Position numbers and translations under genes: made by a program
The notes under the pieces: generated by a model
The model's database searches: none
Seen by the model: the letters and a program-made list of their open reading frames with translations, nothing else
Told to the model about the DNA's origin: nothing
Origin: Caloramator sp.
GTDB taxonomy: Bacteria > Bacillota > Clostridia > Clostridiales > Caloramatoraceae
Assembly: GCA_026418935.1 (NCBI GenBank)
Contig: JAOAAJ010000115.1
Span: 1 to 60,453 of the forward strand
DNA length: 60,453 bases
Direction: 5' to 3'
Shown: in pieces, positions 1 to 60,453 of the stretch
Numbering within the stretch: the first letter of the stretch is position 1
Layout: the number at the start of each line of letters is the position of its first letter

Positions 1-599
1 ATAATAATCAATCCTCAACTTCTAATAGAGAAGAGGAAATAACTAACTATGAAATTGGACAAACAGAAGAAAAAATAATAAAAGCACCTGGTGAAATAAA
101 AAGATTAACTGTATCTGTTGTAATAGATGGTAATTTGAGTGAACTTGAAAAGCAATCTATTAGAAATATTGTATCAGCTGCTACAGGTTTATCTGAAGAA
201 AGAGGAGACGTAATTAATATCGAGGCACTTGCTTTCAATGATGATTATAAAAAGAAGGCACAAGCAGATTTAGAAGAGATGAAAAAGCAAGAAGAATTAG
301 CAAGAAAAAGAAAGACTTATATTATGATTGGAGAAGCAGTAGCAGGGCTTATAGTTTTATTGGCTATAGCACTAATTTATAGAAAGAAAAACAGAAAAAA
401 TGTAGAACAAATAGAAACAAATCAAATTGATATGTTAATAGGAGATGTTATTCAAAAACAACCTATTGCATATGAACCTGTTCTAGAAGATAATGAACAA
501 GATATGAACCTAGAAAAGGAAATCAAAAACTATGCTTCTACAAAACCTGAACAGGTTGTAGAACTTGTTAAAACTTGGTTAGCAGAGGATGAGAGGTGA
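1..599 (+). CDS. fliF: Flagellar MS-ring protein FliF, C-terminal part
   Basis: This is a gene cut by the window edge: an open frame runs from base 3 to the TGA at 597-599, about 198 residues. It ends with a single transmembrane segment (about residues 108-128 of the fragment, AVAGLIVLLAIALIYRKK) followed by a cytoplasmic acidic tail with KPEQVVELVKTWL near the end, the part of FliF that contacts FliG. The segment before it looks like the periplasmic ring-building region. The stop is 5 bases from the fliG start, as expected for the fliF-fliG pair. FliF forms the membrane ring on which the flagellar motor and export apparatus are built. Confidence 0.93.
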   Translation, partial: NNQSSTSNREEEITNYEIGQTEEKIIKAPGEIKRLTVSVVIDGNLSELEKQSIRNIVSAATGLSEERGDVINIEALAFNDDYKKKAQADLEEMKKQEELARKRKTYIMIGEAVAGLIVLLAIALIYRKKNRKNVEQIETNQIDMLIGDVIQKQPIAYEPVLEDNEQDMNLEKEIKNYASTKPEQVVELVKTWLAEDER

Positions 600-604
600 T
601 AATT

Positions 605-1621
605 ATGGCAAAGGAAAAGGATAAATTAACAGGAGTACAAAAAGCAGCCATATTATTTATCACTTTAGGTCCTGATGCTTCAGCTCCAATACTAAAAAAG
701 TTACCTGAAAATGATATACAAAAAATAACCTTCGAAATTGCAAATATGCAAAAAATCAAAAAGGAATTACGTGAAGAAGTATTACAGGAATTTGTAAATC
801 TTAATAAAGCTAAAGACTACATTTTAGAGGGTGGGTTTGATTATGCTAAAAATCTTTTAAGTAAAGCATTAGGTCCACAAAAGGCAATGGAAATTATTGA
901 AAAAGTATCTGAAATAACTCAGCAATATAGACCATTCTCTATTGCACGCAAGGCCGATGCACAACAATTATTAAATGTAATTATAAACGAACACCCTCAA
1001 ACTATTGCATTAATTTTATGTTATTTACAACCTGAAAAAGCAGCACAACTTTTATCAGGACTTCCTGAAGAGCTACAGACTGATGTTGCAAAAAGAATAG
1101 CAACAATGAGCAATACATCGCCTATAGTTATTGAAGAAGTTGAAGAAATACTTGAGAAAAAGCTATCAAATGTCGTTCGTTCTGATTTTGCAACTATAGG
1201 TGGTGTACAAACATTAGTTGATATTTTAAACAATGTAGACAGAGCAACAGAAAAATCAATAATTGAAGAATTGGATAGATATCAACCTGAACTTGCAGAA
1301 AAGATTAGAGATAGTATGTTTGTATTTGAAGATATTATTACGCTTGATAATGCCTCAATACAAAGAATACTAAGAGAAGTTGATATGAAGGTACTAGCTC
1401 TTGCCCTTAAAGGATGTTCAGAAGATGTTTCTAACATTATCTATAGTAATATGTCTAAACGTGCTGCACAAACATTAAAGGAAGATCTTGAGTTTATGGG
1501 ACCTGTAAGACTAATTGATGTAGAAAAGGCACAACAACAAATTGTATCGATAATACGCAGGTTAGATGAAGCAGGTGAAATAGTAATGTCAAGGGGTGGT
1601 GATGATGCAATTATCGTATAA
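605..1621 (+). CDS. fliG: Flagellar motor switch protein FliG
   Basis: A 338-residue protein, the normal FliG length. The middle-domain signature EHPQT is at residues 129-133, and the C-terminal torque domain carries the expected charged helix (DNASIQRILREVD). FliG links the MS ring to the C ring and takes torque from MotA. I choose the ATG at 605 because GAGAGGTGA (591-599) lies 5-8 bases before it; an in-frame GTG at 596 lies inside that ribosome binding site. Its 3' end overlaps fliH, suggesting coupled translation. Confidence 0.96.
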   Translation: MAKEKDKLTGVQKAAILFITLGPDASAPILKKLPENDIQKITFEIANMQKIKKELREEVLQEFVNLNKAKDYILEGGFDYAKNLLSKALGPQKAMEIIEKVSEITQQYRPFSIARKADAQQLLNVIINEHPQTIALILCYLQPEKAAQLLSGLPEELQTDVAKRIATMSNTSPIVIEEVEEILEKKLSNVVRSDFATIGGVQTLVDILNNVDRATEKSIIEELDRYQPELAEKIRDSMFVFEDIITLDNASIQRILREVDMKVLALALKGCSEDVSNIIYSNMSKRAAQTLKEDLEFMGPVRLIDVEKAQQQIVSIIRRLDEAGEIVMSRGGDDAIIV

Positions 1622-2357
1622 CGTAATTAAACAAACAGCAATTAATGATAAGGTAGTACTATCACCACCTTCTATAGATAAGTTTTTAGATACTACAATA
1701 AAAAATAAAGATGAAATAAACATTGATGAAATAATCGAAAAAATAAAAAAACAAGCTGAATTAGATTCAAAGAAAATAATACTTGAAGCAAATGAAAAAG
1801 CCCAAGATATAATTAACAAAGCTAAAATACAATCACAGCAGATTTTAGAAGATGCTAAAAATATAGGATATAAGGAAGGTTATAATAGTGGTTATAACGA
1901 TGGTTATAACAAATCACTAATAGAAGCAAAAGAAGAAGCAAATAGAATAATTGAAGAAGCAAATGAATATTTAACGGAAGTAAATAACGAAGTTAATAGT
2001 TACATTGAAAAGTCAAAAAACGAAATAATAAACCTATCATTAGAAATAGCAAAGGAAATAATTAAATCAGAGTTATCAATAAATAGTGAAGCTATTATTA
2101 AGTGTGCTCAAAAGGCTTTATCAAAAACGAAGCAAAAAAGTAATATAATTTTAAAAACCTCTATAAATGACTATAAAATTTTAAAATTAAGACAACAGGA
2201 ATTAGAACTATTTATTGACTCTAATAGTTCACTAATGATTGTTGCTGATTCAAAATTAAGTAATGGTGATATATATATAGAAACAAGTAGTGGTATCATA
2301 GATGCAACTATTGAAACACAGATCCAAGCAATTGCAAAAAAATTATTAAAGGAATGA
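1605..2357 (+). CDS. fliH: Flagellar export ATPase regulator FliH
   Basis: A 250-residue protein with a long, charged, helical N-terminal half containing the GYNSGYNDGYNKS repeat (near residues 90-105), a glycine-spaced pattern typical of FliH and related V/F-type ATPase stator subunits. The C-terminal half resembles the FliH/YscL ATPase-binding domain. FliH holds FliI at the export gate. The start is ATG 1605 (or 1602) behind AAGGGG at 1591-1596, overlapping the end of fliG in another frame. Family assignment rests on position between fliG and fliI plus the repeat pattern. Confidence 0.88.
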   Translation: MQLSYNVIKQTAINDKVVLSPPSIDKFLDTTIKNKDEINIDEIIEKIKKQAELDSKKIILEANEKAQDIINKAKIQSQQILEDAKNIGYKEGYNSGYNDGYNKSLIEAKEEANRIIEEANEYLTEVNNEVNSYIEKSKNEIINLSLEIAKEIIKSELSINSEAIIKCAQKALSKTKQKSNIILKTSINDYKILKLRQQELELFIDSNSSLMIVADSKLSNGDIYIETSSGIIDATIETQIQAIAKKLLKE

Positions 2358-2362
2358 TGTCA

Positions 2363-3667
2363 ATGTTTAAAATTGACTATGATAAACTAATAAAAAAAAT
2401 AAATGGTATAGAAACTATGAAATTCATAGGTAAAGTTAAAAAAGTCGTTGGACTTACAATAGAAGTTGAAGGAATAGATGCCTTCATAGGTGAGCTATGT
2501 AATATAAAATTATTAAATGGGAAAGATGTACAAGCTGAAGTTGTGGGTTTTACAGACAATGGTGTATTGTTAATGCCATTAGGAGATTTAGCGGGAGTAT
2601 CTACTGGATCTTTAGTTTTTCCAACTGGTAGCCAACTACAGGTGCCAGTTGGAAAACAGCTACTCGGCAAAGTACTTGATGGATTGGGAAGACCACTTGA
2701 TGGTTCAAGCATTATATATGATGCTAAATATAATCTTGATTCAGACCCTCCAAATCCTTTACAAAGGAAAAGAATAACCAATTTAATTTCAACAGGAGTT
2801 AAAGCAATAGATGGTTTCTTAACTTGTGGTTTAGGACAAAGAATTGGTATTTTTGCTGGTTCAGGAGTTGGTAAAAGTACTCTTTTAGGTATGATAGCTA
2901 AATATAGTGATGCAGATGTAAATGTTATAGGATTAATTGGTGAACGTGGAAGAGAGGTAAAGGAATTTATTGAAAAAGATTTAGGCGAAGAAGGTCTTAA
3001 AAAATCAGTAATTGTTGTAGCAACCTCAGACCAACCTCCACTACTTAGATTAAAAGGTGCATTTACTGCTACTGCAATAGCTGAATATTTTAGAGATCAG
3101 GGGTTAAATGTAATGCTTATGATGGATTCAGTTACACGTTTTGCAATGGCTCAACGTGAAGTTGGCTTAACTATAGGAGAACCCCCTACTACTAAAGGAT
3201 ATACTCCTTCAGTATTTGCTATGCTACCTAGACTGTTAGAAAGATCAGGTAATTCTAACAAGGGTTCTATAACTGCCTTCTACACAGTTTTAGTTGATGG
3301 TGACGACTTTAATGAACCAATAGCAGATGCTGTTAGAGGTATATTAGATGGTCATATTATTTTGTCAAGAAAACTAGCTTCGATGAATCATTTTCCAGCT
3401 ATTGATGTATTATCAAGTATTTCTAGATTAATGCCTCAAATCACAGAGGAAAAACACTATCTAAAAGCAGGTGAGTTAAGAGATTTACTCGCAATTTATA
3501 AAGAATCGGAAGATTTAATAAATGTAGGTGCATACCAAAAAGGAAGTAACGTAAAAATTGATAAAGCAATATCATTAAATGACAAAATAAATGAATTTTT
3601 AAGACAAAAAATGAATGAATATTATTCCTTTAATCAAGTTCTTGAAATGTTAAATTCAATAAATTAA
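2363..3667 (+). CDS. fliI: Flagellum-specific ATPase FliI
   Basis: A 434-residue F1-type ATPase. The Walker A loop GSGVGKS is at about residues 166-172, Walker B is LMMDSVTRFA near residue 255, and GERGREVKEF follows the family pattern. FliI energises export of rod, hook and filament subunits together with the proton gradient. Three in-frame ATGs (2354, 2357, 2363) follow fliH; AAAGGA at 2348-2353 is correctly spaced only for 2363. The 3' end is 15 bases before fliJ. Confidence 0.96.
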   Translation: MFKIDYDKLIKKINGIETMKFIGKVKKVVGLTIEVEGIDAFIGELCNIKLLNGKDVQAEVVGFTDNGVLLMPLGDLAGVSTGSLVFPTGSQLQVPVGKQLLGKVLDGLGRPLDGSSIIYDAKYNLDSDPPNPLQRKRITNLISTGVKAIDGFLTCGLGQRIGIFAGSGVGKSTLLGMIAKYSDADVNVIGLIGERGREVKEFIEKDLGEEGLKKSVIVVATSDQPPLLRLKGAFTATAIAEYFRDQGLNVMLMMDSVTRFAMAQREVGLTIGEPPTTKGYTPSVFAMLPRLLERSGNSNKGSITAFYTVLVDGDDFNEPIADAVRGILDGHIILSRKLASMNHFPAIDVLSSISRLMPQITEEKHYLKAGELRDLLAIYKESEDLINVGAYQKGSNVKIDKAISLNDKINEFLRQKMNEYYSFNQVLEMLNSIN

Positions 3668-3682
3668 TAGGTGGTCATTACT

Positions 3683-4123
3683 ATGAACTATAAATTTAGA
3701 TTAGAAAAACTATTAGAGCTAAAAATTAAAAATGAAGAATCACTTAAATTAGAAATGTCTGAATATTTGAATAAGATAAATATAAAAAAAAATCAAATTG
3801 ATAGTATAAAAGAGAAAATATATTATAGTAAAAACAATAAATGTAACTCAAATTTCAGCTATGATTTAAAGAATTACATTAGTTATATTAATTATTTAGA
3901 GAGCAAGCTTTTAGAGGAACAAAAAAATCTTAACATTTTAGAAAAAGAACTTGATAAAATAAAAGAACAGCTAATTAATGCTTCAAAAGAAAGAAAAGTA
4001 ATAGAAAACCTTAAAGAAAAGTCATATTATGATTATTTGCTTGAAATAAATAAAATCGAAAGTAAAAATAATGATGAAATGGCAATAATAAATTATTTCA
4101 AAAAGAATGGGGGAATTATATGA
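3683..4123 (+). CDS. fliJ: Flagellar export chaperone FliJ
   Basis: A 146-residue, highly charged, almost entirely helical protein beginning YKFRLEKLLELK, the usual FliJ N-terminus. FliJ is the central stalk-like subunit of the export ATPase. Sequence conservation in this family is low, so the call leans on its place after fliI, its length and its coiled-coil character. AGGTGG at 3669-3674 sets the ATG at 3683; upstream GTG-type starts lie inside this site. The stop overlaps the fliK start (ATGA). Confidence 0.85.
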   Translation: MNYKFRLEKLLELKIKNEESLKLEMSEYLNKINIKKNQIDSIKEKIYYSKNNKCNSNFSYDLKNYISYINYLESKLLEEQKNLNILEKELDKIKEQLINASKERKVIENLKEKSYYDYLLEINKIESKNNDEMAIINYFKKNGGII

Positions 4124-5460
4124 AGATAGAAAAAATACAAACATCAACCCCTAATATATTTAATATTACAAATAATATATCCCAAGATTCAATAAATTTT
4201 GAAGACTTATTATTAAATCTTTTTAATAATGAGGTTACTCAAATAAATACTAATACAGAGAAGAATATGCTTACTGATAAAATAAAAGAATTATTAAATT
4301 TAAATAATAAAGCTAATTTTATCATTAATAATCTAATTCAAGATAATATTAATTTATTATTTAATAACAAAATAGAAATCCAAAAAAGTAATGAAATTTC
4401 AACTAATTTAAATTTAAATATATTAGAAAAAGATTTAACAAATTTATTAAAAAATGAATTAAATTTAGAAAAAGACAATGATTTGAAATCAAATCTAACT
4501 GATTCTAATTTACAACAAGAATTAATAGATTTGTGTTGTTTTTTTTATAATTATATTAACAATAATCAAAATAACTTAATTAATTCACAAACAATTGATA
4601 CAGGTAATATTATAGATAATAAAGGTAAATTAAATATCAATTTAAATGATATAGTTAATTTTAATTATTTTAAAATCCTTTCAAACCATTTTATAAATAA
4701 TCAAACTATACAAAATAATTATGATAACAATAAATACCAAATTTATAAAGAGAATCAACAACAAATAAATAATAATTTTATTGACTTAAATAAAGTAAAA
4801 CAATTTGTCGATGATATAATTAAAACTTATGAAACTAATCCTTTGGAACAAGATTTGAACGTTATTATACCGAGGTACTCATTTAAAATAGATAGTAATA
4901 ACATTCTAAATCAAAATACATTTGATGAATTGGAAAGTAATGTTGACATATTAAAAAATTTTCAAAAGAAGCCCTCTGAAGTTGATAATATATCTGCTAT
5001 AGATATTAACTTTATAAATAAAAATAGTTTTTCCAGTATAGAAAAATTTGAAAATAAAAATTTAATGAAAACAAATGATTATTACAAAGTAGAGAATATT
5101 AATGAAATATTAAATATTGTATCAACTAAAATAAAAAATATTAAAAATGAAGACATATATGAATTAAAGATTTATCTTAAGCCAAGAGAACTAGGAGAAA
5201 TAAATATTAAGGTAACATATAACAATGGTAATGTTAATGGAATAATAATAGCTAACAATAAAGAAGTTGCTAATTTATTAAAAGAAAATATAAATTATTT
5301 AAAGGAACAAATAATAAACAATAACTATGAATATAAAGAAATAAATTTAAATGTGCAAACAGATAGTGAGCGTGATAATAATAATTACAATAAAAACAGA
5401 GATCAAAAACAAAAAAAGAAAAACAATAATACAGACTTTATAATACAACAAGATGAATAA
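4120..5460 (+). CDS. fliK: Flagellar hook-length control protein FliK
   Basis: A 446-residue protein. Residues 1 to about 330 are low-complexity and very rich in Asn, Ile and Lys, with no recognisable fold. The C-terminal ~90 residues match the FliK hook-length domain: LKIYLKPRELGEINIKV followed by NNGNVNGIIIANNKEVANLL, then Lys/Asn-rich tail. FliK is an exported ruler that switches FlhB specificity when the hook is complete, and the partner FlhB is in this operon. The start overlaps the fliJ stop by 4 bases. Confidence 0.85.
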   Translation: MKIEKIQTSTPNIFNITNNISQDSINFEDLLLNLFNNEVTQINTNTEKNMLTDKIKELLNLNNKANFIINNLIQDNINLLFNNKIEIQKSNEISTNLNLNILEKDLTNLLKNELNLEKDNDLKSNLTDSNLQQELIDLCCFFYNYINNNQNNLINSQTIDTGNIIDNKGKLNINLNDIVNFNYFKILSNHFINNQTIQNNYDNNKYQIYKENQQQINNNFIDLNKVKQFVDDIIKTYETNPLEQDLNVIIPRYSFKIDSNNILNQNTFDELESNVDILKNFQKKPSEVDNISAIDINFINKNSFSSIEKFENKNLMKTNDYYKVENINEILNIVSTKIKNIKNEDIYELKIYLKPRELGEINIKVTYNNGNVNGIIIANNKEVANLLKENINYLKEQIINNNYEYKEINLNVQTDSERDNNNYNKNRDQKQKKKNNNTDFIIQQDE

Positions 5461-5474
5461 TAAGGTGGTGTGTT

Positions 5475-5909
5475 ATGGAAATAAATAAGGTTTCTAATAC
5501 TTCAAACATAAATAACATAAGAAATAATAACTCAATTTTGGACAAGAATGCTTTTTTAAAAATTTTAACAGTTCAATTATCAAATCAAGATCCTTTAAAT
5601 GCAAAGGATAATACAGAATATGTAGCACAAATGGCTCAGTTTTCAGCTTTAGAACAAATGCAAAATCTTAATAGTACAATGGAAAAACTCTATACTTCAC
5701 AAAAATTTAATCAAGCATTAAATATAATAGGTAAAGAAATTGAATTTATTGAAAACAATACTGTTAGCAGGGCTTTAGTTGAATCAACGAAGATAGTTGG
5801 TACTGATGTTTTCTTGATTTCAAATGGATACAAAATTTCTCTTGATAGTGTTATTAGCGTAAATATACCTTTAGCAAATGAGTTAACAAAAGAAGAAAAT
5901 TCAAAATAA
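5475..5909 (+). CDS. flgD: Flagellar hook capping protein FlgD
   Basis: A 144-residue protein carrying the conserved FlgD N-terminal region: LDKNAFLKILTVQLSNQDPL and then YVAQMAQFSALEQMQNLN. It lacks the larger C-terminal Ig-like domains of proteobacterial FlgD; short forms are normal in Firmicutes. FlgD sits at the growing hook tip and helps FlgE polymerise. AAGGTGGTG precedes the ATG at good distance. It lies between fliK and flgE, as in other Clostridia. Confidence 0.93.
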   Translation: MEINKVSNTSNINNIRNNNSILDKNAFLKILTVQLSNQDPLNAKDNTEYVAQMAQFSALEQMQNLNSTMEKLYTSQKFNQALNIIGKEIEFIENNTVSRALVESTKIVGTDVFLISNGYKISLDSVISVNIPLANELTKEENSK

Positions 5910-5926
5910 ATAGGAGGAGATAAGTT

Positions 5927-6859
5927 ATGTTAAGATCATTATCTGCAGGGGTAAGTGGAATGAAATCAAACCAAATTAAAATGGACGTTATAGGTAACAA
6001 TATTGCTAATGTTAATACAATAGCTTTTAAAGCTGGTAGAGTTACTTTTAAGGATATGCTAAGTCAAACTCTTCAGGGTGCAAATGAACCAACTGACAAA
6101 TTTGGTGGTACTAATTCTAAACAAGTAGGTATAGGAACTACAATTGCTAGTATTGATACAAATATGAATCAAGGAGCTCTACAACCAACAGGAAGAGCTA
6201 CAGATTTAGCAATTGAAGGTAATGGTTTCTTTATTGTAAGTGATGGATTAGAAACAAGATATACTAGAGATGGTTCTTTTACTATTGATAAAAATGGAGC
6301 ATTAGTTACATCAGAGGGTCTTCATGTTAGAGGTGTACTTAACACTAGTATTCAAATAAACGAAGGTAAATTAGAAGGCACTCCAGATTTTACACCTGGT
6401 GAAGAAACCCTTGAACCTGAAGAAATAACAGCTGAAACAACTCTAGACCAATTAAAGGATATTTATATTCCTCTTGAGGCTACTATAGGAGGCTCAGAAC
6501 AGCCTATTAAACTTACTAGCTTTTCTATAGCAGAAGACGGAACAATAAAAGGTATATATGGCGATAAGACAATAACAATAGGTAAAGTAACACTTGCTGC
6601 ATTTCAAAACCCTGCAGGCTTAATGAAAATGGGTGGAAATACTTTTAGTGTATCAGCAAACTCAGGGGATGCAAAAATAGGTTTACCTAAATCTTCTGGT
6701 TATGGTAAAGTTCAACAAGGATTACTTGAAATGTCAAATGTTGACTTAGCAGAACAATTTACAGAAATGATTGTTACTAGCAGGGCATTCCAAGCAAATT
6801 CAAGAACAATTACAACTTCTGACGAATTACTTCAAGAACTATTAAACTTAAAAAGATAA
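5927..6859 (+). CDS. flgE: Flagellar hook protein FlgE
   Basis: A 310-residue hook/rod-family protein. The N-terminus (LRSLSAGVSGMKSNQIKMDV, then NNIANVNTIAFKAGR) and C-terminus (SNVDLAEQFTEMIVTSRAFQ) are the coiled D0 segments shared by this family. The body contains FlgE-like beta regions (ATDLAIEGNGFFIV, TRDGSF). It is exported and polymerises into the hook. Its length is short compared with enteric FlgE but usual for Firmicutes. It sits directly after flgD with a strong ribosome binding site (TAGGAGGAGAT). Confidence 0.93.
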   Translation: MLRSLSAGVSGMKSNQIKMDVIGNNIANVNTIAFKAGRVTFKDMLSQTLQGANEPTDKFGGTNSKQVGIGTTIASIDTNMNQGALQPTGRATDLAIEGNGFFIVSDGLETRYTRDGSFTIDKNGALVTSEGLHVRGVLNTSIQINEGKLEGTPDFTPGEETLEPEEITAETTLDQLKDIYIPLEATIGGSEQPIKLTSFSIAEDGTIKGIYGDKTITIGKVTLAAFQNPAGLMKMGGNTFSVSANSGDAKIGLPKSSGYGKVQQGLLEMSNVDLAEQFTEMIVTSRAFQANSRTITTSDELLQELLNLKR

Positions 6860-6872
6860 TGGGGTATAATAT

Positions 6873-7076
6873 ATGATTAAGTTAACAGCACTAAATAACA
6901 AAGAGTTTTATATAAACTGTGATCTTATTGAAAAAATTGAAGTTACGCCAGATACAGTAATAACAACTACAACAAATAAAAAATATGTAGTTATAGAAGA
7001 TCCCGAAGTTATAATTCAAAGAATCATTCAATTTAAAAGAGCGTATATGTCAACAAGACCGGAGGTAATAAAATGA
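6873..7076 (+). CDS. flbD: Flagellar FlbD family protein (SwrD-like)
   Basis: A 67-residue protein matching the FlbD family in length and pattern: MIKLTALNNKEFYIN, then IEKIEVTPDTVITT and the C-terminal IIQFKRAYM. In B. subtilis the homologue SwrD raises flagellar power and lies in the same place after flgE. The predicted protein is soluble and mostly beta. It ends overlapping motA by 4 bases, which suggests coupled expression with the stator. Confidence 0.9.
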   Translation: MIKLTALNNKEFYINCDLIEKIEVTPDTVITTTTNKKYVVIEDPEVIIQRIIQFKRAYMSTRPEVIK

Positions 7077-7882
7077 AAAAGAATGATTTTTCAACAGCTG
7101 CAGGTCTTATATTAGGTATAGTTGCGGTTATATTTGGAATGCTTCAGGGGGGAAGTCTTAGAATTTTCTGGGACATGCCTTCTCTTTTCATTACTGTTTT
7201 TGGTTCTCTTTTTGCAGTTATAATATCATTCCCCTTTGATACCGTAAAAAGATTACCTGCAATATTAAAAAATGCATTTATAGATAAACACGTACCTGCT
7301 GATGAATTAATACTAACATTTGTAGAACTTTCAAAAAAAGCAAGAAGAAATGGTCTATTATCATTGGAAGATGAAATTTCTAAAATAGAAGATGAATTCT
7401 TAAAGCAGGGAATTCAGATGGTGGTTGATGGACTTGAGCCAGAAACAATAAAAGATATACTTGAGCTTGAAATAGGAGAAATGGAAAAGAGACATCAAAG
7501 TGGTATTGCTGTCCTAAAAGCTTGGGCAAGTTTAGCACCAGCCTTTGGTATGATAGGTACCTTAATTGGACTTATACAAATGCTATCGCAGTTACAGGAC
7601 CAATCAAAGTTAGGTCCTGCAATGGCAGTTTCACTTATTACATCCTTTTACGGTGCTTTAATGGCAAACCTTGTTTTTACTCCTTTAGCAACAAAATTAG
7701 AGTTAAAAAGTGAAGTAGAATCAAATAGAAGAGAAATGATGCTTGAAGGAATCCTAACAATTCAATCAGGTGTAAATCCAAGAATATTAGAGGATAAATT
7801 AAAAACATATCTTTCACCAACAGAAAGAAAAAGATATCAAGAAAATATAATACAAGGAAATGCGGTGACTGAAAATGAGTAG
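7073..7882 (+). CDS. motA: Flagellar stator protein MotA
   Basis: A 269-residue inner-membrane protein with four hydrophobic segments (about residues 10-27, 33-52, 150-170 and 182-203) and the cytoplasmic charged loop between segments 2 and 3 that pushes FliG. The proline-containing region WASLAPAFGMIGTLIGL is typical of MotA. MotA5MotB2 forms the ion-driven stator. GGAGGT precedes ATG 7073 and the gene overlaps motB by 8 bases. The coupling ion cannot be decided from sequence alone. Confidence 0.95.
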   Translation: MKKNDFSTAAGLILGIVAVIFGMLQGGSLRIFWDMPSLFITVFGSLFAVIISFPFDTVKRLPAILKNAFIDKHVPADELILTFVELSKKARRNGLLSLEDEISKIEDEFLKQGIQMVVDGLEPETIKDILELEIGEMEKRHQSGIAVLKAWASLAPAFGMIGTLIGLIQMLSQLQDQSKLGPAMAVSLITSFYGALMANLVFTPLATKLELKSEVESNRREMMLEGILTIQSGVNPRILEDKLKTYLSPTERKRYQENIIQGNAVTENE

Positions 7883-8615
7883 AAGAAAAAAGAAACAAGA
7901 ATCAGGAGGAGGTGGAGGAGGCGAATGGCTAACAACATATGCAGACCTTATGACTTTGCTTCTAACCTTCTTTGTTCTTCTTTATTCCTTCTCAACTATA
8001 GATGCAATTAAATTTAAGGAAATTTCTTGGTCATTAGCTAAAGCACTTGGAGGAAAATCTGGTGTAATTAATAATGGTGGCAATCTTGGACCAGTACCAA
8101 TAAACCAAAATCCTGGTGAAGGAATTAAAAATAAATCTGAACTTGAAAATAATGAAACAACAAAACTGTTTAATTCAATATCAAAAGAAATAAAAGAAAA
8201 TAATTTACAAACCAAGATTACAATTAAGGAAGATGTAAGGGGAGTAATAATCGAACTTCAAGAAAAAATACTATTTGATCCAGGTAAAGCTATATTAAAA
8301 GAAGAAAGTATACAAACTCTATCCAAAGTTGCAGATATACTTAAAAAATATACTAATGAAATAATAGTAGAGGGACATACTGATAACGTTCCAATAAATA
8401 CTGGTTATTACAAATCCAACTGGGAGCTTTCAGCTGATAGAGCAGTTAAAGTTACACGCTATTTGGTTGAATCAAAGGGGTTAGATCCTAAAAAAATTCA
8501 ATCAGTAGGGTGTGGTGAATTTAGACCAATTGCTTCTAATGACACACCTGAAGGAAGAAAAAAAAATAGAAGAGTAAACATATTAATTCTAACTAAGGAT
8601 AAGGGGAGTAAGTAA
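7875..8615 (+). CDS. motB: Flagellar stator protein MotB
   Basis: A 246-residue protein with a basic, glycine-rich N-terminus, one transmembrane helix containing the ion-carrying Asp24 (TYADLMTLLLTFFVLL), and a C-terminal OmpA/peptidoglycan-binding domain (EGHTDNVPI, WELSADRAVKVTRYL, NRRVNILI). It anchors the stator to the cell wall. The gene overlaps motA and is followed 2 bases later by fliL. Confidence 0.95.
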   Translation: MSRRKKKQESGGGGGGEWLTTYADLMTLLLTFFVLLYSFSTIDAIKFKEISWSLAKALGGKSGVINNGGNLGPVPINQNPGEGIKNKSELENNETTKLFNSISKEIKENNLQTKITIKEDVRGVIIELQEKILFDPGKAILKEESIQTLSKVADILKKYTNEIIVEGHTDNVPINTGYYKSNWELSADRAVKVTRYLVESKGLDPKKIQSVGCGEFRPIASNDTPEGRKKNRRVNILILTKDKGSK

Positions 8616-8617
8616 GT

Positions 8618-9064
8618 ATGAGCGAACAAAAAGGAAATAAATTATTAGTTTTATTAGTAGTTATTACTTTAGTTTTAGTTATAGGACTTGGTATTGTTCT
8701 TGGATATTTTATATTTTTCAAAGATAAGACAACAGGAACTGTTCAAAATAACATTAAAGTTGAAGAAAAAATATTAGACTTAAAGGAATTTGTTGTTAAC
8801 CTATCTGATGAAGAGAAAACATATATAAGAATAACAATTTCATTGGCGTATGATAAAAAGAATAAAAAACTTGATAAAGAATTACCAAATAAAATACCAG
8901 CAATAAGAGATGTAGTGATAGAGACACTTCGAAAAAAGACAACATCAGATTTTAAATCAAACAATATAGACAATATTAAAAAAGAATTAATAAAAGCAAT
9001 AAATAACAATTTAATAAATGGTGAAATAATAAATATATATATTCAAGATATTATAATTCAGTAG
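8618..9064 (+). CDS. fliL: Flagellar basal body-associated protein FliL
   Basis: A 148-residue protein with one N-terminal transmembrane helix (about residues 9-32) and an extracytoplasmic FliL domain (LKEFVVNLSDEEKTYIRITISLAY, then IRDVVIETLRKKT). FliL surrounds stator units and supports torque. It follows motAB immediately, as in C. difficile-type operons. The stop TAG is part of the TAGGTGA ribosome binding site of fliO. Confidence 0.93.
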   Translation: MSEQKGNKLLVLLVVITLVLVIGLGIVLGYFIFFKDKTTGTVQNNIKVEEKILDLKEFVVNLSDEEKTYIRITISLAYDKKNKKLDKELPNKIPAIRDVVIETLRKKTTSDFKSNNIDNIKKELIKAINNNLINGEIINIYIQDIIIQ

Positions 9065-9073
9065 GTGAATGAT

Positions 9074-9400
9074 ATGAATTATATAATTTATACTCTTAAA
9101 ATTTTATTTATACTCCCCTTTATTCTTCTATTAATTATTTTAACAACAAAGATATTAAATAAGTATCAATATAAATCTAAATATATAAAAGTTATTGATA
9201 GAGTTCAAATAGCTCCTAATAGTTATGTACTACTTGTTAAAATACTTGACAAAACTTATGTTATGTTAACTAATAATAATGATTCTAAAATCTTATTTGA
9301 AACTGAAAAGTCCTTTGATTTAAATGAGGATAATTGGGAATTAAACTTATTAAATTGTTTTAAATATAATTTAAAACTAAAGAGGGAAGATAAAGAATGA
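9074..9400 (+). CDS. fliO: Flagellar biosynthesis protein FliO (FliZ-type)
   Basis: A 108-residue protein with one N-terminal transmembrane helix (residues 4-24) and a small cytoplasmic beta domain (IKVIDRVQIAPNSYVLLVKI), the normal FliO layout. FliO helps assemble the FliP ring of the export gate and lies directly before fliP. I use ATG 9074, 5 bases after TAGGTGA at 9062-9068; the in-frame GTG at 9065 lies within that site. The stop overlaps the fliP start by 4 bases. Confidence 0.86.
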   Translation: MNYIIYTLKILFILPFILLLIILTTKILNKYQYKSKYIKVIDRVQIAPNSYVLLVKILDKTYVMLTNNNDSKILFETEKSFDLNEDNWELNLLNCFKYNLKLKREDKE

Positions 9401-10155
9401 AAAAGAAAACAAAAATTTTGATGTTATTTTTAATTTTTATATTATTGTCAGGTGTTGCCTATGCTCAACCAGTAAATTTAACTGTACCTAAGGTAAATAT
9501 ATCAGTAGATAATGCCACAAATCCTAAGGATTATGTTGATAATATTAAATTACTTATACTTTTAACAAGTTTAAGTTTTATTCCATCAATAATATTATTA
9601 ATGACTTCATTCACTAGAATAATTGTCGTATTTGGATTTTTAAGAAATGCACTTTCTACGCAACAATCACCTCCAACACAGGTACTCATTGGATTAGCTT
9701 TGTTTATGACCTTTTTTATTATGTCACCAGTATATACAAAAATAAATAACGAAGCAATAAAACCCTATGTTGAAGGTAAAATAACTCAAAAGGAAGCTAT
9801 AGATATTGGTAGTAAGCCTTTAAAAGATTTTATGTTAAAACAAACTAGAGAAAAGGACTTAGCATTATTTTATAAATATAGTGGGCAAAACAAACCTTCA
9901 AACAAATATGAGGTACCATTTAATATTTTAATCCCAGCCTATGTTATAAGTGAATTAAAAACTGCATTCCAAATGGGCTTTTTAATTTATGTACCTTTTA
10001 TTGTTATTGATATGGTTGTAGCAAGTGTATTAATGTCAATGGGTATGTTTATGTTACCACCTGTTTCAATTTCACTTCCGTTTAAAATACTTCTATTTGT
10101 TTTGGCTGATGGATGGCATTTAGTAGTTAAAACTCTAATTGAAAGCTTTATGTAG
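9397..10155 (+). CDS. fliP: Flagellar export gate protein FliP
   Basis: A 252-residue membrane protein with a cleavable N-terminal signal peptide (ends near GVAYAQP, residue ~24), then transmembrane segments containing TSFTRIIVVFGFLRNAL and the C-terminal SMGMFMLPPVSISLPFKILLF-type motif characteristic of FliP. Five copies of FliP form the core of the export gate with FliQ and FliR. It lies in the usual fliO-fliP-fliQ-fliR order. Confidence 0.97.
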   Translation: MKKKTKILMLFLIFILLSGVAYAQPVNLTVPKVNISVDNATNPKDYVDNIKLLILLTSLSFIPSIILLMTSFTRIIVVFGFLRNALSTQQSPPTQVLIGLALFMTFFIMSPVYTKINNEAIKPYVEGKITQKEAIDIGSKPLKDFMLKQTREKDLALFYKYSGQNKPSNKYEVPFNILIPAYVISELKTAFQMGFLIYVPFIVIDMVVASVLMSMGMFMLPPVSISLPFKILLFVLADGWHLVVKTLIESFM

Positions 10156-10163
10156 GTGATTTT

Positions 10164-10433
10164 ATGAGTGAAAATTTTATTCAATATATAGGAAAGGAAG
10201 CTATTTTTACAGCTCTCAAAGTAGCAGCACCTATTTTAATAGTTTCAATGGTAATAGGACTTATAATAAGTATTTTTCAAGCTGTTACTCAAATACAAGA
10301 ACAAACATTAACATTTGTACCTAAGATGATAGCTATTATTTTTGTGTTATTACTACTTGGTCCTTGGATGTTAAATACATTAGTTAATTTTATTGAAACT
10401 ATGATAAATAGTATGTTGTATATAATTAGGTGA
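10164..10433 (+). CDS. fliQ: Flagellar export gate protein FliQ
   Basis: An 89-residue protein with two transmembrane helices and the conserved FliQ central motif (IISIFQAVTQIQEQTLTFVP). It is the small subunit of the type III export gate. TAGGTGATTTT precedes the ATG; the gene lies 8 bases after fliP and 4 bases before the fliR-flhB fusion. Confidence 0.96.
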   Translation: MSENFIQYIGKEAIFTALKVAAPILIVSMVIGLIISIFQAVTQIQEQTLTFVPKMIAIIFVLLLLGPWMLNTLVNFIETMINSMLYIIR

Positions 10434-10437
10434 TAAG

Positions 10438-12252
10438 ATGCAAAATTTTATTGTTTATTTTTTAATAATTATAAGAATTACTTCAATGATGATTGTAGCT
10501 CCATTTTTTTCAGTAAAAAGTATACCAAATATTGTTAAAATAGGCTTTTCATTAATAATGTCAAGTTTCGTAGTTTCAATATACAATTTGCCATTTAATA
10601 TTAGTATAAATAGTAATCTTGATCTATTCATACTAATATTAAATGAAATCTTAATTGGATTATTTATTGGATATATTGCCTTGTTTGTTTTTAATGCAAT
10701 TAGAATATCTGGACAATTTATAGATTTCTCAATAGGTTTTACAATGTCTCAATATTATGATCCAAATACTAATAGTACATCTACAAATATAGAACGATTT
10801 TTTTATTGGTTATCTTTAGCTATATTCGTTACATTAAACTTTCATCATATTATTTTATCGGCAATAATTAAAAGTTTTGAAGTCATCCCACTGGGTTTTT
10901 TCTTAAATAATCAAAACTTTTTTATTTCTTTTATTTATTTCTTTAGTAAGAGTTTTTATTTAGGTATAAAATTAGCTGCTCCTATTATTTTAGTTTTATT
11001 TATTACAGAATTTACAATGGGGCTTATTGCTCGTGCAGTACCTCAAATAAATGTATTTATATTAGGTATGCCAATAAAAGTTATAGTAGGTCTTTTATCG
11101 ATTTCTACAATTCTTGGTGGTATGCTTCATATGTATGTTAAATTATTTGAAGGATTAAATAGTGATTTTATAAAATTTTTTAATTTGTTTCCTATCATTC
11201 TGCTTTCTACAGAAGATAAAACAGAAGAACCTACACCTAAAAAGTTAAAGGAAGCAAGAGAAAAGGGACAAATAGCAAAAAGCGTAGATTTAACTTCATC
11301 AATAATTTTAATGGGAGCAACAGTAATTTTAATTGTATTATCTAGTTTTTATTATGAATATGGTAGAGCATTTATAAATCAGAGTTTTAATCTAATCAAC
11401 AAAAATGAATTAAATTTTAAATCTATTATGTCAATTGTTTTATTTATGATTAAAAATGGTTTTATTGCTTCTATGCCAATTATACTTACAGTTATGATAC
11501 TTGGCATTATATCTAATATTGCTCAAATTGGACTTGTTATTTCAAAAGAAGGTTTAAAACCGCAATTATCTAAATTAAATCCAGTCAATGGATTCAAAAG
11601 ATTTTTTTCAAAACGTTCAATAATTGAACTGTTTAAGTCTATTGCTAAAATATCTGTTATAGCATATTTTTCATATAAATATCTTTCATCCGTAATATTC
11701 GATATTTTAAAAATATCCGATTTAAATCCAGAGGGTATTATTCCATTTGCATCAAAAATTATAAATGGTCAATTAATAAGATTAGTATTTATACTATTTA
11801 CACTTGGTATAATTGATTTTGTTATACAAAAACGTCAACTTAAAAAAGAATTAAGAATGTCTAAAGAAGAAATAAAAGAAGAAATGAAACAAACAGAAGG
11901 TAATCCACAAATTAAATCAAAGATAAAACAAAAACAAAGAGAAATAGCCATGAGAAGAATGATGCATGAAGTACCAAAAGCTACAGTTGTTGTAACAAAC
12001 CCAACGCACTTTGCTGTTGCATTAAAATATGAAAGAGGACAAAGCGGTGCACCTAAGGTAATTGCAAAGGGAAGTGACTTTTTAGCCTTAAAAATAAAAG
12101 AAGTTGCAAATAAATCTAACGTTCCAATAGTTGAAAATAAAGAAGTTGCTAGAAGTTTATATTATAAATGTGAAATAAACGATGAAATACCTATAGAACT
12201 TTATCAAGTTGTCGCTGAAATAATAGCTTATATCTTTAGCTTAAAGAAATAG
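10438..12252 (+). CDS. fliR-flhB: Bifunctional flagellar export protein FliR-FlhB fusion
   Basis: A 604-residue fusion in one open frame. Residues 1 to about 255 are FliR (six hydrophobic segments). From about residue 258 the sequence is FlhB, starting TEDKTEEPTPKKLKEAREKG, followed by four transmembrane helices and the cytoplasmic switch domain. The self-cleavage motif NPTH is at residues 521-524. FliR completes the export gate and FlhB switches substrate class from hook to filament after FliK is sensed. Such fusions are known in Clostridia, and gate structures show FlhB wrapping next to FliR, so fusion is sterically reasonable. Confidence 0.96.
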   Translation: MQNFIVYFLIIIRITSMMIVAPFFSVKSIPNIVKIGFSLIMSSFVVSIYNLPFNISINSNLDLFILILNEILIGLFIGYIALFVFNAIRISGQFIDFSIGFTMSQYYDPNTNSTSTNIERFFYWLSLAIFVTLNFHHIILSAIIKSFEVIPLGFFLNNQNFFISFIYFFSKSFYLGIKLAAPIILVLFITEFTMGLIARAVPQINVFILGMPIKVIVGLLSISTILGGMLHMYVKLFEGLNSDFIKFFNLFPIILLSTEDKTEEPTPKKLKEAREKGQIAKSVDLTSSIILMGATVILIVLSSFYYEYGRAFINQSFNLINKNELNFKSIMSIVLFMIKNGFIASMPIILTVMILGIISNIAQIGLVISKEGLKPQLSKLNPVNGFKRFFSKRSIIELFKSIAKISVIAYFSYKYLSSVIFDILKISDLNPEGIIPFASKIINGQLIRLVFILFTLGIIDFVIQKRQLKKELRMSKEEIKEEMKQTEGNPQIKSKIKQKQREIAMRRMMHEVPKATVVVTNPTHFAVALKYERGQSGAPKVIAKGSDFLALKIKEVANKSNVPIVENKEVARSLYYKCEINDEIPIELYQVVAEIIAYIFSLKK

Positions 12253-12267
12253 TGAGGGTGAAATATA

Positions 12268-14334
12268 ATGGACTTCAATAAAAATAATAATGCCATAAAA
12301 AAATATCTAGATGTAATAGTAGCATTACTTGTTGTTCTTATAATTTTTATGATTATTATTCCTTTACCACCAACTGTGTTAGATATACTTCTTGCTGCAA
12401 ACTTAACCTTTTCATTAGTTATTCTTCTTTTAACAATGTTTACAACAGATGTTTTAGAATTTTCAGCTTTTCCAACAATTTTGTTGGTAACTACTTTGTT
12501 TAGATTAGGACTTAATATTTCATCAACTAGACTAATTTTAGGTAGTGGTGAAGCAGGAGAAATAATAAAAGCATTTGGTAATTTTGTTGTTGGTGGGAAT
12601 TATGTTGTTGGTTTTATTCTATTTATTATAATAATAGTTATTCAGTTTGTTGTTATAACAAATGGTGCAGGTAGAGTTGCAGAAGTATCTGCAAGATTTA
12701 CACTTGATGCTATGCCTGGAAAGCAAATGAGTATTGATGCAGATTTAAATGCTGGAATAATAACTGAACAAGAAGCAAAAATAAGAAGAAAAAAACTTCA
12801 ACAAGAAGCTGACTTTTATGGTGCAATGGATGGTGCCAGCAAGTTTGTCAAAGGTGATGCAATTGCAGGAATTGTTATTACAATAATAAATTTAATTGGT
12901 GGCGTAATTATAGGAATGGTATTTTTGGGTATACCAGCACTTGAGGCATTAAAACATTTTGCATTATTAACTGTTGGTGATGGACTTGTAAGCCAAATTC
13001 CTGCATTACTTATTTCTACAGCTTCAGGTATTATCGTTACAAGAACATCAAGTGATGTCTCATTAGGGAAAGAACTTTCAACACAATTTACTTCTTATCC
13101 AAAAGTTTTAGGAATTGCTAGTTTTATAATGTTTTTAATGGCTTGGATACCAAATTTACCAGCACCAGCATTTTTAATAATGTCAGGAGCAACAGGAGTT
13201 TCTGCATATTTATTATCAAAAGAAAAGAAAAATCAAGAAGTTATTAATGAAGTTGCAACTTCTGAAGTCCAAGCATCTCCTGCAAGAGAACCAGAAAACG
13301 TACTTCACCTTTTAAATGTAGAGCCACTTGAAATTGAAATTGGTTATGGATTAATTCCTCTTGCTGATATATCATCAGGTGGAGATCTTTTAGATAGAAT
13401 TGCAGGGGTAAGACGTCAGTGTGCTGTAGAACTTGGAATTATAGTTCAACCAATAAGAATTAGAGATAATCTACAACTTGCAACTAACGAATACAGAATA
13501 AAGATAAAAGGTACAATAGTAGGTAAGGGTGAAATATTATGTAATCATTTTCTTGCTATTGATGCAACTGGCGAAGGGTTACCTGTTGATGGTATCAAAA
13601 CTATAGAACCAGCATTCGGATTGCCAGCAGTATGGATTCCTGATAGTAAAAAAGATGAAGCTGAAATTATGGGTATTACAGTAATAGATCCTACAACAGT
13701 ACTTGTTACACATTTAAGTGAGATTATAAAGAAACATTCATATGAATTACTAGGCCGTCAGGAAGTAAAATTGTTGATTGATAATATAAAAGAAAATTAT
13801 CCAGCAGTTGTTGAGGAATTAATTCCAGGACTTATTAGCTTAGGTGAACTTCAAAAGGTTCTTCAAAATCTATTACGTGAACAAGTTCCTATTAGGGATT
13901 TAGTTACAATTTTAGAGACATTAGCTGATAATGCTGTGTTAACTAAAGATATTGAACTTTTAACAGAGTATGTAAGAATATCATTATCAAGAACTATATG
14001 CCGTAATCTAATTGATGAACAAGGAGTAATTCGTGTTATCACTTTAGATATAAATTTAGAAAATTTAATATCTGAAAATATTCATAAATCACTACAAGGT
14101 TCATATCCAGCCCTTGAACCAAGCATTACAACACAAATATATCATTCTATAAAAGAAAATATTGAATTAAATCAATTTAATAACGATATTCCAGTAATAT
14201 TAGTAACACCAAAAATAAGAGCAGCATTTAGAAGAATGATTGAGATGGTTTTCCCTCAGGTTCAAGTTTTATCTATGAATGAAATACCAACTGACATACA
14301 AATCGAAACCATAGGGATGGTGACAATACAATGA
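12268..14334 (+). CDS. flhA: Flagellar export protein FlhA
   Basis: A 688-residue protein, normal FlhA length. The N-terminal ~320 residues hold eight hydrophobic segments and the conserved FHIPEP-type loop (RFTLDAMPGKQMSIDADLNA). The C-terminal cytoplasmic domain (from about residue 345) forms the docking ring for chaperone-substrate complexes. FlhA uses the proton gradient for export. GAGGGTG precedes the start and the stop overlaps flhF by 4 bases. Confidence 0.97.
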   Translation: MDFNKNNNAIKKYLDVIVALLVVLIIFMIIIPLPPTVLDILLAANLTFSLVILLLTMFTTDVLEFSAFPTILLVTTLFRLGLNISSTRLILGSGEAGEIIKAFGNFVVGGNYVVGFILFIIIIVIQFVVITNGAGRVAEVSARFTLDAMPGKQMSIDADLNAGIITEQEAKIRRKKLQQEADFYGAMDGASKFVKGDAIAGIVITIINLIGGVIIGMVFLGIPALEALKHFALLTVGDGLVSQIPALLISTASGIIVTRTSSDVSLGKELSTQFTSYPKVLGIASFIMFLMAWIPNLPAPAFLIMSGATGVSAYLLSKEKKNQEVINEVATSEVQASPAREPENVLHLLNVEPLEIEIGYGLIPLADISSGGDLLDRIAGVRRQCAVELGIIVQPIRIRDNLQLATNEYRIKIKGTIVGKGEILCNHFLAIDATGEGLPVDGIKTIEPAFGLPAVWIPDSKKDEAEIMGITVIDPTTVLVTHLSEIIKKHSYELLGRQEVKLLIDNIKENYPAVVEELIPGLISLGELQKVLQNLLREQVPIRDLVTILETLADNAVLTKDIELLTEYVRISLSRTICRNLIDEQGVIRVITLDINLENLISENIHKSLQGSYPALEPSITTQIYHSIKENIELNQFNNDIPVILVTPKIRAAFRRMIEMVFPQVQVLSMNEIPTDIQIETIGMVTIQ

Positions 14335-15383
14335 TAATTAAAAGATATATAGTTGATAATATGAATGAAGCAATGACAAGAATACGATATGAACTTGGAA
14401 ATGATGCGATTATAGTAAGTCAACGTAAAATTAGGCAAAAAGGATTATTAGGACTATTTAGACCTAAAAAAATAGAGGTAACAGCTGCAGTAGATGATAA
14501 AAAACAGAAAGAAACTAATAATAAAACAAACGAACTTGAAAAAGAAATAAAAGAATTAAAAAATTTAATAGAAAATTTAAATAGCCAAACAATTAAAAGA
14601 AATGCCAAAAAAAATGAAGTTAACAAAAATAAATTCAAACAAAACCTAATTAATTCAGGTGTTCCAGAAGAAATAGCAGCTGAAATAATTGATTCAATCA
14701 AAGAAAAATATCAAGGTAAAAAAATGAATCAAAAAATTTACGAAAATGAATTAAAAGGCTATTTGAATAAAATAATTGAAACAAATAAATTTGAAGATGG
14801 TAAAACACATGTTTTTGTTGGTCCTACTGGTGTTGGGAAAACTACAACTATAGCTAAATTGGCTAGTTTATTTTCACTATATAAAAATAAAAAAGTCGGT
14901 CTTATTACTGTGGATACTTATAGAATAGGTGCAGTTGAACAATTAAAAACATATGCAGAAATATTAGGAATACCTTTTAGTGTAATATATTCCATAAATG
15001 AAATTAAAAAAGTATTATCTGAAATGACAAATTGTGATATAATCTTGGTAGATACAACAGGAAGAAACAGCAAAAACGTTATGCAAATTCAAGAAACAAA
15101 AAGGCTTATTCAAGAAATTAATCCAGATTATGTTCATTTAGTAATAAGCATGATTACTAAAGAGAAAGATATAAAGCGTATTGTAGAAGATTATAAAATT
15201 TTAGATTATAATAGCATAGTTTTAACAAAACTTGATGAAACAAGTTACTATGGTTCTATACTAACAACAATTTATTATGCTAATGTACCTGTATCATATA
15301 TAACCACAGGTCAAAACGTTCCAGATGATATAGAAGAAGCAGAAAAAGAAAAACTAATAAACATGATTTTGGAGGCTGAATAG
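14331..15383 (+). CDS. flhF: SRP-like GTPase FlhF (flagellar placement)
   Basis: A 350-residue SRP-family GTPase. The P-loop GPTGVGKT is at residues 164-171, followed by VDTYRIGAVEQLKTYAEIL and the DTTGR motif. The N-terminal basic and helical part (residues 1-110) is the variable B/N region. FlhF sets where and how many flagella form and works with FlhG, encoded next. It overlaps flhA by 4 bases. Confidence 0.95.
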   Translation: MIIKRYIVDNMNEAMTRIRYELGNDAIIVSQRKIRQKGLLGLFRPKKIEVTAAVDDKKQKETNNKTNELEKEIKELKNLIENLNSQTIKRNAKKNEVNKNKFKQNLINSGVPEEIAAEIIDSIKEKYQGKKMNQKIYENELKGYLNKIIETNKFEDGKTHVFVGPTGVGKTTTIAKLASLFSLYKNKKVGLITVDTYRIGAVEQLKTYAEILGIPFSVIYSINEIKKVLSEMTNCDIILVDTTGRNSKNVMQIQETKRLIQEINPDYVHLVISMITKEKDIKRIVEDYKILDYNSIVLTKLDETSYYGSILTTIYYANVPVSYITTGQNVPDDIEEAEKEKLINMILEAE

Positions 15384-15385
15384 CC

Positions 15386-16255
15386 ATGGATCAGGCACAA
15401 AAGTTAAGACAATTAGTAGAGAGAAAGAAGCAAGAATTAAAAAAGCAAAGATTTAAAGTAATTACTGTATCAAGTGGAAAAGGAGGAGTAGGCAAAACAA
15501 GTTTTGTTGTAAACTTTGCCACTGCTCTATCAAAAAGAGGTTTAAAAGTATGTATACTTGATGCAGATTTCGGTATGGCAAATGTTGATATAATGTTTGG
15601 CTGCATGTCAAAATTTAGTATTATTGATGTTTTAGAAGGAACCAAATCAATTGATGAAATAATTTTAAAGACCGTTGAAGGTGTTGAAATAATACCTGGA
15701 GGTTCTGGATTAAGTAAAATTTTCACTATAGATGAAGATAAAAAAAGTGAACTTTTGTCACAATTTGAAAAATTAAGTGGTTATGATATTTTAATTATAG
15801 ATACAGGTGCAGGTGCATCTGAAAATGTTTTAAAATTTATTGAAATAGCTGATGAAGTTATTGTAATTACTAATTCTGAACCAACTGCACTTACAGATGC
15901 CTATAGTTTAATAAAAATAATACATTTAAACAACCTAAATTCAAATATTAATGTTGTAATTAATAGGGCAAAAAATATACAAGAAGCTGAAGAAACTTAT
16001 AATAAAATAAGCTATACAGTAAAAACATTTATTGGTAAAAATATTGATTTTCTTGGATTTATTGTTGAAGATTCAAGAATTGGACAAGCAATAAAAAAAC
16101 AAATACCATATATTTTAGAACATCCAAATACTGAATTTTCTTTATGCATAAATCGAATTGTTTCTAAATTATTGGGGGCAGAAGAAAGTAATAAAAGTAA
16201 ATATACTTCTTTTAAAGAGTATATTTCAAAATTATTTAAGGTGGTGGGGAAATGA
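15386..16255 (+). CDS. flhG: MinD-like ATPase FlhG (flagellar number regulator)
   Basis: A 289-residue MinD/ParA-type ATPase with a deviant Walker A GKGGVGKT at residues 31-38, VCILDADFGMANVDIMFG and DILIIDTGAGAS. The N-terminal short Gln/Lys-rich segment (DQAQKLRQLV) resembles the FlhF-activating helix of FlhG. FlhG stimulates FlhF GTPase activity and restricts flagellar assembly. It lies directly after flhF and overlaps the PilZ gene by 4 bases. Confidence 0.95.
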   Translation: MDQAQKLRQLVERKKQELKKQRFKVITVSSGKGGVGKTSFVVNFATALSKRGLKVCILDADFGMANVDIMFGCMSKFSIIDVLEGTKSIDEIILKTVEGVEIIPGGSGLSKIFTIDEDKKSELLSQFEKLSGYDILIIDTGAGASENVLKFIEIADEVIVITNSEPTALTDAYSLIKIIHLNNLNSNINVVINRAKNIQEAEETYNKISYTVKTFIGKNIDFLGFIVEDSRIGQAIKKQIPYILEHPNTEFSLCINRIVSKLLGAEESNKSKYTSFKEYISKLFKVVGK

Positions 16256-16923
16256 ATTTAAAATTATCAGTAGATTTAAAAATTAATCAACAAATTGAAA
16301 TTATAGATGATGAAATCACTTATAAAAGCATTGTTCAAGATATAAATAAAGATGGTCTATTTATTAGTTATCCTATTCATCATAATAAGCCACTACTTAT
16401 ACATTCAGGAAGTGTAATTGAGTTCTTTATTACTACAGAAAAGGATATTGTAAAATGTAAATCTATAGTTTTAGGTAAGAAAAAGGAGGAAAATATAAAT
16501 TTATTAGTTTTAAGTTTACCTGAAGTCATAGAAAGAGTTCAAAGAAGAGAATATTTTAGACTTCCTATTACTATGCCAATAAAATATTATGGCTTACCAA
16601 AAGATAGATTTTATAAATCCTTAAGGGATGTTCCTTCTGGTTATTTTTCAAGATTAATTAATTCAGTTTCTGTTGATATAAGTGGTGGTGGAATAAAAAT
16701 TATTACAAACGAAATTCACAATCAAGGAGACTATATTATAATATCAATTAATGTTCCACAAGAAATAAATATTTTATGTTCTGTTGTAAGAATAGAACAA
16801 TCTGAAGAAAAAAATAAATATAAATTAGCATTAAAATATGAGGGTATAGAAGAAAAAACGAGAGATAAAATAATACAATTTATATTTAATAAATTACGAG
16901 AACAAAGTAAGCTGCTTAGATAG
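16252..16923 (+). CDS. YcgR-like PilZ-domain c-di-GMP receptor
   Basis: A 223-residue protein with an N-terminal YcgR-type domain (residues 1-95) and a C-terminal PilZ domain. The c-di-GMP binding residues are visible as RVQRREYFRLP and, later, VDISGGGIKI (the D/NxSxxG motif). Proteins of this class slow the motor when c-di-GMP rises (YcgR in E. coli, DgrA/YpfA in B. subtilis). Its place inside the flagellar operon suggests that the brake is made in proportion to the motor. Confidence 0.88.
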   Translation: MNLKLSVDLKINQQIEIIDDEITYKSIVQDINKDGLFISYPIHHNKPLLIHSGSVIEFFITTEKDIVKCKSIVLGKKKEENINLLVLSLPEVIERVQRREYFRLPITMPIKYYGLPKDRFYKSLRDVPSGYFSRLINSVSVDISGGGIKIITNEIHNQGDYIIISINVPQEINILCSVVRIEQSEEKNKYKLALKYEGIEEKTRDKIIQFIFNKLREQSKLLR

Positions 16924-16934
16924 GAGTGATTATA

Positions 16935-17666
16935 TTGAAGTGTTATAAGCAGTTTGATGAAAGAGAAGAAATGATCCTAAAATACATTCCTTATGTTAAA
17001 TATATAGCTTCAAGACTCCTTATAGGTATACCCCCTGGAATAGAATTTGATGATCTTGTAAGTTTTGGTATAATTGGTCTAATAGATGCAATTGAAAAGT
17101 TTGATCCGACTAAGGGAATAAAATTTGAAACTTATGCAACCTTAAGAATTAAAGGTGCTATAATTGATGAATTAAGAAAAATTAGTTGGATGCCTAAAAG
17201 TGCTTTTTCAAAACTAACACAACTTAATTTAGCAAGAGAAAATCTTGAGTCAAAATTAAATAGAGAGCCTACAGAAAAAGAATTGGCAGAATTTCTTGGA
17301 GTATCAGTTAATGATATACGTACAACTGAATCTTATATTAATTATTTATCTATTACATCTTTAGAAGATATCTTCTATAAATCTGATGATGAGGATATAC
17401 AGTTTAAAAATATGATAGAAAATGAAAATAGCCCTCAGCCTGACAAAATATTTGAAGAGGAAGAAATGTTAAGTGCATTAAAAAAGGCACTTGATATGCT
17501 TCCCGAAAAGGACAAGCTTGTTCTTCAATTATATTATTATGAAAAGTTAACACTAAAAGAGATAGGAAAAATTTTAGAAATTACTGAATCAAGGGTATCA
17601 CAATTGCATAGTAGAGCCATAATAAGATTAAGAGAGAATATGAAAAAGTTAAGCTATTTAGACTAA
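16935..17666 (+). CDS. sigD: Flagellar sigma factor (sigma-28/SigD/FliA)
   Basis: A 243-residue sigma-70 family factor with region 2 (DLVSFGIIGLIDAIEKFDP, KFETYATLRIKGAIIDELRK), region 3 (REPTEKELAEFLGVS) and region 4 HTH (LTLKEIGKILEITESRVSQLHS). It directs late flagellar genes. The start is TTG at 16935, 8 bases after GGAG at 16923-16926; the GTG at 16926 is inside the ribosome binding site. It follows the PilZ gene without a terminator. No anti-sigma gene flgM is visible here. Confidence 0.95.
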   Translation: MKCYKQFDEREEMILKYIPYVKYIASRLLIGIPPGIEFDDLVSFGIIGLIDAIEKFDPTKGIKFETYATLRIKGAIIDELRKISWMPKSAFSKLTQLNLARENLESKLNREPTEKELAEFLGVSVNDIRTTESYINYLSITSLEDIFYKSDDEDIQFKNMIENENSPQPDKIFEEEEMLSALKKALDMLPEKDKLVLQLYYYEKLTLKEIGKILEITESRVSQLHSRAIIRLRENMKKLSYLD

Positions 17667-17675
17667 GGAGGAATT

Positions 17676-18119
17676 ATGCCTTTAGTATTAATTATAATAG
17701 GTGTATTTTTTATATACTATTCAATTAAATTAGATAAAAAAGATACCTATATAGATATAGAGAATATTCAAAATAATAAAAATCAATTTGCAAATTATTA
17801 TGCAGAAAATGAATTAATTGTATTTAAGAAAGACATTAATGAAATAAAAGAAGAAATAAGCTATATTAATGAATCTATATTAGCCCTTAATCTTAAAATA
17901 GAAGATATTGAAAATAATTATAATAATATTTTAAATTTAATAGAACAAAAGGGAACAATAAAAACAAGAGAAATTAATAAAAAATTAGAAGTTAAGAGTG
18001 ATAATTTAAATAACAATATAAAGGAATTATACGATAAAGGTTTATCAATTGATGAAATATCCTCAACCCTTAGAATAGGAAAGGGGGAAGTACTATTAAG
18101 ATTAGGATTAAAAAAATAA
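17676..18119 (+). CDS. DUF6115-like membrane-anchored coiled-coil/HTH protein (SwrB position)
   Basis: A 147-residue protein with an N-terminal hydrophobic segment (residues 3-17), a long helical coiled-coil middle and a C-terminal helix-turn-helix-like tail (LYDKGLSIDEISSTLRIGKG, then EVLLRLGLKK). It occupies the place of B. subtilis swrB/ylxL after sigD, and the C-terminal motif is what I associate with the DUF6115 family. SwrB promotes basal-body maturation; whether this protein does so is inference. Its end contains an A7 tract (18110-18116) directly before the stop. Confidence 0.6.
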   Translation: MPLVLIIIGVFFIYYSIKLDKKDTYIDIENIQNNKNQFANYYAENELIVFKKDINEIKEEISYINESILALNLKIEDIENNYNNILNLIEQKGTIKTREINKKLEVKSDNLNNNIKELYDKGLSIDEISSTLRIGKGEVLLRLGLKK

Positions 18120-18310
18120 TACAATATATAAAAAATTATTTCAAAAACAAAGACTTTGTTTTAGGTTTAGGTATCGGTATTGTAATTACAACTCTAATTA
18201 TGCTAACATATTCATATAACAATATACCAAAATACAAAATTGAAAAGATGGCAAGAGATTTGGGTATGGTTTACCCAGATGAAATTAAATCATATTTTGA
18301 AAAAAAGTAG
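18095..18310 (+). CDS. Small membrane protein without a canonical start codon
   Basis: An open frame from 18074 to the TAG at 18308-18310 has no ATG, GTG or TTG before its hydrophobic core. AAAGGGGG at 18080-18087 is correctly spaced for an ATT at 18095, giving 71 residues: a basic N-terminus (KIRIKKIIQYIKNYFKNK), one transmembrane helix (FVLGLGIGIVITTLIMLTY) and a short tail with KMARDLGMVYPDEIK. The tail recalls small MltG-like proteins of Clostridia, weakly. The frame can also be reached by a -1 slip on the A7 tract that ends the preceding gene. Codon use and position argue that it is real. Confidence 0.55.
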   Translation: MKIRIKKIIQYIKNYFKNKDFVLGLGIGIVITTLIMLTYSYNNIPKYKIEKMARDLGMVYPDEIKSYFEKK

Positions 18311-18321
18311 GGGATGAAAGA

Positions 18322-19074
18322 ATGATAAGAGGACTTTATATTGCTTCTAGTGGAATGATATCAAGACAAATACAACAGGAAAACCTAAGTAACAATATTG
18401 CAAATTTAAATAATCCTGGTTTTAAAAATGATAAGATTTCTTTTAAATCCTTTCATGAAGTACTTTTGCAAAACTATGATAAAAAAGTAGGCAATAATAA
18501 TTTTAAACAAATACTTGGAACTATGCCATTAGGAATTGGACTTGATGAAACAAAGACAGATTTTTCTCAAGGTATTTTAGAAGAAACAGGTAGGAATCTA
18601 GACTTTGCTATTGAAGGAGAAGGTTTTTTTACAGTTTCATTCGACAATAAAGAATATTATACAAGAAATGGTAGATTTAAAATTGACAAAGAAGGTTTTC
18701 TATCTACTATTGATAATAAGAGAGTTATTGGACTTAATGAAAACAATGAAAAAGTTTTTATTAAAATAGAAGGTAACAACTTTAAATTTAATAATAATCA
18801 AATATACACTCCAAACGGTAATTACAAATTATTTATTGTTAAAGGAAATATGAAGAAAGAAAATGAAAATATGTACTCTGCTACAAATATTGAATATGAC
18901 AATAATTCAATTATACATCAAAACAAAATAGAAAAAGCTAACATCGATACAATAGAAATGATAACTGAATTAATTTCAGTAATGAGAAACTATGAATCAA
19001 ACCAAAAAGTAATACAATCTATTGATGATACTCTTGGAAAAACTGTTAATGAAGTTGGTAGCATCAATAGATAG
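18322..19074 (+). CDS. flgF: Flagellar rod/hook-basal body protein (FlgF/FlgG family, FlhO-like)
   Basis: A 250-residue rod-family protein: N-terminal GLYIASSGMISRQIQQENL and NNIANLNNPGFKNDK, middle NLDFAIEGEGFFTV and YTRNGRF, and C-terminal EKANIDTIEMITELISVMRNY. These are the shared features of axial rod proteins. B. subtilis carries a similar pair, flhO-flhP, apart from its main operon. I cannot tell distal-rod FlgG from FlgF with certainty. The gene is followed 12 bases later by a paralogue. Confidence 0.85.
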   Translation: MIRGLYIASSGMISRQIQQENLSNNIANLNNPGFKNDKISFKSFHEVLLQNYDKKVGNNNFKQILGTMPLGIGLDETKTDFSQGILEETGRNLDFAIEGEGFFTVSFDNKEYYTRNGRFKIDKEGFLSTIDNKRVIGLNENNEKVFIKIEGNNFKFNNNQIYTPNGNYKLFIVKGNMKKENENMYSATNIEYDNNSIIHQNKIEKANIDTIEMITELISVMRNYESNQKVIQSIDDTLGKTVNEVGSINR

Positions 19075-19086
19075 TGAGGTGATTAA

Positions 19087-19827
19087 ATGTTAAGATCTAT
19101 TTGGAATAGTACATCTGGTCTTTATTCTAATCAAACAAGAATAGATACTATATCAAATAATATTGCAAATATAAATACAAACGGCTATAAACGTCTTGAT
19201 GTTAATTTTTCAGATATTTTAGTTGAAAATGTAAATAGACTTGGTGTACCAATAGTACAAAATGAAAAAGAAAAATTTGTTGGTAGTGGTTCAAGAATCA
19301 GTGGATATGTAAGATATGATTCTCAAGGAATTTTAGAAAAAACAGACCGTAATTTAGATTTTGCAATTGAAGGAAGAGGTTATTTTAAATTAAAAGATAG
19401 CTACGGCAATGAATTATATACTAGAAAAGGAAATTTTTATATAGATGCAAATAACAATTTAGTAGATGTTAATGGTTATAAATTAGATGTTTCATTATAT
19501 ACAGAAGATATTATAGATTATGATAAAATTTGCATAAAGGAAAATGGAGATATAATTTATAATGAAAATATTATCGGTAAAATTAATATATATGACTTTG
19601 ATAGTGATGATAATTTATATTCAATAGGTAACAGTTTATATAAAGGTATTAATTCAAAGACTATTAATTCCAATATTAAACAAGGTTATATAGAAAAATC
19701 AAATGTTGATATTTCAAAAGAATTAACAGACCTTTTAGTTACTCAAAGAGCATTTGAGCTAAATTCAAGAGCATTAAAATCATCTGAAGAAATGTGGCAA
19801 ATGACCAACAATTTAAGATCTAAATAG
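19087..19827 (+). CDS. flgG: Flagellar rod protein (FlgG family, FlhP-like)
   Basis: A 246-residue paralogue of the preceding protein: RSIWNSTSGLYSNQTRIDTI, NNIANINTNGYKRLD, NLDFAIEGRGYFKL, YTRKGNFYID and the C-terminal EKSNVDISKELTDLLVTQRAF. It should form part of the rod outside the cytoplasmic membrane. It is the last gene of the flagellar operon and is followed by a terminator at 19838-19884. GTGAGGTGATTAA provides its ribosome binding site. Confidence 0.88.
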   Translation: MLRSIWNSTSGLYSNQTRIDTISNNIANINTNGYKRLDVNFSDILVENVNRLGVPIVQNEKEKFVGSGSRISGYVRYDSQGILEKTDRNLDFAIEGRGYFKLKDSYGNELYTRKGNFYIDANNNLVDVNGYKLDVSLYTEDIIDYDKICIKENGDIIYNENIIGKINIYDFDSDDNLYSIGNSLYKGINSKTINSNIKQGYIEKSNVDISKELTDLLVTQRAFELNSRALKSSEEMWQMTNNLRSK

Positions 19828-19837
19828 TATAAAAAAT

Positions 19838-19884
19838 CCCTTTAAAGTATATAATTTTAAAAAAAGCTTTAAAGGGGTTTTTTT
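19838..19884 (+). terminator. Rho-independent terminator of the flagellar operon, doubling as RBS of the next gene
   Basis: CCCTTTAAAG (19838-19847) pairs with CTTTAAAGGG (19867-19876), followed by seven T (19878-19884). The next gene's ATG begins at 19885, so AAAGGGG at 19871-19877, the 3' arm of the stem, is also its ribosome binding site. Confidence 0.85.
19850..19855 (+). promoter_or_regulatory. Candidate -10 element in the terminator loop
   Basis: A perfect TATAAT lies in the loop of the flagellar terminator. No good -35 is visible at 16-18 bases (GTATAA-like only). If used, transcription would start near 19862, leaving out the 5' arm of the stem and freeing the ribosome binding site of the TPR gene. 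This is inference. Confidence 0.35.
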
Positions 19885-20274
19885 ATGAGAGAAAACAATA
19901 TTTATTATGAAGCAATCCACCAGTATGAAGAAAAAAATTATAAAAAAGCTTTAAAGTATTTCCTAAAGATTGCAGATTTTCAAAATGATTATTTAATCAA
20001 TTACAATATAGGTGTATGCTATATAGAATTAAATCAGCTAAATTCTGCAGTTCAATTTCTAAAAAAATCGATTTATTTAAATAAATATAATGAGAATACA
20101 TATATAAACTTAGCATATTGTTACTATAAAAAAAAGGATTATAAATCTTGTTATAGAATAATAAAAGAAGGGGCAACAATAACAAATAGTGATAGGCTGA
20201 ATAATATTGAAAAAAACTTGTTTAATATTGTAATATGTGGAGGTAAAGATGAGTTTAATAAAAAAACTAAATAA
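19885..20274 (+). CDS. Tetratricopeptide repeat protein
   Basis: A 129-residue protein made of about three TPR units: YYEAIHQYEEKNYKKALKYFL, a second starting LINYNIGVCYIELNQLNSAV, and a third starting NTYINLAYCYYKKKDYKSC. TPRs usually mediate protein contacts; no enzymatic domain is present. The start abuts the T-tract of the upstream terminator. Its 3' end overlaps the LD-carboxypeptidase gene by 26 bases, so the two are probably cotranscribed. Function unknown. Confidence 0.8.
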   Translation: MRENNIYYEAIHQYEEKNYKKALKYFLKIADFQNDYLINYNIGVCYIELNQLNSAVQFLKKSIYLNKYNENTYINLAYCYYKKKDYKSCYRIIKEGATITNSDRLNNIEKNLFNIVICGGKDEFNKKTK

Positions 20275-21154
20275 AGGAGATAAAGTTTCACTCATTGCAC
20301 CTGCTGGTGCTGTCTTTGATGAAGAGTTAATAGAAAAATCTATTAAAAAAATAAATGAATATGGATATAGTGTTAAATTAGGTAAAAATATTAACTCTAA
20401 ATATGGTTATCTTGCTGGTGAAGATAATAAAAGAATAGAAGATTTAATAAGTGCATTTGAAGATAAAGAAGTTAAAGCAATTTTTTGTATTAGAGGTGGT
20501 TATGGCACTATAAGATTATTAAATAAAATCCATTACAACGTAATTGATAAAAATAAAAAAATATTTGTAGGCTACAGTGATATCACTTCACTTCACGCAG
20601 CATTTTCACATTTAAACTTTCCTACCTTTCACGGACCTATGTTTAATTATGATATTTTTAAAAACAGTAATAATTATAACTTAATGTTTGAATATTTAGA
20701 GGGAAAAATCGATAAATTAAGCTATAACTTAAAACCAATAAGAGAAGGTAATATTGAAGGAAAACTTATTGGTGGAAACCTATGCGTTCTATGTTCTTTA
20801 ATTGGAACTCCTTTTCAATACAGATTTAAAAATTCAATACTATTCATTGAAGAAATTAATGAAGAGCCTTATAAGATAGATAGATTTTTAAACCAATTAT
20901 ATCATTCAAATATTTTAAATGATGTGGAAGCAATTATTTTAGGCAGCTTTACAAATTGTGCTCCGGAAGACAATAACAAAAGCTTCTCTTTTGATTATAT
21001 TTATGAATACATAAAAGAATTAACTAATAAACCCATATACTTTGGTTTGGAAAGTGGACATGATTATACAAATAATTTACTTCCTTTTAATGTGCATGCT
21101 AAAATTATAGATAATACATTATTAATAAGCAAAGGAGATGTTTTTATTGATTAA
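20249..21154 (+). CDS. ldcA: LD-carboxypeptidase / MccF-like peptidase (family S66)
   Basis: A 301-residue S66 peptidase. The nucleophile motif FVGYSDITSLHAAF, the early IAPAG, and FCIRGGYGTIRLL are family hallmarks; the Glu and His of the triad fit ILFIEEINEEPYKIDR and GLESGHDY. Family members trim the terminal D-Ala of muropeptides during recycling, or (MccF) cleave peptide-nucleotide antibiotics; the sequence does not separate these. Start ATG 20249 follows GGAGGT at 20239-20244. It overlaps the amidohydrolase gene, suggesting a peptidoglycan- or peptide-recycling operon. Confidence 0.85.
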   Translation: MSLIKKLNKGDKVSLIAPAGAVFDEELIEKSIKKINEYGYSVKLGKNINSKYGYLAGEDNKRIEDLISAFEDKEVKAIFCIRGGYGTIRLLNKIHYNVIDKNKKIFVGYSDITSLHAAFSHLNFPTFHGPMFNYDIFKNSNNYNLMFEYLEGKIDKLSYNLKPIREGNIEGKLIGGNLCVLCSLIGTPFQYRFKNSILFIEEINEEPYKIDRFLNQLYHSNILNDVEAIILGSFTNCAPEDNNKSFSFDYIYEYIKELTNKPIYFGLESGHDYTNNLLPFNVHAKIIDNTLLISKGDVFID

Positions 21155-22328
21155 TTTTTTTTCTGAATCAAAAAAAATTCAAGATGAATTAATAGAATTT
21201 AGAAGATATTTACATATGTATCCTGAAATTGATAGAAATTTAAATAATACAGCTAATTTTATAGAAAAAGTACTAAATAAATACAATATTTGTTATAAAA
21301 GATACGATAATTGTGGTATTATTGCTGAAGTCGGAAAAGGTGAAAAGATTGTAGCCTTAAGGGCTGATATGGATGCACTAACAATTGATGATAAAAAGGA
21401 TGTCCCATATAAATCAAAATATAAAGGACTTATGCATGCTTGTGGACATGATGCACATACATCAATACAATTAGGAGCCTGTATATTGTTAAAACAATAC
21501 GAAAATTTATTAAATGGAAAAGTAAGGTTTATTTTTCAGCCTGCTGAAGAGACTGATGGTGGAGCAAAGGATATGATTAAATATGGTGCATTAGATAGTG
21601 TTTCCTTTATAAGTGCTCTACATGTGGAAGAAACACTAGATACTGGAACTATAGGTATAAATAGAGGGACTGTAAGTGCTGCCTCAAATCCTTTTAAAAT
21701 AACTATTAGGGGAAAAGGATCTCATGGTGCACACCCTGAAGATGGAATTGATCCAATAATTGCTGCTACAAAGATAATTGATAATGTACAAACTATTATA
21801 TCAAGAGAAATTTCAGCTCTACAAAGTGCAGTAATAACCATAGGCAAAATAAATGGTGGAACAGCTCCAAATGCAATAGCTGAAGAGGTTGTCATCGAAG
21901 GAATTATAAGAACATTAAATAACTCTATCAGAAAATACGTAGTAGATAGATTTACAACAATAACAAGCTTAACTGCAGAAACTTTTAGATGCAGTTCAGA
22001 ATTAGAGATAGTTGAAGGTTATCCATCTTTTAATAATGATGATAATTTAATTGAAATTATAAATGATATTCAAAGTGAAAATTCAAAATACTTTACAATT
22101 AAAAAACTCGATAATCCAAGCATGGGGGTAGAGGATTTTGCCTACTATATAGAAAAAGTTCCAGGTATCTATTATAAATTAGGATGTAGAAATGTTAATA
22201 AAGGTATTGTTCATCCAGCCCATGGAAGTTATTTTGATATAGACGAAGAATGTTTATGGATTGGATGTGGAATACAGTGTTCAATTGTCCAAAGATATAT
22301 TATGACACAAAAGAGCTCTAAACTTTAA
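21147..22328 (+). CDS. M20 family amidohydrolase
   Basis: A 393-residue M20D-type metallohydrolase. Metal ligands are visible as ACGHDAHT (Cys99, His101) and QPAEETDGGA (Glu134-135), with SHGAHPEDGIDPI in the dimerisation/catalytic region and GVEDFAYY near the end. Relatives remove acyl groups from amino acids or diaminopimelate; the substrate is not decidable here. I use TTG 21147, 9 bases after AAAGGAG (21131-21137), rather than ATG 21138, which touches that site. The stop overlaps a terminator stem. Confidence 0.87.
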   Translation: MINFFSESKKIQDELIEFRRYLHMYPEIDRNLNNTANFIEKVLNKYNICYKRYDNCGIIAEVGKGEKIVALRADMDALTIDDKKDVPYKSKYKGLMHACGHDAHTSIQLGACILLKQYENLLNGKVRFIFQPAEETDGGAKDMIKYGALDSVSFISALHVEETLDTGTIGINRGTVSAASNPFKITIRGKGSHGAHPEDGIDPIIAATKIIDNVQTIISREISALQSAVITIGKINGGTAPNAIAEEVVIEGIIRTLNNSIRKYVVDRFTTITSLTAETFRCSSELEIVEGYPSFNNDDNLIEIINDIQSENSKYFTIKKLDNPSMGVEDFAYYIEKVPGIYYKLGCRNVNKGIVHPAHGSYFDIDEECLWIGCGIQCSIVQRYIMTQKSSKL

Positions 22329-22343
22329 TTAGAGCTCTTTTAC
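22309..22343 (+). terminator. Terminator after the amidohydrolase gene
   Basis: AAAAGAGCTCTAA (22309-22321) and TTAGAGCTCTTTT (22329-22341) form a perfect 13-bp stem with a 7-base loop. The left arm includes the last codons of the amidohydrolase gene. Confidence 0.85.
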
Positions 22344-22395
22344 AATTATGATATATTGTAAATTCATTCCATAGATAAACAACTTAACAGAAAAT

Positions 22396-22423
22396 AAAAA
22401 AGAGAGCATAGTGCTCTCTTTTT
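22396..22423. terminator. Bidirectional terminator downstream of tRNA(CAU)
   Basis: AAAAAGAGAGCA and TGCTCTCTTTTT pair around a 3-base loop. On the minus strand the T-run follows the stem directly after the tRNA 3' end; on the plus strand the T-run reaches 22423, so the site can also back up the preceding terminator. Confidence 0.8.
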
Positions 22424-22499
22424 GGTGGGCCTTCAGGGACTCGAACCCCGGACCGACCGGTTATGAGCCGGTTGCTCTAGCCAGCTGAGCTAAAGGCCC
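22423..22499 (-). tRNA. tRNA with CAU anticodon (Met elongator or Ile2)
   Basis: A complete 77-base cloverleaf read on the minus strand: acceptor GGGCCTT/AAGGCCC, D-arm AGCTCAGCTGGCTAGAGC, anticodon stem ACCGG/CCGGT with loop CTCATAA, T-arm CCGGGGTTCGAGTCCCTG, discriminator A and an encoded CCA (22423-22425). The anticodon is CAT. Such genes are either elongator tRNA-Met or tRNA-Ile2, whose C34 is changed to lysidine by TilS. The anticodon stem-loop resembles what I recall of Clostridial tRNA-Ile2, but I cannot settle it. Confidence 0.95.
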
Positions 22500-22512
22500 A
22501 AAATCTATTTTA

Positions 22513-22541
22513 ATTATAAAAAATTCGTATTGTAATGTCAA
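22513..22541 (-). promoter_or_regulatory. Sigma-A promoter of tRNA(CAU)
   Basis: On the minus strand TTGACA (22541-22536), a 17-base spacer and TATAAT (22518-22513) give a perfect consensus promoter. Transcription should begin near 22506, 7 bases before the mature tRNA 5' end. Confidence 0.9.
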
Positions 22542-22623
22542 GTATTTTTTATAATAAATTTATTATAAATTTGTTTACTCAAGGAATATAATTTAATATA
22601 TAACTAAAATAAAAGGAGTATTT

Positions 22624-23655
22624 ATGAATTCGTTTGGTTTTAATTTTAATGAAATAACAAGTATAATAAAAAATAAATATGGAATTGAAATTATTGATAT
22701 TCAAAAGAAGAGATCAGTATATAAAATACTATCAAACAAAAGCAGTATTTATTGTTTAAAGGAAGTAAACCATAACTTTAGTAGATTTAAATGGCTTCCA
22801 TCCTTTTTATTGTATTTAAAGGAAAAGGAATTTTTAAATTGTCCTTTATTAGTTAAAGATAATCAAGGTCAATATTATTTTAAAACCGATAATCATAAAT
22901 ATTATTATTTAACTAATTGGATTGATGGAAATGAGTGTGAAATAGATAATTTAGAAGATGCGTTAAATTCAATAATACTATTAAGTCAATTTCACAAAAA
23001 ATCAGAAGGGTTCAATTCTAAGCAAATATTATTTGAATATTCAAGAATAATTAAAGAATATATAAAAAAGAAAGATGATGTAATAAGATATAAAAACTTA
23101 ATAATTAATAAGAAGATAATGTCCTACTTTGATATGTTGTATATTGAAGCATTTAACAACCAAATTTCTTTAGCAGAAAAATCTTTAATATATCTATTAA
23201 ACTCAAATTATAGAAATTTAAACAAAATAGCAATTAAAAAGAAATTAATATGTCATAACAGCTTTTATTATCAAAACATTATTAAATCAGATAATGATCT
23301 CTATTTAATCGATTTTGATAAAATAATATATGAAACTGTTGAATATGATTTAGGTAAATTCATTCAAAGATTGATGTTCAGAAAATCATATAATTGGCAA
23401 TTTGATAAAGCTAAATTGTTAATAGATAAATATATTTCTTGTTATGATAATTCTATTGACTATAGACTATTATTATCAATAATCATTTTTCCACATAAGT
23501 ATTGGAAATTAGGTAATAAAAAATATGATAAGAAAAAAAACTTAAATGAAAATTATTATATAAGAAGATTAAAAAAGATAATTAGTAATAATCAATGTAT
23601 ATTAAAATTTATTGACGAGTTTGAAAATTATTATATTAATGTAATATCTAAATAG
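22624..23655 (+). CDS. CotS-family spore coat protein (kinase-like fold)
   Basis: A 343-residue protein of the CotS/YutH class with an aminoglycoside-phosphotransferase-like fold: N-lobe Lys region (SIYCLKEV), hinge YLTNWIDGNECE, then LICHNSFYYQNII and LYLIDFDKI. The catalytic loop normally reads HxD; here it is His211-Asn212-Ser213, while the metal-binding Asp230 is kept. It may therefore be inactive or use another residue. CotS proteins lie in the spore coat. It stands alone, with an AAAAGGAG ribosome binding site and a terminator at 23643-23683. Confidence 0.75.
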   Translation: MNSFGFNFNEITSIIKNKYGIEIIDIQKKRSVYKILSNKSSIYCLKEVNHNFSRFKWLPSFLLYLKEKEFLNCPLLVKDNQGQYYFKTDNHKYYYLTNWIDGNECEIDNLEDALNSIILLSQFHKKSEGFNSKQILFEYSRIIKEYIKKKDDVIRYKNLIINKKIMSYFDMLYIEAFNNQISLAEKSLIYLLNSNYRNLNKIAIKKKLICHNSFYYQNIIKSDNDLYLIDFDKIIYETVEYDLGKFIQRLMFRKSYNWQFDKAKLLIDKYISCYDNSIDYRLLLSIIIFPHKYWKLGNKKYDKKKNLNENYYIRRLKKIISNNQCILKFIDEFENYYINVISK

Positions 23656-23683
23656 GTCTTGTGTCTATTTAGATATTTTTTTG
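23643..23683 (+). terminator. Terminator after the CotS-like gene
   Basis: AATATCTAAATAG pairs with CTATTTAGATATT around a 9-base loop, followed by a T-run. The left arm includes the stop codon of the CotS-like gene. Confidence 0.85.
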
Positions 23684-23720
23684 TTGTCGTAAAATAGAAT
23701 AATTTTTATATAGATATTTA

Positions 23721-23749
23721 AGAGGAAATGCATAAATAATGAAGAATAA
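23721..23749 (+). promoter_or_regulatory. Candidate sigma-H promoter of the MerR/coiled-coil gene
   Basis: AGAGGAAAT (23721-23729), an 11-base spacer and GAAGAATAA (23741-23749) fit the B. subtilis sigma-H consensus RnAGGAwWW-N11-12-RnnGAATww at every defined position. Transcription would start near 23756, just before the ribosome binding site. An alternative sigma-A-like pair, TTGTCG (23684-23689) and TATATA (23707-23712), lies upstream. Confidence 0.55.
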
Positions 23750-23767
23750 GATAATAGAGGTGGTATT

Positions 23768-24289
23768 ATGGAAGAAAAAAAGAACTATTATACATTTAAA
23801 GAAGTATGTCAATTAACAGGATATAAAGATTCAGTTATACGTTATTATGAAAAGGAATTTGAACTAAATATTCAAAGAGATACAAAAGGTAGAAGAATAT
23901 TTTCACAAAATGACTTAAATAACCTATTACAAATAAAAAATCTACAGGAAAAAGGATTGACAAATGGACAAATAAAAAAGATACTTTTTAACCAAGAAGC
24001 AGCTATTACAACTCTTGATGCAACAATTGTTTTAGACGATAATAATATAAATGAAAATAATCACGATAGGATAAAATTAATTGAAGAAAAATTAAATGCA
24101 ATTAATGAAAAATTAGAAGAAATTGATAAAAATGTATTTAGTAAAGAACGTGATGTATTGATTAGTGAAAACATGAAGTTAAAAATGGAATTAAAGCAAA
24201 AATGTTATGAAATAATAGAACTTAAAGAAAAATTAAAATATGAAAAACAAACAAAAAAAGGCATCTTAAGCAAATTATTTAGAAAATAG
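23768..24289 (+). CDS. MerR-type HTH protein with coiled coil (RacA-like architecture)
   Basis: A 173-residue protein. Residues 8-75 are a MerR-type winged HTH (YTFKEVCQLTGYKDSVIRYY, RRIFSQNDLNNLLQIKNLQE). Residues about 102-160 are a heptad-rich coiled coil (INEKLEEIDKNVF, KLKMELKQK). The end is a short basic amphipathic tail (KGILSKLFRK). No effector domain is present. This layout, and the sigma-H-like promoter, match RacA of B. subtilis, which anchors the chromosome to the pole at sporulation; that role is inference. It could instead be an ordinary DNA-binding regulator. The GNAT gene follows 8 bases later. Confidence 0.7.
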   Translation: MEEKKNYYTFKEVCQLTGYKDSVIRYYEKEFELNIQRDTKGRRIFSQNDLNNLLQIKNLQEKGLTNGQIKKILFNQEAAITTLDATIVLDDNNINENNHDRIKLIEEKLNAINEKLEEIDKNVFSKERDVLISENMKLKMELKQKCYEIIELKEKLKYEKQTKKGILSKLFRK

Positions 24290-24297
24290 GTGACAAA

Positions 24298-25119
24298 ATG
24301 AAAGTAAAAACTATTAACTTGTTTAGATTAATAATAGAAAGAAAACAATTTGATATTTTTATGCTAAAAAAAATATTTAATTTAAGCTTAATAGATGTTT
24401 TTTTTAGCAGTTCCTATTTCATAATTGATAACACAATTAAAGGAATTAAGAAAAACAACAGATATTACATTTATATCAAAGGTTCCAATACATCTGTTGA
24501 AAATTTAGTAAATAGTATAACTACTTACTATAACAATACAAAATTTTATTTAGAAATAAAGTATATAAAAAGTAATATTGACACCAATAATATTTCTAAT
24601 AAGTGTATTATACAAAAAAACTTTAAAACAATGGAAATGGATTTAAATAAATATTTAAACTTTTTTTCATTTGATAAATATAGTGATATCAATGTACTAA
24701 ATATTGATATAAACAAAAACATGGATTTAAGGATTGATATTCAAAATTCAATATTTAATTCAAATGATAGAAAAAGAAGGCCTATAGATAAGAACTATCT
24801 ATATAAAGAGCTTAATAGTAGATATTTTTTAAAAGATTACTGCTATATGTTATATAAAAATAACCGACCTATAGGTTATGGTCAAGTAATAAAAGATAAT
24901 TCTCTTTATTATTTGGTTAATTTTGGTATAATAGAAGAGTATCGTGGTAGGGGGTATGCCTATTTATTTCTTAATTATATTTTAAATGATATAAAGAGAA
25001 AAAAAGAAATAAAATTATTGCAATTAAATGTTGATAATAACAATATATGTGCTATAAATTTGTATAAAAAAGTAGGATTTATTGAAATTGATAATACTAT
25101 TATTTTAAAAAGCATATAG
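24298..25119 (+). CDS. GNAT family acetyltransferase with unrecognised N-terminal domain
   Basis: A 273-residue protein. The C-terminal ~100 residues are a GNAT domain: GIIEEYRGRGYAYLFLNYIL contains the acetyl-CoA binding R/Q-x-x-G-x-G/A loop (YRGRGYA), followed by LLQLNVDNNNICAINLYKKVGF. The N-terminal ~165 residues are Asn/Lys/Ile-rich and I do not recognise them. The substrate is unknown. It is probably cotranscribed with the MerR-like gene, since TAGGTGAC starts right after that stop, and it ends inside a shared terminator. Confidence 0.78.
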   Translation: MKVKTINLFRLIIERKQFDIFMLKKIFNLSLIDVFFSSSYFIIDNTIKGIKKNNRYYIYIKGSNTSVENLVNSITTYYNNTKFYLEIKYIKSNIDTNNISNKCIIQKNFKTMEMDLNKYLNFFSFDKYSDINVLNIDINKNMDLRIDIQNSIFNSNDRKRRPIDKNYLYKELNSRYFLKDYCYMLYKNNRPIGYGQVIKDNSLYYLVNFGIIEEYRGRGYAYLFLNYILNDIKRKKEIKLLQLNVDNNNICAINLYKKVGFIEIDNTIILKSI

Positions 25120-25146
25120 AGGGATTAAAGCCCTCTATATGCTTTT
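25108..25146. terminator. Shared bidirectional terminator of convergent genes
   Basis: AAAAGCATATAGAGGG (25108-25123) pairs with CCCTCTATATGCTTTT (25131-25146) around a 7-base loop. The stop codons of both the GNAT gene (25117-25119) and the aminotransferase gene (25125-25127, minus) lie inside it. Confidence 0.88.
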
Positions 25147-26315
25147 ATTGCTTCTTTTATAATATTCATAGCTTTCTGTAAATCGTCACAATTTATACAA
25201 TATGAAATTCTAATTTCATTTTTCCCAAGACCATTAGTAGCATAAAATCCTTCTGCAGGTGCAACCATAACAGTTTCTCCATTTAAATTGAAATCTGTTA
25301 ATAACCATTTTGAAAAATGTTCTGCATCTTCTATTGGTAATTTTGCAATTACATAAAATGCACCTTTAGGTTTTTGACAGATTACTCCTTCTATTTGTGA
25401 TAAACCTTCATAAACTACGTCTCTTCTTCGTTGATATTCTTCTTTAACTTCTACAAAATAGTTTTTATCAGTGTTTATCAAATTAGCTGCACCAATTTGT
25501 TCTATTGTAGGAACACATAATCTTGATTGGCATAGTTTAAGTACATTTTTTATTAATACTTTATTTTTACTAGCAATTAATCCTATTCTTGCACCACAAG
25601 CACTATAACGTTTAGATATACTGTCAATAAGAATAACTCTATCTAAAACATCCTTGACATGCATAAAACTAGTATATTTTAAATTATCATATACAAATTC
25701 CCTGTATACCTCATCTGCAATAATATATAAATTGTTTGCTTTAGCTATTTCTGCAACCATCCTTATTTCTTCTTCTGTATATACTACACCTGTAGGATTA
25801 CCAGGGTTAGATAATAAAATCGCTCTTGTTTTATTGTCAATTAGTTTTTCTATTTCACTTCTATCAGGTAAATGGAATCCATTCTCTGCATAAGTTAAAA
25901 AAGGCTTTACATTTACACCTGCAACTTCTGCAAAACCATTATAATTAGTATAAAAAGGTTCTGGTATTATTACATTATCACCAACATCACAAACAGCAAG
26001 TAGTGCAAATAAAATTGCTTCACTTCCACCATTTGTAATCATTATCTCATCTTTTTCAAAGTCAATATCCCATTCGGAGTAGTATTTTATAAAACTTTGA
26101 ATAAGCATATCTATACCTTGAGATGCAGTATATTTTAAAACAGGTTCATTAAATGTTTTAACTGCCTCAAAAAATTCATCTGGTGTTTTTACATCTGGTT
26201 GTCCAATATTCAAATGATACACTTTAATTCCTTTTGACTTCGCTTCTTCTGCAAAATACGCTAATTTCCTTATAGGTGATTCTTGCATATTTAATATTCT
26301 TGTTGATAAATGCAT
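25125..26315 (-). CDS. PLP-dependent aminotransferase, class I/II
   Basis: A 396-residue fold-type I aminotransferase. The PLP lysine is in SISKRYSACGARIG, the cofactor-contact motif is LLSNPGNPTGVVYT and the substrate arginine lies in KNEIRISYCI. It is most like aspartate-type aminotransferases, but the substrate cannot be fixed. GAGGGGGT precedes the ATG by 8 bases. A small gene lies 68 bases upstream on the same strand and could share its transcript. It ends within the bidirectional hairpin at 25108-25146. Confidence 0.88.
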   Translation of the reverse strand: MHLSTRILNMQESPIRKLAYFAEEAKSKGIKVYHLNIGQPDVKTPDEFFEAVKTFNEPVLKYTASQGIDMLIQSFIKYYSEWDIDFEKDEIMITNGGSEAILFALLAVCDVGDNVIIPEPFYTNYNGFAEVAGVNVKPFLTYAENGFHLPDRSEIEKLIDNKTRAILLSNPGNPTGVVYTEEEIRMVAEIAKANNLYIIADEVYREFVYDNLKYTSFMHVKDVLDRVILIDSISKRYSACGARIGLIASKNKVLIKNVLKLCQSRLCVPTIEQIGAANLINTDKNYFVEVKEEYQRRRDVVYEGLSQIEGVICQKPKGAFYVIAKLPIEDAEHFSKWLLTDFNLNGETVMVAPAEGFYATNGLGKNEIRISYCINCDDLQKAMNIIKEAIKAYRGL

Positions 26316-26383
26316 TAGTATTACCCCCTCATACTATTGTACATATATATATTACCATTAAATTTACAAAAAATAAATAATTG

Positions 26384-26533
26384 TTAAAATTTTCTCATAA
26401 TTTTGTTGTGGATATTAGCATAAAATCCAACTCCATCATTATGTATAGTTTCATGTTTGAAATATTTTCTATCCTCTATAGTATATGAAATTTTACCTTT
26501 TGTAGATTCATCTTTATTTTTTGCATTATACAT
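26384..26533 (-). CDS. Small hypothetical protein, 49 residues
   Basis: Start ATG at 26533 follows AGAGGTGAT by a proper distance. The protein is hydrophilic, begins YNAKNKDESTKGKISYTIED and ends with an aromatic/His-rich segment (HNDGVGFYANIHNKIMRKF). No transmembrane segment, signal or cysteine motif is seen. I do not recognise it. The good ribosome binding site and its place alone between two genes support a real small gene, possibly cotranscribed with the aminotransferase downstream. Confidence 0.6.
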   Translation of the reverse strand: MYNAKNKDESTKGKISYTIEDRKYFKHETIHNDGVGFYANIHNKIMRKF

Positions 26534-26628
26534 ATAATCACCTCTATTTATTATTATGACAATTAATTGCACAATTTATTTATATTAAATTTATTTATGT
26601 TTATATGTTTTTTTATCGAATTTTGTAG

Positions 26629-26634
26629 TATAAT
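26629..26634 (+). promoter_or_regulatory. Candidate -10 element for miaB
   Basis: TATAAT at 26629-26634 lies 45 bases before the miaB ATG. The -35 region (TGTTTT at 26606) is poor, so confidence is limited. Confidence 0.4.
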
Positions 26635-26678
26635 ATATAGTTGCTAAATATTATAATCTATAAGGAAGGTTGATACAT

Positions 26679-28013
26679 ATGAATAATAAAAAATATCTAA
26701 TAGAAACTTGGGGTTGTCAAATGAACGAAGAAGATTCAGAAAAAATGGCTGGTATGCTAAAAGAATTAGGATATAGTAGTGCTACAAGTCGTGAAGATGC
26801 AGATATTATTATTTTTAACACTTGTGCTGTCAGAGAAAATGCTGAACTTAAAGTATATGGTAATATAGGTCATTTAAAAGCATTAAAATCTAAAAATCCT
26901 GATTTAATAATATGTATTGGTGGATGCATGATGCAACAAAAAGGTATGCCAGAAGAGATTAAGAAGAAGTATCCATATGTAGATATAATATTTGGAACAC
27001 ATAACATTCATAGGCTTCCCGAGTTAATAAACAATGTTAAGCAAGGTAATACAAATATTATTGAAGTATGGGAACAAGAGGGAGATATAATTGAAGGTAT
27101 TCCAGTTGAAAGAAAAAGTGATATCAAAGCATTTGTAACAATAATGCATGGATGTAATAATTTCTGTACCTACTGTATTGTACCTTACACAAGAGGAAGA
27201 GAGAGAAGTAGAAAACCAGAAGCCATTATAGAAGAAATAAAAGATTTAGCAGCAAATGGATATAAAGAAATAACTTTACTTGGACAAAATGTTAATTCAT
27301 ATGGAAAAGACCTTGAAAATATGAGCTTTGCCAAATTATTAAGAATGGTAAATGAGATAGAAGGAATAGAGAGAATAAGATTTACGACATCTCATCCTAA
27401 AGATCTAACAGAAGATGTAATACTTGCAATAAAAGAATGTGATAAACTTTGTGAACACATACATTTACCCGTACAATCTGGTAGTACAAGAATATTAAAC
27501 AAAATGAATAGAAAATATACAAAAGAACAGTATTTAGAATTAGTTGAGTTAATAAAAAAACATATTCCTGATGTTGCTATAACTACTGATATAATTGTTG
27601 GATTTCCTGGTGAAACAGAAGAAGATTTCCAAGAAACGCTTGATTTAGTAAAAAAGGTACAATATGATTCTGCGTTTACATTTATTTATTCTATAAGAAA
27701 AGGTACACCTGCAGCAGAATATGAAGATCAAGTACCTGAAGATATAAAGCATGATAGATTCAATAGATTAATTGAAATTGTAAATAAAATAATCGAAGAG
27801 AAAAATGCACTATATAAAGATAAAATAGTTGAAGTTTTGGTAGAAGAAGTAAGTAAAACTGATGAAACTAAGCTTACAGGAAGAACAAGAACCGGTAAAT
27901 TAGTTCACTTTAATTCAAATGATAAAAACTTAATTGGTAAACTTGCTAAAGTTAAAATTACTGAACCCAGAAACTTTATATTAATTGGAGAATTTATTGA
28001 AGTAATAAGATAA
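26679..28013 (+). CDS. miaB: tRNA-2-methylthio-N6-dimethylallyladenosine synthase MiaB
   Basis: A 444-residue radical-SAM methylthiotransferase. UPF0004 cysteines are Cys13 (WGCQMN), Cys49 (NTCAVR) and Cys83; the radical-SAM cluster CxxxCxxC is Cys159/163/166 (GCNNFCTYC). A C-terminal TRAM domain follows. It adds a methylthio group to i6A37 of tRNAs; the prenyl group is added by MiaA, encoded downstream. Start ATG 26679 is 9 bases after AAGGAAGG. It heads miaB-mutS-mutL-miaA-hfq. Confidence 0.97.
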
Positions 28014-28016
28014 CGG

Positions 28017-28046
28017 CATATTAGTCTATGGCTATATGCCATTTTT
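28017..28046 (+). terminator. Hairpin with T-run between miaB and mutS
   Basis: GGCATAT and ATATGCC form a 7-bp stem with a loop of about 12 bases followed by ATTTTTT, directly before the mutS ribosome binding site. It may be a partial terminator or attenuator rather than a full stop, because no promoter is evident before mutS. Confidence 0.5.
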
Positions 28047-28062
28047 TAAGGAGGTATGTATT

Positions 28063-30684
28063 TTGGGATTAACTCCAATGATGCAACAATATTTAGAAAT
28101 TAAAAATTCCTGTAAAGATTGTATATTATTTTTTCGTTTAGGCGATTTTTATGAAATGTTTTTTGAAGATGCAAAAATTGTATCTAAGGAATTAGAAATA
28201 ACTTTAACAGGTCGTGATTGTGGATTAGAAGAGAGAGCACCTATGTGCGGTGTTCCTTACCATTCTGCTGAAACCTATATATCAAAATTAATAGAAAGAG
28301 GTTATAAAGTAGCAATTTGTGAACAGGTAGAGGATCCTAATGAAGCAAAAGGTATTGTTAGGAGAGAAATTGTAAAAATTATAACCCCCGGAACATTACT
28401 TGAAGGAAATTTATTAGAGGATGATAAAAATAATTTTATTGCATGTATTAAAAGAATTGATACTGGTTTTTCTATATCTGTATGCGATGTTTCAACGGGT
28501 GATTTTTTTGTAACTTCTATGGATAATAATAATATTTATATAATTACTGATGAATTATTTAAATATAAACCATCTGAAGTTTTAATAATAGAAACTAAAA
28601 GCAATGATTTATTAATAAATTCAATTAAAGAAAAATTTAACTCATTAGTCGAAGTAGTTGATGAAATTCAAAACTATACAGAATTCAAAAATCATTTTGG
28701 TGAAAAAATAAATATTCTAAATGAATTGGAATTAGAATGTAGTTCTACACTTTTTGATTATTTAAAAAACACCCAAAAATCTATATTAGGTAATATAAAT
28801 GACATAACTAAATATCAAATAAATAATTATATGCTATTAGATAGCAGTACCAGAAGAAATTTAGAACTAACTGAAACTATTATAAATAAAACCAAAAAAG
28901 GCTCTCTTTTTGGGATACTTGATAAAACTCGAACTTCAATGGGAGCCAGAAATTTAAGAAGATGGATTGAAGCTCCACTTACAAATATTATAGAAATCAA
29001 TAACAGACTTGATGCAGTAGAAGAACTCATAAATAATATCTATCATTTAGATAATTTAAGAGAATCTTTAAAAAAAGTGTATGACATAGAGAGGCTATTG
29101 TCTAAAATCGTGTATGGATCTGCAAATGCACGCGATCTTATTTCTTTAAAAAATTCAATATCAGAATTACCTTATATAAAAACTATACTTCAAAATTTTA
29201 ATTCAAACTTATTAAAAGGTATATACAATGATTTTGATACTTTAGAAGATATATATAATTTAATTAATATATCTATAGATGATAATCCACCAATTAGCGT
29301 AAAAGAAGGTAATATAATAAAAAAAGGTTTTAATGAAAATGTAGATAAATACAGATTAGCTTCAATAGAAGGTAAAAATTGGATTGCTAATTTAGAACAA
29401 AAGGAAAAAGAAACAACAGGTATTAAATCATTAAAGGTTGGATTTAATAAAGTTTTTGGTTATTATATAGAAGTTACAAAAGCAAATCTTTCATATATAC
29501 CTGAAGATAGATATATAAGAAAACAAACACTATCAAATGCAGAAAGATTTATAACACCAGAATTAAAAGAAATAGAAAATACAATATTAAATGCAGAAGA
29601 TAACTTGCTTAAATTAGAGTATGAAATTTTTGTTGATATTAGAAACAAAGTTGCTGCTCAATCTAATAGGATTCAAAAAACAGCTAAACTAATAGCTATA
29701 CTTGATACAATTCAATCCTTTGCAAAAGTGTCCATTGAAAACAATTATACAAAACCATCTATTAATAATGATGGAATTATATCCTTAAAAGAAGCAAGAC
29801 ATCCAGTAATAGAAAATATGATAAATGAACCATTTGTACCAAACGATTGTTTTATTGATAATAGTGACAATATGATTTTGATAATAACTGGTCCTAATAT
29901 GGCAGGTAAATCAACCTTTATGAGGCAAGTAGCTATAATTAGCCTCATGTCACAGATAGGTTGCTTTGTTCCAGCTAAAAGTGCAAATTTACCAATTGTA
30001 GATAAAATATTTACACGTATTGGGGCTTCAGATGATATATCCTCTGGTAAAAGTACATTTATGGTAGAGATGAGCGAAGTATCATACATTTTAAAAAATG
30101 CAACATCTAAAAGTTTATTAATTTTAGATGAAGTAGGTAGAGGAACTAGTACCTTTGATGGATTAAGTATTGCTTGGTCTGTTGTTGAATACATTGCAAA
30201 TAAAATTAAAGCAAAAACACTCTTTGCAACACACTATCATGAACTTACTGAACTTGAAGATAAATATAAATGTATAAAAAACTATTCTATTGAAGTTAAA
30301 GAATTTGATAATAAAGTAATATTTCTTCACAAAATTAGACGTGGTAAAGTTGATCAAAGTTATGGAATTGAAGTTGCAAAACTTGCTGGTTTACCAGATG
30401 AAGTGATTTTAAAGGCTAAAGAAATATTGGCACACTTGGAAGATAATAAAGATAGCCATATATCTAAAAATACATTTAACAATAAATTTACTTATAAAGA
30501 TAGTCAAAAGAAAGGAAATGAAAAAGAAATTGCAGCAGAAAGATTGGAGTTAAATTTATTTAATTATAAAGAAAATGAAATTATAAATGAACTTAGCGAA
30601 TTAGACATATTAAATATGACTCCTATGCAAGCATTTAATTATATCTACGATTTAATAAATAGAGTAAAAAGAATCAGGAGCTGA
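28063..30684 (+). CDS. mutS: DNA mismatch repair protein MutS
   Basis: An 873-residue MutS. The mismatch-binding Phe-x-Glu motif is FYE at residues 29-31, the Walker A loop GPNMAGKS is near residues 610-617, and Walker B/D-loop is SLLILDEVGRGTSTFDG. It detects mispairs and recruits MutL, encoded next. AAGGAGGT (28048-28055) places the start at TTG 28063; an in-frame ATG at 28036 lies before that site and within a hairpin. The C-terminal dimerisation tail ends LSELDILNMTPMQAF. Confidence 0.97.
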   Translation: MGLTPMMQQYLEIKNSCKDCILFFRLGDFYEMFFEDAKIVSKELEITLTGRDCGLEERAPMCGVPYHSAETYISKLIERGYKVAICEQVEDPNEAKGIVRREIVKIITPGTLLEGNLLEDDKNNFIACIKRIDTGFSISVCDVSTGDFFVTSMDNNNIYIITDELFKYKPSEVLIIETKSNDLLINSIKEKFNSLVEVVDEIQNYTEFKNHFGEKINILNELELECSSTLFDYLKNTQKSILGNINDITKYQINNYMLLDSSTRRNLELTETIINKTKKGSLFGILDKTRTSMGARNLRRWIEAPLTNIIEINNRLDAVEELINNIYHLDNLRESLKKVYDIERLLSKIVYGSANARDLISLKNSISELPYIKTILQNFNSNLLKGIYNDFDTLEDIYNLINISIDDNPPISVKEGNIIKKGFNENVDKYRLASIEGKNWIANLEQKEKETTGIKSLKVGFNKVFGYYIEVTKANLSYIPEDRYIRKQTLSNAERFITPELKEIENTILNAEDNLLKLEYEIFVDIRNKVAAQSNRIQKTAKLIAILDTIQSFAKVSIENNYTKPSINNDGIISLKEARHPVIENMINEPFVPNDCFIDNSDNMILIITGPNMAGKSTFMRQVAIISLMSQIGCFVPAKSANLPIVDKIFTRIGASDDISSGKSTFMVEMSEVSYILKNATSKSLLILDEVGRGTSTFDGLSIAWSVVEYIANKIKAKTLFATHYHELTELEDKYKCIKNYSIEVKEFDNKVIFLHKIRRGKVDQSYGIEVAKLAGLPDEVILKAKEILAHLEDNKDSHISKNTFNNKFTYKDSQKKGNEKEIAAERLELNLFNYKENEIINELSELDILNMTPMQAFNYIYDLINRVKRIRS

Positions 30685-30688
30685 TTAA

Positions 30689-32572
30689 ATGGGTGATATT
30701 AATATATTAAGTAATGATTTAATAAATAAAATTGCTGCTGGTGAAGTTATAGAAAGACCAGCATCTATAGTAAAAGAATTGATTGAAAATTCTATAGATG
30801 CTGGTGCTTCTGAAATTATTGTTGAAGTAGAGAATGGGGGTATATCCTTTATACGAGTATCCGATAATGGTAAAGGAATAAAAGAAGATGATATAGAAAA
30901 GGCCTTTATGAGACATGCTACAAGTAAAATCAAAAATGAGTATGATCTATTTAAAATTACTTCTCTTGGGTTTAGAGGGGAAGCTTTAGCAAGTATTGCA
31001 TCAGTATCAAAGGTAGAACTCATAACTAAAACAAGTCACTCTGATTTTGGTATAAAAGCTCAATTAGAAAACGGTAATATAATATTAAAAGAATACTGTG
31101 GAAGTACAAATGGAACAACAATAACTGTAAGAGATATTTTTTATAATGTTCCAGCAAGATTAAAATTTTTAAAATCTCCATCTCGTGAACAAGCATATAT
31201 AACCGAAATAATAGAAAATTTAGCACTATCTCACCCTCAGATTTCTTTTAAATATATATCAAATAAAAAAACAGTATTTATTACAACTGGGGATGGAAAT
31301 TTAAAGAATGTTATATATATAATATACGGAAAAAGTGTATTCGAAAATTTAATTGAAATTAATTCATCAAAAGAAACAATAACTTTAAAAGGTTTTATAG
31401 GCAACAGTAAACTTGAAAAGAACAATAGAAACTATCAATCTATATTTGTAAACGGGAGATTAATTAAAAATAAAACAGTTACCGCTGCAGTTGAAAATGC
31501 ATATAAATCAATGATATCAATAAATAAATTCCCCTTATTTGTTCTAAATCTATTTATTAATCCTGAGCTTATCGATGTAAATGTTCATCCAACTAAAGCA
31601 GAAATAAAGTTTTCTGATGAGCAGAAAATATTTAAAGAAGTTTATTCTATAATAAAGGATTCACTTTTAAAGAAAGAATTTATTCCTTCATATAATATTG
31701 ATGACAATACAGTCGATACCAAAACAGAGTTTTCACTAAATGATAATTATATAAATAGTTTAGAAGAAAAAAATAGTATATTTAAAGAAAATATTGATAA
31801 TAATTATAATGTCTATTCATCTAATAAATTTAGTAAAGAAGATATATATAAAAACATTAGCTTTAATTTAAACACTATAGATATAGAAAAAGAAGTATTA
31901 CAAGAAAATATAGAACAAAACAATACTATATCTAACTCAAATATTAAACCTGAAATAATTACTGATAATAATTATGAACAATCTATAATAATAAATCCAT
32001 CTTTCCTATTGCTAACCGTTGTTGGACAATTACATTTTACTTATATTATTGCTGAAGCAATTGAAGGTTTTTATTTAATTGATCAGCACGCAGCACATGA
32101 AAGAGTTTTGTTTGAAAAATATTTAGATGAATATAATAGTGGTAATTTGAATAAGCAAATTTTGCTATCACCAATTATATTGGAATTTTCACCAAGTGAT
32201 AAGGAAAAAATATTTAACAATATGCCATTATTAAATAAATTAGGATTTGATTTTGAGGATTTTGGTGGAAATTCAATATCTTTAAGAACAGTCCCAAATA
32301 ATCTTAAGATAAAAAATTATAAACTACTTCTAGAAGAAATACTATTAAACATTAACAATGAAATTCAATCTAATACAATAGAAAAAATTATATACACTAT
32401 GGCTTGCAAAGATGCAGTTAAAGCAGGCGACAAATTAAACCATCAAGAAATATTAAATTTGATTAAAGAACTTAGCAAATGTAAAAACCCATTTACTTGC
32501 CCTCATGGAAGACCAACTATGATAAAATTTGATTATATAGATTTAGAAAAAAAGTTTAAAAGAATAATGTAG
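30689..32572 (+). CDS. mutL: DNA mismatch repair protein MutL
   Basis: A 627-residue GHKL ATPase: NKIAAGEVIERPASIVKEL, DAGASEIIVEVENGG, DNGKGI and GFRGEALASI. A low-complexity acidic/Asn-rich linker (about 335-440) precedes the C-terminal endonuclease-type domain with DQHAAHERVLFEKYL and a final CPHGRPTMIKF, which includes the metal-binding motifs of strand-nicking MutL. It starts 4 bases after mutS and is followed by miaA. Confidence 0.96.
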   Translation: MGDINILSNDLINKIAAGEVIERPASIVKELIENSIDAGASEIIVEVENGGISFIRVSDNGKGIKEDDIEKAFMRHATSKIKNEYDLFKITSLGFRGEALASIASVSKVELITKTSHSDFGIKAQLENGNIILKEYCGSTNGTTITVRDIFYNVPARLKFLKSPSREQAYITEIIENLALSHPQISFKYISNKKTVFITTGDGNLKNVIYIIYGKSVFENLIEINSSKETITLKGFIGNSKLEKNNRNYQSIFVNGRLIKNKTVTAAVENAYKSMISINKFPLFVLNLFINPELIDVNVHPTKAEIKFSDEQKIFKEVYSIIKDSLLKKEFIPSYNIDDNTVDTKTEFSLNDNYINSLEEKNSIFKENIDNNYNVYSSNKFSKEDIYKNISFNLNTIDIEKEVLQENIEQNNTISNSNIKPEIITDNNYEQSIIINPSFLLLTVVGQLHFTYIIAEAIEGFYLIDQHAAHERVLFEKYLDEYNSGNLNKQILLSPIILEFSPSDKEKIFNNMPLLNKLGFDFEDFGGNSISLRTVPNNLKIKNYKLLLEEILLNINNEIQSNTIEKIIYTMACKDAVKAGDKLNHQEILNLIKELSKCKNPFTCPHGRPTMIKFDYIDLEKKFKRIM

Positions 32573-32580
32573 GTGATAAA

Positions 32581-33528
32581 ATGAAAAAAAAGAAAAAAAT
32601 AATAATTATAGCTGGTCCTACTGCGTCAGGCAAAACAAGTCTTGGAATAGAATTAGCTAAAAAAATAAATGGAGAAATTATATCTGCTGACTCAATGCAA
32701 ATATATAAATATATGGATATTGGAACAGCAAAACCAACTGAAGATGAAATGCAAGGTGTAAAACATCACCTTATTGATATAATATACCCAGATGAAGAAT
32801 TTAGTGTAGCTCTTTTTAAACAATACGCAGATAAAGCAATTGAACTTATATACTCAAATGGTAAAATACCTATAGTTGTCGGTGGTACGGGTTTATATAT
32901 AAATTCTCTAACATATAGCTTAAATTTCAGTGATAGTGCACCTGATAAGGAATATAGAGAGTATCTTGAAAATATTGCTAATCAATTTGGTGCAAATCAT
33001 TTACATGATATGTTAAAAGATATAGACCCCGAAGCAGCAAAAAATATTCACCCTAACAATGTAAAAAGAGTAATAAGAGCATTAGAAGTATTTAAAAACA
33101 CCGGAAAAAGGATATCTGAATATCAAAGTACAACAAAACTAAATGAACCTGATTATGAATTTGCTTATTTTTGTCTTGATATGCCAAGAGATGTATTATA
33201 CGATAGAATAAATAAAAGAGTAGATACCATGTTCGAAAAAGGATTAATACAAGAGGTAGAAAAGCTTTTAAACCTTGGTTATTCAAGAGATTTGCAATCA
33301 ATGCAAGCAATAGGATATAAAGAGGTTTTTGATTATTTAGACGGCAAACTTTCTTTAGAAGAAGTGAAGGATATTATAAAGCAAAACTCAAGAAGATATG
33401 CAAAACGTCAATTAACATGGTTTAGAAAAGATACTCGAATCTATTGGCTGGATGTTTATAATAAGCAACTCGACGAAATACTTTCAAATATGTTAGGATA
33501 TATAGAAGGAAAATTAAAAATCTTATAG
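32581..33528 (+). CDS. miaA: tRNA dimethylallyltransferase MiaA
   Basis: A 315-residue prenyltransferase. P-loop AGPTASGKTSLG near residue 11, SADSMQIYKYMDIGTAKP and VVGGTGLYINSL are family signatures. It transfers the dimethylallyl group to A37 of tRNAs reading UNN codons, giving the substrate of MiaB encoded upstream. It begins 8 bases after mutL (TAGGTGATAAA) and is followed by hfq, an arrangement also seen in Bacillus. Confidence 0.97.
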   Translation: MKKKKKIIIIAGPTASGKTSLGIELAKKINGEIISADSMQIYKYMDIGTAKPTEDEMQGVKHHLIDIIYPDEEFSVALFKQYADKAIELIYSNGKIPIVVGGTGLYINSLTYSLNFSDSAPDKEYREYLENIANQFGANHLHDMLKDIDPEAAKNIHPNNVKRVIRALEVFKNTGKRISEYQSTTKLNEPDYEFAYFCLDMPRDVLYDRINKRVDTMFEKGLIQEVEKLLNLGYSRDLQSMQAIGYKEVFDYLDGKLSLEEVKDIIKQNSRRYAKRQLTWFRKDTRIYWLDVYNKQLDEILSNMLGYIEGKLKIL

Positions 33529-33564
33529 AATATAATAATTAAAATTATATTGGAGGATGATAGT

Positions 33565-33816
33565 ATGGCAAAAAGTATTAATAATTTACAAGATGTATTC
33601 TTAAATAATGCTCGAAAAGGGAAGATCCCTGTATCAATTCATTTAGTAAACGGTTTTCAATTAAAGGGTTTAGTAAGAGGATTTGATAGTTTTACAATAA
33701 TATTAGAATCTGAAGGAAAACAAATATTAGTATATAAACACTCTGTTACAACTGTAACACCAGCTAAACCTATATTATATAATCAAGATGAACTAAATAA
33801 TAACCTAAATAAATAA
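33565..33816 (+). CDS. hfq: RNA chaperone Hfq
   Basis: An 83-residue Sm-like protein: [40 protein letters not shown] (Sm1) and [12 protein letters not shown] (Sm2, usually YKHAIS). It forms hexamers that bind sRNA and mRNA. I choose ATG 33565, 8 bases after GGAGG, over the upstream TTG at 33550. The final codons form part of a terminator stem. Confidence 0.96.
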
Positions 33817-33845
33817 CAAAGCTTAAAAGGCTTTGTTATTTATTT
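33807..33845 (+). terminator. Terminator of the miaB-mutSL-miaA-hfq cluster
   Basis: AAATAAATAACAAAGC (33807-33822) pairs perfectly with GCTTTGTTATTTATTT (33830-33845) around a 7-base loop. The left arm includes the last codons and stop of hfq. Confidence 0.88.
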
Positions 33846-33875
33846 GTAATTAATGTTTACATAATATATTTTATG

Positions 33876-33904
33876 TTGATAATTTGTATTTTTACTAATT
33901 TAAT
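33876..33904 (+). promoter_or_regulatory. Possible promoter of the gamma-lyase-like gene
   Basis: TTGATA (33876-33881), 17 bases and TTTAAT (33899-33904) lie 40 bases before the start codon. The match is moderate. Confidence 0.35.
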
Positions 33905-33943
33905 GTTAGAATAACTATGTTTGAAGAAGGGAGGATAATAAAA

Positions 33944-35209
33944 ATGTTTGAAGATTTATACATAAAAAATGGAATAAAAAAAGAAATTATTGAATTATCA
34001 TCAAAAGCAGAGGATATCATTTATCCAATCTTTAAAGAATTAGATAAAATTAAGGAATACAATCAACTTAAAGTATTAAATGCAATGCAACAAGAAAAAC
34101 TTAGCGATTCTCATTTCACTTTTAGTACTGGTTATGGCTACGGTGATATAGGAAGAGACATTGTAGATAGAATTTATGCAAATATTTTTAATGCAGAAGA
34201 TGCAATAGTAAGACCTCATATAGTTTCTGGAACACACGCAATTGCTGCAGCACTACAAGCTGTTTTAAGACCAGGAGATACTTTAATGTCCATTACAGGA
34301 ACTCCATATGATACTTTGTTAAAAGTCATTGGTATAAAAGGAAGTGGTATGGGTTCTTTAAAGGAATATGGTATAAACTATAAACAGATTAATTTAAACA
34401 ATAATTTTAAAATTGATATAGATGCAGTTAAAGAAGAATTAAAGAAGGATAATACTATTAAAGTTATATCTATGCAGCGTTCTACAGGTTACGATTGGAG
34501 ACCTGCTTTAACTATAAATGATATTGAAATAGCTATAAAAGAAATTAAAAAAATTAATGAAAAGGTTATTGTTTTTGTTGATAACTGTTATGGGGAATTT
34601 TTAGATTTTAAAGAACCAACTGATGTAGGTGCAGATTTAGTAGCTGGTTCTTTAATTAAAAATATAGGTGGAGGAATTGCACCAACAGGAGGATATGTTG
34701 TAGGTAAAAAAGATTTAATTGAATTAGTTTCATATAGATTGACTGCACCTGGACTTGGAAGAGATTGTGGTTCTACTTTTGGTGTTATACGACAAATATT
34801 ACAAGGATTGTTTTTAGCACCTCATATTACAATTGAAGCTTTAAAGGGAGCTATTTTTTGTTCTAAATTGATGGAACTTGCTGGATTTGAAGTTTCTCCT
34901 AAATATAACGAAAAAAGAAGTGATATAATTCAAGCTATTAAATTCAATGATGAGAAATTATTAATAAATTTTTGCAAAGGGATCCAAAAAGGTTCACCTG
35001 TAGATTCGTTTGTAGAGTGTGAACCTTGGGATATGCCTGGTTATTCTGATCCTGTTATAATGGCTGCTGGAGCATTTATTCAAGGATCATCTATTGAATT
35101 AAGTGCTGATGCACCTATAAGACCACCATATATCGCTTATGTTCAAGGTGGATTAACATATGAACACTCAAAAATAGGTGTTATGAAAGCATTATCAAAC
35201 ATATTTTAA
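33944..35209 (+). CDS. ynbB: Methionine gamma-lyase-like / aluminium resistance family protein (YnbB-like)
   Basis: A 421-residue PLP enzyme of the family annotated both as aluminium resistance protein and methionine gamma-lyase. The PLP lysine is in AGSLIKNIGGGIAPTGGY; VSGTHAIAAALQAVLRPGD and ITGTPYDTLLKVIG are typical. Its true reaction is uncertain. ATG 33944 follows GAAGGGAGG; a second in-frame ATG at 33917 begins an 11-base copy of the same start sequence (ATGTTTGAAGA) upstream of that site. In B. subtilis ynbB also lies near hfq. Confidence 0.85.
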   Translation: MFEDLYIKNGIKKEIIELSSKAEDIIYPIFKELDKIKEYNQLKVLNAMQQEKLSDSHFTFSTGYGYGDIGRDIVDRIYANIFNAEDAIVRPHIVSGTHAIAAALQAVLRPGDTLMSITGTPYDTLLKVIGIKGSGMGSLKEYGINYKQINLNNNFKIDIDAVKEELKKDNTIKVISMQRSTGYDWRPALTINDIEIAIKEIKKINEKVIVFVDNCYGEFLDFKEPTDVGADLVAGSLIKNIGGGIAPTGGYVVGKKDLIELVSYRLTAPGLGRDCGSTFGVIRQILQGLFLAPHITIEALKGAIFCSKLMELAGFEVSPKYNEKRSDIIQAIKFNDEKLLINFCKGIQKGSPVDSFVECEPWDMPGYSDPVIMAAGAFIQGSSIELSADAPIRPPYIAYVQGGLTYEHSKIGVMKALSNIF

Positions 35210-35237
35210 AAGGCCAACAATTTTGTTGGCCTATCTA
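35208..35237 (-). terminator. Terminator of lexA
   Basis: GGCCAAC and GTTGGCC (35212-35233) form a 7-bp stem; on the minus strand it is followed by TTTTAAAA. The lexA stop codon lies in the stem. The plus-strand side lacks a clear T-run. Confidence 0.65.
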
Positions 35238-35851
35238 TATCTTCTAAAAACACCTATTACCTTACCAATAATAGCACAATCTTTTACTATTATTGGATCC
35301 ATATGTGAATTTTCAGGTTGTAATCTAATTTGCCCATCTTCTTTATAAAATCTTTTAACAGTAGCAGAATCATCAATTAAAGCAACTACAATATCTCCGT
35401 TTTTTGCAACTGGCTGTTTTTCAACTATTACATAGTCTCCATCTAATATACCTGCATTAATCATGCTTTCCCCTTCAATTCTTAACAAAAAAACATCAGT
35501 ATTTTTATTAAAGTAATTAAGTGGTAGTGGAAAATAATCTTGTATTTCTTCAAAAGCTAATATAGGATTGCCTGCAGACACACTTCCTACTATTGGCGCT
35601 TTTATTATATCACTATTATCTTCAAATATATTTTCATTTAATATTTCTATAGCTCTTGGCTTTGTAGGATCACGTCTAATAAGTCCCTTTTTTTCTAACT
35701 TTTCAAGATGAGCATGTACAGTAGAAGTGGATTTTAATCCAACAGCCAAACCAATTTCTCTAACTGATGGGGGATAACCTCTTGTTGAAATTTCTTGCCT
35801 TATAAATTCTAAAATCTTCTGTTGTTTATCGCTTAATCCGTTTATTATCAT
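35231..35851 (-). CDS. lexA: SOS repressor LexA
   Basis: A 206-residue LexA. N-terminal winged HTH ([36 protein letters not shown]), the Ala93-Gly94 self-cleavage bond (VSAGNPIL), catalytic Ser129 (GESMINAG) and Lys166 (ATVKRFYK). RecA filaments trigger its autocleavage. AAGGGGTG precedes the ATG. Its promoter carries a LexA box at the -35, so it is autoregulated, and it is divergent from the YneA-like gene. Confidence 0.97.
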
Positions 35852-35884
35852 TTACTACACCCCTTAATTTTTGTCTTTGTATTA

Positions 35885-35913
35885 ATTATATCATTTAATT
35901 TAAAAAGTTTCAA
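35885..35913 (-). promoter_or_regulatory. Sigma-A promoter of lexA
   Basis: On the minus strand TTGAAA (35913-35908), a 17-base spacer and TATAAT (35890-35885). A LexA box (35911-35924) overlaps the -35 hexamer. Confidence 0.85.
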
Positions 35914-35924
35914 ACTGATGTTCG
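35911..35924. promoter_or_regulatory. LexA box 1 (lexA side)
   Basis: CAAACTGATGTTCG, read on the minus strand as CGAACATCAGTTTG, fits the Firmicute LexA (DinR) box CGAAC-N4-GTTYG. It covers the end of the lexA -35. Confidence 0.8.
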
Positions 35925-35930
35925 ATAAAC

Positions 35931-35960
35931 TTGACAACGAACATATGTTTGTATTAAAAT
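35931..35960 (+). promoter_or_regulatory. Sigma-A promoter of the YneA-like gene
   Basis: TTGACA (35931-35936), an 18-base spacer and TAAAAT (35955-35960). LexA box 2 fills the spacer and box 3 covers the expected start site. Confidence 0.85.
35938..35951. promoter_or_regulatory. LexA box 2
   Basis: CGAACATATGTTTG is one base from the B. subtilis consensus CGAACATATGTTCG and lies between the -35 and -10 of the YneA-like gene. Confidence 0.92.
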
Positions 35961-35966
35961 TATCAT

Positions 35967-35980
35967 AGAACATATGTTTG
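35967..35980. promoter_or_regulatory. LexA box 3
   Basis: AGAACATATGTTTG, with its centre 29 bases from box 2, lies at the predicted transcription start of the YneA-like gene. Confidence 0.88.
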
Positions 35981-35993
35981 GAGGGTGAAAAAG

Positions 35994-36281
35994 ATGAAAA
36001 AATATTTTAAAGGGTTAATTTCTTTATTATTATTCTTTTTAATAATTTCATTTTATATTTCAAAAGTTTCAAGTTATTATAAAAATAATATAAAAAATAA
36101 AACAATTACATACAAAGAAGTTGTAGTAAAAAAAGGCGATACAATATGGAATATTTCTATTAAATACACACCTAAAGATAAAGATGTAAGAAAAACAGTT
36201 TATGAAATAAGAAAAATCAATAATTTAAATGATTGCATTATTTTCCCTGGCCAAACTTTAAAAGTACCTATTGACAAATAA
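35994..36281 (+). CDS. yneA: YneA-like SOS cell-division inhibitor (membrane-anchored LysM protein)
   Basis: A 95-residue protein with a basic N-terminus, one transmembrane helix (about residues 8-26) and a C-terminal LysM domain (VVKKGDTIWNISIKY ... NNLNDCIIFPGQTLKVP). B. subtilis YneA has the same layout, is divergent from lexA and halts division during SOS. GGAGGGTG places the start at ATG 35994; GTG 35985 lies within that site. Two LexA boxes overlap its promoter. Function is inferred from position and architecture. Confidence 0.85.
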   Translation: MKKYFKGLISLLLFFLIISFYISKVSSYYKNNIKNKTITYKEVVVKKGDTIWNISIKYTPKDKDVRKTVYEIRKINNLNDCIIFPGQTLKVPIDK

Positions 36282-36292
36282 GTACTTTTAAA
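36257..36292 (+). repeat. 11-bp inverted repeat at the end of the YneA-like gene
   Basis: TTTAAAAGTAC (36257-36267) and GTACTTTTAAA (36282-36292) can pair around a 14-base loop spanning the stop codon. There is no proper T-run, so it may only weakly terminate or may stabilise the transcript. Confidence 0.5.
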
Positions 36293-36341
36293 TAAAAATA
36301 TAAAAGTAGATTTTATATTTTAAAAAAGGAGTTATGAAAAA

Positions 36342-36605
36342 ATGACTAAAAAATGCATTATTGATAACAATAAAGAATGTACAAATTGTAATGAATGCAA
36401 TGTATGCGACTTAAACCCAAACAAAATATGCAATAATTGTATGGAATGTCTTAATATAAACGATTATGATTATAAAGAAATACATATTGATGGTATAATA
36501 GATGAAGAAGATTATGAAGACTACATATATGACGAGGAAACATTAAACCAAGAAGATGATAACATTCTTTTTAAAGATAGTATATATATAGACGAAATAG
36601 AATAG
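36342..36605 (+). CDS. Cys-rich acidic small protein (putative zinc/metal-binding)
   Basis: An 87-residue protein. The N-terminal ~37 residues contain repeated CxxC pairs (ECTNCNECNVCDLNPNKICNN, then CMEC), giving eight cysteines likely to bind zinc or an Fe-S cluster. The C-terminal half is strongly acidic (EEDYEDYIYDEETLNQEDD). No known function. AAAAGGAG lies at good distance from the ATG. It follows the YneA-like gene without a strong terminator between them, so it may share the LexA-controlled transcript. Confidence 0.75.
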   Translation: MTKKCIIDNNKECTNCNECNVCDLNPNKICNNCMECLNINDYDYKEIHIDGIIDEEDYEDYIYDEETLNQEDDNILFKDSIYIDEIE

Positions 36606-36639
36606 AAAGGAAGAGTAGAATTTACTCTTCCTTTTTTTC
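36603..36639. terminator. Bidirectional terminator between Cys-rich gene and recombinase gene
   Basis: AAAGGAAGAGTA and TACTCTTCCTTT form a perfect stem with T/A runs on both sides. The recombinase stop codon and last codons (minus strand) lie within it. Confidence 0.88.
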
Positions 36640-37611
36640 TATAGTTATACTTGATAGTGGATTTGCATTAACAGCCCTTCTTAACTTTTCATCATCTATA
36701 TGTGTATATATTTGTGTTGTAGAAACACTTTCATGCCCCAATATTTGCTGCAATGCTCTTATATCAACATTACCATACTTATACATCAATGTCGCAGCAG
36801 TATGCCTTAACTTATGTGGAGTATATTTTTCATCACCCAATCCAGCCTTTTCAATATATTTTTTAACAAGAATCTCTACAGTTCTTTTATTTATTCTGGT
36901 TTTTCTTTCACTTAAAAACAAAGCCTTTTCGTCTTTAGCATCTTTAGGTCTTACTGCTAAATATCCATTTATTGCTTCAATACAAGCTTTATTTAAGTAA
37001 ACCGTTCTTTCTTTATTACCTTTACCAATAACAGTTAAAATATCTCCTTTTATTTTATCAATATCAATTCCAACCAACTCAGATAATCTTAGCCCACAAT
37101 TTAAAAAAAGCATTATCATCGCATAATCTCTTTCTTTATGTTTACCATCAATAACATTTATCAACTTTTTACTTTGTTCTAAAGTTAAATAAACAGGATG
37201 TCTTTTTGATATCTTTGGGCTTTCAAGTTCCTTTGCAGGATTTTCACTTATTAACTTAACTTTTGTTTCAAGATAATTAAAAAAAGCCCTTATTGCAGCA
37301 GTTTTCCTTGCTCTGGCATAGCTGCTATTTTGACGTTCTAAAGTTATATAATTAATAAAAGAGTAGATATCATACAAAGTGATATTTCTTATAAATTCGA
37401 TGTTTATATCATTTATTTTTACCTCATCAACTGTAATATCAACATCATTTGTAATGTTTTTTATGTATTTTATATATTTCAAAAACAATTTTAAATCAAC
37501 TTTATATCCCATAACAGTATTATAAGATTTTGCCTTTACGTTAATCAAATACGCAAGAAAATCATTCAATATAATAGGACATTCTTTATCAAATATAGAA
37601 GATAAATTCAT
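36622..37611 (-). CDS. Tyrosine recombinase, XerC/XerD type
   Basis: A 329-residue tyrosine recombinase with an N-terminal SAM-like core-binding domain (about 15-125) and a catalytic domain. Active residues are visible: Arg in LNCGLRLSELVG, Lys in IGKGNKERTVYL, HKLRHTAATLM, and LGHESVSTTQIYTHI with the nucleophilic Tyr. It resembles chromosomal Xer proteins more than phage integrases. AGAGGGGGG sets the ATG at 37611. A perfect 17-bp-arm palindrome lies 25 bases upstream. No phage or integron genes adjoin it. Confidence 0.9.
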   Translation of the reverse strand: MNLSSIFDKECPIILNDFLAYLINVKAKSYNTVMGYKVDLKLFLKYIKYIKNITNDVDITVDEVKINDINIEFIRNITLYDIYSFINYITLERQNSSYARARKTAAIRAFFNYLETKVKLISENPAKELESPKISKRHPVYLTLEQSKKLINVIDGKHKERDYAMIMLFLNCGLRLSELVGIDIDKIKGDILTVIGKGNKERTVYLNKACIEAINGYLAVRPKDAKDEKALFLSERKTRINKRTVEILVKKYIEKAGLGDEKYTPHKLRHTAATLMYKYGNVDIRALQQILGHESVSTTQIYTHIDDEKLRRAVNANPLSSITIEKKEE

Positions 37612-37635
37612 TTCAACCCCCCTCTTAAACAATAT

Positions 37636-37673
37636 TACTAATTTCGCTAAATTGATATTTAGCGAAATTAGTA
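37636..37673. repeat. 38-bp palindrome upstream of the recombinase gene
   Basis: TACTAATTTCGCTAAAT (37636-37652) and its exact reverse complement (37657-37673) flank a 4-base centre (TGAT). There is no T-run, so it is not a standard terminator. The core can also be read as two 11-bp arms (ATTTCGCTAAA / TTTAGCGAAAT) around a 6-bp spacer, the spacing of a dif site. It may be a recombinase binding site, an operator, or an mRNA hairpin. Confidence 0.85.
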
Positions 37674-37709
37674 TATGTAAATCCTAAATAAAAACGTTTT
37701 TAAAATATA

Positions 37710-37811
37710 TTATTTCTTAAACTTGTTCTTTTTCCCTAATGTTAAGATAAATTCTTTTTGAACCCAAATATAAAGCAAAATAAATAATACAAATAATATT
37801 ATTCTTAACAT
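37710..37811 (-). CDS. Hidden 33-residue membrane peptide downstream of proC
   Basis: ATG 37811 follows AAGGTGATGTT, whose TGA is the proC stop, so translation could be coupled. The product is hydrophobic over residues 1-16 (LRIILFVLFILLYIWV) and ends with a basic tail (LGKKNKFKK), the pattern of a single-pass small membrane protein. I do not recognise it. Its short length makes a chance ORF possible, but the ribosome binding site and topology support it. Confidence 0.5.
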   Translation of the reverse strand: MLRIILFVLFILLYIWVQKEFILTLGKKNKFKK

Positions 37812-37815
37812 AACA

Positions 37816-38604
37816 TCACCTTAAATTATTATTTTTGTTATATGTATTAATAACAGCCTCGATTACCGATGATTTAAAAGCTTTATTTTCCAACGTCCTT
37901 ACACCTTCAATAGTTGTACCTCCCGGAGAGCAAATCATATATTTTAAGACACAGGTATTAATATCATCGTTTTGAAGCATTTTAACAGTTCCATTAATAG
38001 TATCACAAACTACATTCAGTGCTTCCTTATAAGGAATTCCAATATAAACCCCTGCATCAATTAAAGCTTCAATAAATTCTGCTATAAAAGCTGGACCACT
38101 ACCACTTATTGCAGAATATTTATTTATATCTTTTTCATCTACCTCTATAACTTTACCAACCGAACTTAGAATATCTATGACTTGCTTTCGTTCCGAATCA
38201 CATAAATTTAAAAACGTTGCTGCAGTAACACCTTCATTAACAAGTGCTGCAACATTTGGCATAATTCTTGCAATTTTGTAATATCCAGTATTTTTGTTTA
38301 TTTCATCTATCGTTACACCTGCTGCCATCGAAATTAAAATCTTATCATCTGAATAATTATCTTTTACAACACTATAAATATCTTTATAGACATTTGGTTT
38401 AACAGCTAAAAATATATATTTAGAATTTCTAAATAATTCATTATAACTTTTACATATATTAACATTAAAAGTGTTATATGCATTTTGAAGTTTTAAATCG
38501 TCTACATCGTAGATATAAATTAAATTATTAATGCTATTATTTTTATTAATCAACCCCTTAGTTATAGCAGTTGCCATATTACCAAAACCTATAAAACCTA
38601 TCAC
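37816..38604 (-). CDS. proC: Pyrroline-5-carboxylate reductase ProC
   Basis: A 262-residue NAD(P)-binding enzyme: N-terminal GFGNMATAITKGL, AVKPNVY, ISMAAGVTIDEI, and the C-terminal signature SGSGPAFIAEFIEALIDAGV with SPGGTTIEGV. It performs the last step of proline synthesis. The start is GTG 38604 behind GGAGGTGGAGAT. It is alone apart from the small downstream ORF; proA/proB are not nearby. Confidence 0.94.
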   Translation of the reverse strand: MIGFIGFGNMATAITKGLINKNNSINNLIYIYDVDDLKLQNAYNTFNVNICKSYNELFRNSKYIFLAVKPNVYKDIYSVVKDNYSDDKILISMAAGVTIDEINKNTGYYKIARIMPNVAALVNEGVTAATFLNLCDSERKQVIDILSSVGKVIEVDEKDINKYSAISGSGPAFIAEFIEALIDAGVYIGIPYKEALNVVCDTINGTVKMLQNDDINTCVLKYMICSPGGTTIEGVRTLENKAFKSSVIEAVINTYNKNNNLR

Positions 38605-38676
38605 ATCTCCACCTCCATAAACATAAACTTTCTTATTTAATTATAATCAAAACAAATACAAAATAAAAGGAATAAA

Positions 38677-38702
38677 ATAAGCGACTTTAAAAGCCGCTTA
38701 TA
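38677..38702 (-). terminator. Terminator of purB
   Basis: ATAAGCG...CGCTTAT with a partially paired interior (ACTTTAAAAGC) forms a hairpin that on the minus strand is followed by TTATTTTATT. The purB stop overlaps it. Confidence 0.65.
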
Positions 38703-40137
38703 CAGTTATTTCTGCCTCAATTTTCTCTATATCTTTATATTTCTTTATTATCGGTTCAACTACTTCATCAATAAATTCTTCTACCTGTTCTTTAGAACGT
38801 CCAATATAGTTATCTTCATTCATTATATCTTTTAAAGTATCCTTATCTAAATTAAAAGCTGGATCATTTATAATTCTTTCTAACAAATCATTCTCTCCAC
38901 CATATACCTTTATATTTTTGGAAGCCTCCATAGAATGAACTCTTATCCTTTCATGCAATTCTTGCCTATCGCCACCTTTTTTAACGCATTCCATTAAAAT
39001 ATTTTCTGTTGCCATAAAAGGTAATTCTTCTCTTACTCTTCTTAATATAATCTTTTCATTAACAACTAAATTTGAAGTAATATTTATATATAAATTCAAT
39101 ATACCATCTACTGCTAAAAAGGATTCTGCTAATACCAATCTCCTATTTGCTGAATCATCTAAAGTTCTTTCAAACCATTGTGTAGACGCTGTTATATCTG
39201 CATTAGCAGAATTTACAATGACATATCTCGCTAGTGCTGATATTCTTTCTGATCTCATTGGATTTCTTTTATAAGGCATTGCAGAAGATCCAATTTGATT
39301 TTTTTCAAATGGTTCTTCTATCTCTTTAAAACTTTGTAGTATGCGTATATCATTACTGAATTTATAAGCACTTTGTGCAATACTTGATAATACATTTAAA
39401 ACAAAAACATCCTGTTTTCTTGGATATGTTTGCCCTGTTACCTTGAAATATTTATTATCAAAACCTAATTTTCTACAGACAATCTCATCAAGTTTCTTTA
39501 CTTTTTCATGATCTCCATTGAATAATTTTAAAAAACTTGCCTGTGTTCCTGTAGTACCTTTAACCCCTAAAAGCTTAAGATTTTCTATACAATACTCTAT
39601 TTGTTCTAAGTCCATAACCAATTCCTGCAACCATAAACAAGCTCTTTTACCCACCGTCGAAAGCTGTGCAGGTTGTAAATGAGTATATGATAATGTAGGT
39701 AATGCTTTATATTTTAATGCAAAATCTCTTAAATTTTTGATACACATTACTATCTTTTCCCTAATAAGTTCCAATGATTCTTTCATAATAAGAACATCGG
39801 TATTATCTCCAACATAACAACTTGTTGCACCTAAATGGATTATTGGCTTTGCCTTTGGGCATTGTTCTCCATACGCAAATACATGAGACATAACATCATG
39901 TCTGGTTTCTTTTTCCCTCTGTTCAGCCACTTCATAATTTATATTATCAACATTTTCTTTTAATTCATCTATCTGTTCTTGTGCAATTGAAAGTCCTAAC
40001 TCTTTTTCAGCCTCGGCTAATACAACCCATAGTTTTCTCCAAGTTTTAAATTTCTTTTCATCAGAAAACAAATATGACATTTCTTTGCTTGCATATCTTT
40101 TAGTCAATGGACTTATATATAATTGCCTATCATCCAT
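38698..40137 (-). CDS. purB: Adenylosuccinate lyase
   Basis: A 479-residue fumarase/aspartase-superfamily enzyme, with the signature GSSAMPYKRNPMRSE, early REKETRHDVMSHVFAY and HLGATSCYVGDN. It cleaves adenylosuccinate and SAICAR in purine synthesis. GGAGGCGAAAGAT precedes the ATG. It stands alone between an extended -10 promoter and its own terminator, apart from other pur genes. Confidence 0.96.
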   Translation of the reverse strand: MDDRQLYISPLTKRYASKEMSYLFSDEKKFKTWRKLWVVLAEAEKELGLSIAQEQIDELKENVDNINYEVAEQREKETRHDVMSHVFAYGEQCPKAKPIIHLGATSCYVGDNTDVLIMKESLELIREKIVMCIKNLRDFALKYKALPTLSYTHLQPAQLSTVGKRACLWLQELVMDLEQIEYCIENLKLLGVKGTTGTQASFLKLFNGDHEKVKKLDEIVCRKLGFDNKYFKVTGQTYPRKQDVFVLNVLSSIAQSAYKFSNDIRILQSFKEIEEPFEKNQIGSSAMPYKRNPMRSERISALARYVIVNSANADITASTQWFERTLDDSANRRLVLAESFLAVDGILNLYINITSNLVVNEKIILRRVREELPFMATENILMECVKKGGDRQELHERIRVHSMEASKNIKVYGGENDLLERIINDPAFNLDKDTLKDIMNEDNYIGRSKEQVEEFIDEVVEPIIKKYKDIEKIEAEITV

Positions 40138-40194
40138 ATCTTTCGCCTCCTAACGAATATTTTATTATGTATATCTTTTTTATTTCGCATTTAT

Positions 40195-40203
40195 ATTATA
40201 ACA
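40195..40203 (-). promoter_or_regulatory. Extended -10 promoter of purB
   Basis: On the minus strand TGTTATAAT (TGn plus TATAAT, -10 at 40200-40195) lies about 58 bases before the ATG. No -35 consensus is visible, as is usual for extended -10 promoters. Confidence 0.6.
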
Positions 40204-40213
40204 TAAAAATATA

Positions 40214-40241
40214 AAAAGTAGGAGTATTTCTCCTACTTTAT
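40214..40241 (-). terminator. Terminator of the aspartate aminotransferase gene
   Basis: AAAGTAGGAG and a matching CTCCTACTTT pair around a short loop; on the minus strand the stem is followed by TTTTTATATTTTTT. Confidence 0.85.
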
Positions 40242-41426
40242 TTTTTGTACAAAACTATCGATTCTATCCAATCCTTCTTTTATTTGTTCTAATGAAGTTG
40301 CAAATGATAATCTAATATAATTATCATCCCCAAAAGCATCACCAGGAATAACCGCAACCTTTTCTTCTTCCAACAATACATTTGCAAAATCCAACGATGT
40401 TAATATTTTATTGTCATTAAATACCTTTCCCTTTATATTAGAAATATTTATCATAACATAAAAAGCACCTACTGGCTTAACACATGATAGTCCTGATATT
40501 TTATTAATTCTATCAACCATAAAATTTCTTCTTATTTCAAATTCTTTTCTCATTATTTCAATTTCTTCTTGGTTTCCCCTTAAAGCCTCAACACTTGCAT
40601 ATTGTGCTATTGTATTTGGATTTGAAGTAGCATGACTTTGTATATTAGCCATCAATGCAGCAATCTCTCTATTTGAAGCAGTGTAACCTATTCTCCAACC
40701 TGTCATTGCATATGCCTTTGACATCCCATTTATAACAATTGTTCTCTGTTTAATATCTTCATTCAAAGATGCTATACTTATATGTTTATATCCATCATAA
40801 ATTAATTTTTCATAAATTTCATCAGATATAACTATCAAATCATTTTCAACTGCAATCTCAGCAATTTTGAATAGTTCATCTTCTGTATAAACTGTTCCTG
40901 TAGGATTACTTGGGCTATTTATTATAATCGCTTTAGTTTTAGTTGTTATTTTATTTCTTAATTCATCAATATCAATTTTAAATTGATTTTTTTCGTCTGT
41001 ATGTATAAAAACAGGTACCGCATCAACCAATTTAACAAGCTCAGGATAACTTACCCAATAAGGTATTGGGATGATAACCTCATCGCCTGGATTACATATA
41101 GCCATAAGTGCATTATATATCGAATGCTTTGCTCCATTTGAAATTACTATTTCAGCTGGAGTATACTCTAATCCATTTTCGTTTCTCAATTTATCGCATA
41201 TAGCTTCTTTTAATTCCATTATACCTGAAGCAGGAGTATATCTTGTTAATCCTTTGTTAATTGCATCAATTGCTGCATCTTTAATATATTGTGGTGTATC
41301 AAAATCTGGTTCACCTGCACCAAAACTAATTACATTTATTCCTTCACTCTTCATCTTTTTTGCCTTAGCTGTTATTGCCAAGGTAGTAGATGGTGCAATT
41401 TGTTTTGCTTTTTTTGATAACTCCAT
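40233..41426 (-). CDS. Aspartate aminotransferase-like, class I
   Basis: A 397-residue fold-type I aminotransferase of the AspB/AspC (subgroup 1b) kind: SFGAGEPDFDTPQYI, INSPSNPTGTVYTEDEL, PLP lysine in GMSKAYAMTGWRIGY, and IRLSFATS with the carboxylate-binding Arg. It links aspartate/oxaloacetate and glutamate pools. ATG 41426 follows GGGAGGGAT. It sits 16 bases after a PadR regulator gene and is likely cotranscribed with it. A second aminotransferase (25125-26315) is present in the window. Confidence 0.9.
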   Translation of the reverse strand: MELSKKAKQIAPSTTLAITAKAKKMKSEGINVISFGAGEPDFDTPQYIKDAAIDAINKGLTRYTPASGIMELKEAICDKLRNENGLEYTPAEIVISNGAKHSIYNALMAICNPGDEVIIPIPYWVSYPELVKLVDAVPVFIHTDEKNQFKIDIDELRNKITTKTKAIIINSPSNPTGTVYTEDELFKIAEIAVENDLIVISDEIYEKLIYDGYKHISIASLNEDIKQRTIVINGMSKAYAMTGWRIGYTASNREIAALMANIQSHATSNPNTIAQYASVEALRGNQEEIEIMRKEFEIRRNFMVDRINKISGLSCVKPVGAFYVMINISNIKGKVFNDNKILTSLDFANVLLEEEKVAVIPGDAFGDDNYIRLSFATSLEQIKEGLDRIDSFVQKIK

Positions 41427-41442
41427 AATATCCCTCCCATAA

Positions 41443-41814
41443 TTATTCATATATAGTCTTTAATGTATACTTTAAAATATACATTGACTCTTCAATTAGT
41501 GGTTTATTTATATTCTTTATTATTTCATAGTGTTTTCTTCCATTATCGGTTATTCTATATATTCTTTTTGTTTTTTTATCCGGTTCTTCCCACCATCCCT
41601 CAATCAGTAAGTTTTCTTCCATATCCCTTAGCAATGGATATATCATTCCTGGACTTGGTTTCCATATATAATTTAAACTATTTTCAATCAAATCAATCAA
41701 TTCATTACCATAGCAATTTTTATTATTTAAAAAATGTAAAATAAATAATTTAACTATAGTAGTAGTATTAAACTTACTTGGTAATTGCCTATTTCTTGTT
41801 TGGCCATTAGACAT
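41443..41814 (-). CDS. PadR family transcriptional regulator
   Basis: A 123-residue PadR-type winged helix protein: VKLFILHFLNNKNCYGNELI, SPGMIYPLLRDMEENLLIEG and KRIYRITDNGRKHYEI, with a short helical C-terminus for dimerisation. AGAGGTGGAACTA places the ATG at 41814. It lies directly upstream of the aspartate aminotransferase gene. PadR proteins usually respond to small molecules; the target here may be its own operon, which is inference. Confidence 0.88.
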   Translation of the reverse strand: MSNGQTRNRQLPSKFNTTTIVKLFILHFLNNKNCYGNELIDLIENSLNYIWKPSPGMIYPLLRDMEENLLIEGWWEEPDKKTKRIYRITDNGRKHYEIIKNINKPLIEESMYILKYTLKTIYE

Positions 41815-41929
41815 TAGTTCCACCTCTTTATATACACATTTATTACTACCTATATATTAAATATAACATTAAAATCTCAAGCTGTCTATAAATTTTGCAA
41901 TTTTTCATTCATTTTTTATACAAAAATAA

Positions 41930-41959
41930 AAATGGAGAGTCAAACTCTCCATTTAAAAA
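41930..41959. terminator. Terminator of spoVS (bidirectional)
   Basis: AAATGGAGAGT (41930-41940) pairs with ACTCTCCATTT (41944-41954) around CAA; the minus-strand side is followed by a T-rich run. Confidence 0.88.
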
Positions 41960-41962
41960 ATA

Positions 41963-42223
41963 TTATCTTGGCTGAATTATAAATTTTATTGCTGTTCTTT
42001 CTTCTCCATCAATATTTACATCAGTAAATGCAGGTATGCATATTAAATCAATACCACTTGGTGCAACAAATCCTCTTGCAATTGCAACTGCCTTTATAGC
42101 TTGATTGATTGCACCTGCACCAATTGCCTGCATTTCAGCAATTCCCTTCTCCCTAACAACACCTGCTAAAGCACCTGCTACAGAATTTGGATTTGACTTT
42201 GCTGAAACCTTTAATACTTCCAT
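41963..42223 (-). CDS. spoVS: Stage V sporulation protein S
   Basis: An 86-residue protein almost identical in pattern to SpoVS: MEVLKVSAKSNPNSVAGALA, GIAEMQAIGAGAINQAIKA and the final ERTAIKFIIQPR. SpoVS is a small Alba-like protein required for proper spore coat and core development. AAGGAGGT precedes the ATG. A sigma-H-type promoter lies upstream and a terminator on each side makes it monocistronic. The same rny-spoVS order occurs in Bacillus. Confidence 0.98.
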   Translation of the reverse strand: MEVLKVSAKSNPNSVAGALAGVVREKGIAEMQAIGAGAINQAIKAVAIARGFVAPSGIDLICIPAFTDVNIDGEERTAIKFIIQPR

Positions 42224-42266
42224 TTTTGTACCTCCTTAATGTTGCATATTATTTTTCTAATATTCT

Positions 42267-42295
42267 ATATTCTACACTAATTTAAAAATTCCTTC
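42267..42295 (-). promoter_or_regulatory. Sigma-H-type promoter of spoVS
   Basis: On the minus strand GAAGGAATT (42295-42287), an 11-base spacer and GTAGAATAT (42275-42267) fit the consensus RnAGGAwWW-N11-12-RnnGAATww at every position. spoVS is a sigma-H gene in B. subtilis, supporting the assignment. Confidence 0.82.
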
Positions 42296-42332
42296 TTAAA
42301 TTTACAAATTATTTTACTATTTACAAATAAAA

Positions 42333-42367
42333 AATAATAAGGACAGTTAAAAACTATCCTTATTATT
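42333..42367 (-). terminator. Terminator of rny
   Basis: AATAATAAGGACAGTT and AACTATCCTTATTATT form a 16-bp stem with one mismatch and a 3-base loop, followed on the minus strand by TTTTATTTG. The rny stop lies in the stem. Confidence 0.85.
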
Positions 42368-43910
42368 TTGCATATTCAATAGCTCTTATTTCCCTTATTA
42401 CATTAACTTTAATTTGACCTGGATATTCTAATTCACTTTCTATTCTCTTTACAATATCTCTTGCCATCTGAATCACATCAGCATCTGATATCTGTTCTGG
42501 TTTAACCATAATTCTTATTTCTCTACCTGCTTGAATAGCATAAGATTTTTCTACTCCTTCAAAGGAATCAGCAATTTCTTCTAATTTTTCTAATCTCTTT
42601 ATATAAGCTTCAAGCGTTTCTCTTCTTGCTCCAGGTCTTGCGGCTGAAATCGCATCTGCAGCTTGAACTAATATAGCCTCTATTGTCTGCGGTTCTAAAT
42701 CACCATGGTGTGCTGATACAGCATGTATCACTGCTGGAGATTCATTGTATTTCTTTAATATATCTCCACCTATTAATGCATGTGGGCCTTCTATTTCATG
42801 ATCTAAAGCTTTACCTATATCATGTAAAAGACCAGCTCTTTTTGCTAATGCAACATCAGCTCCAAGTTCAGAAGCCATCAACCCTGCTAAATAAGAAACT
42901 TCTATAGAATGTTTTAAAACATTTTGTCCATAGCTTGTTCTGTACTTTAGTCTACCAAGCAATCTAATTAATTCACTATGTAAACCATGTACACCAGTTT
43001 CAAAAGTAGCTTGTTCGCCTTGTTCGCGAATATCATTTTCAACTTCTTTCTTTGCCTTTTCAACCATCTCTTCAATTCTTGCAGGATGTATTCTACCATC
43101 TGCTATTAGCTTCTCTAATGCAAGTCTTGCAACTTCTCTTCTTATTGGATCAAAACCAGATAATATTACTGCTTCAGGTGTATCATCAATAATTAAATCG
43201 ATACCCGTTAATGTTTCTAATGTTCTAATGTTTCTACCTTCTCTTCCAATAATTCTACCCTTCATTTCATCATTTGGTAGACTTACAACTGAAACTGTAG
43301 TTTCAGCAACATGATCTGCAGCACATCTTTGTATTGCACAAGCAATTATTTCTCTTGCTTTTTTGTCAGCTTCTTCTTTTGCTTTAGTTTCAATTTCCTT
43401 AATTAACATTGCTGCATCATGTTTAACTTCTTCTCTTACATTATTTAAGATTATTTCCTTAGCCTCTTCAGTTGTTAGGTTAGCAATTCTTTCAAGTTCT
43501 TGAACTTGCTTTTTATAAACTTCATTCACCTGTTCTTGTAATTCTTGAATTTCTTGTTGTTTTTTTACTAAGCTTTCTTCTCTTGCTTCTAATGTTTCTA
43601 CCTTTTTATCGAGAGTCTCCTCTCTTAAAATTAATCTTCTCTCCATTCTTTGAATTTCATTTCTTCTTTCTCTTACTTCTTTTTCAAATTCATTTCTTAA
43701 CTTATGAACTTCTTCTTTTGCTTCAAGCATAGCCTCTTTTTTCTTTGATTCTGCCTCTTTTTCTGCATCTGACACAATCTTTTTTGCCAATTCTTCAGCT
43801 GATTGAATCTTTTTTTCAGATATATTCTTTCTTATAAAATAGCCTAAAAAGAAGGCTATCACTCCTGTAGCCCCAATCAATAAAAGCCAAACAAGCGTTT
43901 CTATACACAA
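42363..43910 (-). CDS. rny: Ribonuclease Y
   Basis: A roughly 515-residue membrane-anchored endoribonuclease: N-terminal transmembrane helix ([20 protein letters not shown]), a long coiled coil (about 25-200), a KH domain ([20 protein letters not shown]) and an HD domain ([12 protein letters not shown]). It starts mRNA decay and organises the degradosome. The start is uncertain: GTG 43913 and TTG 43910 are in frame but unusually close to GAGGGAGG, while an ATA at 43904 has ideal spacing. It has its own promoter and a ~140-base leader. Confidence 0.95.
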
Positions 43911-43972
43911 CACCTCCCTCTACAGTCAAACAATATTTATTGTATAACATATAGTTATTTTTAAATTAATAA

Positions 43973-44043
43973 GGTTTAATCAACAAGAGACTCCTTAAAT
44001 AATTAACTTAAAATAGAAGCAAGAATTAACGAAAAATTAAACC
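43973..44043 (-). promoter_or_regulatory. Structured leader of rny
   Basis: GGTTTAAT (minus 44043-44036) can pair with ATTAAACC (minus 43980-43973). The loop contains AAGGAGT followed by a possible six-codon TTG-started leader ORF that runs into the right arm. Whether it regulates rny is unknown. Confidence 0.3.
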
Positions 44044-44056
44044 ATTATTTGTATTT

Positions 44057-44085
44057 ATTTTATTATAGTTTTAATTTTATGTCAA
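44057..44085 (-). promoter_or_regulatory. Sigma-A promoter of rny
   Basis: On the minus strand TTGACA (44085-44080), a 17-base spacer and TAAAAT (44062-44057). The -35 overlaps the stop codon of the upstream Rad50-like C-terminal gene. Confidence 0.8.
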
Positions 44086-44738
44086 GTTACAGGGGTAACA
44101 CTACTAACAGTATCAATTAATTCTACCCTATACTTTTTATCTGCAGATTCTAATAGATGTGTATTATGAGTAACCATAATAATCTGCCTATTAAACATTT
44201 TAGAAACCTGCTTTAAAAATTCAGCAACATTAATTACATAATCTTCACTCACATGCTTTGCTGGTTCATCTAATATTAATGGACCATTTATTTTTGGATT
44301 ATGAGCTTCTAATAGTGCTATCCTAAGTGCCAAAGATACTATATCAACTACTCCTCCTCCTCTTGATACCTCAGGTCTAGTTGTTACACTTTGTCCATTT
44401 TCTAAAGGGGTTATAACAAAAAAATCTGCTTCATTTCTATTTGCTTTTTCATTTAACTCTATTTTAAACTCAATATTTGAATTAAAAATATACTGCAAAC
44501 AATTTGTTACAATATATTCAATTTGCTGTTTTGATTGATTACGAGCATATTCAGAAACATTTTGAAGTAGCCTTTTAGATTCTAACAAAGTAAGTTCCCT
44601 TTTTTCTAAAACTTTTAACTTTTCTTCTATTGCTTTTTTTTCATTATTTAGAGCCTGTAATTGTCCCTTAAGTTCATAGTAAATTTGTTTTTCTTCTTCA
44701 AATTTCTTATTTAAACAATTTAATTTTTCTAACCACAT
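44082..44738 (-). CDS. Rad50/SbcC-like ATPase, C-terminal half
   Basis: A 218-residue protein with an N-terminal coiled coil (1-75) and the C-terminal lobe of an SMC/Rad50-type ATPase: signature-like SRGGGVVDIVSLALRIAL (Ser125 to Leu142), Walker B PLILDEPAKH (Asp157, Glu158) and H-loop His191 (MVTHNTH). It has no Walker A, so it must pair with another chain. That partner is the 479-residue protein encoded two genes upstream. TAGGGTGATAAT provides its own ribosome binding site. Confidence 0.82.
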   Translation of the reverse strand: MWLEKLNCLNKKFEEEKQIYYELKGQLQALNNEKKAIEEKLKVLEKRELTLLESKRLLQNVSEYARNQSKQQIEYIVTNCLQYIFNSNIEFKIELNEKANRNEADFFVITPLENGQSVTTRPEVSRGGGVVDIVSLALRIALLEAHNPKINGPLILDEPAKHVSEDYVINVAEFLKQVSKMFNRQIIMVTHNTHLLESADKKYRVELIDTVSSVTPVT

Positions 44739-44747
44739 ATTATCACC

Positions 44748-44987
44748 CTATATATCCTTTGGTATTAAACCTTCTGCTTCATTAATTAGAGCCAGTATTT
44801 CGTTTTCTAAGTTTTTTATTTCTTGCTCTAAATTATCAGGTTCAAACCCTAATTTTTTTATTTCATTCATTAATTCTTTTTTCTGTATTTGAAGCTGTTC
44901 TAATCTTGTCTCAGCTTTTATTCTTTTATTTTTTGCATATTCAAGTCTTCGTTTTAAATCATTTAATTTTTCTTCGTAGTTATACAT
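44748..44987 (-). CDS. Small coiled-coil protein of the split Rad50 operon
   Basis: A 79-residue, almost fully helical protein: YEEKLNDLKRRLEYAKNKRI, RLEQLQIQKKELMNEI, EPDNLEQEIKNLENEILALI, ending EAEGLIPKDI. It lies between the N-terminal and C-terminal halves of a Rad50-like ATPase and in the same reading frame as both, separated by TAA TAA ATG and TAG-GGT-GAT-AAT-ATG. GAGGAGGAATAATAA is a strong ribosome binding site. It probably joins the coiled-coil arm of the complex; no direct evidence. Confidence 0.7.
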   Translation of the reverse strand: MYNYEEKLNDLKRRLEYAKNKRIKAETRLEQLQIQKKELMNEIKKLGFEPDNLEQEIKNLENEILALINEAEGLIPKDI

Positions 44988-44990
44988 TTA

Positions 44991-46430
44991 TTATTCCTCC
45001 TCAATTATACTTAAAATTTTATCAATACTTAATTCATCAATTTCACTTCCACACATAGGACAAACATTTATATTTTTTAATATACTTTTATAACTATCCT
45101 TTAAATTAGAAATTTCAGCTGTACATTTTTTATAATCTAAAGATATATCTGAAATTTCTTTTTTCATTTTATTATAGTTTTCACTATAATCTATAATATT
45201 TTTAAATTTGTATATTTTTTCATCAATAAAATATATTAATTCAATACACCTATCTAGTTTATCAAACTTTTTCATATATTCATTTCCTTTAGAAATAGAC
45301 ATAGTACACGAAATATATTTATTGTATTTATCATTTAATTGAGAATACTTAATAAGTACCTGTTCTATTTTTTGTACTATCTTATCTATCTCAGGAATAT
45401 TTCTTGTATTAACTTCAATCTTTTCATTTAATTTTATATCATTATTTAATGTAAAACTTTTTTGTTTTAATTCATATAAAATGCCATATTTTTGTATTAG
45501 ATCAATTAATTTTTTTATATATGTATTTACTGTATCTATATTATCTGTCTTTTCTATTATTTCCTGCTGTTTTAAAATATCACTACTTATTAGATTTATA
45601 CTGCTATTTATATTATTTAATTTTATAAAATCATATATTTTTTTCTCTAATATTTTTATATCGAAGTTTTCTATAAACTTTAATTCTTGAACAGTTTTTT
45701 CCATTTCTATAATTTCTGTATTTAATTGTTTTATCGTTTCATTATATTTTTTTATTACATCTAATAAATTTATCTTTTGTTGAAGCTTATACAATATTTT
45801 TTCTTTCTCTATTATATATAATTCTAAATCATTTACATAGTTTAAAGAATCTATCTTCTTATTAATTTCACTTAAATTGTCTTTTATGACTTTTGTATCG
45901 CTTTGAATAAGATTGATGTCTTTGTTTATATCCTTAATAGCTTCATCTATTATATTTAGCCCTACAATCTTACCTATTGCCTTTGATTTAAAAGAATTAG
46001 GTTGACTTAACAAAAACGGTCCTTCTAATTGTTCTGATAAATTTAAACACATGTCATTATCCTTGTCAATTTTTATTTTTTTAATCTTATGAGCCTCTAA
46101 TATTTCTAACGGAATATCGTTACCAAATCCTTCGAATACAAATTCTTCTCCATTCTTAATTAATCTATATGAATTTTTAGTTTTTGTTCTTTCTCTTATT
46201 ATTTTTACTCCATCTGATAAGGTTAAAGTTACTCTACAGTAATTAGAATCAAACCTTATAAACTCAGAACCCTTGGGTTCATTAAATAAGCACCATTTTA
46301 AAGCCCTTATAATGGCTGATTTCCCATTATCAGAGGGACCTACAATAACATTTAAATTTTCGCTAAAATCAAGCTTTGAATATTTATGTGATTGAAAATT
46401 TTCAATTTCAATTGATTTTATGTAAATCAA
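44991..46430 (-). CDS. Rad50/SbcC-like ATPase, N-terminal half with terminal zinc hook
   Basis: A 479-residue protein: N-terminal ATPase lobe with Walker A GPSDNGKS at residues 31-38 and Q-loop LLSQPNSF near residue 119, then about 270 residues of coiled coil, and a zinc-hook motif CPMCG (Cys457, Cys460) only about 20 residues from the end. A normal Rad50/SbcC continues into a return coil and C-terminal lobe; here those are separate genes downstream. The start is TTG overlapping the nuclease stop (TTGA), behind GAGGTGG. Confidence 0.85.
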   Translation of the reverse strand: MIYIKSIEIENFQSHKYSKLDFSENLNVIVGPSDNGKSAIIRALKWCLFNEPKGSEFIRFDSNYCRVTLTLSDGVKIIRERTKTKNSYRLIKNGEEFVFEGFGNDIPLEILEAHKIKKIKIDKDNDMCLNLSEQLEGPFLLSQPNSFKSKAIGKIVGLNIIDEAIKDINKDINLIQSDTKVIKDNLSEINKKIDSLNYVNDLELYIIEKEKILYKLQQKINLLDVIKKYNETIKQLNTEIIEMEKTVQELKFIENFDIKILEKKIYDFIKLNNINSSINLISSDILKQQEIIEKTDNIDTVNTYIKKLIDLIQKYGILYELKQKSFTLNNDIKLNEKIEVNTRNIPEIDKIVQKIEQVLIKYSQLNDKYNKYISCTMSISKGNEYMKKFDKLDRCIELIYFIDEKIYKFKNIIDYSENYNKMKKEISDISLDYKKCTAEISNLKDSYKSILKNINVCPMCGSEIDELSIDKILSIIEEE

Positions 46431-47410
46431 TCTACCACCTCATTTGACAAAATCATATGTGCCTTAGTTAATCTGTCTAATACCTCTTTTTTAATTTCAT
46501 CTGGTATAGATTCCTTTTTTGCAACCTCCTCAACTATTTGATTAATACTTAACATCTCAAATTCACCATAAGTATTAACAGTTTGAATTATATTATTAAA
46601 TAATATTTCTCTTTGTTCTTGTATCTTAATAAAACTTCTATCTAATATATCTTCACCCCGAGGTGCTGATTTTATTTTTTCAATAGATATAGATATACCG
46701 TCATCTATATTTATCACTGCAAAACTAGGACTTCTTTTAATTTCTGATAAACTATTGTTTATTCTAACAATTGCACCTGGATTAACAAAATATTTGTCTT
46801 CAAACTTAATTAGTCCATAACCTGTATGGTAATGACCACATAATGTTATATCTGCTTCTGTTTTTTGAACAATCTCTTCAATTGTTGTATGAGGCACTTC
46901 TTTTATAAATGGTTTTTCCATTAGCATACCATGTACAATATGTATTAAATAATTACAATCATCTTTATTTGAAATATATTTACTTTTATATGAATCTACA
47001 TCAATATCGTATGTAAAACTAGAACCAGTAATTTTTACTTTTACCTTTCCATCATATAATTCTACAGGTTTGTTGTCTAAAATCCACACTATACCTAATG
47101 TTTCAAGAATTCCTATTATTGTTCTATTTACAGTATTGGGATTTTGTCCAAATATATCGTGATTACCTAAAACCATATAAATTGGTTTTGGAAATTTATT
47201 TAATATATCTATAAATTTTTGCATAACAGATAGTGAAACATCAGGTCTGTCTAATAAATCTCCTCCAAATAGAACATAGTCAATTTTATTTGATTTAATA
47301 TAATTAAGTAATTCCTCAAACTTATTATACAAAGTATTCTCAAAATTATCTAATCTTGCACGAGGATTTGTTCCCCTAATATGTGTATCTGTAAAAAATA
47401 AAAACTTCAT
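46427..47410 (-). CDS. Mre11/SbcD-like metallophosphoesterase (DNA nuclease)
   Basis: A 327-residue calcineurin-like phosphoesterase with all metal ligands: FTDTHI (Asp8, His10), FGGDLLD (Asp51), GNHD (Asn83, His84), a conserved HG in HIVHGM and CGHYHTG. The C-terminal ~70 residues could be the capping/Rad50-binding region. It should form the nuclease of a Mre11-Rad50-type complex with the genes downstream, which it overlaps. It begins 6 bases after recX, so it belongs to a recX repair operon. Confidence 0.88.
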   Translation of the reverse strand: MKFLFFTDTHIRGTNPRARLDNFENTLYNKFEELLNYIKSNKIDYVLFGGDLLDRPDVSLSVMQKFIDILNKFPKPIYMVLGNHDIFGQNPNTVNRTIIGILETLGIVWILDNKPVELYDGKVKVKITGSSFTYDIDVDSYKSKYISNKDDCNYLIHIVHGMLMEKPFIKEVPHTTIEEIVQKTEADITLCGHYHTGYGLIKFEDKYFVNPGAIVRINNSLSEIKRSPSFAVINIDDGISISIEKIKSAPRGEDILDRSFIKIQEQREILFNNIIQTVNTYGEFEMLSINQIVEEVAKKESIPDEIKKEVLDRLTKAHMILSNEVVD

Positions 47411-47416
47411 GAGTAT

Positions 47417-48040
47417 CTACTCCCATTCTATTTCTTTATCTATTTTTTGTAATACTTTTTTTATTTCTTCATTTGTATATCCCTTATAATACAAAAATCT
47501 TGCTACTTTAATTAAAGCATCTTTACTATTTTTATATGCTTTAAATTTTTTTAGAGCCAAATCGTATGCATTTTTGAACATTTCATCTTCATTAAAATCA
47601 ATCTTTTCAACAATATTATTATTTACTCCCTTTATTTTTAATTCATTTAAAATTCTTACCCTACCAAGCTTATTCATATTTATCTTTTTTCTAACGAATT
47701 TATTAGCATATTTGAAATCATCTATCAATTCATACTCTTGAAGTTTATTAATTATAATTTCAATACTGTTTTCACTATATCCCTTTTGTTTTAATTTATC
47801 AACAAATTCTTTTTTAGAATAATCTCTTATATTTAATAGATTTAACGCATATCTATATCCTTTATTTATTTCACATTCCTGTATTAATGTTGTTAATTCC
47901 TTTTCACTTATATTTCTATCAATCTTTATATCATATTTAATTATATCCTCTAAATCAGCCGAAAAACAATATATCCCATCTATATATATATTATATCTAT
48001 CACTTTTTTTCTTTTGTTTTTCAATTCCAGTTATTTGCAT
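47417..48040 (-). CDS. recX: RecA regulator RecX
   Basis: A 207-residue protein built of repeated three-helix units typical of RecX: YRYALNLLNIRDYSKKEFVD, KLQEYELIDDFKYANKFV and the C-terminal ALIKVARFLYYKGYTNEEI. RecX binds RecA filaments and modulates strand exchange. AAAGGAGTTGATTAG gives the ribosome binding site. It lies after the recA terminator, so its expression depends on readthrough or an unseen promoter. Confidence 0.93.
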   Translation of the reverse strand: MQITGIEKQKKKSDRYNIYIDGIYCFSADLEDIIKYDIKIDRNISEKELTTLIQECEINKGYRYALNLLNIRDYSKKEFVDKLKQKGYSENSIEIIINKLQEYELIDDFKYANKFVRKKINMNKLGRVRILNELKIKGVNNNIVEKIDFNEDEMFKNAYDLALKKFKAYKNSKDALIKVARFLYYKGYTNEEIKKVLQKIDKEIEWE

Positions 48041-48063
48041 CTAATCAACTCCTTTAAAATTGA

Positions 48064-48094
48064 AAATAAACATCCCTAATTGGGATGTTTATTT
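48064..48094 (-). terminator. Terminator of recA
   Basis: AAATAAACATCCC (48064-48076) and GGGATGTTTATTT (48082-48094) form a perfect 13-bp stem; on the minus strand it is followed by TTTATTTTC. It separates recA from recX. Confidence 0.85.
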
Positions 48095-48098
48095 AAAA

Positions 48099-49133
48099 CT
48101 ACTCTTCACTTTTATTGTCTAAATTTGCATTTGTTGTTAAATTAGATAAAGGTAAATTATATTTTTGCCTAATGGCATTTTCGATTTCTAAAGCAACTTG
48201 TGGATTTTCTTTTAAATAGTTTTTAGCGTTTTCTCTTCCTTGACCAAGCTTAATATCTTTATATGAGAACCATGCTCCACTTTTTTGTATTATATTGTTA
48301 TTTACCGCTACATCTAATATATTACCTTCCTTAGAAATACCTTCACCATACATTATATCAAATTCTGCTTGCTTAAATGGAAGTGCAACTTTATTTTTAA
48401 CCACCTTTACCCTTGTTCTACTTCCCAGAACATCTTCACCTTGTTTAATTGAATCTACCTTTCTAACATCCAATCTTACAGAGGCATAGAATTTAAGTGC
48501 CCTACCTCCAGGTGTCGTTTCTGGGCTACCAAACATTACACCTACTTTTTCTCTTAATTGGTTTATAAAAATTGCAACACATTTTGATTTATTTATTGCA
48601 CCAGCTAATTTTCTAAGTGCTTGAGACATAAGCCTTGCTTGTAATCCTACAAAAGCATCTCCCATTTCACCTTCAATTTCTGCCTTTGGTACCAATGCAG
48701 CAACTGAGTCGATTACAATTACATCTATTGCACCTGATCTTACTAATGCTTCAGCAATTTCAAGTGCTTGTTCTCCAGTATCTGGTTGAGAAACAACCAA
48801 ATTAGATACATCAACACCAAGCTTAGTTGCATATGTAGGATCTAGTGCATGTTCTGCATCTATGAAAGCTGCAGTTCCTCCATTTTTTTGTGCTTCTGCT
48901 ACTATATGAAGTGCTACTGTTGTTTTACCTGATGATTCAGGGCCATATATTTCTACTATTCTTCCTCTTGGAACTCCTCCAATTCCAAGTGCTATATCTA
49001 AATCAAGCGAACCAGTTGATATTGCTTCAACATTTAACTTTGAATTTTCTCCTAACTTCATTATTGAACCTTTGCCAAACTGTTTTTCTATTTGGCTTAA
49101 TGCCAATTCTAATGCTTTTTGTTTTTCATTCAT
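48099..49133 (-). CDS. recA: Recombinase RecA
   Basis: A 344-residue RecA: Walker A GPESSGKT at residues 64-71, [20 protein letters not shown] with loop L1, [20 protein letters not shown] and L2 around [11 protein letters not shown]. It drives strand exchange and activates LexA cleavage. AAGGAAGGATAAA precedes the ATG. The promoter has a LexA box just after the -10, so it is SOS-induced. Confidence 0.98.
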
Positions 49134-49151
49134 ATTTTATCCTTCCTTTCC

Positions 49152-49165
49152 CGAACATCTGTTCT
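49152..49165. promoter_or_regulatory. LexA box of recA
   Basis: CGAACATCTGTTCT (minus strand AGAACAGATGTTCG) fits GAAC-N4-GTTC exactly and lies immediately downstream of the recA -10. Confidence 0.92.
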
Positions 49166-49166
49166 T

Positions 49167-49195
49167 ATTATATAACAATTTTTTCTTTAGGTCAA
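49167..49195 (-). promoter_or_regulatory. Sigma-A promoter of recA
   Basis: On the minus strand TTGACC (49195-49190), a 17-base spacer and TATAAT (49172-49167). Confidence 0.9.
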
Positions 49196-49280
49196 CAATA
49201 TTATTTTTTTAATTTTATATCACTTATGATATTGTCAATTATTATACTTACGGAAATATATTAAAAAAATTTATAATAAA

Positions 49281-49317
49281 AAGAATAAGAGTAAACAACG
49301 TTTACCCTCATTCTTTT
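49281..49317 (-). terminator. Terminator of pgsA
   Basis: AAGAATAAGAGTAAAC pairs with GTTTACCCTCATTCTT through G-U wobbles at two positions; the minus strand continues with TTTTTATT. The pgsA stop lies in the stem. Confidence 0.75.
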
Positions 49318-49841
49318 GAATTTATGAATTTTCTATTTTTCTCAATGTAATCAATACCAGAGATAATTGTTATGATAGTTGCTATATACATTAAATATAT
49401 ATATATATTATATCCACCATATTTTAGCTCAATTAAAGCTGCTATTATAGCTACAATTTGAGTAACTGTCTTAAGTTTCCCCCAATTGCTGGCTGCAATT
49501 ACATTTCCTTCAGAAGCAGCTACTGCTCTTAATCCAGTAATTGCAAATTCACGTGCTAAAATTATTACAACAAGCCAAGATGGAATAATTTGACGTTCTA
49601 CTAATGCAACTAAGGCTGCTGTAACTATTAATTTATCTGCTAATGGATCTAAGAATTTTCCAAATTTTGTTATTTGATTTCTGTTTCTTGCTATATATCC
49701 ATCTAAGCTATCAGTCAAAGCAGCAATTATAAAAATTATTGTTGCTATCCAATTACCATAGGGTATTTTTACTAAAAGAAAAAACAAAAATAATGGAACC
49801 AAAAATATTCTAGATATTGTTATCTTGTTTGCTAAATTCAT
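49308..49841 (-). CDS. pgsA: Phosphatidylglycerophosphate synthase PgsA
   Basis: A 177-residue CDP-alcohol phosphatidyltransferase. The signature D-x2-DG-x2-AR-x8-G-x3-D-x3-D is visible as DSLDGYIARNRNQITKFGKF followed by LDPLADK, and four or more hydrophobic segments follow. It makes phosphatidylglycerol phosphate for membrane lipids. ATG 49841 is 9 bases after GGAG; earlier starts are too close. It overlaps rimO by 32 bases in another frame. Confidence 0.94.
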   Translation of the reverse strand: MNLANKITISRIFLVPLFLFFLLVKIPYGNWIATIIFIIAALTDSLDGYIARNRNQITKFGKFLDPLADKLIVTAALVALVERQIIPSWLVVIILAREFAITGLRAVAASEGNVIAASNWGKLKTVTQIVAIIAALIELKYGGYNIYIYLMYIATIITIISGIDYIEKNRKFINSKE

Positions 49842-51165
49842 AAACATCAACTCCTAATAAATCATAATTATAAGCCTTTGTTATTTTTACACTAATAATA
49901 TCACCTTTTTTATATTCTAAACTTGTTTCTACATAAATAGTTTGATCAATTTCTGGTGCATCAGCATATGATCTACCATAATACACTCCTTCATCTGTAA
50001 TGCCATCAATAATTACCTCTACTATATTTCCTACCAACTTCATATTTTTTTCTAAAGCAATTTTACTTTGGATTTTCATTAATTTTTCTTTTCTATATTT
50101 TTTAACTTCATCACTTATCTGATTATCAAATAACGCTGCTCTTGTACCTTCTTCCTGTGAATATTCAAAAATACCTACTCTATCTAATCTGTATTCTTTT
50201 ATAAAATCAACTAATTCATTAAAGTCTTCTTCTGTTTCATTTGGAAAACCTACAATCAATGATGTTCTAATCACTGCATTTGGAATGTTGTTTCTTATAT
50301 TATCTATTACTTCTAATATTCTTTCCTTTGTTGTTCTTCTATTCATCAATTTCAATATTTTATTACTTATATGCTGAATTGGTATATCAAAGTATTGACA
50401 TATTTTATCACTATTTTTTATTGTTTCAATAAGTTCATCATCTATCTCTTCTGGATATGAATACATTACTCTAATCCATTCTATGCCTTCTATTTTTTCT
50501 ATTTCTTTTAACAACACTGCCAATGACTTCTTTTTGTATAAATCAATTCCATACATGGTTGTATCTTGTGCTACTATAATTATTTCCTTAACACCTTGAT
50601 TTGCTAACTGCTTTGCCTCTTTTATTATATCTTCAATTTTTCTACTTCTATATCTACCTCTTAATTGTGGAATAATGCAATAACTACAATTGTTATTACA
50701 ACCTTCAGCTATTTTTATATATGCATAATGATTAGGTGTTGATAAAATTCTTTCATTATATTCTAAATTATAATTTATATTTCCTACTTTTACAATCTTA
50801 TTATTTCCTTTTAATATATTATTAACAACTTCAACTATATTTTGATAATTACCTGTACCTACTACAGCATCTAATTCAGGCATTTCATTTAATAAATCTT
50901 GTTTATATCTTTCTGCCATACATCCAGTTGCTATTATAGCTTTACAATTTCCATCCTGTTTATTTTGTGCCATTTCTAATATAGTTTCTATTGATTCCAT
51001 TTTAGCAGATTCTATAAAACCACAGGTATTAACTATAATTATATCTGCCAATTTCTCATCATTGACAATTTCAAAACCATCCTCTTTTAATTCGTGTAAC
51101 ATTACTTCTGCATCAACTCTGTTTTTATCACAACCTAATGAAATCAATCCAACCTTATATTTCAT
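49810..51165 (-). CDS. rimO: Ribosomal protein S12 methylthiotransferase RimO
   Basis: A 451-residue methylthiotransferase related to MiaB. N-terminal ISLGCDKNRVDAE (Cys12), VNTCGFIESAK and ATGCMAERY supply one cluster; radical-SAM GCNNNCSYC supplies the other; a C-terminal TRAM domain follows. The N-terminus SLGCDKNRVD separates RimO from MiaB. It modifies an Asp of S12. AAAGGAGTTGATTTTA sets the ATG at 51165. Confidence 0.95.
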   Translation of the reverse strand: MKYKVGLISLGCDKNRVDAEVMLHELKEDGFEIVNDEKLADIIIVNTCGFIESAKMESIETILEMAQNKQDGNCKAIIATGCMAERYKQDLLNEMPELDAVVGTGNYQNIVEVVNNILKGNNKIVKVGNINYNLEYNERILSTPNHYAYIKIAEGCNNNCSYCIIPQLRGRYRSRKIEDIIKEAKQLANQGVKEIIIVAQDTTMYGIDLYKKKSLAVLLKEIEKIEGIEWIRVMYSYPEEIDDELIETIKNSDKICQYFDIPIQHISNKILKLMNRRTTKERILEVIDNIRNNIPNAVIRTSLIVGFPNETEEDFNELVDFIKEYRLDRVGIFEYSQEEGTRAALFDNQISDEVKKYRKEKLMKIQSKIALEKNMKLVGNIVEVIIDGITDEGVYYGRSYADAPEIDQTIYVETSLEYKKGDIISVKITKAYNYDLLGVDVYEFSKQDNNI

Positions 51166-51294
51166 TAAAATCAACTCCTTTTCTATTTCCTGGGCAATTA
51201 TCGCCGATTATTTATTATTATCTTCATTTTACTTATTATTACTCTATTTTTGTTAATTTTACTCCTTGTATTATATTTTGATTTTATACGACAA

Positions 51295-51334
51295 AAATCA
51301 ACCTCATATATTTTATAATATACGAGGTTGATTT
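51295..51334 (-). terminator. Terminator of the ftsK/spoIIIE gene
   Basis: AAATCAACCTC (51295-51305) pairs with GAGGTTGATTT (51324-51334), with extra A-T pairing in the loop; the minus strand continues TTGTCG after a T-run. Confidence 0.85.
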
Positions 51335-51344
51335 ACAATATATA

Positions 51345-53573
51345 TTAATATTTTTCTACATCTTGTTTCGAAATTAATACTTGTCTTGGTTTGCTTCCCT
51401 CTTGTTTGCCTATTATTCCCCTAAGCTCCATTTCCTCAATTAACCTTGCAGCTCTATTAAATCCTATTCTAAGTCTTCTTTGTAGCATTGATGCCGATAC
51501 CTGTCCACTTTCAACAGCAATATTTATTGCTTCATTTAAAAGTTCATCTTCAAATTCTCCATTACTATCAGGTGTGGTATTAATATTTTTTTCAATATCA
51601 TCTATAATCTCTTCTTTATAATCAGTACTACTATTATTTTTTAAATATAATACTATACTTTCAACTTCTTTATCTGAAATAAAAGCACCCTGAATTCTTA
51701 TAGGTTTACTCTCTCCAATTGGCATAAAGAGCATGTCCCCTCTACCTAATAGTTTTTCTGCACCAGCCATATCTAATATAGTCCTTGAATCAACTTGGCT
51801 AGATACTGCAAACGCTATTCTTGAAGGAATATTGGCTTTAATAACCCCTGTTATTACATCAACTGAAGGCCTTTGTGTAGCAATTACTAAATGCATACCC
51901 GCTGCTCGTGCCATTTGTGCTAATCTACATATTGCATCTTCAACATCATTTGGAGCAACCATCATTAAATCAGCCAACTCATCAATTATTATAACAATCT
52001 GCGGTAATTTTTTAATTGGATCAATATCATCCATCAATTTATTATATCCCTCAATATTTCTGACATTGTTTTCAGCAAACATTTTATACCTTTGAGTCAT
52101 TTCATTTACTGCCCAATAAAGTGCAGAAGCAGCTTTTTTAGGTTCTGTAACAACAGGTATTAGTAAATGTGGTATACCGTTATAAACTGATAATTCAACA
52201 ACCTTAGGATCAATAAGTAACATCTTTACATCATTTGGAGATGATTTATATATAATACTTGTAATTAATGTATTTATACAAACACTTTTTCCAGAACCAG
52301 TGGCACCTGCTATTAGTAAATGAGGCATCTTTGATAGATCTGTTACAATACACTTTCCAGTTATATCTTTTCCTAATGCAAAAGCTAAGTTTGATTTAAA
52401 ATCTAAAAATTCCTTAGATTCTAATACCTCACGAAGCATTACAGGAACAACTTCTCTATTAGGTACTTCTATTCCAACTGCAGATTTGCCTGGTATAGGT
52501 GCCTCTATTCTTACTGATGATGCTGCTAAATTTAATGCTATATCATCTGCTAAATTTACTATTCTACTAACTTTAACACCTGCACTTGGTTGTATTTCAT
52601 ATCTTGTTACAGATGGTCCTCTGTTTACCTGAATTACCTTTGCATCAACTCCGAAGCTATTTAAAGTATCCTCTAAAAGTTTTGCGTTCTGTAGTAGTTC
52701 CTTTTTATCCTGTAGCTGGCCTTTATAATTATTTTCACACAGAAGATCTAATGGGGGAAATTTATAATCAATTAAGTTGTTTTTACCTCTACTAATCTCT
52801 TCATTAAGATTATCAACTGCAGTTTCTTTCTCTTTTTTATCTATATGTTCTTCTTTAGATTCCTTGGCATCCTTTAGAAAATCAACTATTTTTATTTTTT
52901 TATCTATTTTTTCTATATTTTCTTTAATGTCTTTTACTTCAACATTAACTTTATTATCTAAATTTTGCTTTTCATTTTTATCAGTCTCATCTATTGCTAT
53001 TTCTGTCTTATTTCTTAAATTTAAAAATATCGATTTAATGTAATTAAATATTGGGATTAATATAGATTTTTCAGTTATTAAAAGAAATAACACTATTGAT
53101 ATACATAATAAAATTATATATGTACCTATTTTGCCAAAAGCATATATCATTGGAGTTGCTAATAATTCACCAATAATTCCTCCACCTTTATTATCAATTC
53201 CATTCAAATATGAATGCTTTAATTTATACAAAAACTTTTCATTAGATATTTTTGATGAATATGGTATAGTTAACATAACATTTATTATGTATAATAATAT
53301 TGAAATATAATAAAATTTACTGCTAACCTTAACTTTTCCCCTCTTTACTATAAATATTAAACCTACAAGCAAAAAATATATTGGAAAAATGTATGAACCA
53401 AGACCGAACATTCCCATTATAAAATCTCTAATAAATATTCCTGCAATACCTGTTGGTTTAATATAAATGCTAAGCCCAATAATTAAGGAAATCCCAAAAA
53501 TCACAACACCATAAATTTCTTTCTTTACATTATAATTATTTTTATTTACTACTCTCTTATTTTTTCTTGCCAT
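51345..53573 (-). CDS. DNA translocase FtsK/SpoIIIE
   Basis: A 742-residue DNA pump. Four or more transmembrane helices lie in residues 20-175, then a charged linker (175-270), the RecA-like motor with Walker A GATGSGKS and Walker [14 protein letters not shown], and a C-terminal gamma winged helix ([20 protein letters not shown]) that reads orienting DNA sequences. It moves chromosome through closing septa and into the forespore. It has its own terminator. Only one copy is visible here, so FtsK and SpoIIIE roles cannot be separated. Confidence 0.95.
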
Positions 53574-53626
53574 CCTATCACCTCTTAAACTTTCTCCTAT
53601 TTAGAAATATAACATATTAACAAAAA

Positions 53627-53656
53627 AAAGCAAATGCTATTTTATGCATTTGCTTT
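53627..53656 (-). terminator. Terminator of tepA
   Basis: AAAGCAAATGC and GCATTTGCTTT form an 11-bp stem; on the minus strand it is followed by eight T. The arm encodes the last residues of TepA. Confidence 0.88.
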
Positions 53657-54349
53657 ATCAATCATTTCTCTAAGCTTTGTTATAGCCTCACCAATTCCGC
53701 CAACTTCATCTATTAATCCTAACTCAACTGCCTGATTACCTATTAAAATGGTTCCCATATCATTTAAAAGCTCATCTGTTTCCAACATTAATTCCCTTAA
53801 CTTTTCCTTAGAAACCTTACTGTTTCTTGTTATAAAATTTAGTATTCTATCCTGCATTTTTTGAAAATAAGCAAACGTTTGAGGCACACCTATTACCAAA
53901 CCATTCATTCTTATAGGATGTATTATCATTGTTGCCGTTGGAGATATAAAGGAATATTTAGTTGCAACTGCAAGTGGTACCCCTATACTATGACCACCAC
54001 CTACAACAAGTGATACTGTTGGCTTTGTAATGCTATTTATCATTTCTGCTATTGCAAGACCTGCTTCAACATCTCCTCCTACTGTATTTAAAATAACTAA
54101 AAGACCTTTTATATTAGGATTCTCTTGAACATTAACAAGTTGAGGGAATATATGTTCGTATTTTGTTGATTTAGTTTGTGGTGGTAATACAGTGTGTCCC
54201 TCAATTTGCCCTATAATTGTCATAGTAAAAATATCTGAAGTAAATGGCGATGGAGGGTAATTTCCTAATTCTTTTATATTTTCAACATCATTTACATCCT
54301 TTTTATCATTCTTGTCATCGATATCCTCATTTTTTATTATAAAACTCAT
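53642..54349 (-). CDS. tepA: ClpP-like serine protease TepA
   Basis: A 235-residue ClpP-class protein. After an acidic, disordered N-terminus (1-35) come [17 protein letters not shown], the nucleophile region [13 protein letters not shown] and the catalytic His in MIIHPIRM. TepA-type proteins were linked to protein export and lie next to spoIIIE and dapG in Bacillus as here. It has no transmembrane segment. It ends in a strong terminator. Confidence 0.88.
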
Positions 54350-54414
54350 ATTATCACCTCTTTATTAGTCTAACCAACATAAAATTAATTTATAATTTTT
54401 TAATAAAAAAGAAA

Positions 54415-54438
54415 AACCTCTACATTATTTTGTAGAGG
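54415..54438 (-). terminator. Terminator of the aspartokinase gene
   Basis: CCTCTACA and TGTAGAGG form the stem; on the minus strand TTTTTCTTTTTT follows. Confidence 0.88.
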
Positions 54439-54449
54439 CTCTAATAATG

Positions 54450-55637
54450 TTACAAATCAAATGCTTCATGTAACGCTTTTATAGCAAACTCTGTATCTTC
54501 CTCCTTAACTAAGCACCAAATAGTTGTATGTGAATCCGCAGTTTGCAATACCTTTATATTCTTTTCCTTCAATGCTTTTAAAATTTTTGCCATAATTCCT
54601 GGTATGCCACGCATTCCATTTCCTATAACTGCTATTTTGCTACAATTTGATACTACTTTATATTTTATCTTTAATGATTCTAATATCTTTACTACACTTT
54701 CTTCTTGTTTTGAATTAACCGTGAACACCCTATAGTCTGGGAATACATTTATTAAATCAATACTTATTTTGTTGTTTGCTAATATTTCAAAGATATCCTC
54801 AGTATTTTGTAAACTTTCATCATACTCAATGCTAATTTGTGTTCTTGATGACATATGAGTTATTCCAGTTATTATTCTTCCAACATTTTCACGTGAAATT
54901 GTTATAAGAGTCCCTTTACTATCACTCATAGTATTTTTTATATATACTGGAATGTTTGACTTCATAGCATATTCTACAGCTCTTGGATGAATAACCTTTG
55001 CACCTTGATCTGCAAACTGAAACACCTCATTATAGCTTATAGTTTCAATTAAATGTGCATTATTAACTATTCTTGGGTCAGCAGTCATAATACCATCTAC
55101 ATCTGTATATATTTCTACAAAATCAGCTTTAAGAGCAGCACCAAGTGCTGTACCTGTTATGTCGCTACCTCCTCTACCTAATGTTGTGATTTCGCCACTT
55201 TGAGTCATACCTTGAAATCCGGCTACAACAGGAATATAACCTTCATTTATTGTATTAATAATTCTATTAGTATCTATTCTTAATATTTCTGCATTCCCAA
55301 AGTTATCATTTGTTATAATTCCAGCCTGTCCTCCAGTTAAGACTCTAACCTTTAACCCTTTTTTTGTTAAAACTTCTGATAATACAACACAAGAAATAAT
55401 TTCACCACAAGACATCAATATATCATATTCTCTCTTTTCCAAATATGTTTTCTCATTATCAAGCAGTGATAGTAGTGTATCAGTTGCATAGGGGTCACCC
55501 TTTCTACCTATTGCCGAAACAACTACAACAGGTTTATATCCCCTTTTTATTGCATCCAATACTTTGTTCGCAACCATTTCTCTTCTTTGTTGTGTAGAAA
55601 CAGAAGTGCCTCCAAACTTTTGAACAATAATTTTCAT
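54450..55637 (-). CDS. dapG: Aspartokinase (DapG-like)
   Basis: A 395-residue aspartate kinase: N-terminal VQKFGGTSVS, TTLGRGGSDITGTAL and VEIYTDVDGIMTADPR, with two C-terminal ACT domains (from about residue 265) for allosteric control. It begins the lysine/threonine/methionine and diaminopimelate pathway. GAGGAGGCC sets the ATG at 55637. dapG lies beside ymxH and tepA in Bacillus; asd, dapA and spoVFAB are missing here. No lysine riboswitch is seen upstream. Confidence 0.93.
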   Translation of the reverse strand: MKIIVQKFGGTSVSTQQRREMVANKVLDAIKRGYKPVVVVSAIGRKGDPYATDTLLSLLDNEKTYLEKREYDILMSCGEIISCVVLSEVLTKKGLKVRVLTGGQAGIITNDNFGNAEILRIDTNRIINTINEGYIPVVAGFQGMTQSGEITTLGRGGSDITGTALGAALKADFVEIYTDVDGIMTADPRIVNNAHLIETISYNEVFQFADQGAKVIHPRAVEYAMKSNIPVYIKNTMSDSKGTLITISRENVGRIITGITHMSSRTQISIEYDESLQNTEDIFEILANNKISIDLINVFPDYRVFTVNSKQEESVVKILESLKIKYKVVSNCSKIAVIGNGMRGIPGIMAKILKALKEKNIKVLQTADSHTTIWCLVKEEDTEFAIKALHEAFDL

Positions 55638-55657
55638 AGTAGGGCCTCCTCTAGCCA

Positions 55658-55708
55658 TTTGATAACACTACTATATAATACTAATTATGATTAAAATCTG
55701 TTATCAAA
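55658..55708. repeat. 10-bp inverted repeat around the aspartokinase promoter region
   Basis: TTTGATAACA (55658-55667) and TGTTATCAAA (55699-55708) are exact complements 31 bases apart, one arm overlapping the end of ymxH and the other just before the aspartokinase ribosome binding site. It could be an operator pair or an mRNA stem. Confidence 0.55.
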
Positions 55709-55952
55709 ATTTAGTCTTTAAATCAAAAAGAATTGTTTTTGCAAACACATTAATTCTCTTATTCCAAGGAATCTCCATATAATCTCTATTTTTAAAAGAA
55801 AATAGTGAAAAATTTGATGCAGTAATTAGACTTTCAATTTCTCCTGTTAACCTGTTAAATACAATATCGCAATCACCAATTGTTCCAAACTTACTTCCTT
55901 CAGATACATCAATAATTTCTAACTCCATTAAATCAGAAAATCTTTTACTCAT
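55704..55952 (-). CDS. ymxH: YlmC/YmxH family sporulation-associated PRC-barrel protein
   Basis: An 82-residue single PRC-barrel-like protein: RFSDLMELEIIDVSEGSKFG, DCDIVFNRLTGEIESLI and IPWNKRINV. This is the YlmC/YmxH family, conserved in spore formers, whose role is not known. AAAGGGGGATGAG precedes the ATG. It lies between dut and aspartokinase, as ymxH does near dapG in Bacillus. Confidence 0.88.
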   Translation of the reverse strand: MSKRFSDLMELEIIDVSEGSKFGTIGDCDIVFNRLTGEIESLITASNFSLFSFKNRDYMEIPWNKRINVFAKTILFDLKTKF

Positions 55953-55996
55953 ATGCTCATCCCCCTTTACTATAATATTATATGAAAAAAGATGGT

Positions 55997-56437
55997 TTAT
56001 AGACCTGTTGATCCAAAACCATCTTCTCCTCTTAAAGTACTATCTAAGTTTTCTAATTCCTCGATCTCAGGAATAACTACTTGGTTTATTACCATTTGAG
56101 CAATTCTATCTCCTCTTTTTATTACAAAAGGTTCTTTTCCAAGATTTATTATAATTACACCTATTTCACCTCTATAATCACTATCAATTGTACCAGGTGA
56201 ATTAACTAATGCTATACCATTCTTTAAAGCTAAACCACTTCTTGGCCTAATTTGAGCTTCATAACCTATTGGTAAGCTTATTGCAACTCCTGTAGGTATT
56301 AAGCTTATCTCCATAGGTTTAATAACTAAATCTTCTTCCACATTTGCATACAAATCCATACCACAGGACCCTTCTGTCATAAATTTAGGAAGTGGTAAAT
56401 CTTTTGCATTTTTAAGTCTTTTAATCTTAAGTTTCAT
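55997..56437 (-). CDS. dut: dUTP diphosphatase
   Basis: A 146-residue trimeric-type dUTPase with the five motifs: [44 protein letters not shown] and the flexible C-terminal [11 protein letters not shown]. It hydrolyses dUTP to dUMP, limiting uracil in DNA. It begins just after the M16 peptidase stop, whose end supplies a GGGGGT ribosome binding site, so the two are cotranscribed. Confidence 0.96.
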
Positions 56438-56440
56438 TTT

Positions 56441-57700
56441 TTACCCCCATATTAATTTTTTATATTTATTTTCTTCAACATTTTTACCAACAACTGCAGC
56501 TGACTTTATACCTGTTGAAAATATTTTTTCAATAATTGATTTAATGTCTTCTTCTGTTATTTTATCAATTTTACTTAAAACTTCAGTAGGTTCATAAACC
56601 TTATTTTGTAAAAGGAGTGACTTACCCATACTAAACATTCTATTTGCAACACTTTCTAATCCTAAAATATAATTTCCCTTTAGCTGTTCTTTTGCTTTTC
56701 TTATCTGTTCTTTATCTATACCTAACTTGCATAAATTATCAATTTCTTCTTTGATATATGTAATTGCTCTTTCTACATGATTTTCATTTAAAGCAAAGTA
56801 TATATTAAAAGAACCACAATTCATATACGATGAAGGGAATGAATATATAGTATATACTAAACCATTTTCTTCTCTTAACCTTTGAAACAAACGTGAACTT
56901 GTTCCTCCTCCAAAATAATTGTTTATTGCTGACAATGTATATATCTCTTCATTTCCAAGTTCTATACCATCTAAAGATAATCCAATATGTACCTGTTCAA
57001 TATCCTTCTGTTTTACCAATATACTATTATTTACCTTTGGAGAAGATATAATTAAATCTTGATTTTCCTCAAATTCATTTATACTAAAATACCCCTCTAA
57101 TTTTTCTATCACTTTTTCTTTTTCAAAGTTACCTGCAATTGCTACAACAATATTTTTATAATTGTAGGTTCTTTTCATATAATCAATTATTTTTTGCTTT
57201 GACATATTATCTATAGTATAGTGTGTCCCTAATATTGTATATGATAAACTATCTCCATCCCAAGTAGCTCTTGATAGTAGATCCCCAACTAAATCTTCTG
57301 GAGAATCTTCATACATATTGATTTCTTCTTTAATTACACCTTTTTCCTTCTCTATGTCATCTTCATTCATATTTGCATTTAAAAGCATATCCATTAAAAC
57401 GTCAATTGCAATATCAATATGTTGATCTATCATTTTAACGTAGTAGCAGGTTGCCTCTTTGCTTGTAAAAGCATTAATTTGTCCACCAAGTCCCTCTATA
57501 TCCTCTGCAATCTGTTTAGCTGTTCTATTTTTTGTTCCTTTGAACATCATATGTTCAATAAAATGAGATATTCCATTAATGTCATCGCTTTCATATCTTG
57601 ACCCACTCTTAACCCATACACCAACGCTAACTGAATTAACATAAGGTATATGTTCTAATACTACGCGTACTCCATTTTTTAAATTTAAAACTTGGTACAT
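56441..57700 (-). CDS. ymxG: M16 family zinc peptidase (YmxG/MlpA-like)
   Basis: A 419-residue pitrilysin-family peptidase. The inverted zinc motif HxxEH is HFIEHMMFKG near residue 48, with the distal Glu in EKGVIKEEINMYEDSPED, and the second-domain GLVYTIYSF matches mitochondrial-processing-peptidase-like proteins. B. subtilis mlpA/ymxG lies at the same place next to pnp. AGGAGGTTTAT precedes the ATG. Substrates are unknown. Confidence 0.93.
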   Translation of the reverse strand: MYQVLNLKNGVRVVLEHIPYVNSVSVGVWVKSGSRYESDDINGISHFIEHMMFKGTKNRTAKQIAEDIEGLGGQINAFTSKEATCYYVKMIDQHIDIAIDVLMDMLLNANMNEDDIEKEKGVIKEEINMYEDSPEDLVGDLLSRATWDGDSLSYTILGTHYTIDNMSKQKIIDYMKRTYNYKNIVVAIAGNFEKEKVIEKLEGYFSINEFEENQDLIISSPKVNNSILVKQKDIEQVHIGLSLDGIELGNEEIYTLSAINNYFGGGTSSRLFQRLREENGLVYTIYSFPSSYMNCGSFNIYFALNENHVERAITYIKEEIDNLCKLGIDKEQIRKAKEQLKGNYILGLESVANRMFSMGKSLLLQNKVYEPTEVLSKIDKITEEDIKSIIEKIFSTGIKSAAVVGKNVEENKYKKLIWG

Positions 57701-57813
57701 ATAAACCTCCTATTTTATACCTAAAAATTTAAATTATCTATTCTATATAATTTACACAGCTTAATTCTCTTAATACATAAATATAAACTTTTTTATACAT
57801 TATTATTTGTTAT

Positions 57814-57837
57814 AAAAAAAGGCTTATAATAAGCCTT
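57814..57837 (-). terminator. Terminator of pnp
   Basis: AAGGCTTA and TAAGCCTT pair around a 3-base loop; seven T follow on the minus strand. The pnp stop is at the edge of the stem. Confidence 0.85.
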
Positions 57838-59947
57838 ATTCTTTGTCCTTATCTTTAGTTTCTTCTTTTTTAATTGCATCTTTTCTAGATAGATTTATTC
57901 TTCCTTGACTATCGATTTCTGTTACTTTAACTAATATTTCATCTCCAACATTTACAACATCTTCTACTTTATTTACTCTCTCGTGAGCCAACTTTGAAAT
58001 ATGTACTAATCCTTCTTTACCAGGTAAAATTTCAACAAATGCACCAAATTGAGTTATTCTATTAACTCTTCCTAAATATATCTCACCAACTTGTACTTCC
58101 TTTGTTATTCCTTCAATTATTTTCTTTGCCCTTTCACCTGATTCAATGCTTGGTGCACATATATATAATCTACCATCATCTTCAATATCTATTTTTACAC
58201 CAGTTTCTGCAATTATCTTGTTTATAGTTTTTCCACCTGGTCCTATTACATCTCTTATTTTATCTGGATCTATAAGCATAGGTATTATTCTTGGAGCATA
58301 TCTTGATAGTTCTTTTCGAGGTTCAGCTATTGTTGATAGCATTGTATCTAATATTTTTAACCTTGCTTCTCTCGCTTGCATTATTGCTCTCTTAATAACA
58401 TCTTCTGGTAAACCCTTTATTTTTGTGTCAACTTGAATAGCTGTAATTCCTTTTTCTGTTCCTGCTACTTTAAAATCCATATCTCCAAAGAAGTCTTCAA
58501 TTCCTTGTATATCAGTTAATATCTCTGCTTTTGTTAATTCTTCATCTGTAACAAGCCCCATAGCTATTCCTGCAACAGGTCTTTTGATAGGAACTCCTGC
58601 GTCCATCAGAGCAAGTGTACTTGCACAAACACTCGCTTGTGATGTTGACCCATTTGAGCTTAAAACTTCAGAAACTAATCTTATAGTATATGGGAATTCA
58701 CTTTCTGGTGGTATTACAGGTTCTAACGCTCTTTCTGCTAATGCACCATGACCAATTTCTCTTCTTCCAGGACCTCTTAAGAATTTAACTTCACCTGTTG
58801 AATATGGTGGAAAATTGTAATGATGCATATAACGTTTAAATTCTTCATCTCCTAGTCCATCAAGTATTTGAACATCACCTAAAGCTCCTAAAGTTGCTGC
58901 TGTTAATACTTGTGTTTGTCCACGTTGGAATAATCCTGAACCATGTGTTCTTGGTAATATACCTACTTCACAATATAGAGGTCTAATTTCATTGAACATT
59001 CTTCCATCTGGTCTTCTCTTTTCTTCAAGAATCATTTTTCTAACGTGTTCCTTCATTATTCTATACATAACATCGTCTATATCTTTTTCTGCTTCTTCAA
59101 ACACTTCTGCAAAATGTGCAAAGACTTCTTCTTTAACTAAATCAACTTTTTCCTGTCTTTCTTGTCTATCAGTATATTGCATTGCTTCCCATAGTTTATC
59201 AGTTGCATATTCTCTAACTGCAGTTTCAATTTCATCTGGTACCTTATAAAGTTGAGGTATTCTTTTCTCTTTGCCACACTTTTGTGTTACTTCTTCTTGG
59301 AACTTTATCATTTCTTGACAAGCATTAAAACCAAACATTATCGCATTAAACATATCTTCTTCAGGTATTTCCTGACCACCAGCTTCTATCATCATTACTC
59401 TTTCCTTCGTAGCTGATACAATTAGATGAAGATCGCTCTCTTCTCTTTCCTTTGCTGTTGGGTTTACTACAAAATTTCCATTTATTCTTCCTACTAAAAC
59501 TGCTGCACAAGGCCCCTCAAAAGGTATATCTGATATACATAGTGCTAGCGATGCTCCATTCATTGCAACAATTTCTGGTGGATTATCAGGGTCTACTGAA
59601 AGAACAGTACAAATAACTTGAACATCATTTCTATAACCCTTTGGGAAAAGTGGTCTAATTGGTCTATCTATTGCTCTTGCAGACAATATTGCCTTTTCTG
59701 TTGGTTTACCTTCCCTCTTTATGAAACCTCCAGGTATCTTTCCTACTGCATATAACCTTTCTTCATAATCTACACTTAATGGGAAAAAATCTACTCCTTC
59801 CTTTGGTTCTTCTGATGCATTTGCTGTAACTAAAACTACAGTTTCACCATAGCTAAATAAAACTGCTCCATTAGATAGTAACGCATATTTACCAATATCT
59901 GCTTTTACTTCTCTACCAGCGATGTTTGTTGTAAAAACATTATGCAT
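57836..59947 (-). CDS. pnp: Polyribonucleotide nucleotidyltransferase (PNPase)
   Basis: A 703-residue PNPase: two RNase PH-like domains (first starting [15 protein letters not shown], second with [12 protein letters not shown] and the catalytic [20 protein letters not shown]), a KH domain ([18 protein letters not shown]) and an S1 domain ([20 protein letters not shown]). It is the main 3'-5' phosphorolytic exonuclease. AAGGGAGG precedes the ATG. It follows rpsO, as in most bacteria. Confidence 0.98.
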
Positions 59948-60022
59948 CTAATAGCCTCCCTTCTTATTCCTCTTTTATTATTATTTCATAAAAATTATAA
60001 TTTAAACATTTGCTACAATAAT

Positions 60023-60031
60023 ATTATACCA
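60023..60031 (-). promoter_or_regulatory. Extended -10 promoter of pnp
   Basis: On the minus strand TGGTATAAT (TGn plus TATAAT, -10 at 60028-60023) lies about 75 bases before the pnp ATG. The -35 (TTTCTA) is weak. Confidence 0.6.
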
Positions 60032-60057
60032 TATATTGCACATTTAGAAACAGGTTT

Positions 60058-60090
60058 AAAAAATAGAGCGGATTTTCCGCTCTATTTTTT
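60058..60090 (-). terminator. Terminator of rpsO
   Basis: AAAAAATAGAGCGG (60058-60071) and CCGCTCTATTTTTT (60077-60090) form a perfect stem with a T-run on the minus strand, separating rpsO from pnp. Confidence 0.9.
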
Positions 60091-60096
60091 AAGTTA

Positions 60097-60360
60097 TTAT
60101 TTTCTAATTCCTAAATCTTGAATAAGTTGACGATACTTTTCAAGGTCAGTCTTCATAAGATAGTTTAATAGACCTCTTCTCTTACCAACCATCTTTAAAA
60201 GACCTCTTCTTGAGTGGTGGTCTTGCTTATGAACCTTTAAGTGTTCAGTTAAATGATTAATTCTTTCTGTTAAAAGTGCAATTTGTACTTCTGGAGAACC
60301 TGTATCTCCTTCATGTCTTTTGTACTTGTTGATAATTTCTTGCTTAATTGTCTTATCCAT
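60097..60360 (-). CDS. rpsO: Ribosomal protein S15
   Basis: An 87-residue S15: [59 protein letters not shown]. It binds the 16S rRNA central domain. ATG 60360 follows TAGGAGGTGTAAC; upstream in-frame starts belong to the untranslated leader. The leader can fold, as in S15-autoregulated operons. Confidence 0.98.
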
Positions 60361-60434
60361 TGTTACACCTCCTAAATTATTAACCCCTTGTGCAAGGTTA
60401 ACGCCGGTGTTACGATAACTTTGCACAGGTTACA
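60361..60434 (-). promoter_or_regulatory. Structured rpsO leader (putative S15 autoregulatory RNA)
   Basis: On the minus strand TGTGCAA (60427-60421) pairs with TTGCACA, and TAACC (60432-60428) with GGTTA (60385-60381), closing a stem around an inner GTTA-TCG-TAAC hairpin and ACCGGCG. S15 leaders of this kind repress their own translation in several bacteria; this fold is by eye only. Confidence 0.5.
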
Positions 60435-60439
60435 GACAA

Positions 60440-60445
60440 ATTATA
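60440..60445 (-). promoter_or_regulatory. -10 element of rpsO
   Basis: TATAAT on the minus strand, with the -35 outside the window. It implies transcription starting near 60433, at the beginning of the leader fold. Confidence 0.6.
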
Positions 60446-60453
60446 TCAAAAGG

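Follow-up and report, generated by a model that had tools for sequence, protein, structure and literature searches.

A Rad50-like ATPase encoded by three separate genes, and a candidate split Mre11-Rad50 machine, in Caloramator, other Clostridia and some phages

Rad50 is near-universal, and the function of its long arm and hook is still debated. Rad50 and SbcC are single polypeptides carrying the CXXC hook in mid-chain, whereas at a locus of Caloramator sp. three ORFs encode the corresponding parts and the hook is terminal. The locus lies within a window of 60,453 nucleotides, the whole stretch of DNA analysed (contig JAOAAJ010000115.1, assembly GCA_026418935.1), for which a first-pass annotation had proposed that a single ancestral ORF became three subunits. 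The question raised is whether the three pieces, here called P1, P2 and P3, are remains of a broken gene, by-products of a full-length Rad50 or subunits in their own right. We consider it likely that they belong, together with the adjoining nuclease P4, to a split Mre11-Rad50 machine that is conserved, comes together in trans and has P2 as an arm or hook subunit. No description of a split Rad50/SbcC, or of its distribution, was found in the open-licence PMC papers searched.

P1, P2 and P3 are all encoded on the minus strand, spanning positions 46430–44082. P1 (479 aa; 44991–46430; AAA_23 1.3e-14) comprises the N-half of a Rad50-like ATPase, an ascending arm and a terminal zinc hook, P2 (79 aa; 44748–44987; phrog_18563 5e-7) is a coiled-coil subunit, and P3 (218 aa; 44082–44738; phrog_15167 8.5e-57) carries the C-half of the ATPase and a short coil. 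As first annotated, the breaks read TAA-TAA-ATG and TAG-GGT-GAT-AAT-ATG with all three pieces in one frame, and the gaps are 3 and 9 bases. The ribosome binding sites claimed for these breaks are also present, GAGGAGG for P2 (44996–45002) and GGTGAT for P3 (44742–44747), both on the minus strand and each with a 6-base Shine-Dalgarno match; the match is 6 bases for P1 and 4 for P4. Across the family, matches of at least 4 bases accompany 97% of 59 P1, 89% of 62 P2 and 89% of 61 P3 starts, compared with 35% of 2520 control ATGs. P1 starts with TTG and overlaps by 4 bases the stop codon of P4, an Mre11/SbcD-like calcineurin-type nuclease of 327 aa (47410–46427, minus strand; Pfam Metallophos 1.2e-18) that had correctly been placed just upstream. 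The neighbours, all on the same strand, are recA upstream (48099–49133; TIGR02012, 580.6 bits, over the cut-off), recX between recA and P4 (47417–48040; RecX model 1.5e-37, below the cut-off) and rny, encoding RNase Y, downstream (42363–43913; TIGR03319, 810 bits, over the cut-off).

The sequence profiles of both ATPase pieces lead to Rad50. Searches of the PDB with the P1 profile are topped by Rad50 chains (5f3w, 6.6e-16) and those with the P3 profile by Rad50 C-halves (3qkr, 8e-9), and P1 also matches phrog_16465 over residues 2–465 (6e-65). Against the Rad50_Sulf model P1 scores 57.8 bits with a curated cut-off of 1000, although half a protein can hardly attain such cut-offs. P1 profile positions 413–474 align with the Rad50 hook structure 1l8d (9.8e-5), and the hook motif CPMCG (residues 457–461; 45048–45062, minus strand) lies close to the C-terminus, as had been noticed, with 19 residues beyond the second Cys. 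P4 falls below the cut-offs of both NCBIfam Mre11_Sulfo (2.2e-9; 37.1 bits, cut-off 500) and the sbcd model (26.2 bits, cut-off 77.65), and its phosphoesterase motifs TDxHxR, GGDxxDRP, GNHD, HGM and GHYH are largely conserved in a 56-row alignment.

The annotation had credited the ATPase halves with Walker A, Walker B, signature and H-loop motifs, and all but the signature look canonical. Walker A of P1 (GPSDNGKS, residues 31–38; 46317–46340, minus strand) follows a pattern, GPSDxGK[ST], found in most alignment rows, and Q134, which we take to be the Q-loop residue, is nearly invariant. In P3, LDEP and TH are conserved and correspond to Walker B (PLILDE, residues 153–158; 44265–44282) and the H-loop (residues 190–191; 44166–44171), both on the minus strand. 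The signature loop, in contrast, is divergent: profile alignment places RGGG(V/I), RGGGV in the window (44349–44363, minus strand), opposite LSGGE of Pyrococcus (Pfu) Rad50, such that the signature serine is replaced by glycine. A reading of SRGGG with arginine at the serine position was dropped, since the alignment pairs R with the Leu of LSGGE and Gly with its Ser. The missing serine counts against the proposed machine, since serine to arginine is reported in PMC7247530 to abolish ATP binding in P. furiosus Rad50, although P3 has Gly instead.

A Rad50/SMC-type composite head spanning two chains is predicted by a read-through model in which the head forms across P1 and P3 and aligns with Rad50 3av0 (Z 28.2, rmsd 4.8, 352 residues). 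The pTM of this model is only 0.50, and SMC heads match it as well as Rad50 or better, the fold alone not being Rad50-specific. A comparable two-chain arrangement is seen in 1f2t, the crystallised Rad50 catalytic domain, where the N and C halves occur as chains A and B; that division is presumably engineered and the halves presumably form a working head. The 1f2t construct is armless, whereas the split described here is natural and comes with arm, hook and P2.

A search of Clostridia and phages found the three-piece layout conserved in the former and in some of the latter. Sixty-three of the 80 relatives fetched encode P1, P2 and P3 as distinct ORFs, and an uninterrupted single ORF was found in none of them (0/63 fused). 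The hook stays near the chain end: CPxC lies 16–25 residues before the P1 end in 61 of the 63, and hooks also lie near the end in four of five phage or viral P1 proteins read in frame and in the locus L114. P1 and P2 are in frame in 17 of the relatives, P2 and P3 in 10 and all three in only two, one of which (L059) has a broken P1. The frame shared by the pieces in the window is therefore accidental, and the earlier suggestion that it is the trace of a broken single ORF is not borne out, while the accompanying proposal of separate ATPase and coiled-coil subunits with an adjoining Mre11-like nuclease is supported. At 16 of the 80 loci P3 occurs alone, and in all 10 such genomes tested, of an Acetivibrio-type lineage, P4-P1-P2 were located elsewhere; therefore, trans assembly would be the natural state.

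These relatives also bear on the two simplest explanations of the locus. Were the stops sequencing errors, or had a single Rad50 gene recently decayed through nonsense mutations, the common frame and short gaps in the window would be expected, but the same separate genes occur in other frames among the relatives, which refutes this account; ribosome binding sites precede P2 and P3, each piece matches its own separate PHROG family (16465, 18563, 15167), and we assign the idea practically no probability. The contiguous layout and short gaps could also suggest that a full-length Rad50 is produced by stop read-through, hopping or frameshifting with the three pieces as by-products. Against this stand the unconserved frames, the relocation of P3, an HNH/AP2 gene separating P1 from P2 in Bacillus phage vB_BboS-125 and a gene inserted between P2 and P3 in one phage-like locus, and we have rejected it as extremely improbable. 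The split looks old because frames are scattered, no fusions occur among these relatives, P3 has relocated and both phages and most of the bacteria included in a tree carry split forms. This tree has weak backbone support (35–76), is rooted on two phages and includes seven of the eight genomes with armless forms described below; as to an SbcC outgroup, none of three clostridial SbcC loci tried was listed by the P3-head profile.

The split genes keep their neighbours in most relatives, with recA near P1-P2-P3 in 54 of 63, rny in 55 and both flanking in 51. Split and SbcC-like genes nearly exclude one another. Among 20 genomes, Caloramator included, nine carried only the split system, nine only an SbcC-like gene, none both and two neither. 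In a phylum sample of 298 genomes the two coincided in 2 of 47 split-positive genomes, where about 19 were expected (47x120/298; Fisher 2.4e-9 with shared descent ignored), and 133 genomes yielded neither. The Caloramator genome had no match to TIGR00618 (SbcC) at 1e-10. No SbcC match exceeded the curated cut-off of the model in the 20 genomes or in 299 genomes, and one scoring step covered just two candidates per genome; in 14 control genomes SbcC matches were present in 11 and 10, with a single genome above that cut-off. Because SbcC-like matches are rare where the split system occurs, the system probably replaces SbcCD, acting beside recA in these bacteria.

An alternative is that the genes constitute a phage-borne or Lamassu-like defence system carried by bacteria rather than a repair enzyme. 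Homologues do occur in phages: vB_BboS-125 has the order P1-P2-P3 with an unannotated P4 homologue downstream, and its gp32, gp34 and gp35, which were paired with PHROGs 16465, 18563 and 15167 by name and size, are annotated merely as exonuclease, hypothetical protein and ATPase. In some genomes a second copy is present in phage-like order. The P1 and P3 halves partially match PADLOC models, LmuB among them (best LmuB 3.4e-18, P1 residues 1–95; mad3 4.3e-13, P3), and no LmuA model was among the matches listed for P1–P4 (for P1, the best 25 of 32). Phage homologues, second copies and partial matches favour defence, but the recA and rny flanks, the rarity of SbcC-like genes alongside and the profile searches, which place Rad50 nearest among solved structures, weigh against it, and we consider it improbable.

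One bacterial family carries natural armless forms, devoid of hook and P2, in eight genomes. In six of these P4, the P1 head and the P3 head form one chain; in the remaining two P4 is separate and the heads are fused. All single-chain forms that we found are armless, and the tree is no proof of armlessness being a derived state. A search for P2 in the eight genomes gave no convincing match, with one marginal hit (E 0.004), and positive controls were recovered in three of three cases; P2 matches in two phage records arose by construction, their rows belonging to the query alignment. At the thresholds used, P2 was present in 46 of 48 P3-positive genomes, the exceptions being one armless form and one contig end, and was found in none of the P3-negative genomes of the 299-genome sample.

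An AlphaFold2 model of P2 (pLDDT 84) has helices at residues 4–45 and 50–74, each with clean heptads and one conserved coiled-coil face; Foldseek matched it to no PDB chain, which does not imply a new fold. Mean pairwise identity over 56 rows is 0.56 for P2, compared with 0.59–0.66 for the heads, 0.19–0.26 for the P1 arm and 0.29 for the P3 coil. P2 is thus conserved nearly as well as the ATPase heads and, to judge from this alignment, would be no ordinary arm spacer. That it is simply a spacer in the descending arm, with no function of its own, would accord with the heptads, with the position of its gene between P1 and P3 and with its absence where arms are missing, but a spacer would be expected to drift like the flanking arm segments, and in helix 1 conservation at positions e and g is about equal to that at position a; we regard this as a rather unlikely account. 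P2 might otherwise pair only with itself or with hook-near P1, as a detachable apex clamp or gate lying outside any two-strand arm. The single conserved face of each helix, set against a P1 arm that is mostly unconserved, the short P1 tail beyond the hook and the lengths involved favour such a clamp, as the P1 arm of about 290 residues is roughly twice the combined length of P2 and the P3 coil (about 135) and does not fit a simple arm of two matched strands. On the other side, hook-near P1 is moderately conserved (0.35–0.44) and the segment directly before it is not (0.26), and the clamp seems to us a tenable but doubtful solution.

For the split machine assembled in trans, we infer physical assembly along the following lines. 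P1 would contribute the half of the head that carries Walker A, together with the ascending arm and a zinc hook that ends its chain, and P3 the half with signature, Walker B and H-loop plus a short descending coil; the two would meet in trans to form one composite head. Two such heads and a dimer of P4, the putative nuclease, would yield an ATP-gated complex processing DNA ends, with P4 cutting. P2, as third subunit, would most likely complete the descending arm near the hook, pairing by its one conserved face.

The proposed complex resembles archaeal and eukaryotic Mre11-Rad50 (5f3w, 3aux, 3qkr, 3av0) in its homologous head halves and hook, its adjoining Mre11-like gene and, as modelled, the fold of the composite head. 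It differs in comprising three chains instead of one, in bearing the hook at a chain end, in having RGGG(V/I) for LSGG(E/Q) and in the conserved 79-aa subunit. With bacterial SbcCD (TIGR00618/TIGR00619) it would share a probable role and the type of nuclease partner, and the phage PHROG families match it piece by piece and in gene order, although not in the uninterrupted succession of P1 and P2. Phage Aeh1 nrdA and phage 25 gene 43 are also enzymes in separate polypeptides whose pieces, according to PMC2988022, reassemble in trans. An HNH gene adjoins the split pieces in two of the loci studied here, whereas the Rad50 split extends over many bacterial families and possesses a third subunit of its own.

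The natural cut divides Rad50 into a head-N with hook, a small coil and a head-C, parts that can be tested separately, and the split and armless forms provide matched sets for asking what the arms and hook are for. A joint function is also suggested for three phage families whose current labels are exonuclease, unknown and ATPase. On a bolder reading, which we hold to be unlikely, P2 is the gate subunit of the Rad50 apex, self-associating or clipping onto the terminal P1 hook; if true, a small protein that binds and lets go would open and close the arms, where zinc would otherwise be the only means, and the joint by which Rad50 tethers DNA would be a separable, exchangeable part. For many Firmicutes with no detected SbcC, the split system is a likely stand-in for SbcCD.

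Four adjacent genes on the minus strand of the window encode an Mre11-like, calcineurin-type nuclease (P4, 327 aa, 47410-46427), the N-half of a Rad50-like ATPase (P1, 46430-44991), a coiled-coil protein (P2, 44987-44748) and the C-half of the ATPase (P3, 44738-44082). The P4 and P1 genes overlap by 4 bases, and gaps of 3 and 9 bases separate P1 from P2 and P2 from P3. P1 contains a Walker A motif and a CPMCG motif followed by 18 residues to the C-terminus; Walker B and the H-loop are in P3, and P4 has nuclease motifs that are for the most part conserved. AAA_23 was matched by P1 with a score above the cut-off, and SMC_N and AAA_15 by P3, both below cut-off, while profile searches of the PDB yielded Rad50 chains as the top matches for both proteins and aligned the zinc-hook structure 1l8d with P1 positions 413-474. 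The ABC signature is RGGG(V/I) where LSGG(E/Q) is canonical.

The three-piece organisation recorded in the first-pass annotation was confirmed, the ORFs being distinct here and in 63 relatives. An 11-row P3 alignment scanned against one genome per species gave 131 relatives, the best 80 of which were fetched, including members of Caloramator, Tissierella, Thermosediminibacter and Acetivibrio. P1, P2 and P3 occur as unfused ORFs on the same strand in 63 of these 80 loci, with P4 present in the fetched stretch of 61 of them; a further 16 carry P3 alone and one (L102) is a 3.4-kb contig with P2 and P3. In 61 of the 63 loci the P1 ORF ends 16-25 residues after a CPxC motif; the two others, L059 and L092, have shortened P1 frames. 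The same annotation had read the shared frame of the three cistrons as the trace of a single ancestral ORF, an idea that found no support: fusions are absent from the 63 loci and, since only two of them (L059 and L100) have all three genes in a common frame, the frame in the window is no sign of a former single ORF. Shine-Dalgarno matches of at least 4 occur at 89% of P2 starts (n=62) and 89% of P3 starts (n=61) against 35% of control ATGs (n=2520), and PHROGs holds one distinct phage family for each piece (16465, 18563 and 15167). The split is no accident. In the chromosome of Caloramator sp. mosi_1 (L035/L006; genome G004, estimated completeness 74%) the P4, P1 and P2 frames are broken, perhaps by assembly indel errors.

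In the phylum sample (299 genomes, including that of the window) P3 was found in 48 genomes and P2 in 46, all of them P3-positive; the two genomes with P3 and no P2 are G083, where the heads are fused and armless, and G195, where the contig ends on the 5' side of P3. Open frames at the P2 places were 79-165 aa in 49 of 49 cases and P2 is therefore never fused to P1 or P3 at those places, and only one of 51 P3 places has a long frame, of 702 aa in G083, the remainder being 155-282 aa. In the class sample P3 occurred in 21 of 291 genomes, in frames of 219-264 aa. Three genomes (G109, G147 and G334) have two P3 places each, and one copy in G147 (L151) shows a phage-like gene order.

Where P3 stands alone (L041-L047, L049, L051, L052, L054, L055, L058, L063, L064 and L095), P1 was located elsewhere in all 10 genomes searched of the 16, flanked by P4 and P2, and rny was found downstream of the lone P3 in 13 of the 16 loci. 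The halves of the ATPase head are thus encoded apart in these 10 genomes. This separation, together with the unfused genes of the 63 loci, supports the earlier idea that P1, P2 and P3 are separate subunits.

Over 55 loci and the window, mean pairwise identity in the heads is 0.59 (P1) and 0.59-0.66 (P3). P2 has 0.56, the two parts of the P1 arm have 0.25 and 0.19, the pre-hook region 0.26, the hook and tail 0.44 and the P3 coil 0.29. Judged by its conservation, P2 is unlike a spacer stretch. In its helix 1 heptad positions a (0.65), d (0.86), e (0.68) and g (0.62) are better conserved than b (0.45), c (0.42) and f (0.37), and in helix 2 only a (0.84), d (0.85) and g (0.76) are conserved; each helix therefore has one conserved coiled-coil face. 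Modelled alone, P2 forms two helices, 4-45 and 50-74 (pLDDT 84, pTM 0.44). At about 290 residues the P1 arm, modelled as six helices (37-62 residues each), has twice the length of P2 and the P3 coil combined, so that a simple matched-pair arm is impossible.

A read-through chain of all three ORFs, with each stop replaced by Q, was folded on 40 alignment rows and gave a mean pLDDT of 77.8 and pTM of 0.50, the artificial joints having low confidence. Foldseek against the PDB placed chains C and D of 7zr1 (Chaetomium Mre11-Rad50-Nbs1) first, followed by SMC heads, and VIA-align gave Z 28.2 over 352 residues for Rad50 3av0, with equal or higher values for SMC heads. From these Rad50 and SMC matches, which alone cannot tell the two apart, the P1 and P3 halves are predicted to form a single Rad50/SMC-type head.

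Natural armless forms, devoid of hook and coil, occur in the Firmicutes family f53, to which G083 belongs (L146, L173-L184), where all eight genomes examined carry a related system. In six, a single ORF of 686-787 aa comprises P4 and the P1 and P3 heads; in two, P4 is a separate ORF and both heads are joined in a 379-382-aa protein. The CXXC motif is absent from all eight head proteins, and a P2 search that recovered the gene in three of three positive-control genomes gave, in these eight, only one marginal match (E 0.004, within a 390-aa frame). The fusions imply that the nuclease and both heads constitute one machine and that P2 goes with the arm and hook. In a tree of heads and nuclease (35 taxa) the seven armless genomes included are monophyletic (support 100) and, rooted on two phages, they fall among the split forms with weak backbone support.

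Phages carry the pieces too. In Bacillus phage vB_BboS-125 P1 is followed by an HNH/AP2 gene, P2, P3, one further gene and a P4 homologue, the last an unannotated 326-aa ORF with 37% identity to P4 between gp36 and gp37 (NC_048735.1, 22423-23403; L029:8256-9236). Microcystis phage Mvi-JY20 encodes P1, P4, a candidate P2 (a 94-aa protein at the P2 place with 22% identity, alignment A3) and P3, and in an uncultured phage of 485 kb the P1, P4 and P3 genes are scattered across 8 kb. In Microbacterium phage Magritte (L030:1839-2891, L031:1-934) gene 2, at one end of the genome, encodes the P3 homologue, its neighbour gene 1 is a candidate for P2 on position alone, and the P1 homologue, gene 155 (350 aa), has no CXXC. 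In the phage-like bacterial locus L151 a ParB/Noc-like gene (2640-3467) separates P2 from P3, while between P3 and P4 lies a gene (4036-5070) that contains HNH_3 and repeats associated with homing endonucleases. The nrdA gene of phage Aeh1 is described as split by a homing endonuclease, with its product reassembled in trans (PMC2988022). The split of P1, P2 and P3 may possibly have arisen in a phage through such gene splitting.

The split system resembles Mre11-Rad50 in anatomy. However, two defining features of Rad50/SbcC that were tested, a single chain with a central hook and a canonical ABC signature, are absent. We therefore treat the system as a split branch within the Rad50/SMC superfamily and do not assign it to the SbcC or Rad50 equivalogs.

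P4-P1-P2-P3 usually lies between recA and rny, with recX beside recA in some genomes. Both neighbours were found at 51 of the 63 loci, the totals being 54 for recA and 55 for rny; short contigs account for several of the absences, but L067, L108, L109, L112 and L113 show neither gene. The window's RecA, RNase Y and PgsA exceed curated cut-offs and its RecX match falls below the cut-offs for that protein. In 20 genomes, including that of the window (TIGR00618 at 1e-10), nine had only the split system, nine only an SbcC-like match, none both and two neither. In the relatives G006 (94% complete) and G022 (99%) both systems went undetected at the thresholds used. In the phylum sample without the window's own genome (298), 47 had the split system, 120 an SbcC-like match at 1e-15 and two both, where about 19 were expected (Fisher 2.4e-9, uncorrected for shared descent); in these two, G136 carries its split copy in phage-like order and G216 has a weak SbcC match. 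Two findings speak against this avoidance: no SbcC-like match attained the curated cut-off in either search, a cut-off passed by only one of 14 control genomes, and neither system was found in 133 of the 298 genomes. From genome content we read the split system as a probable replacement for SbcCD.
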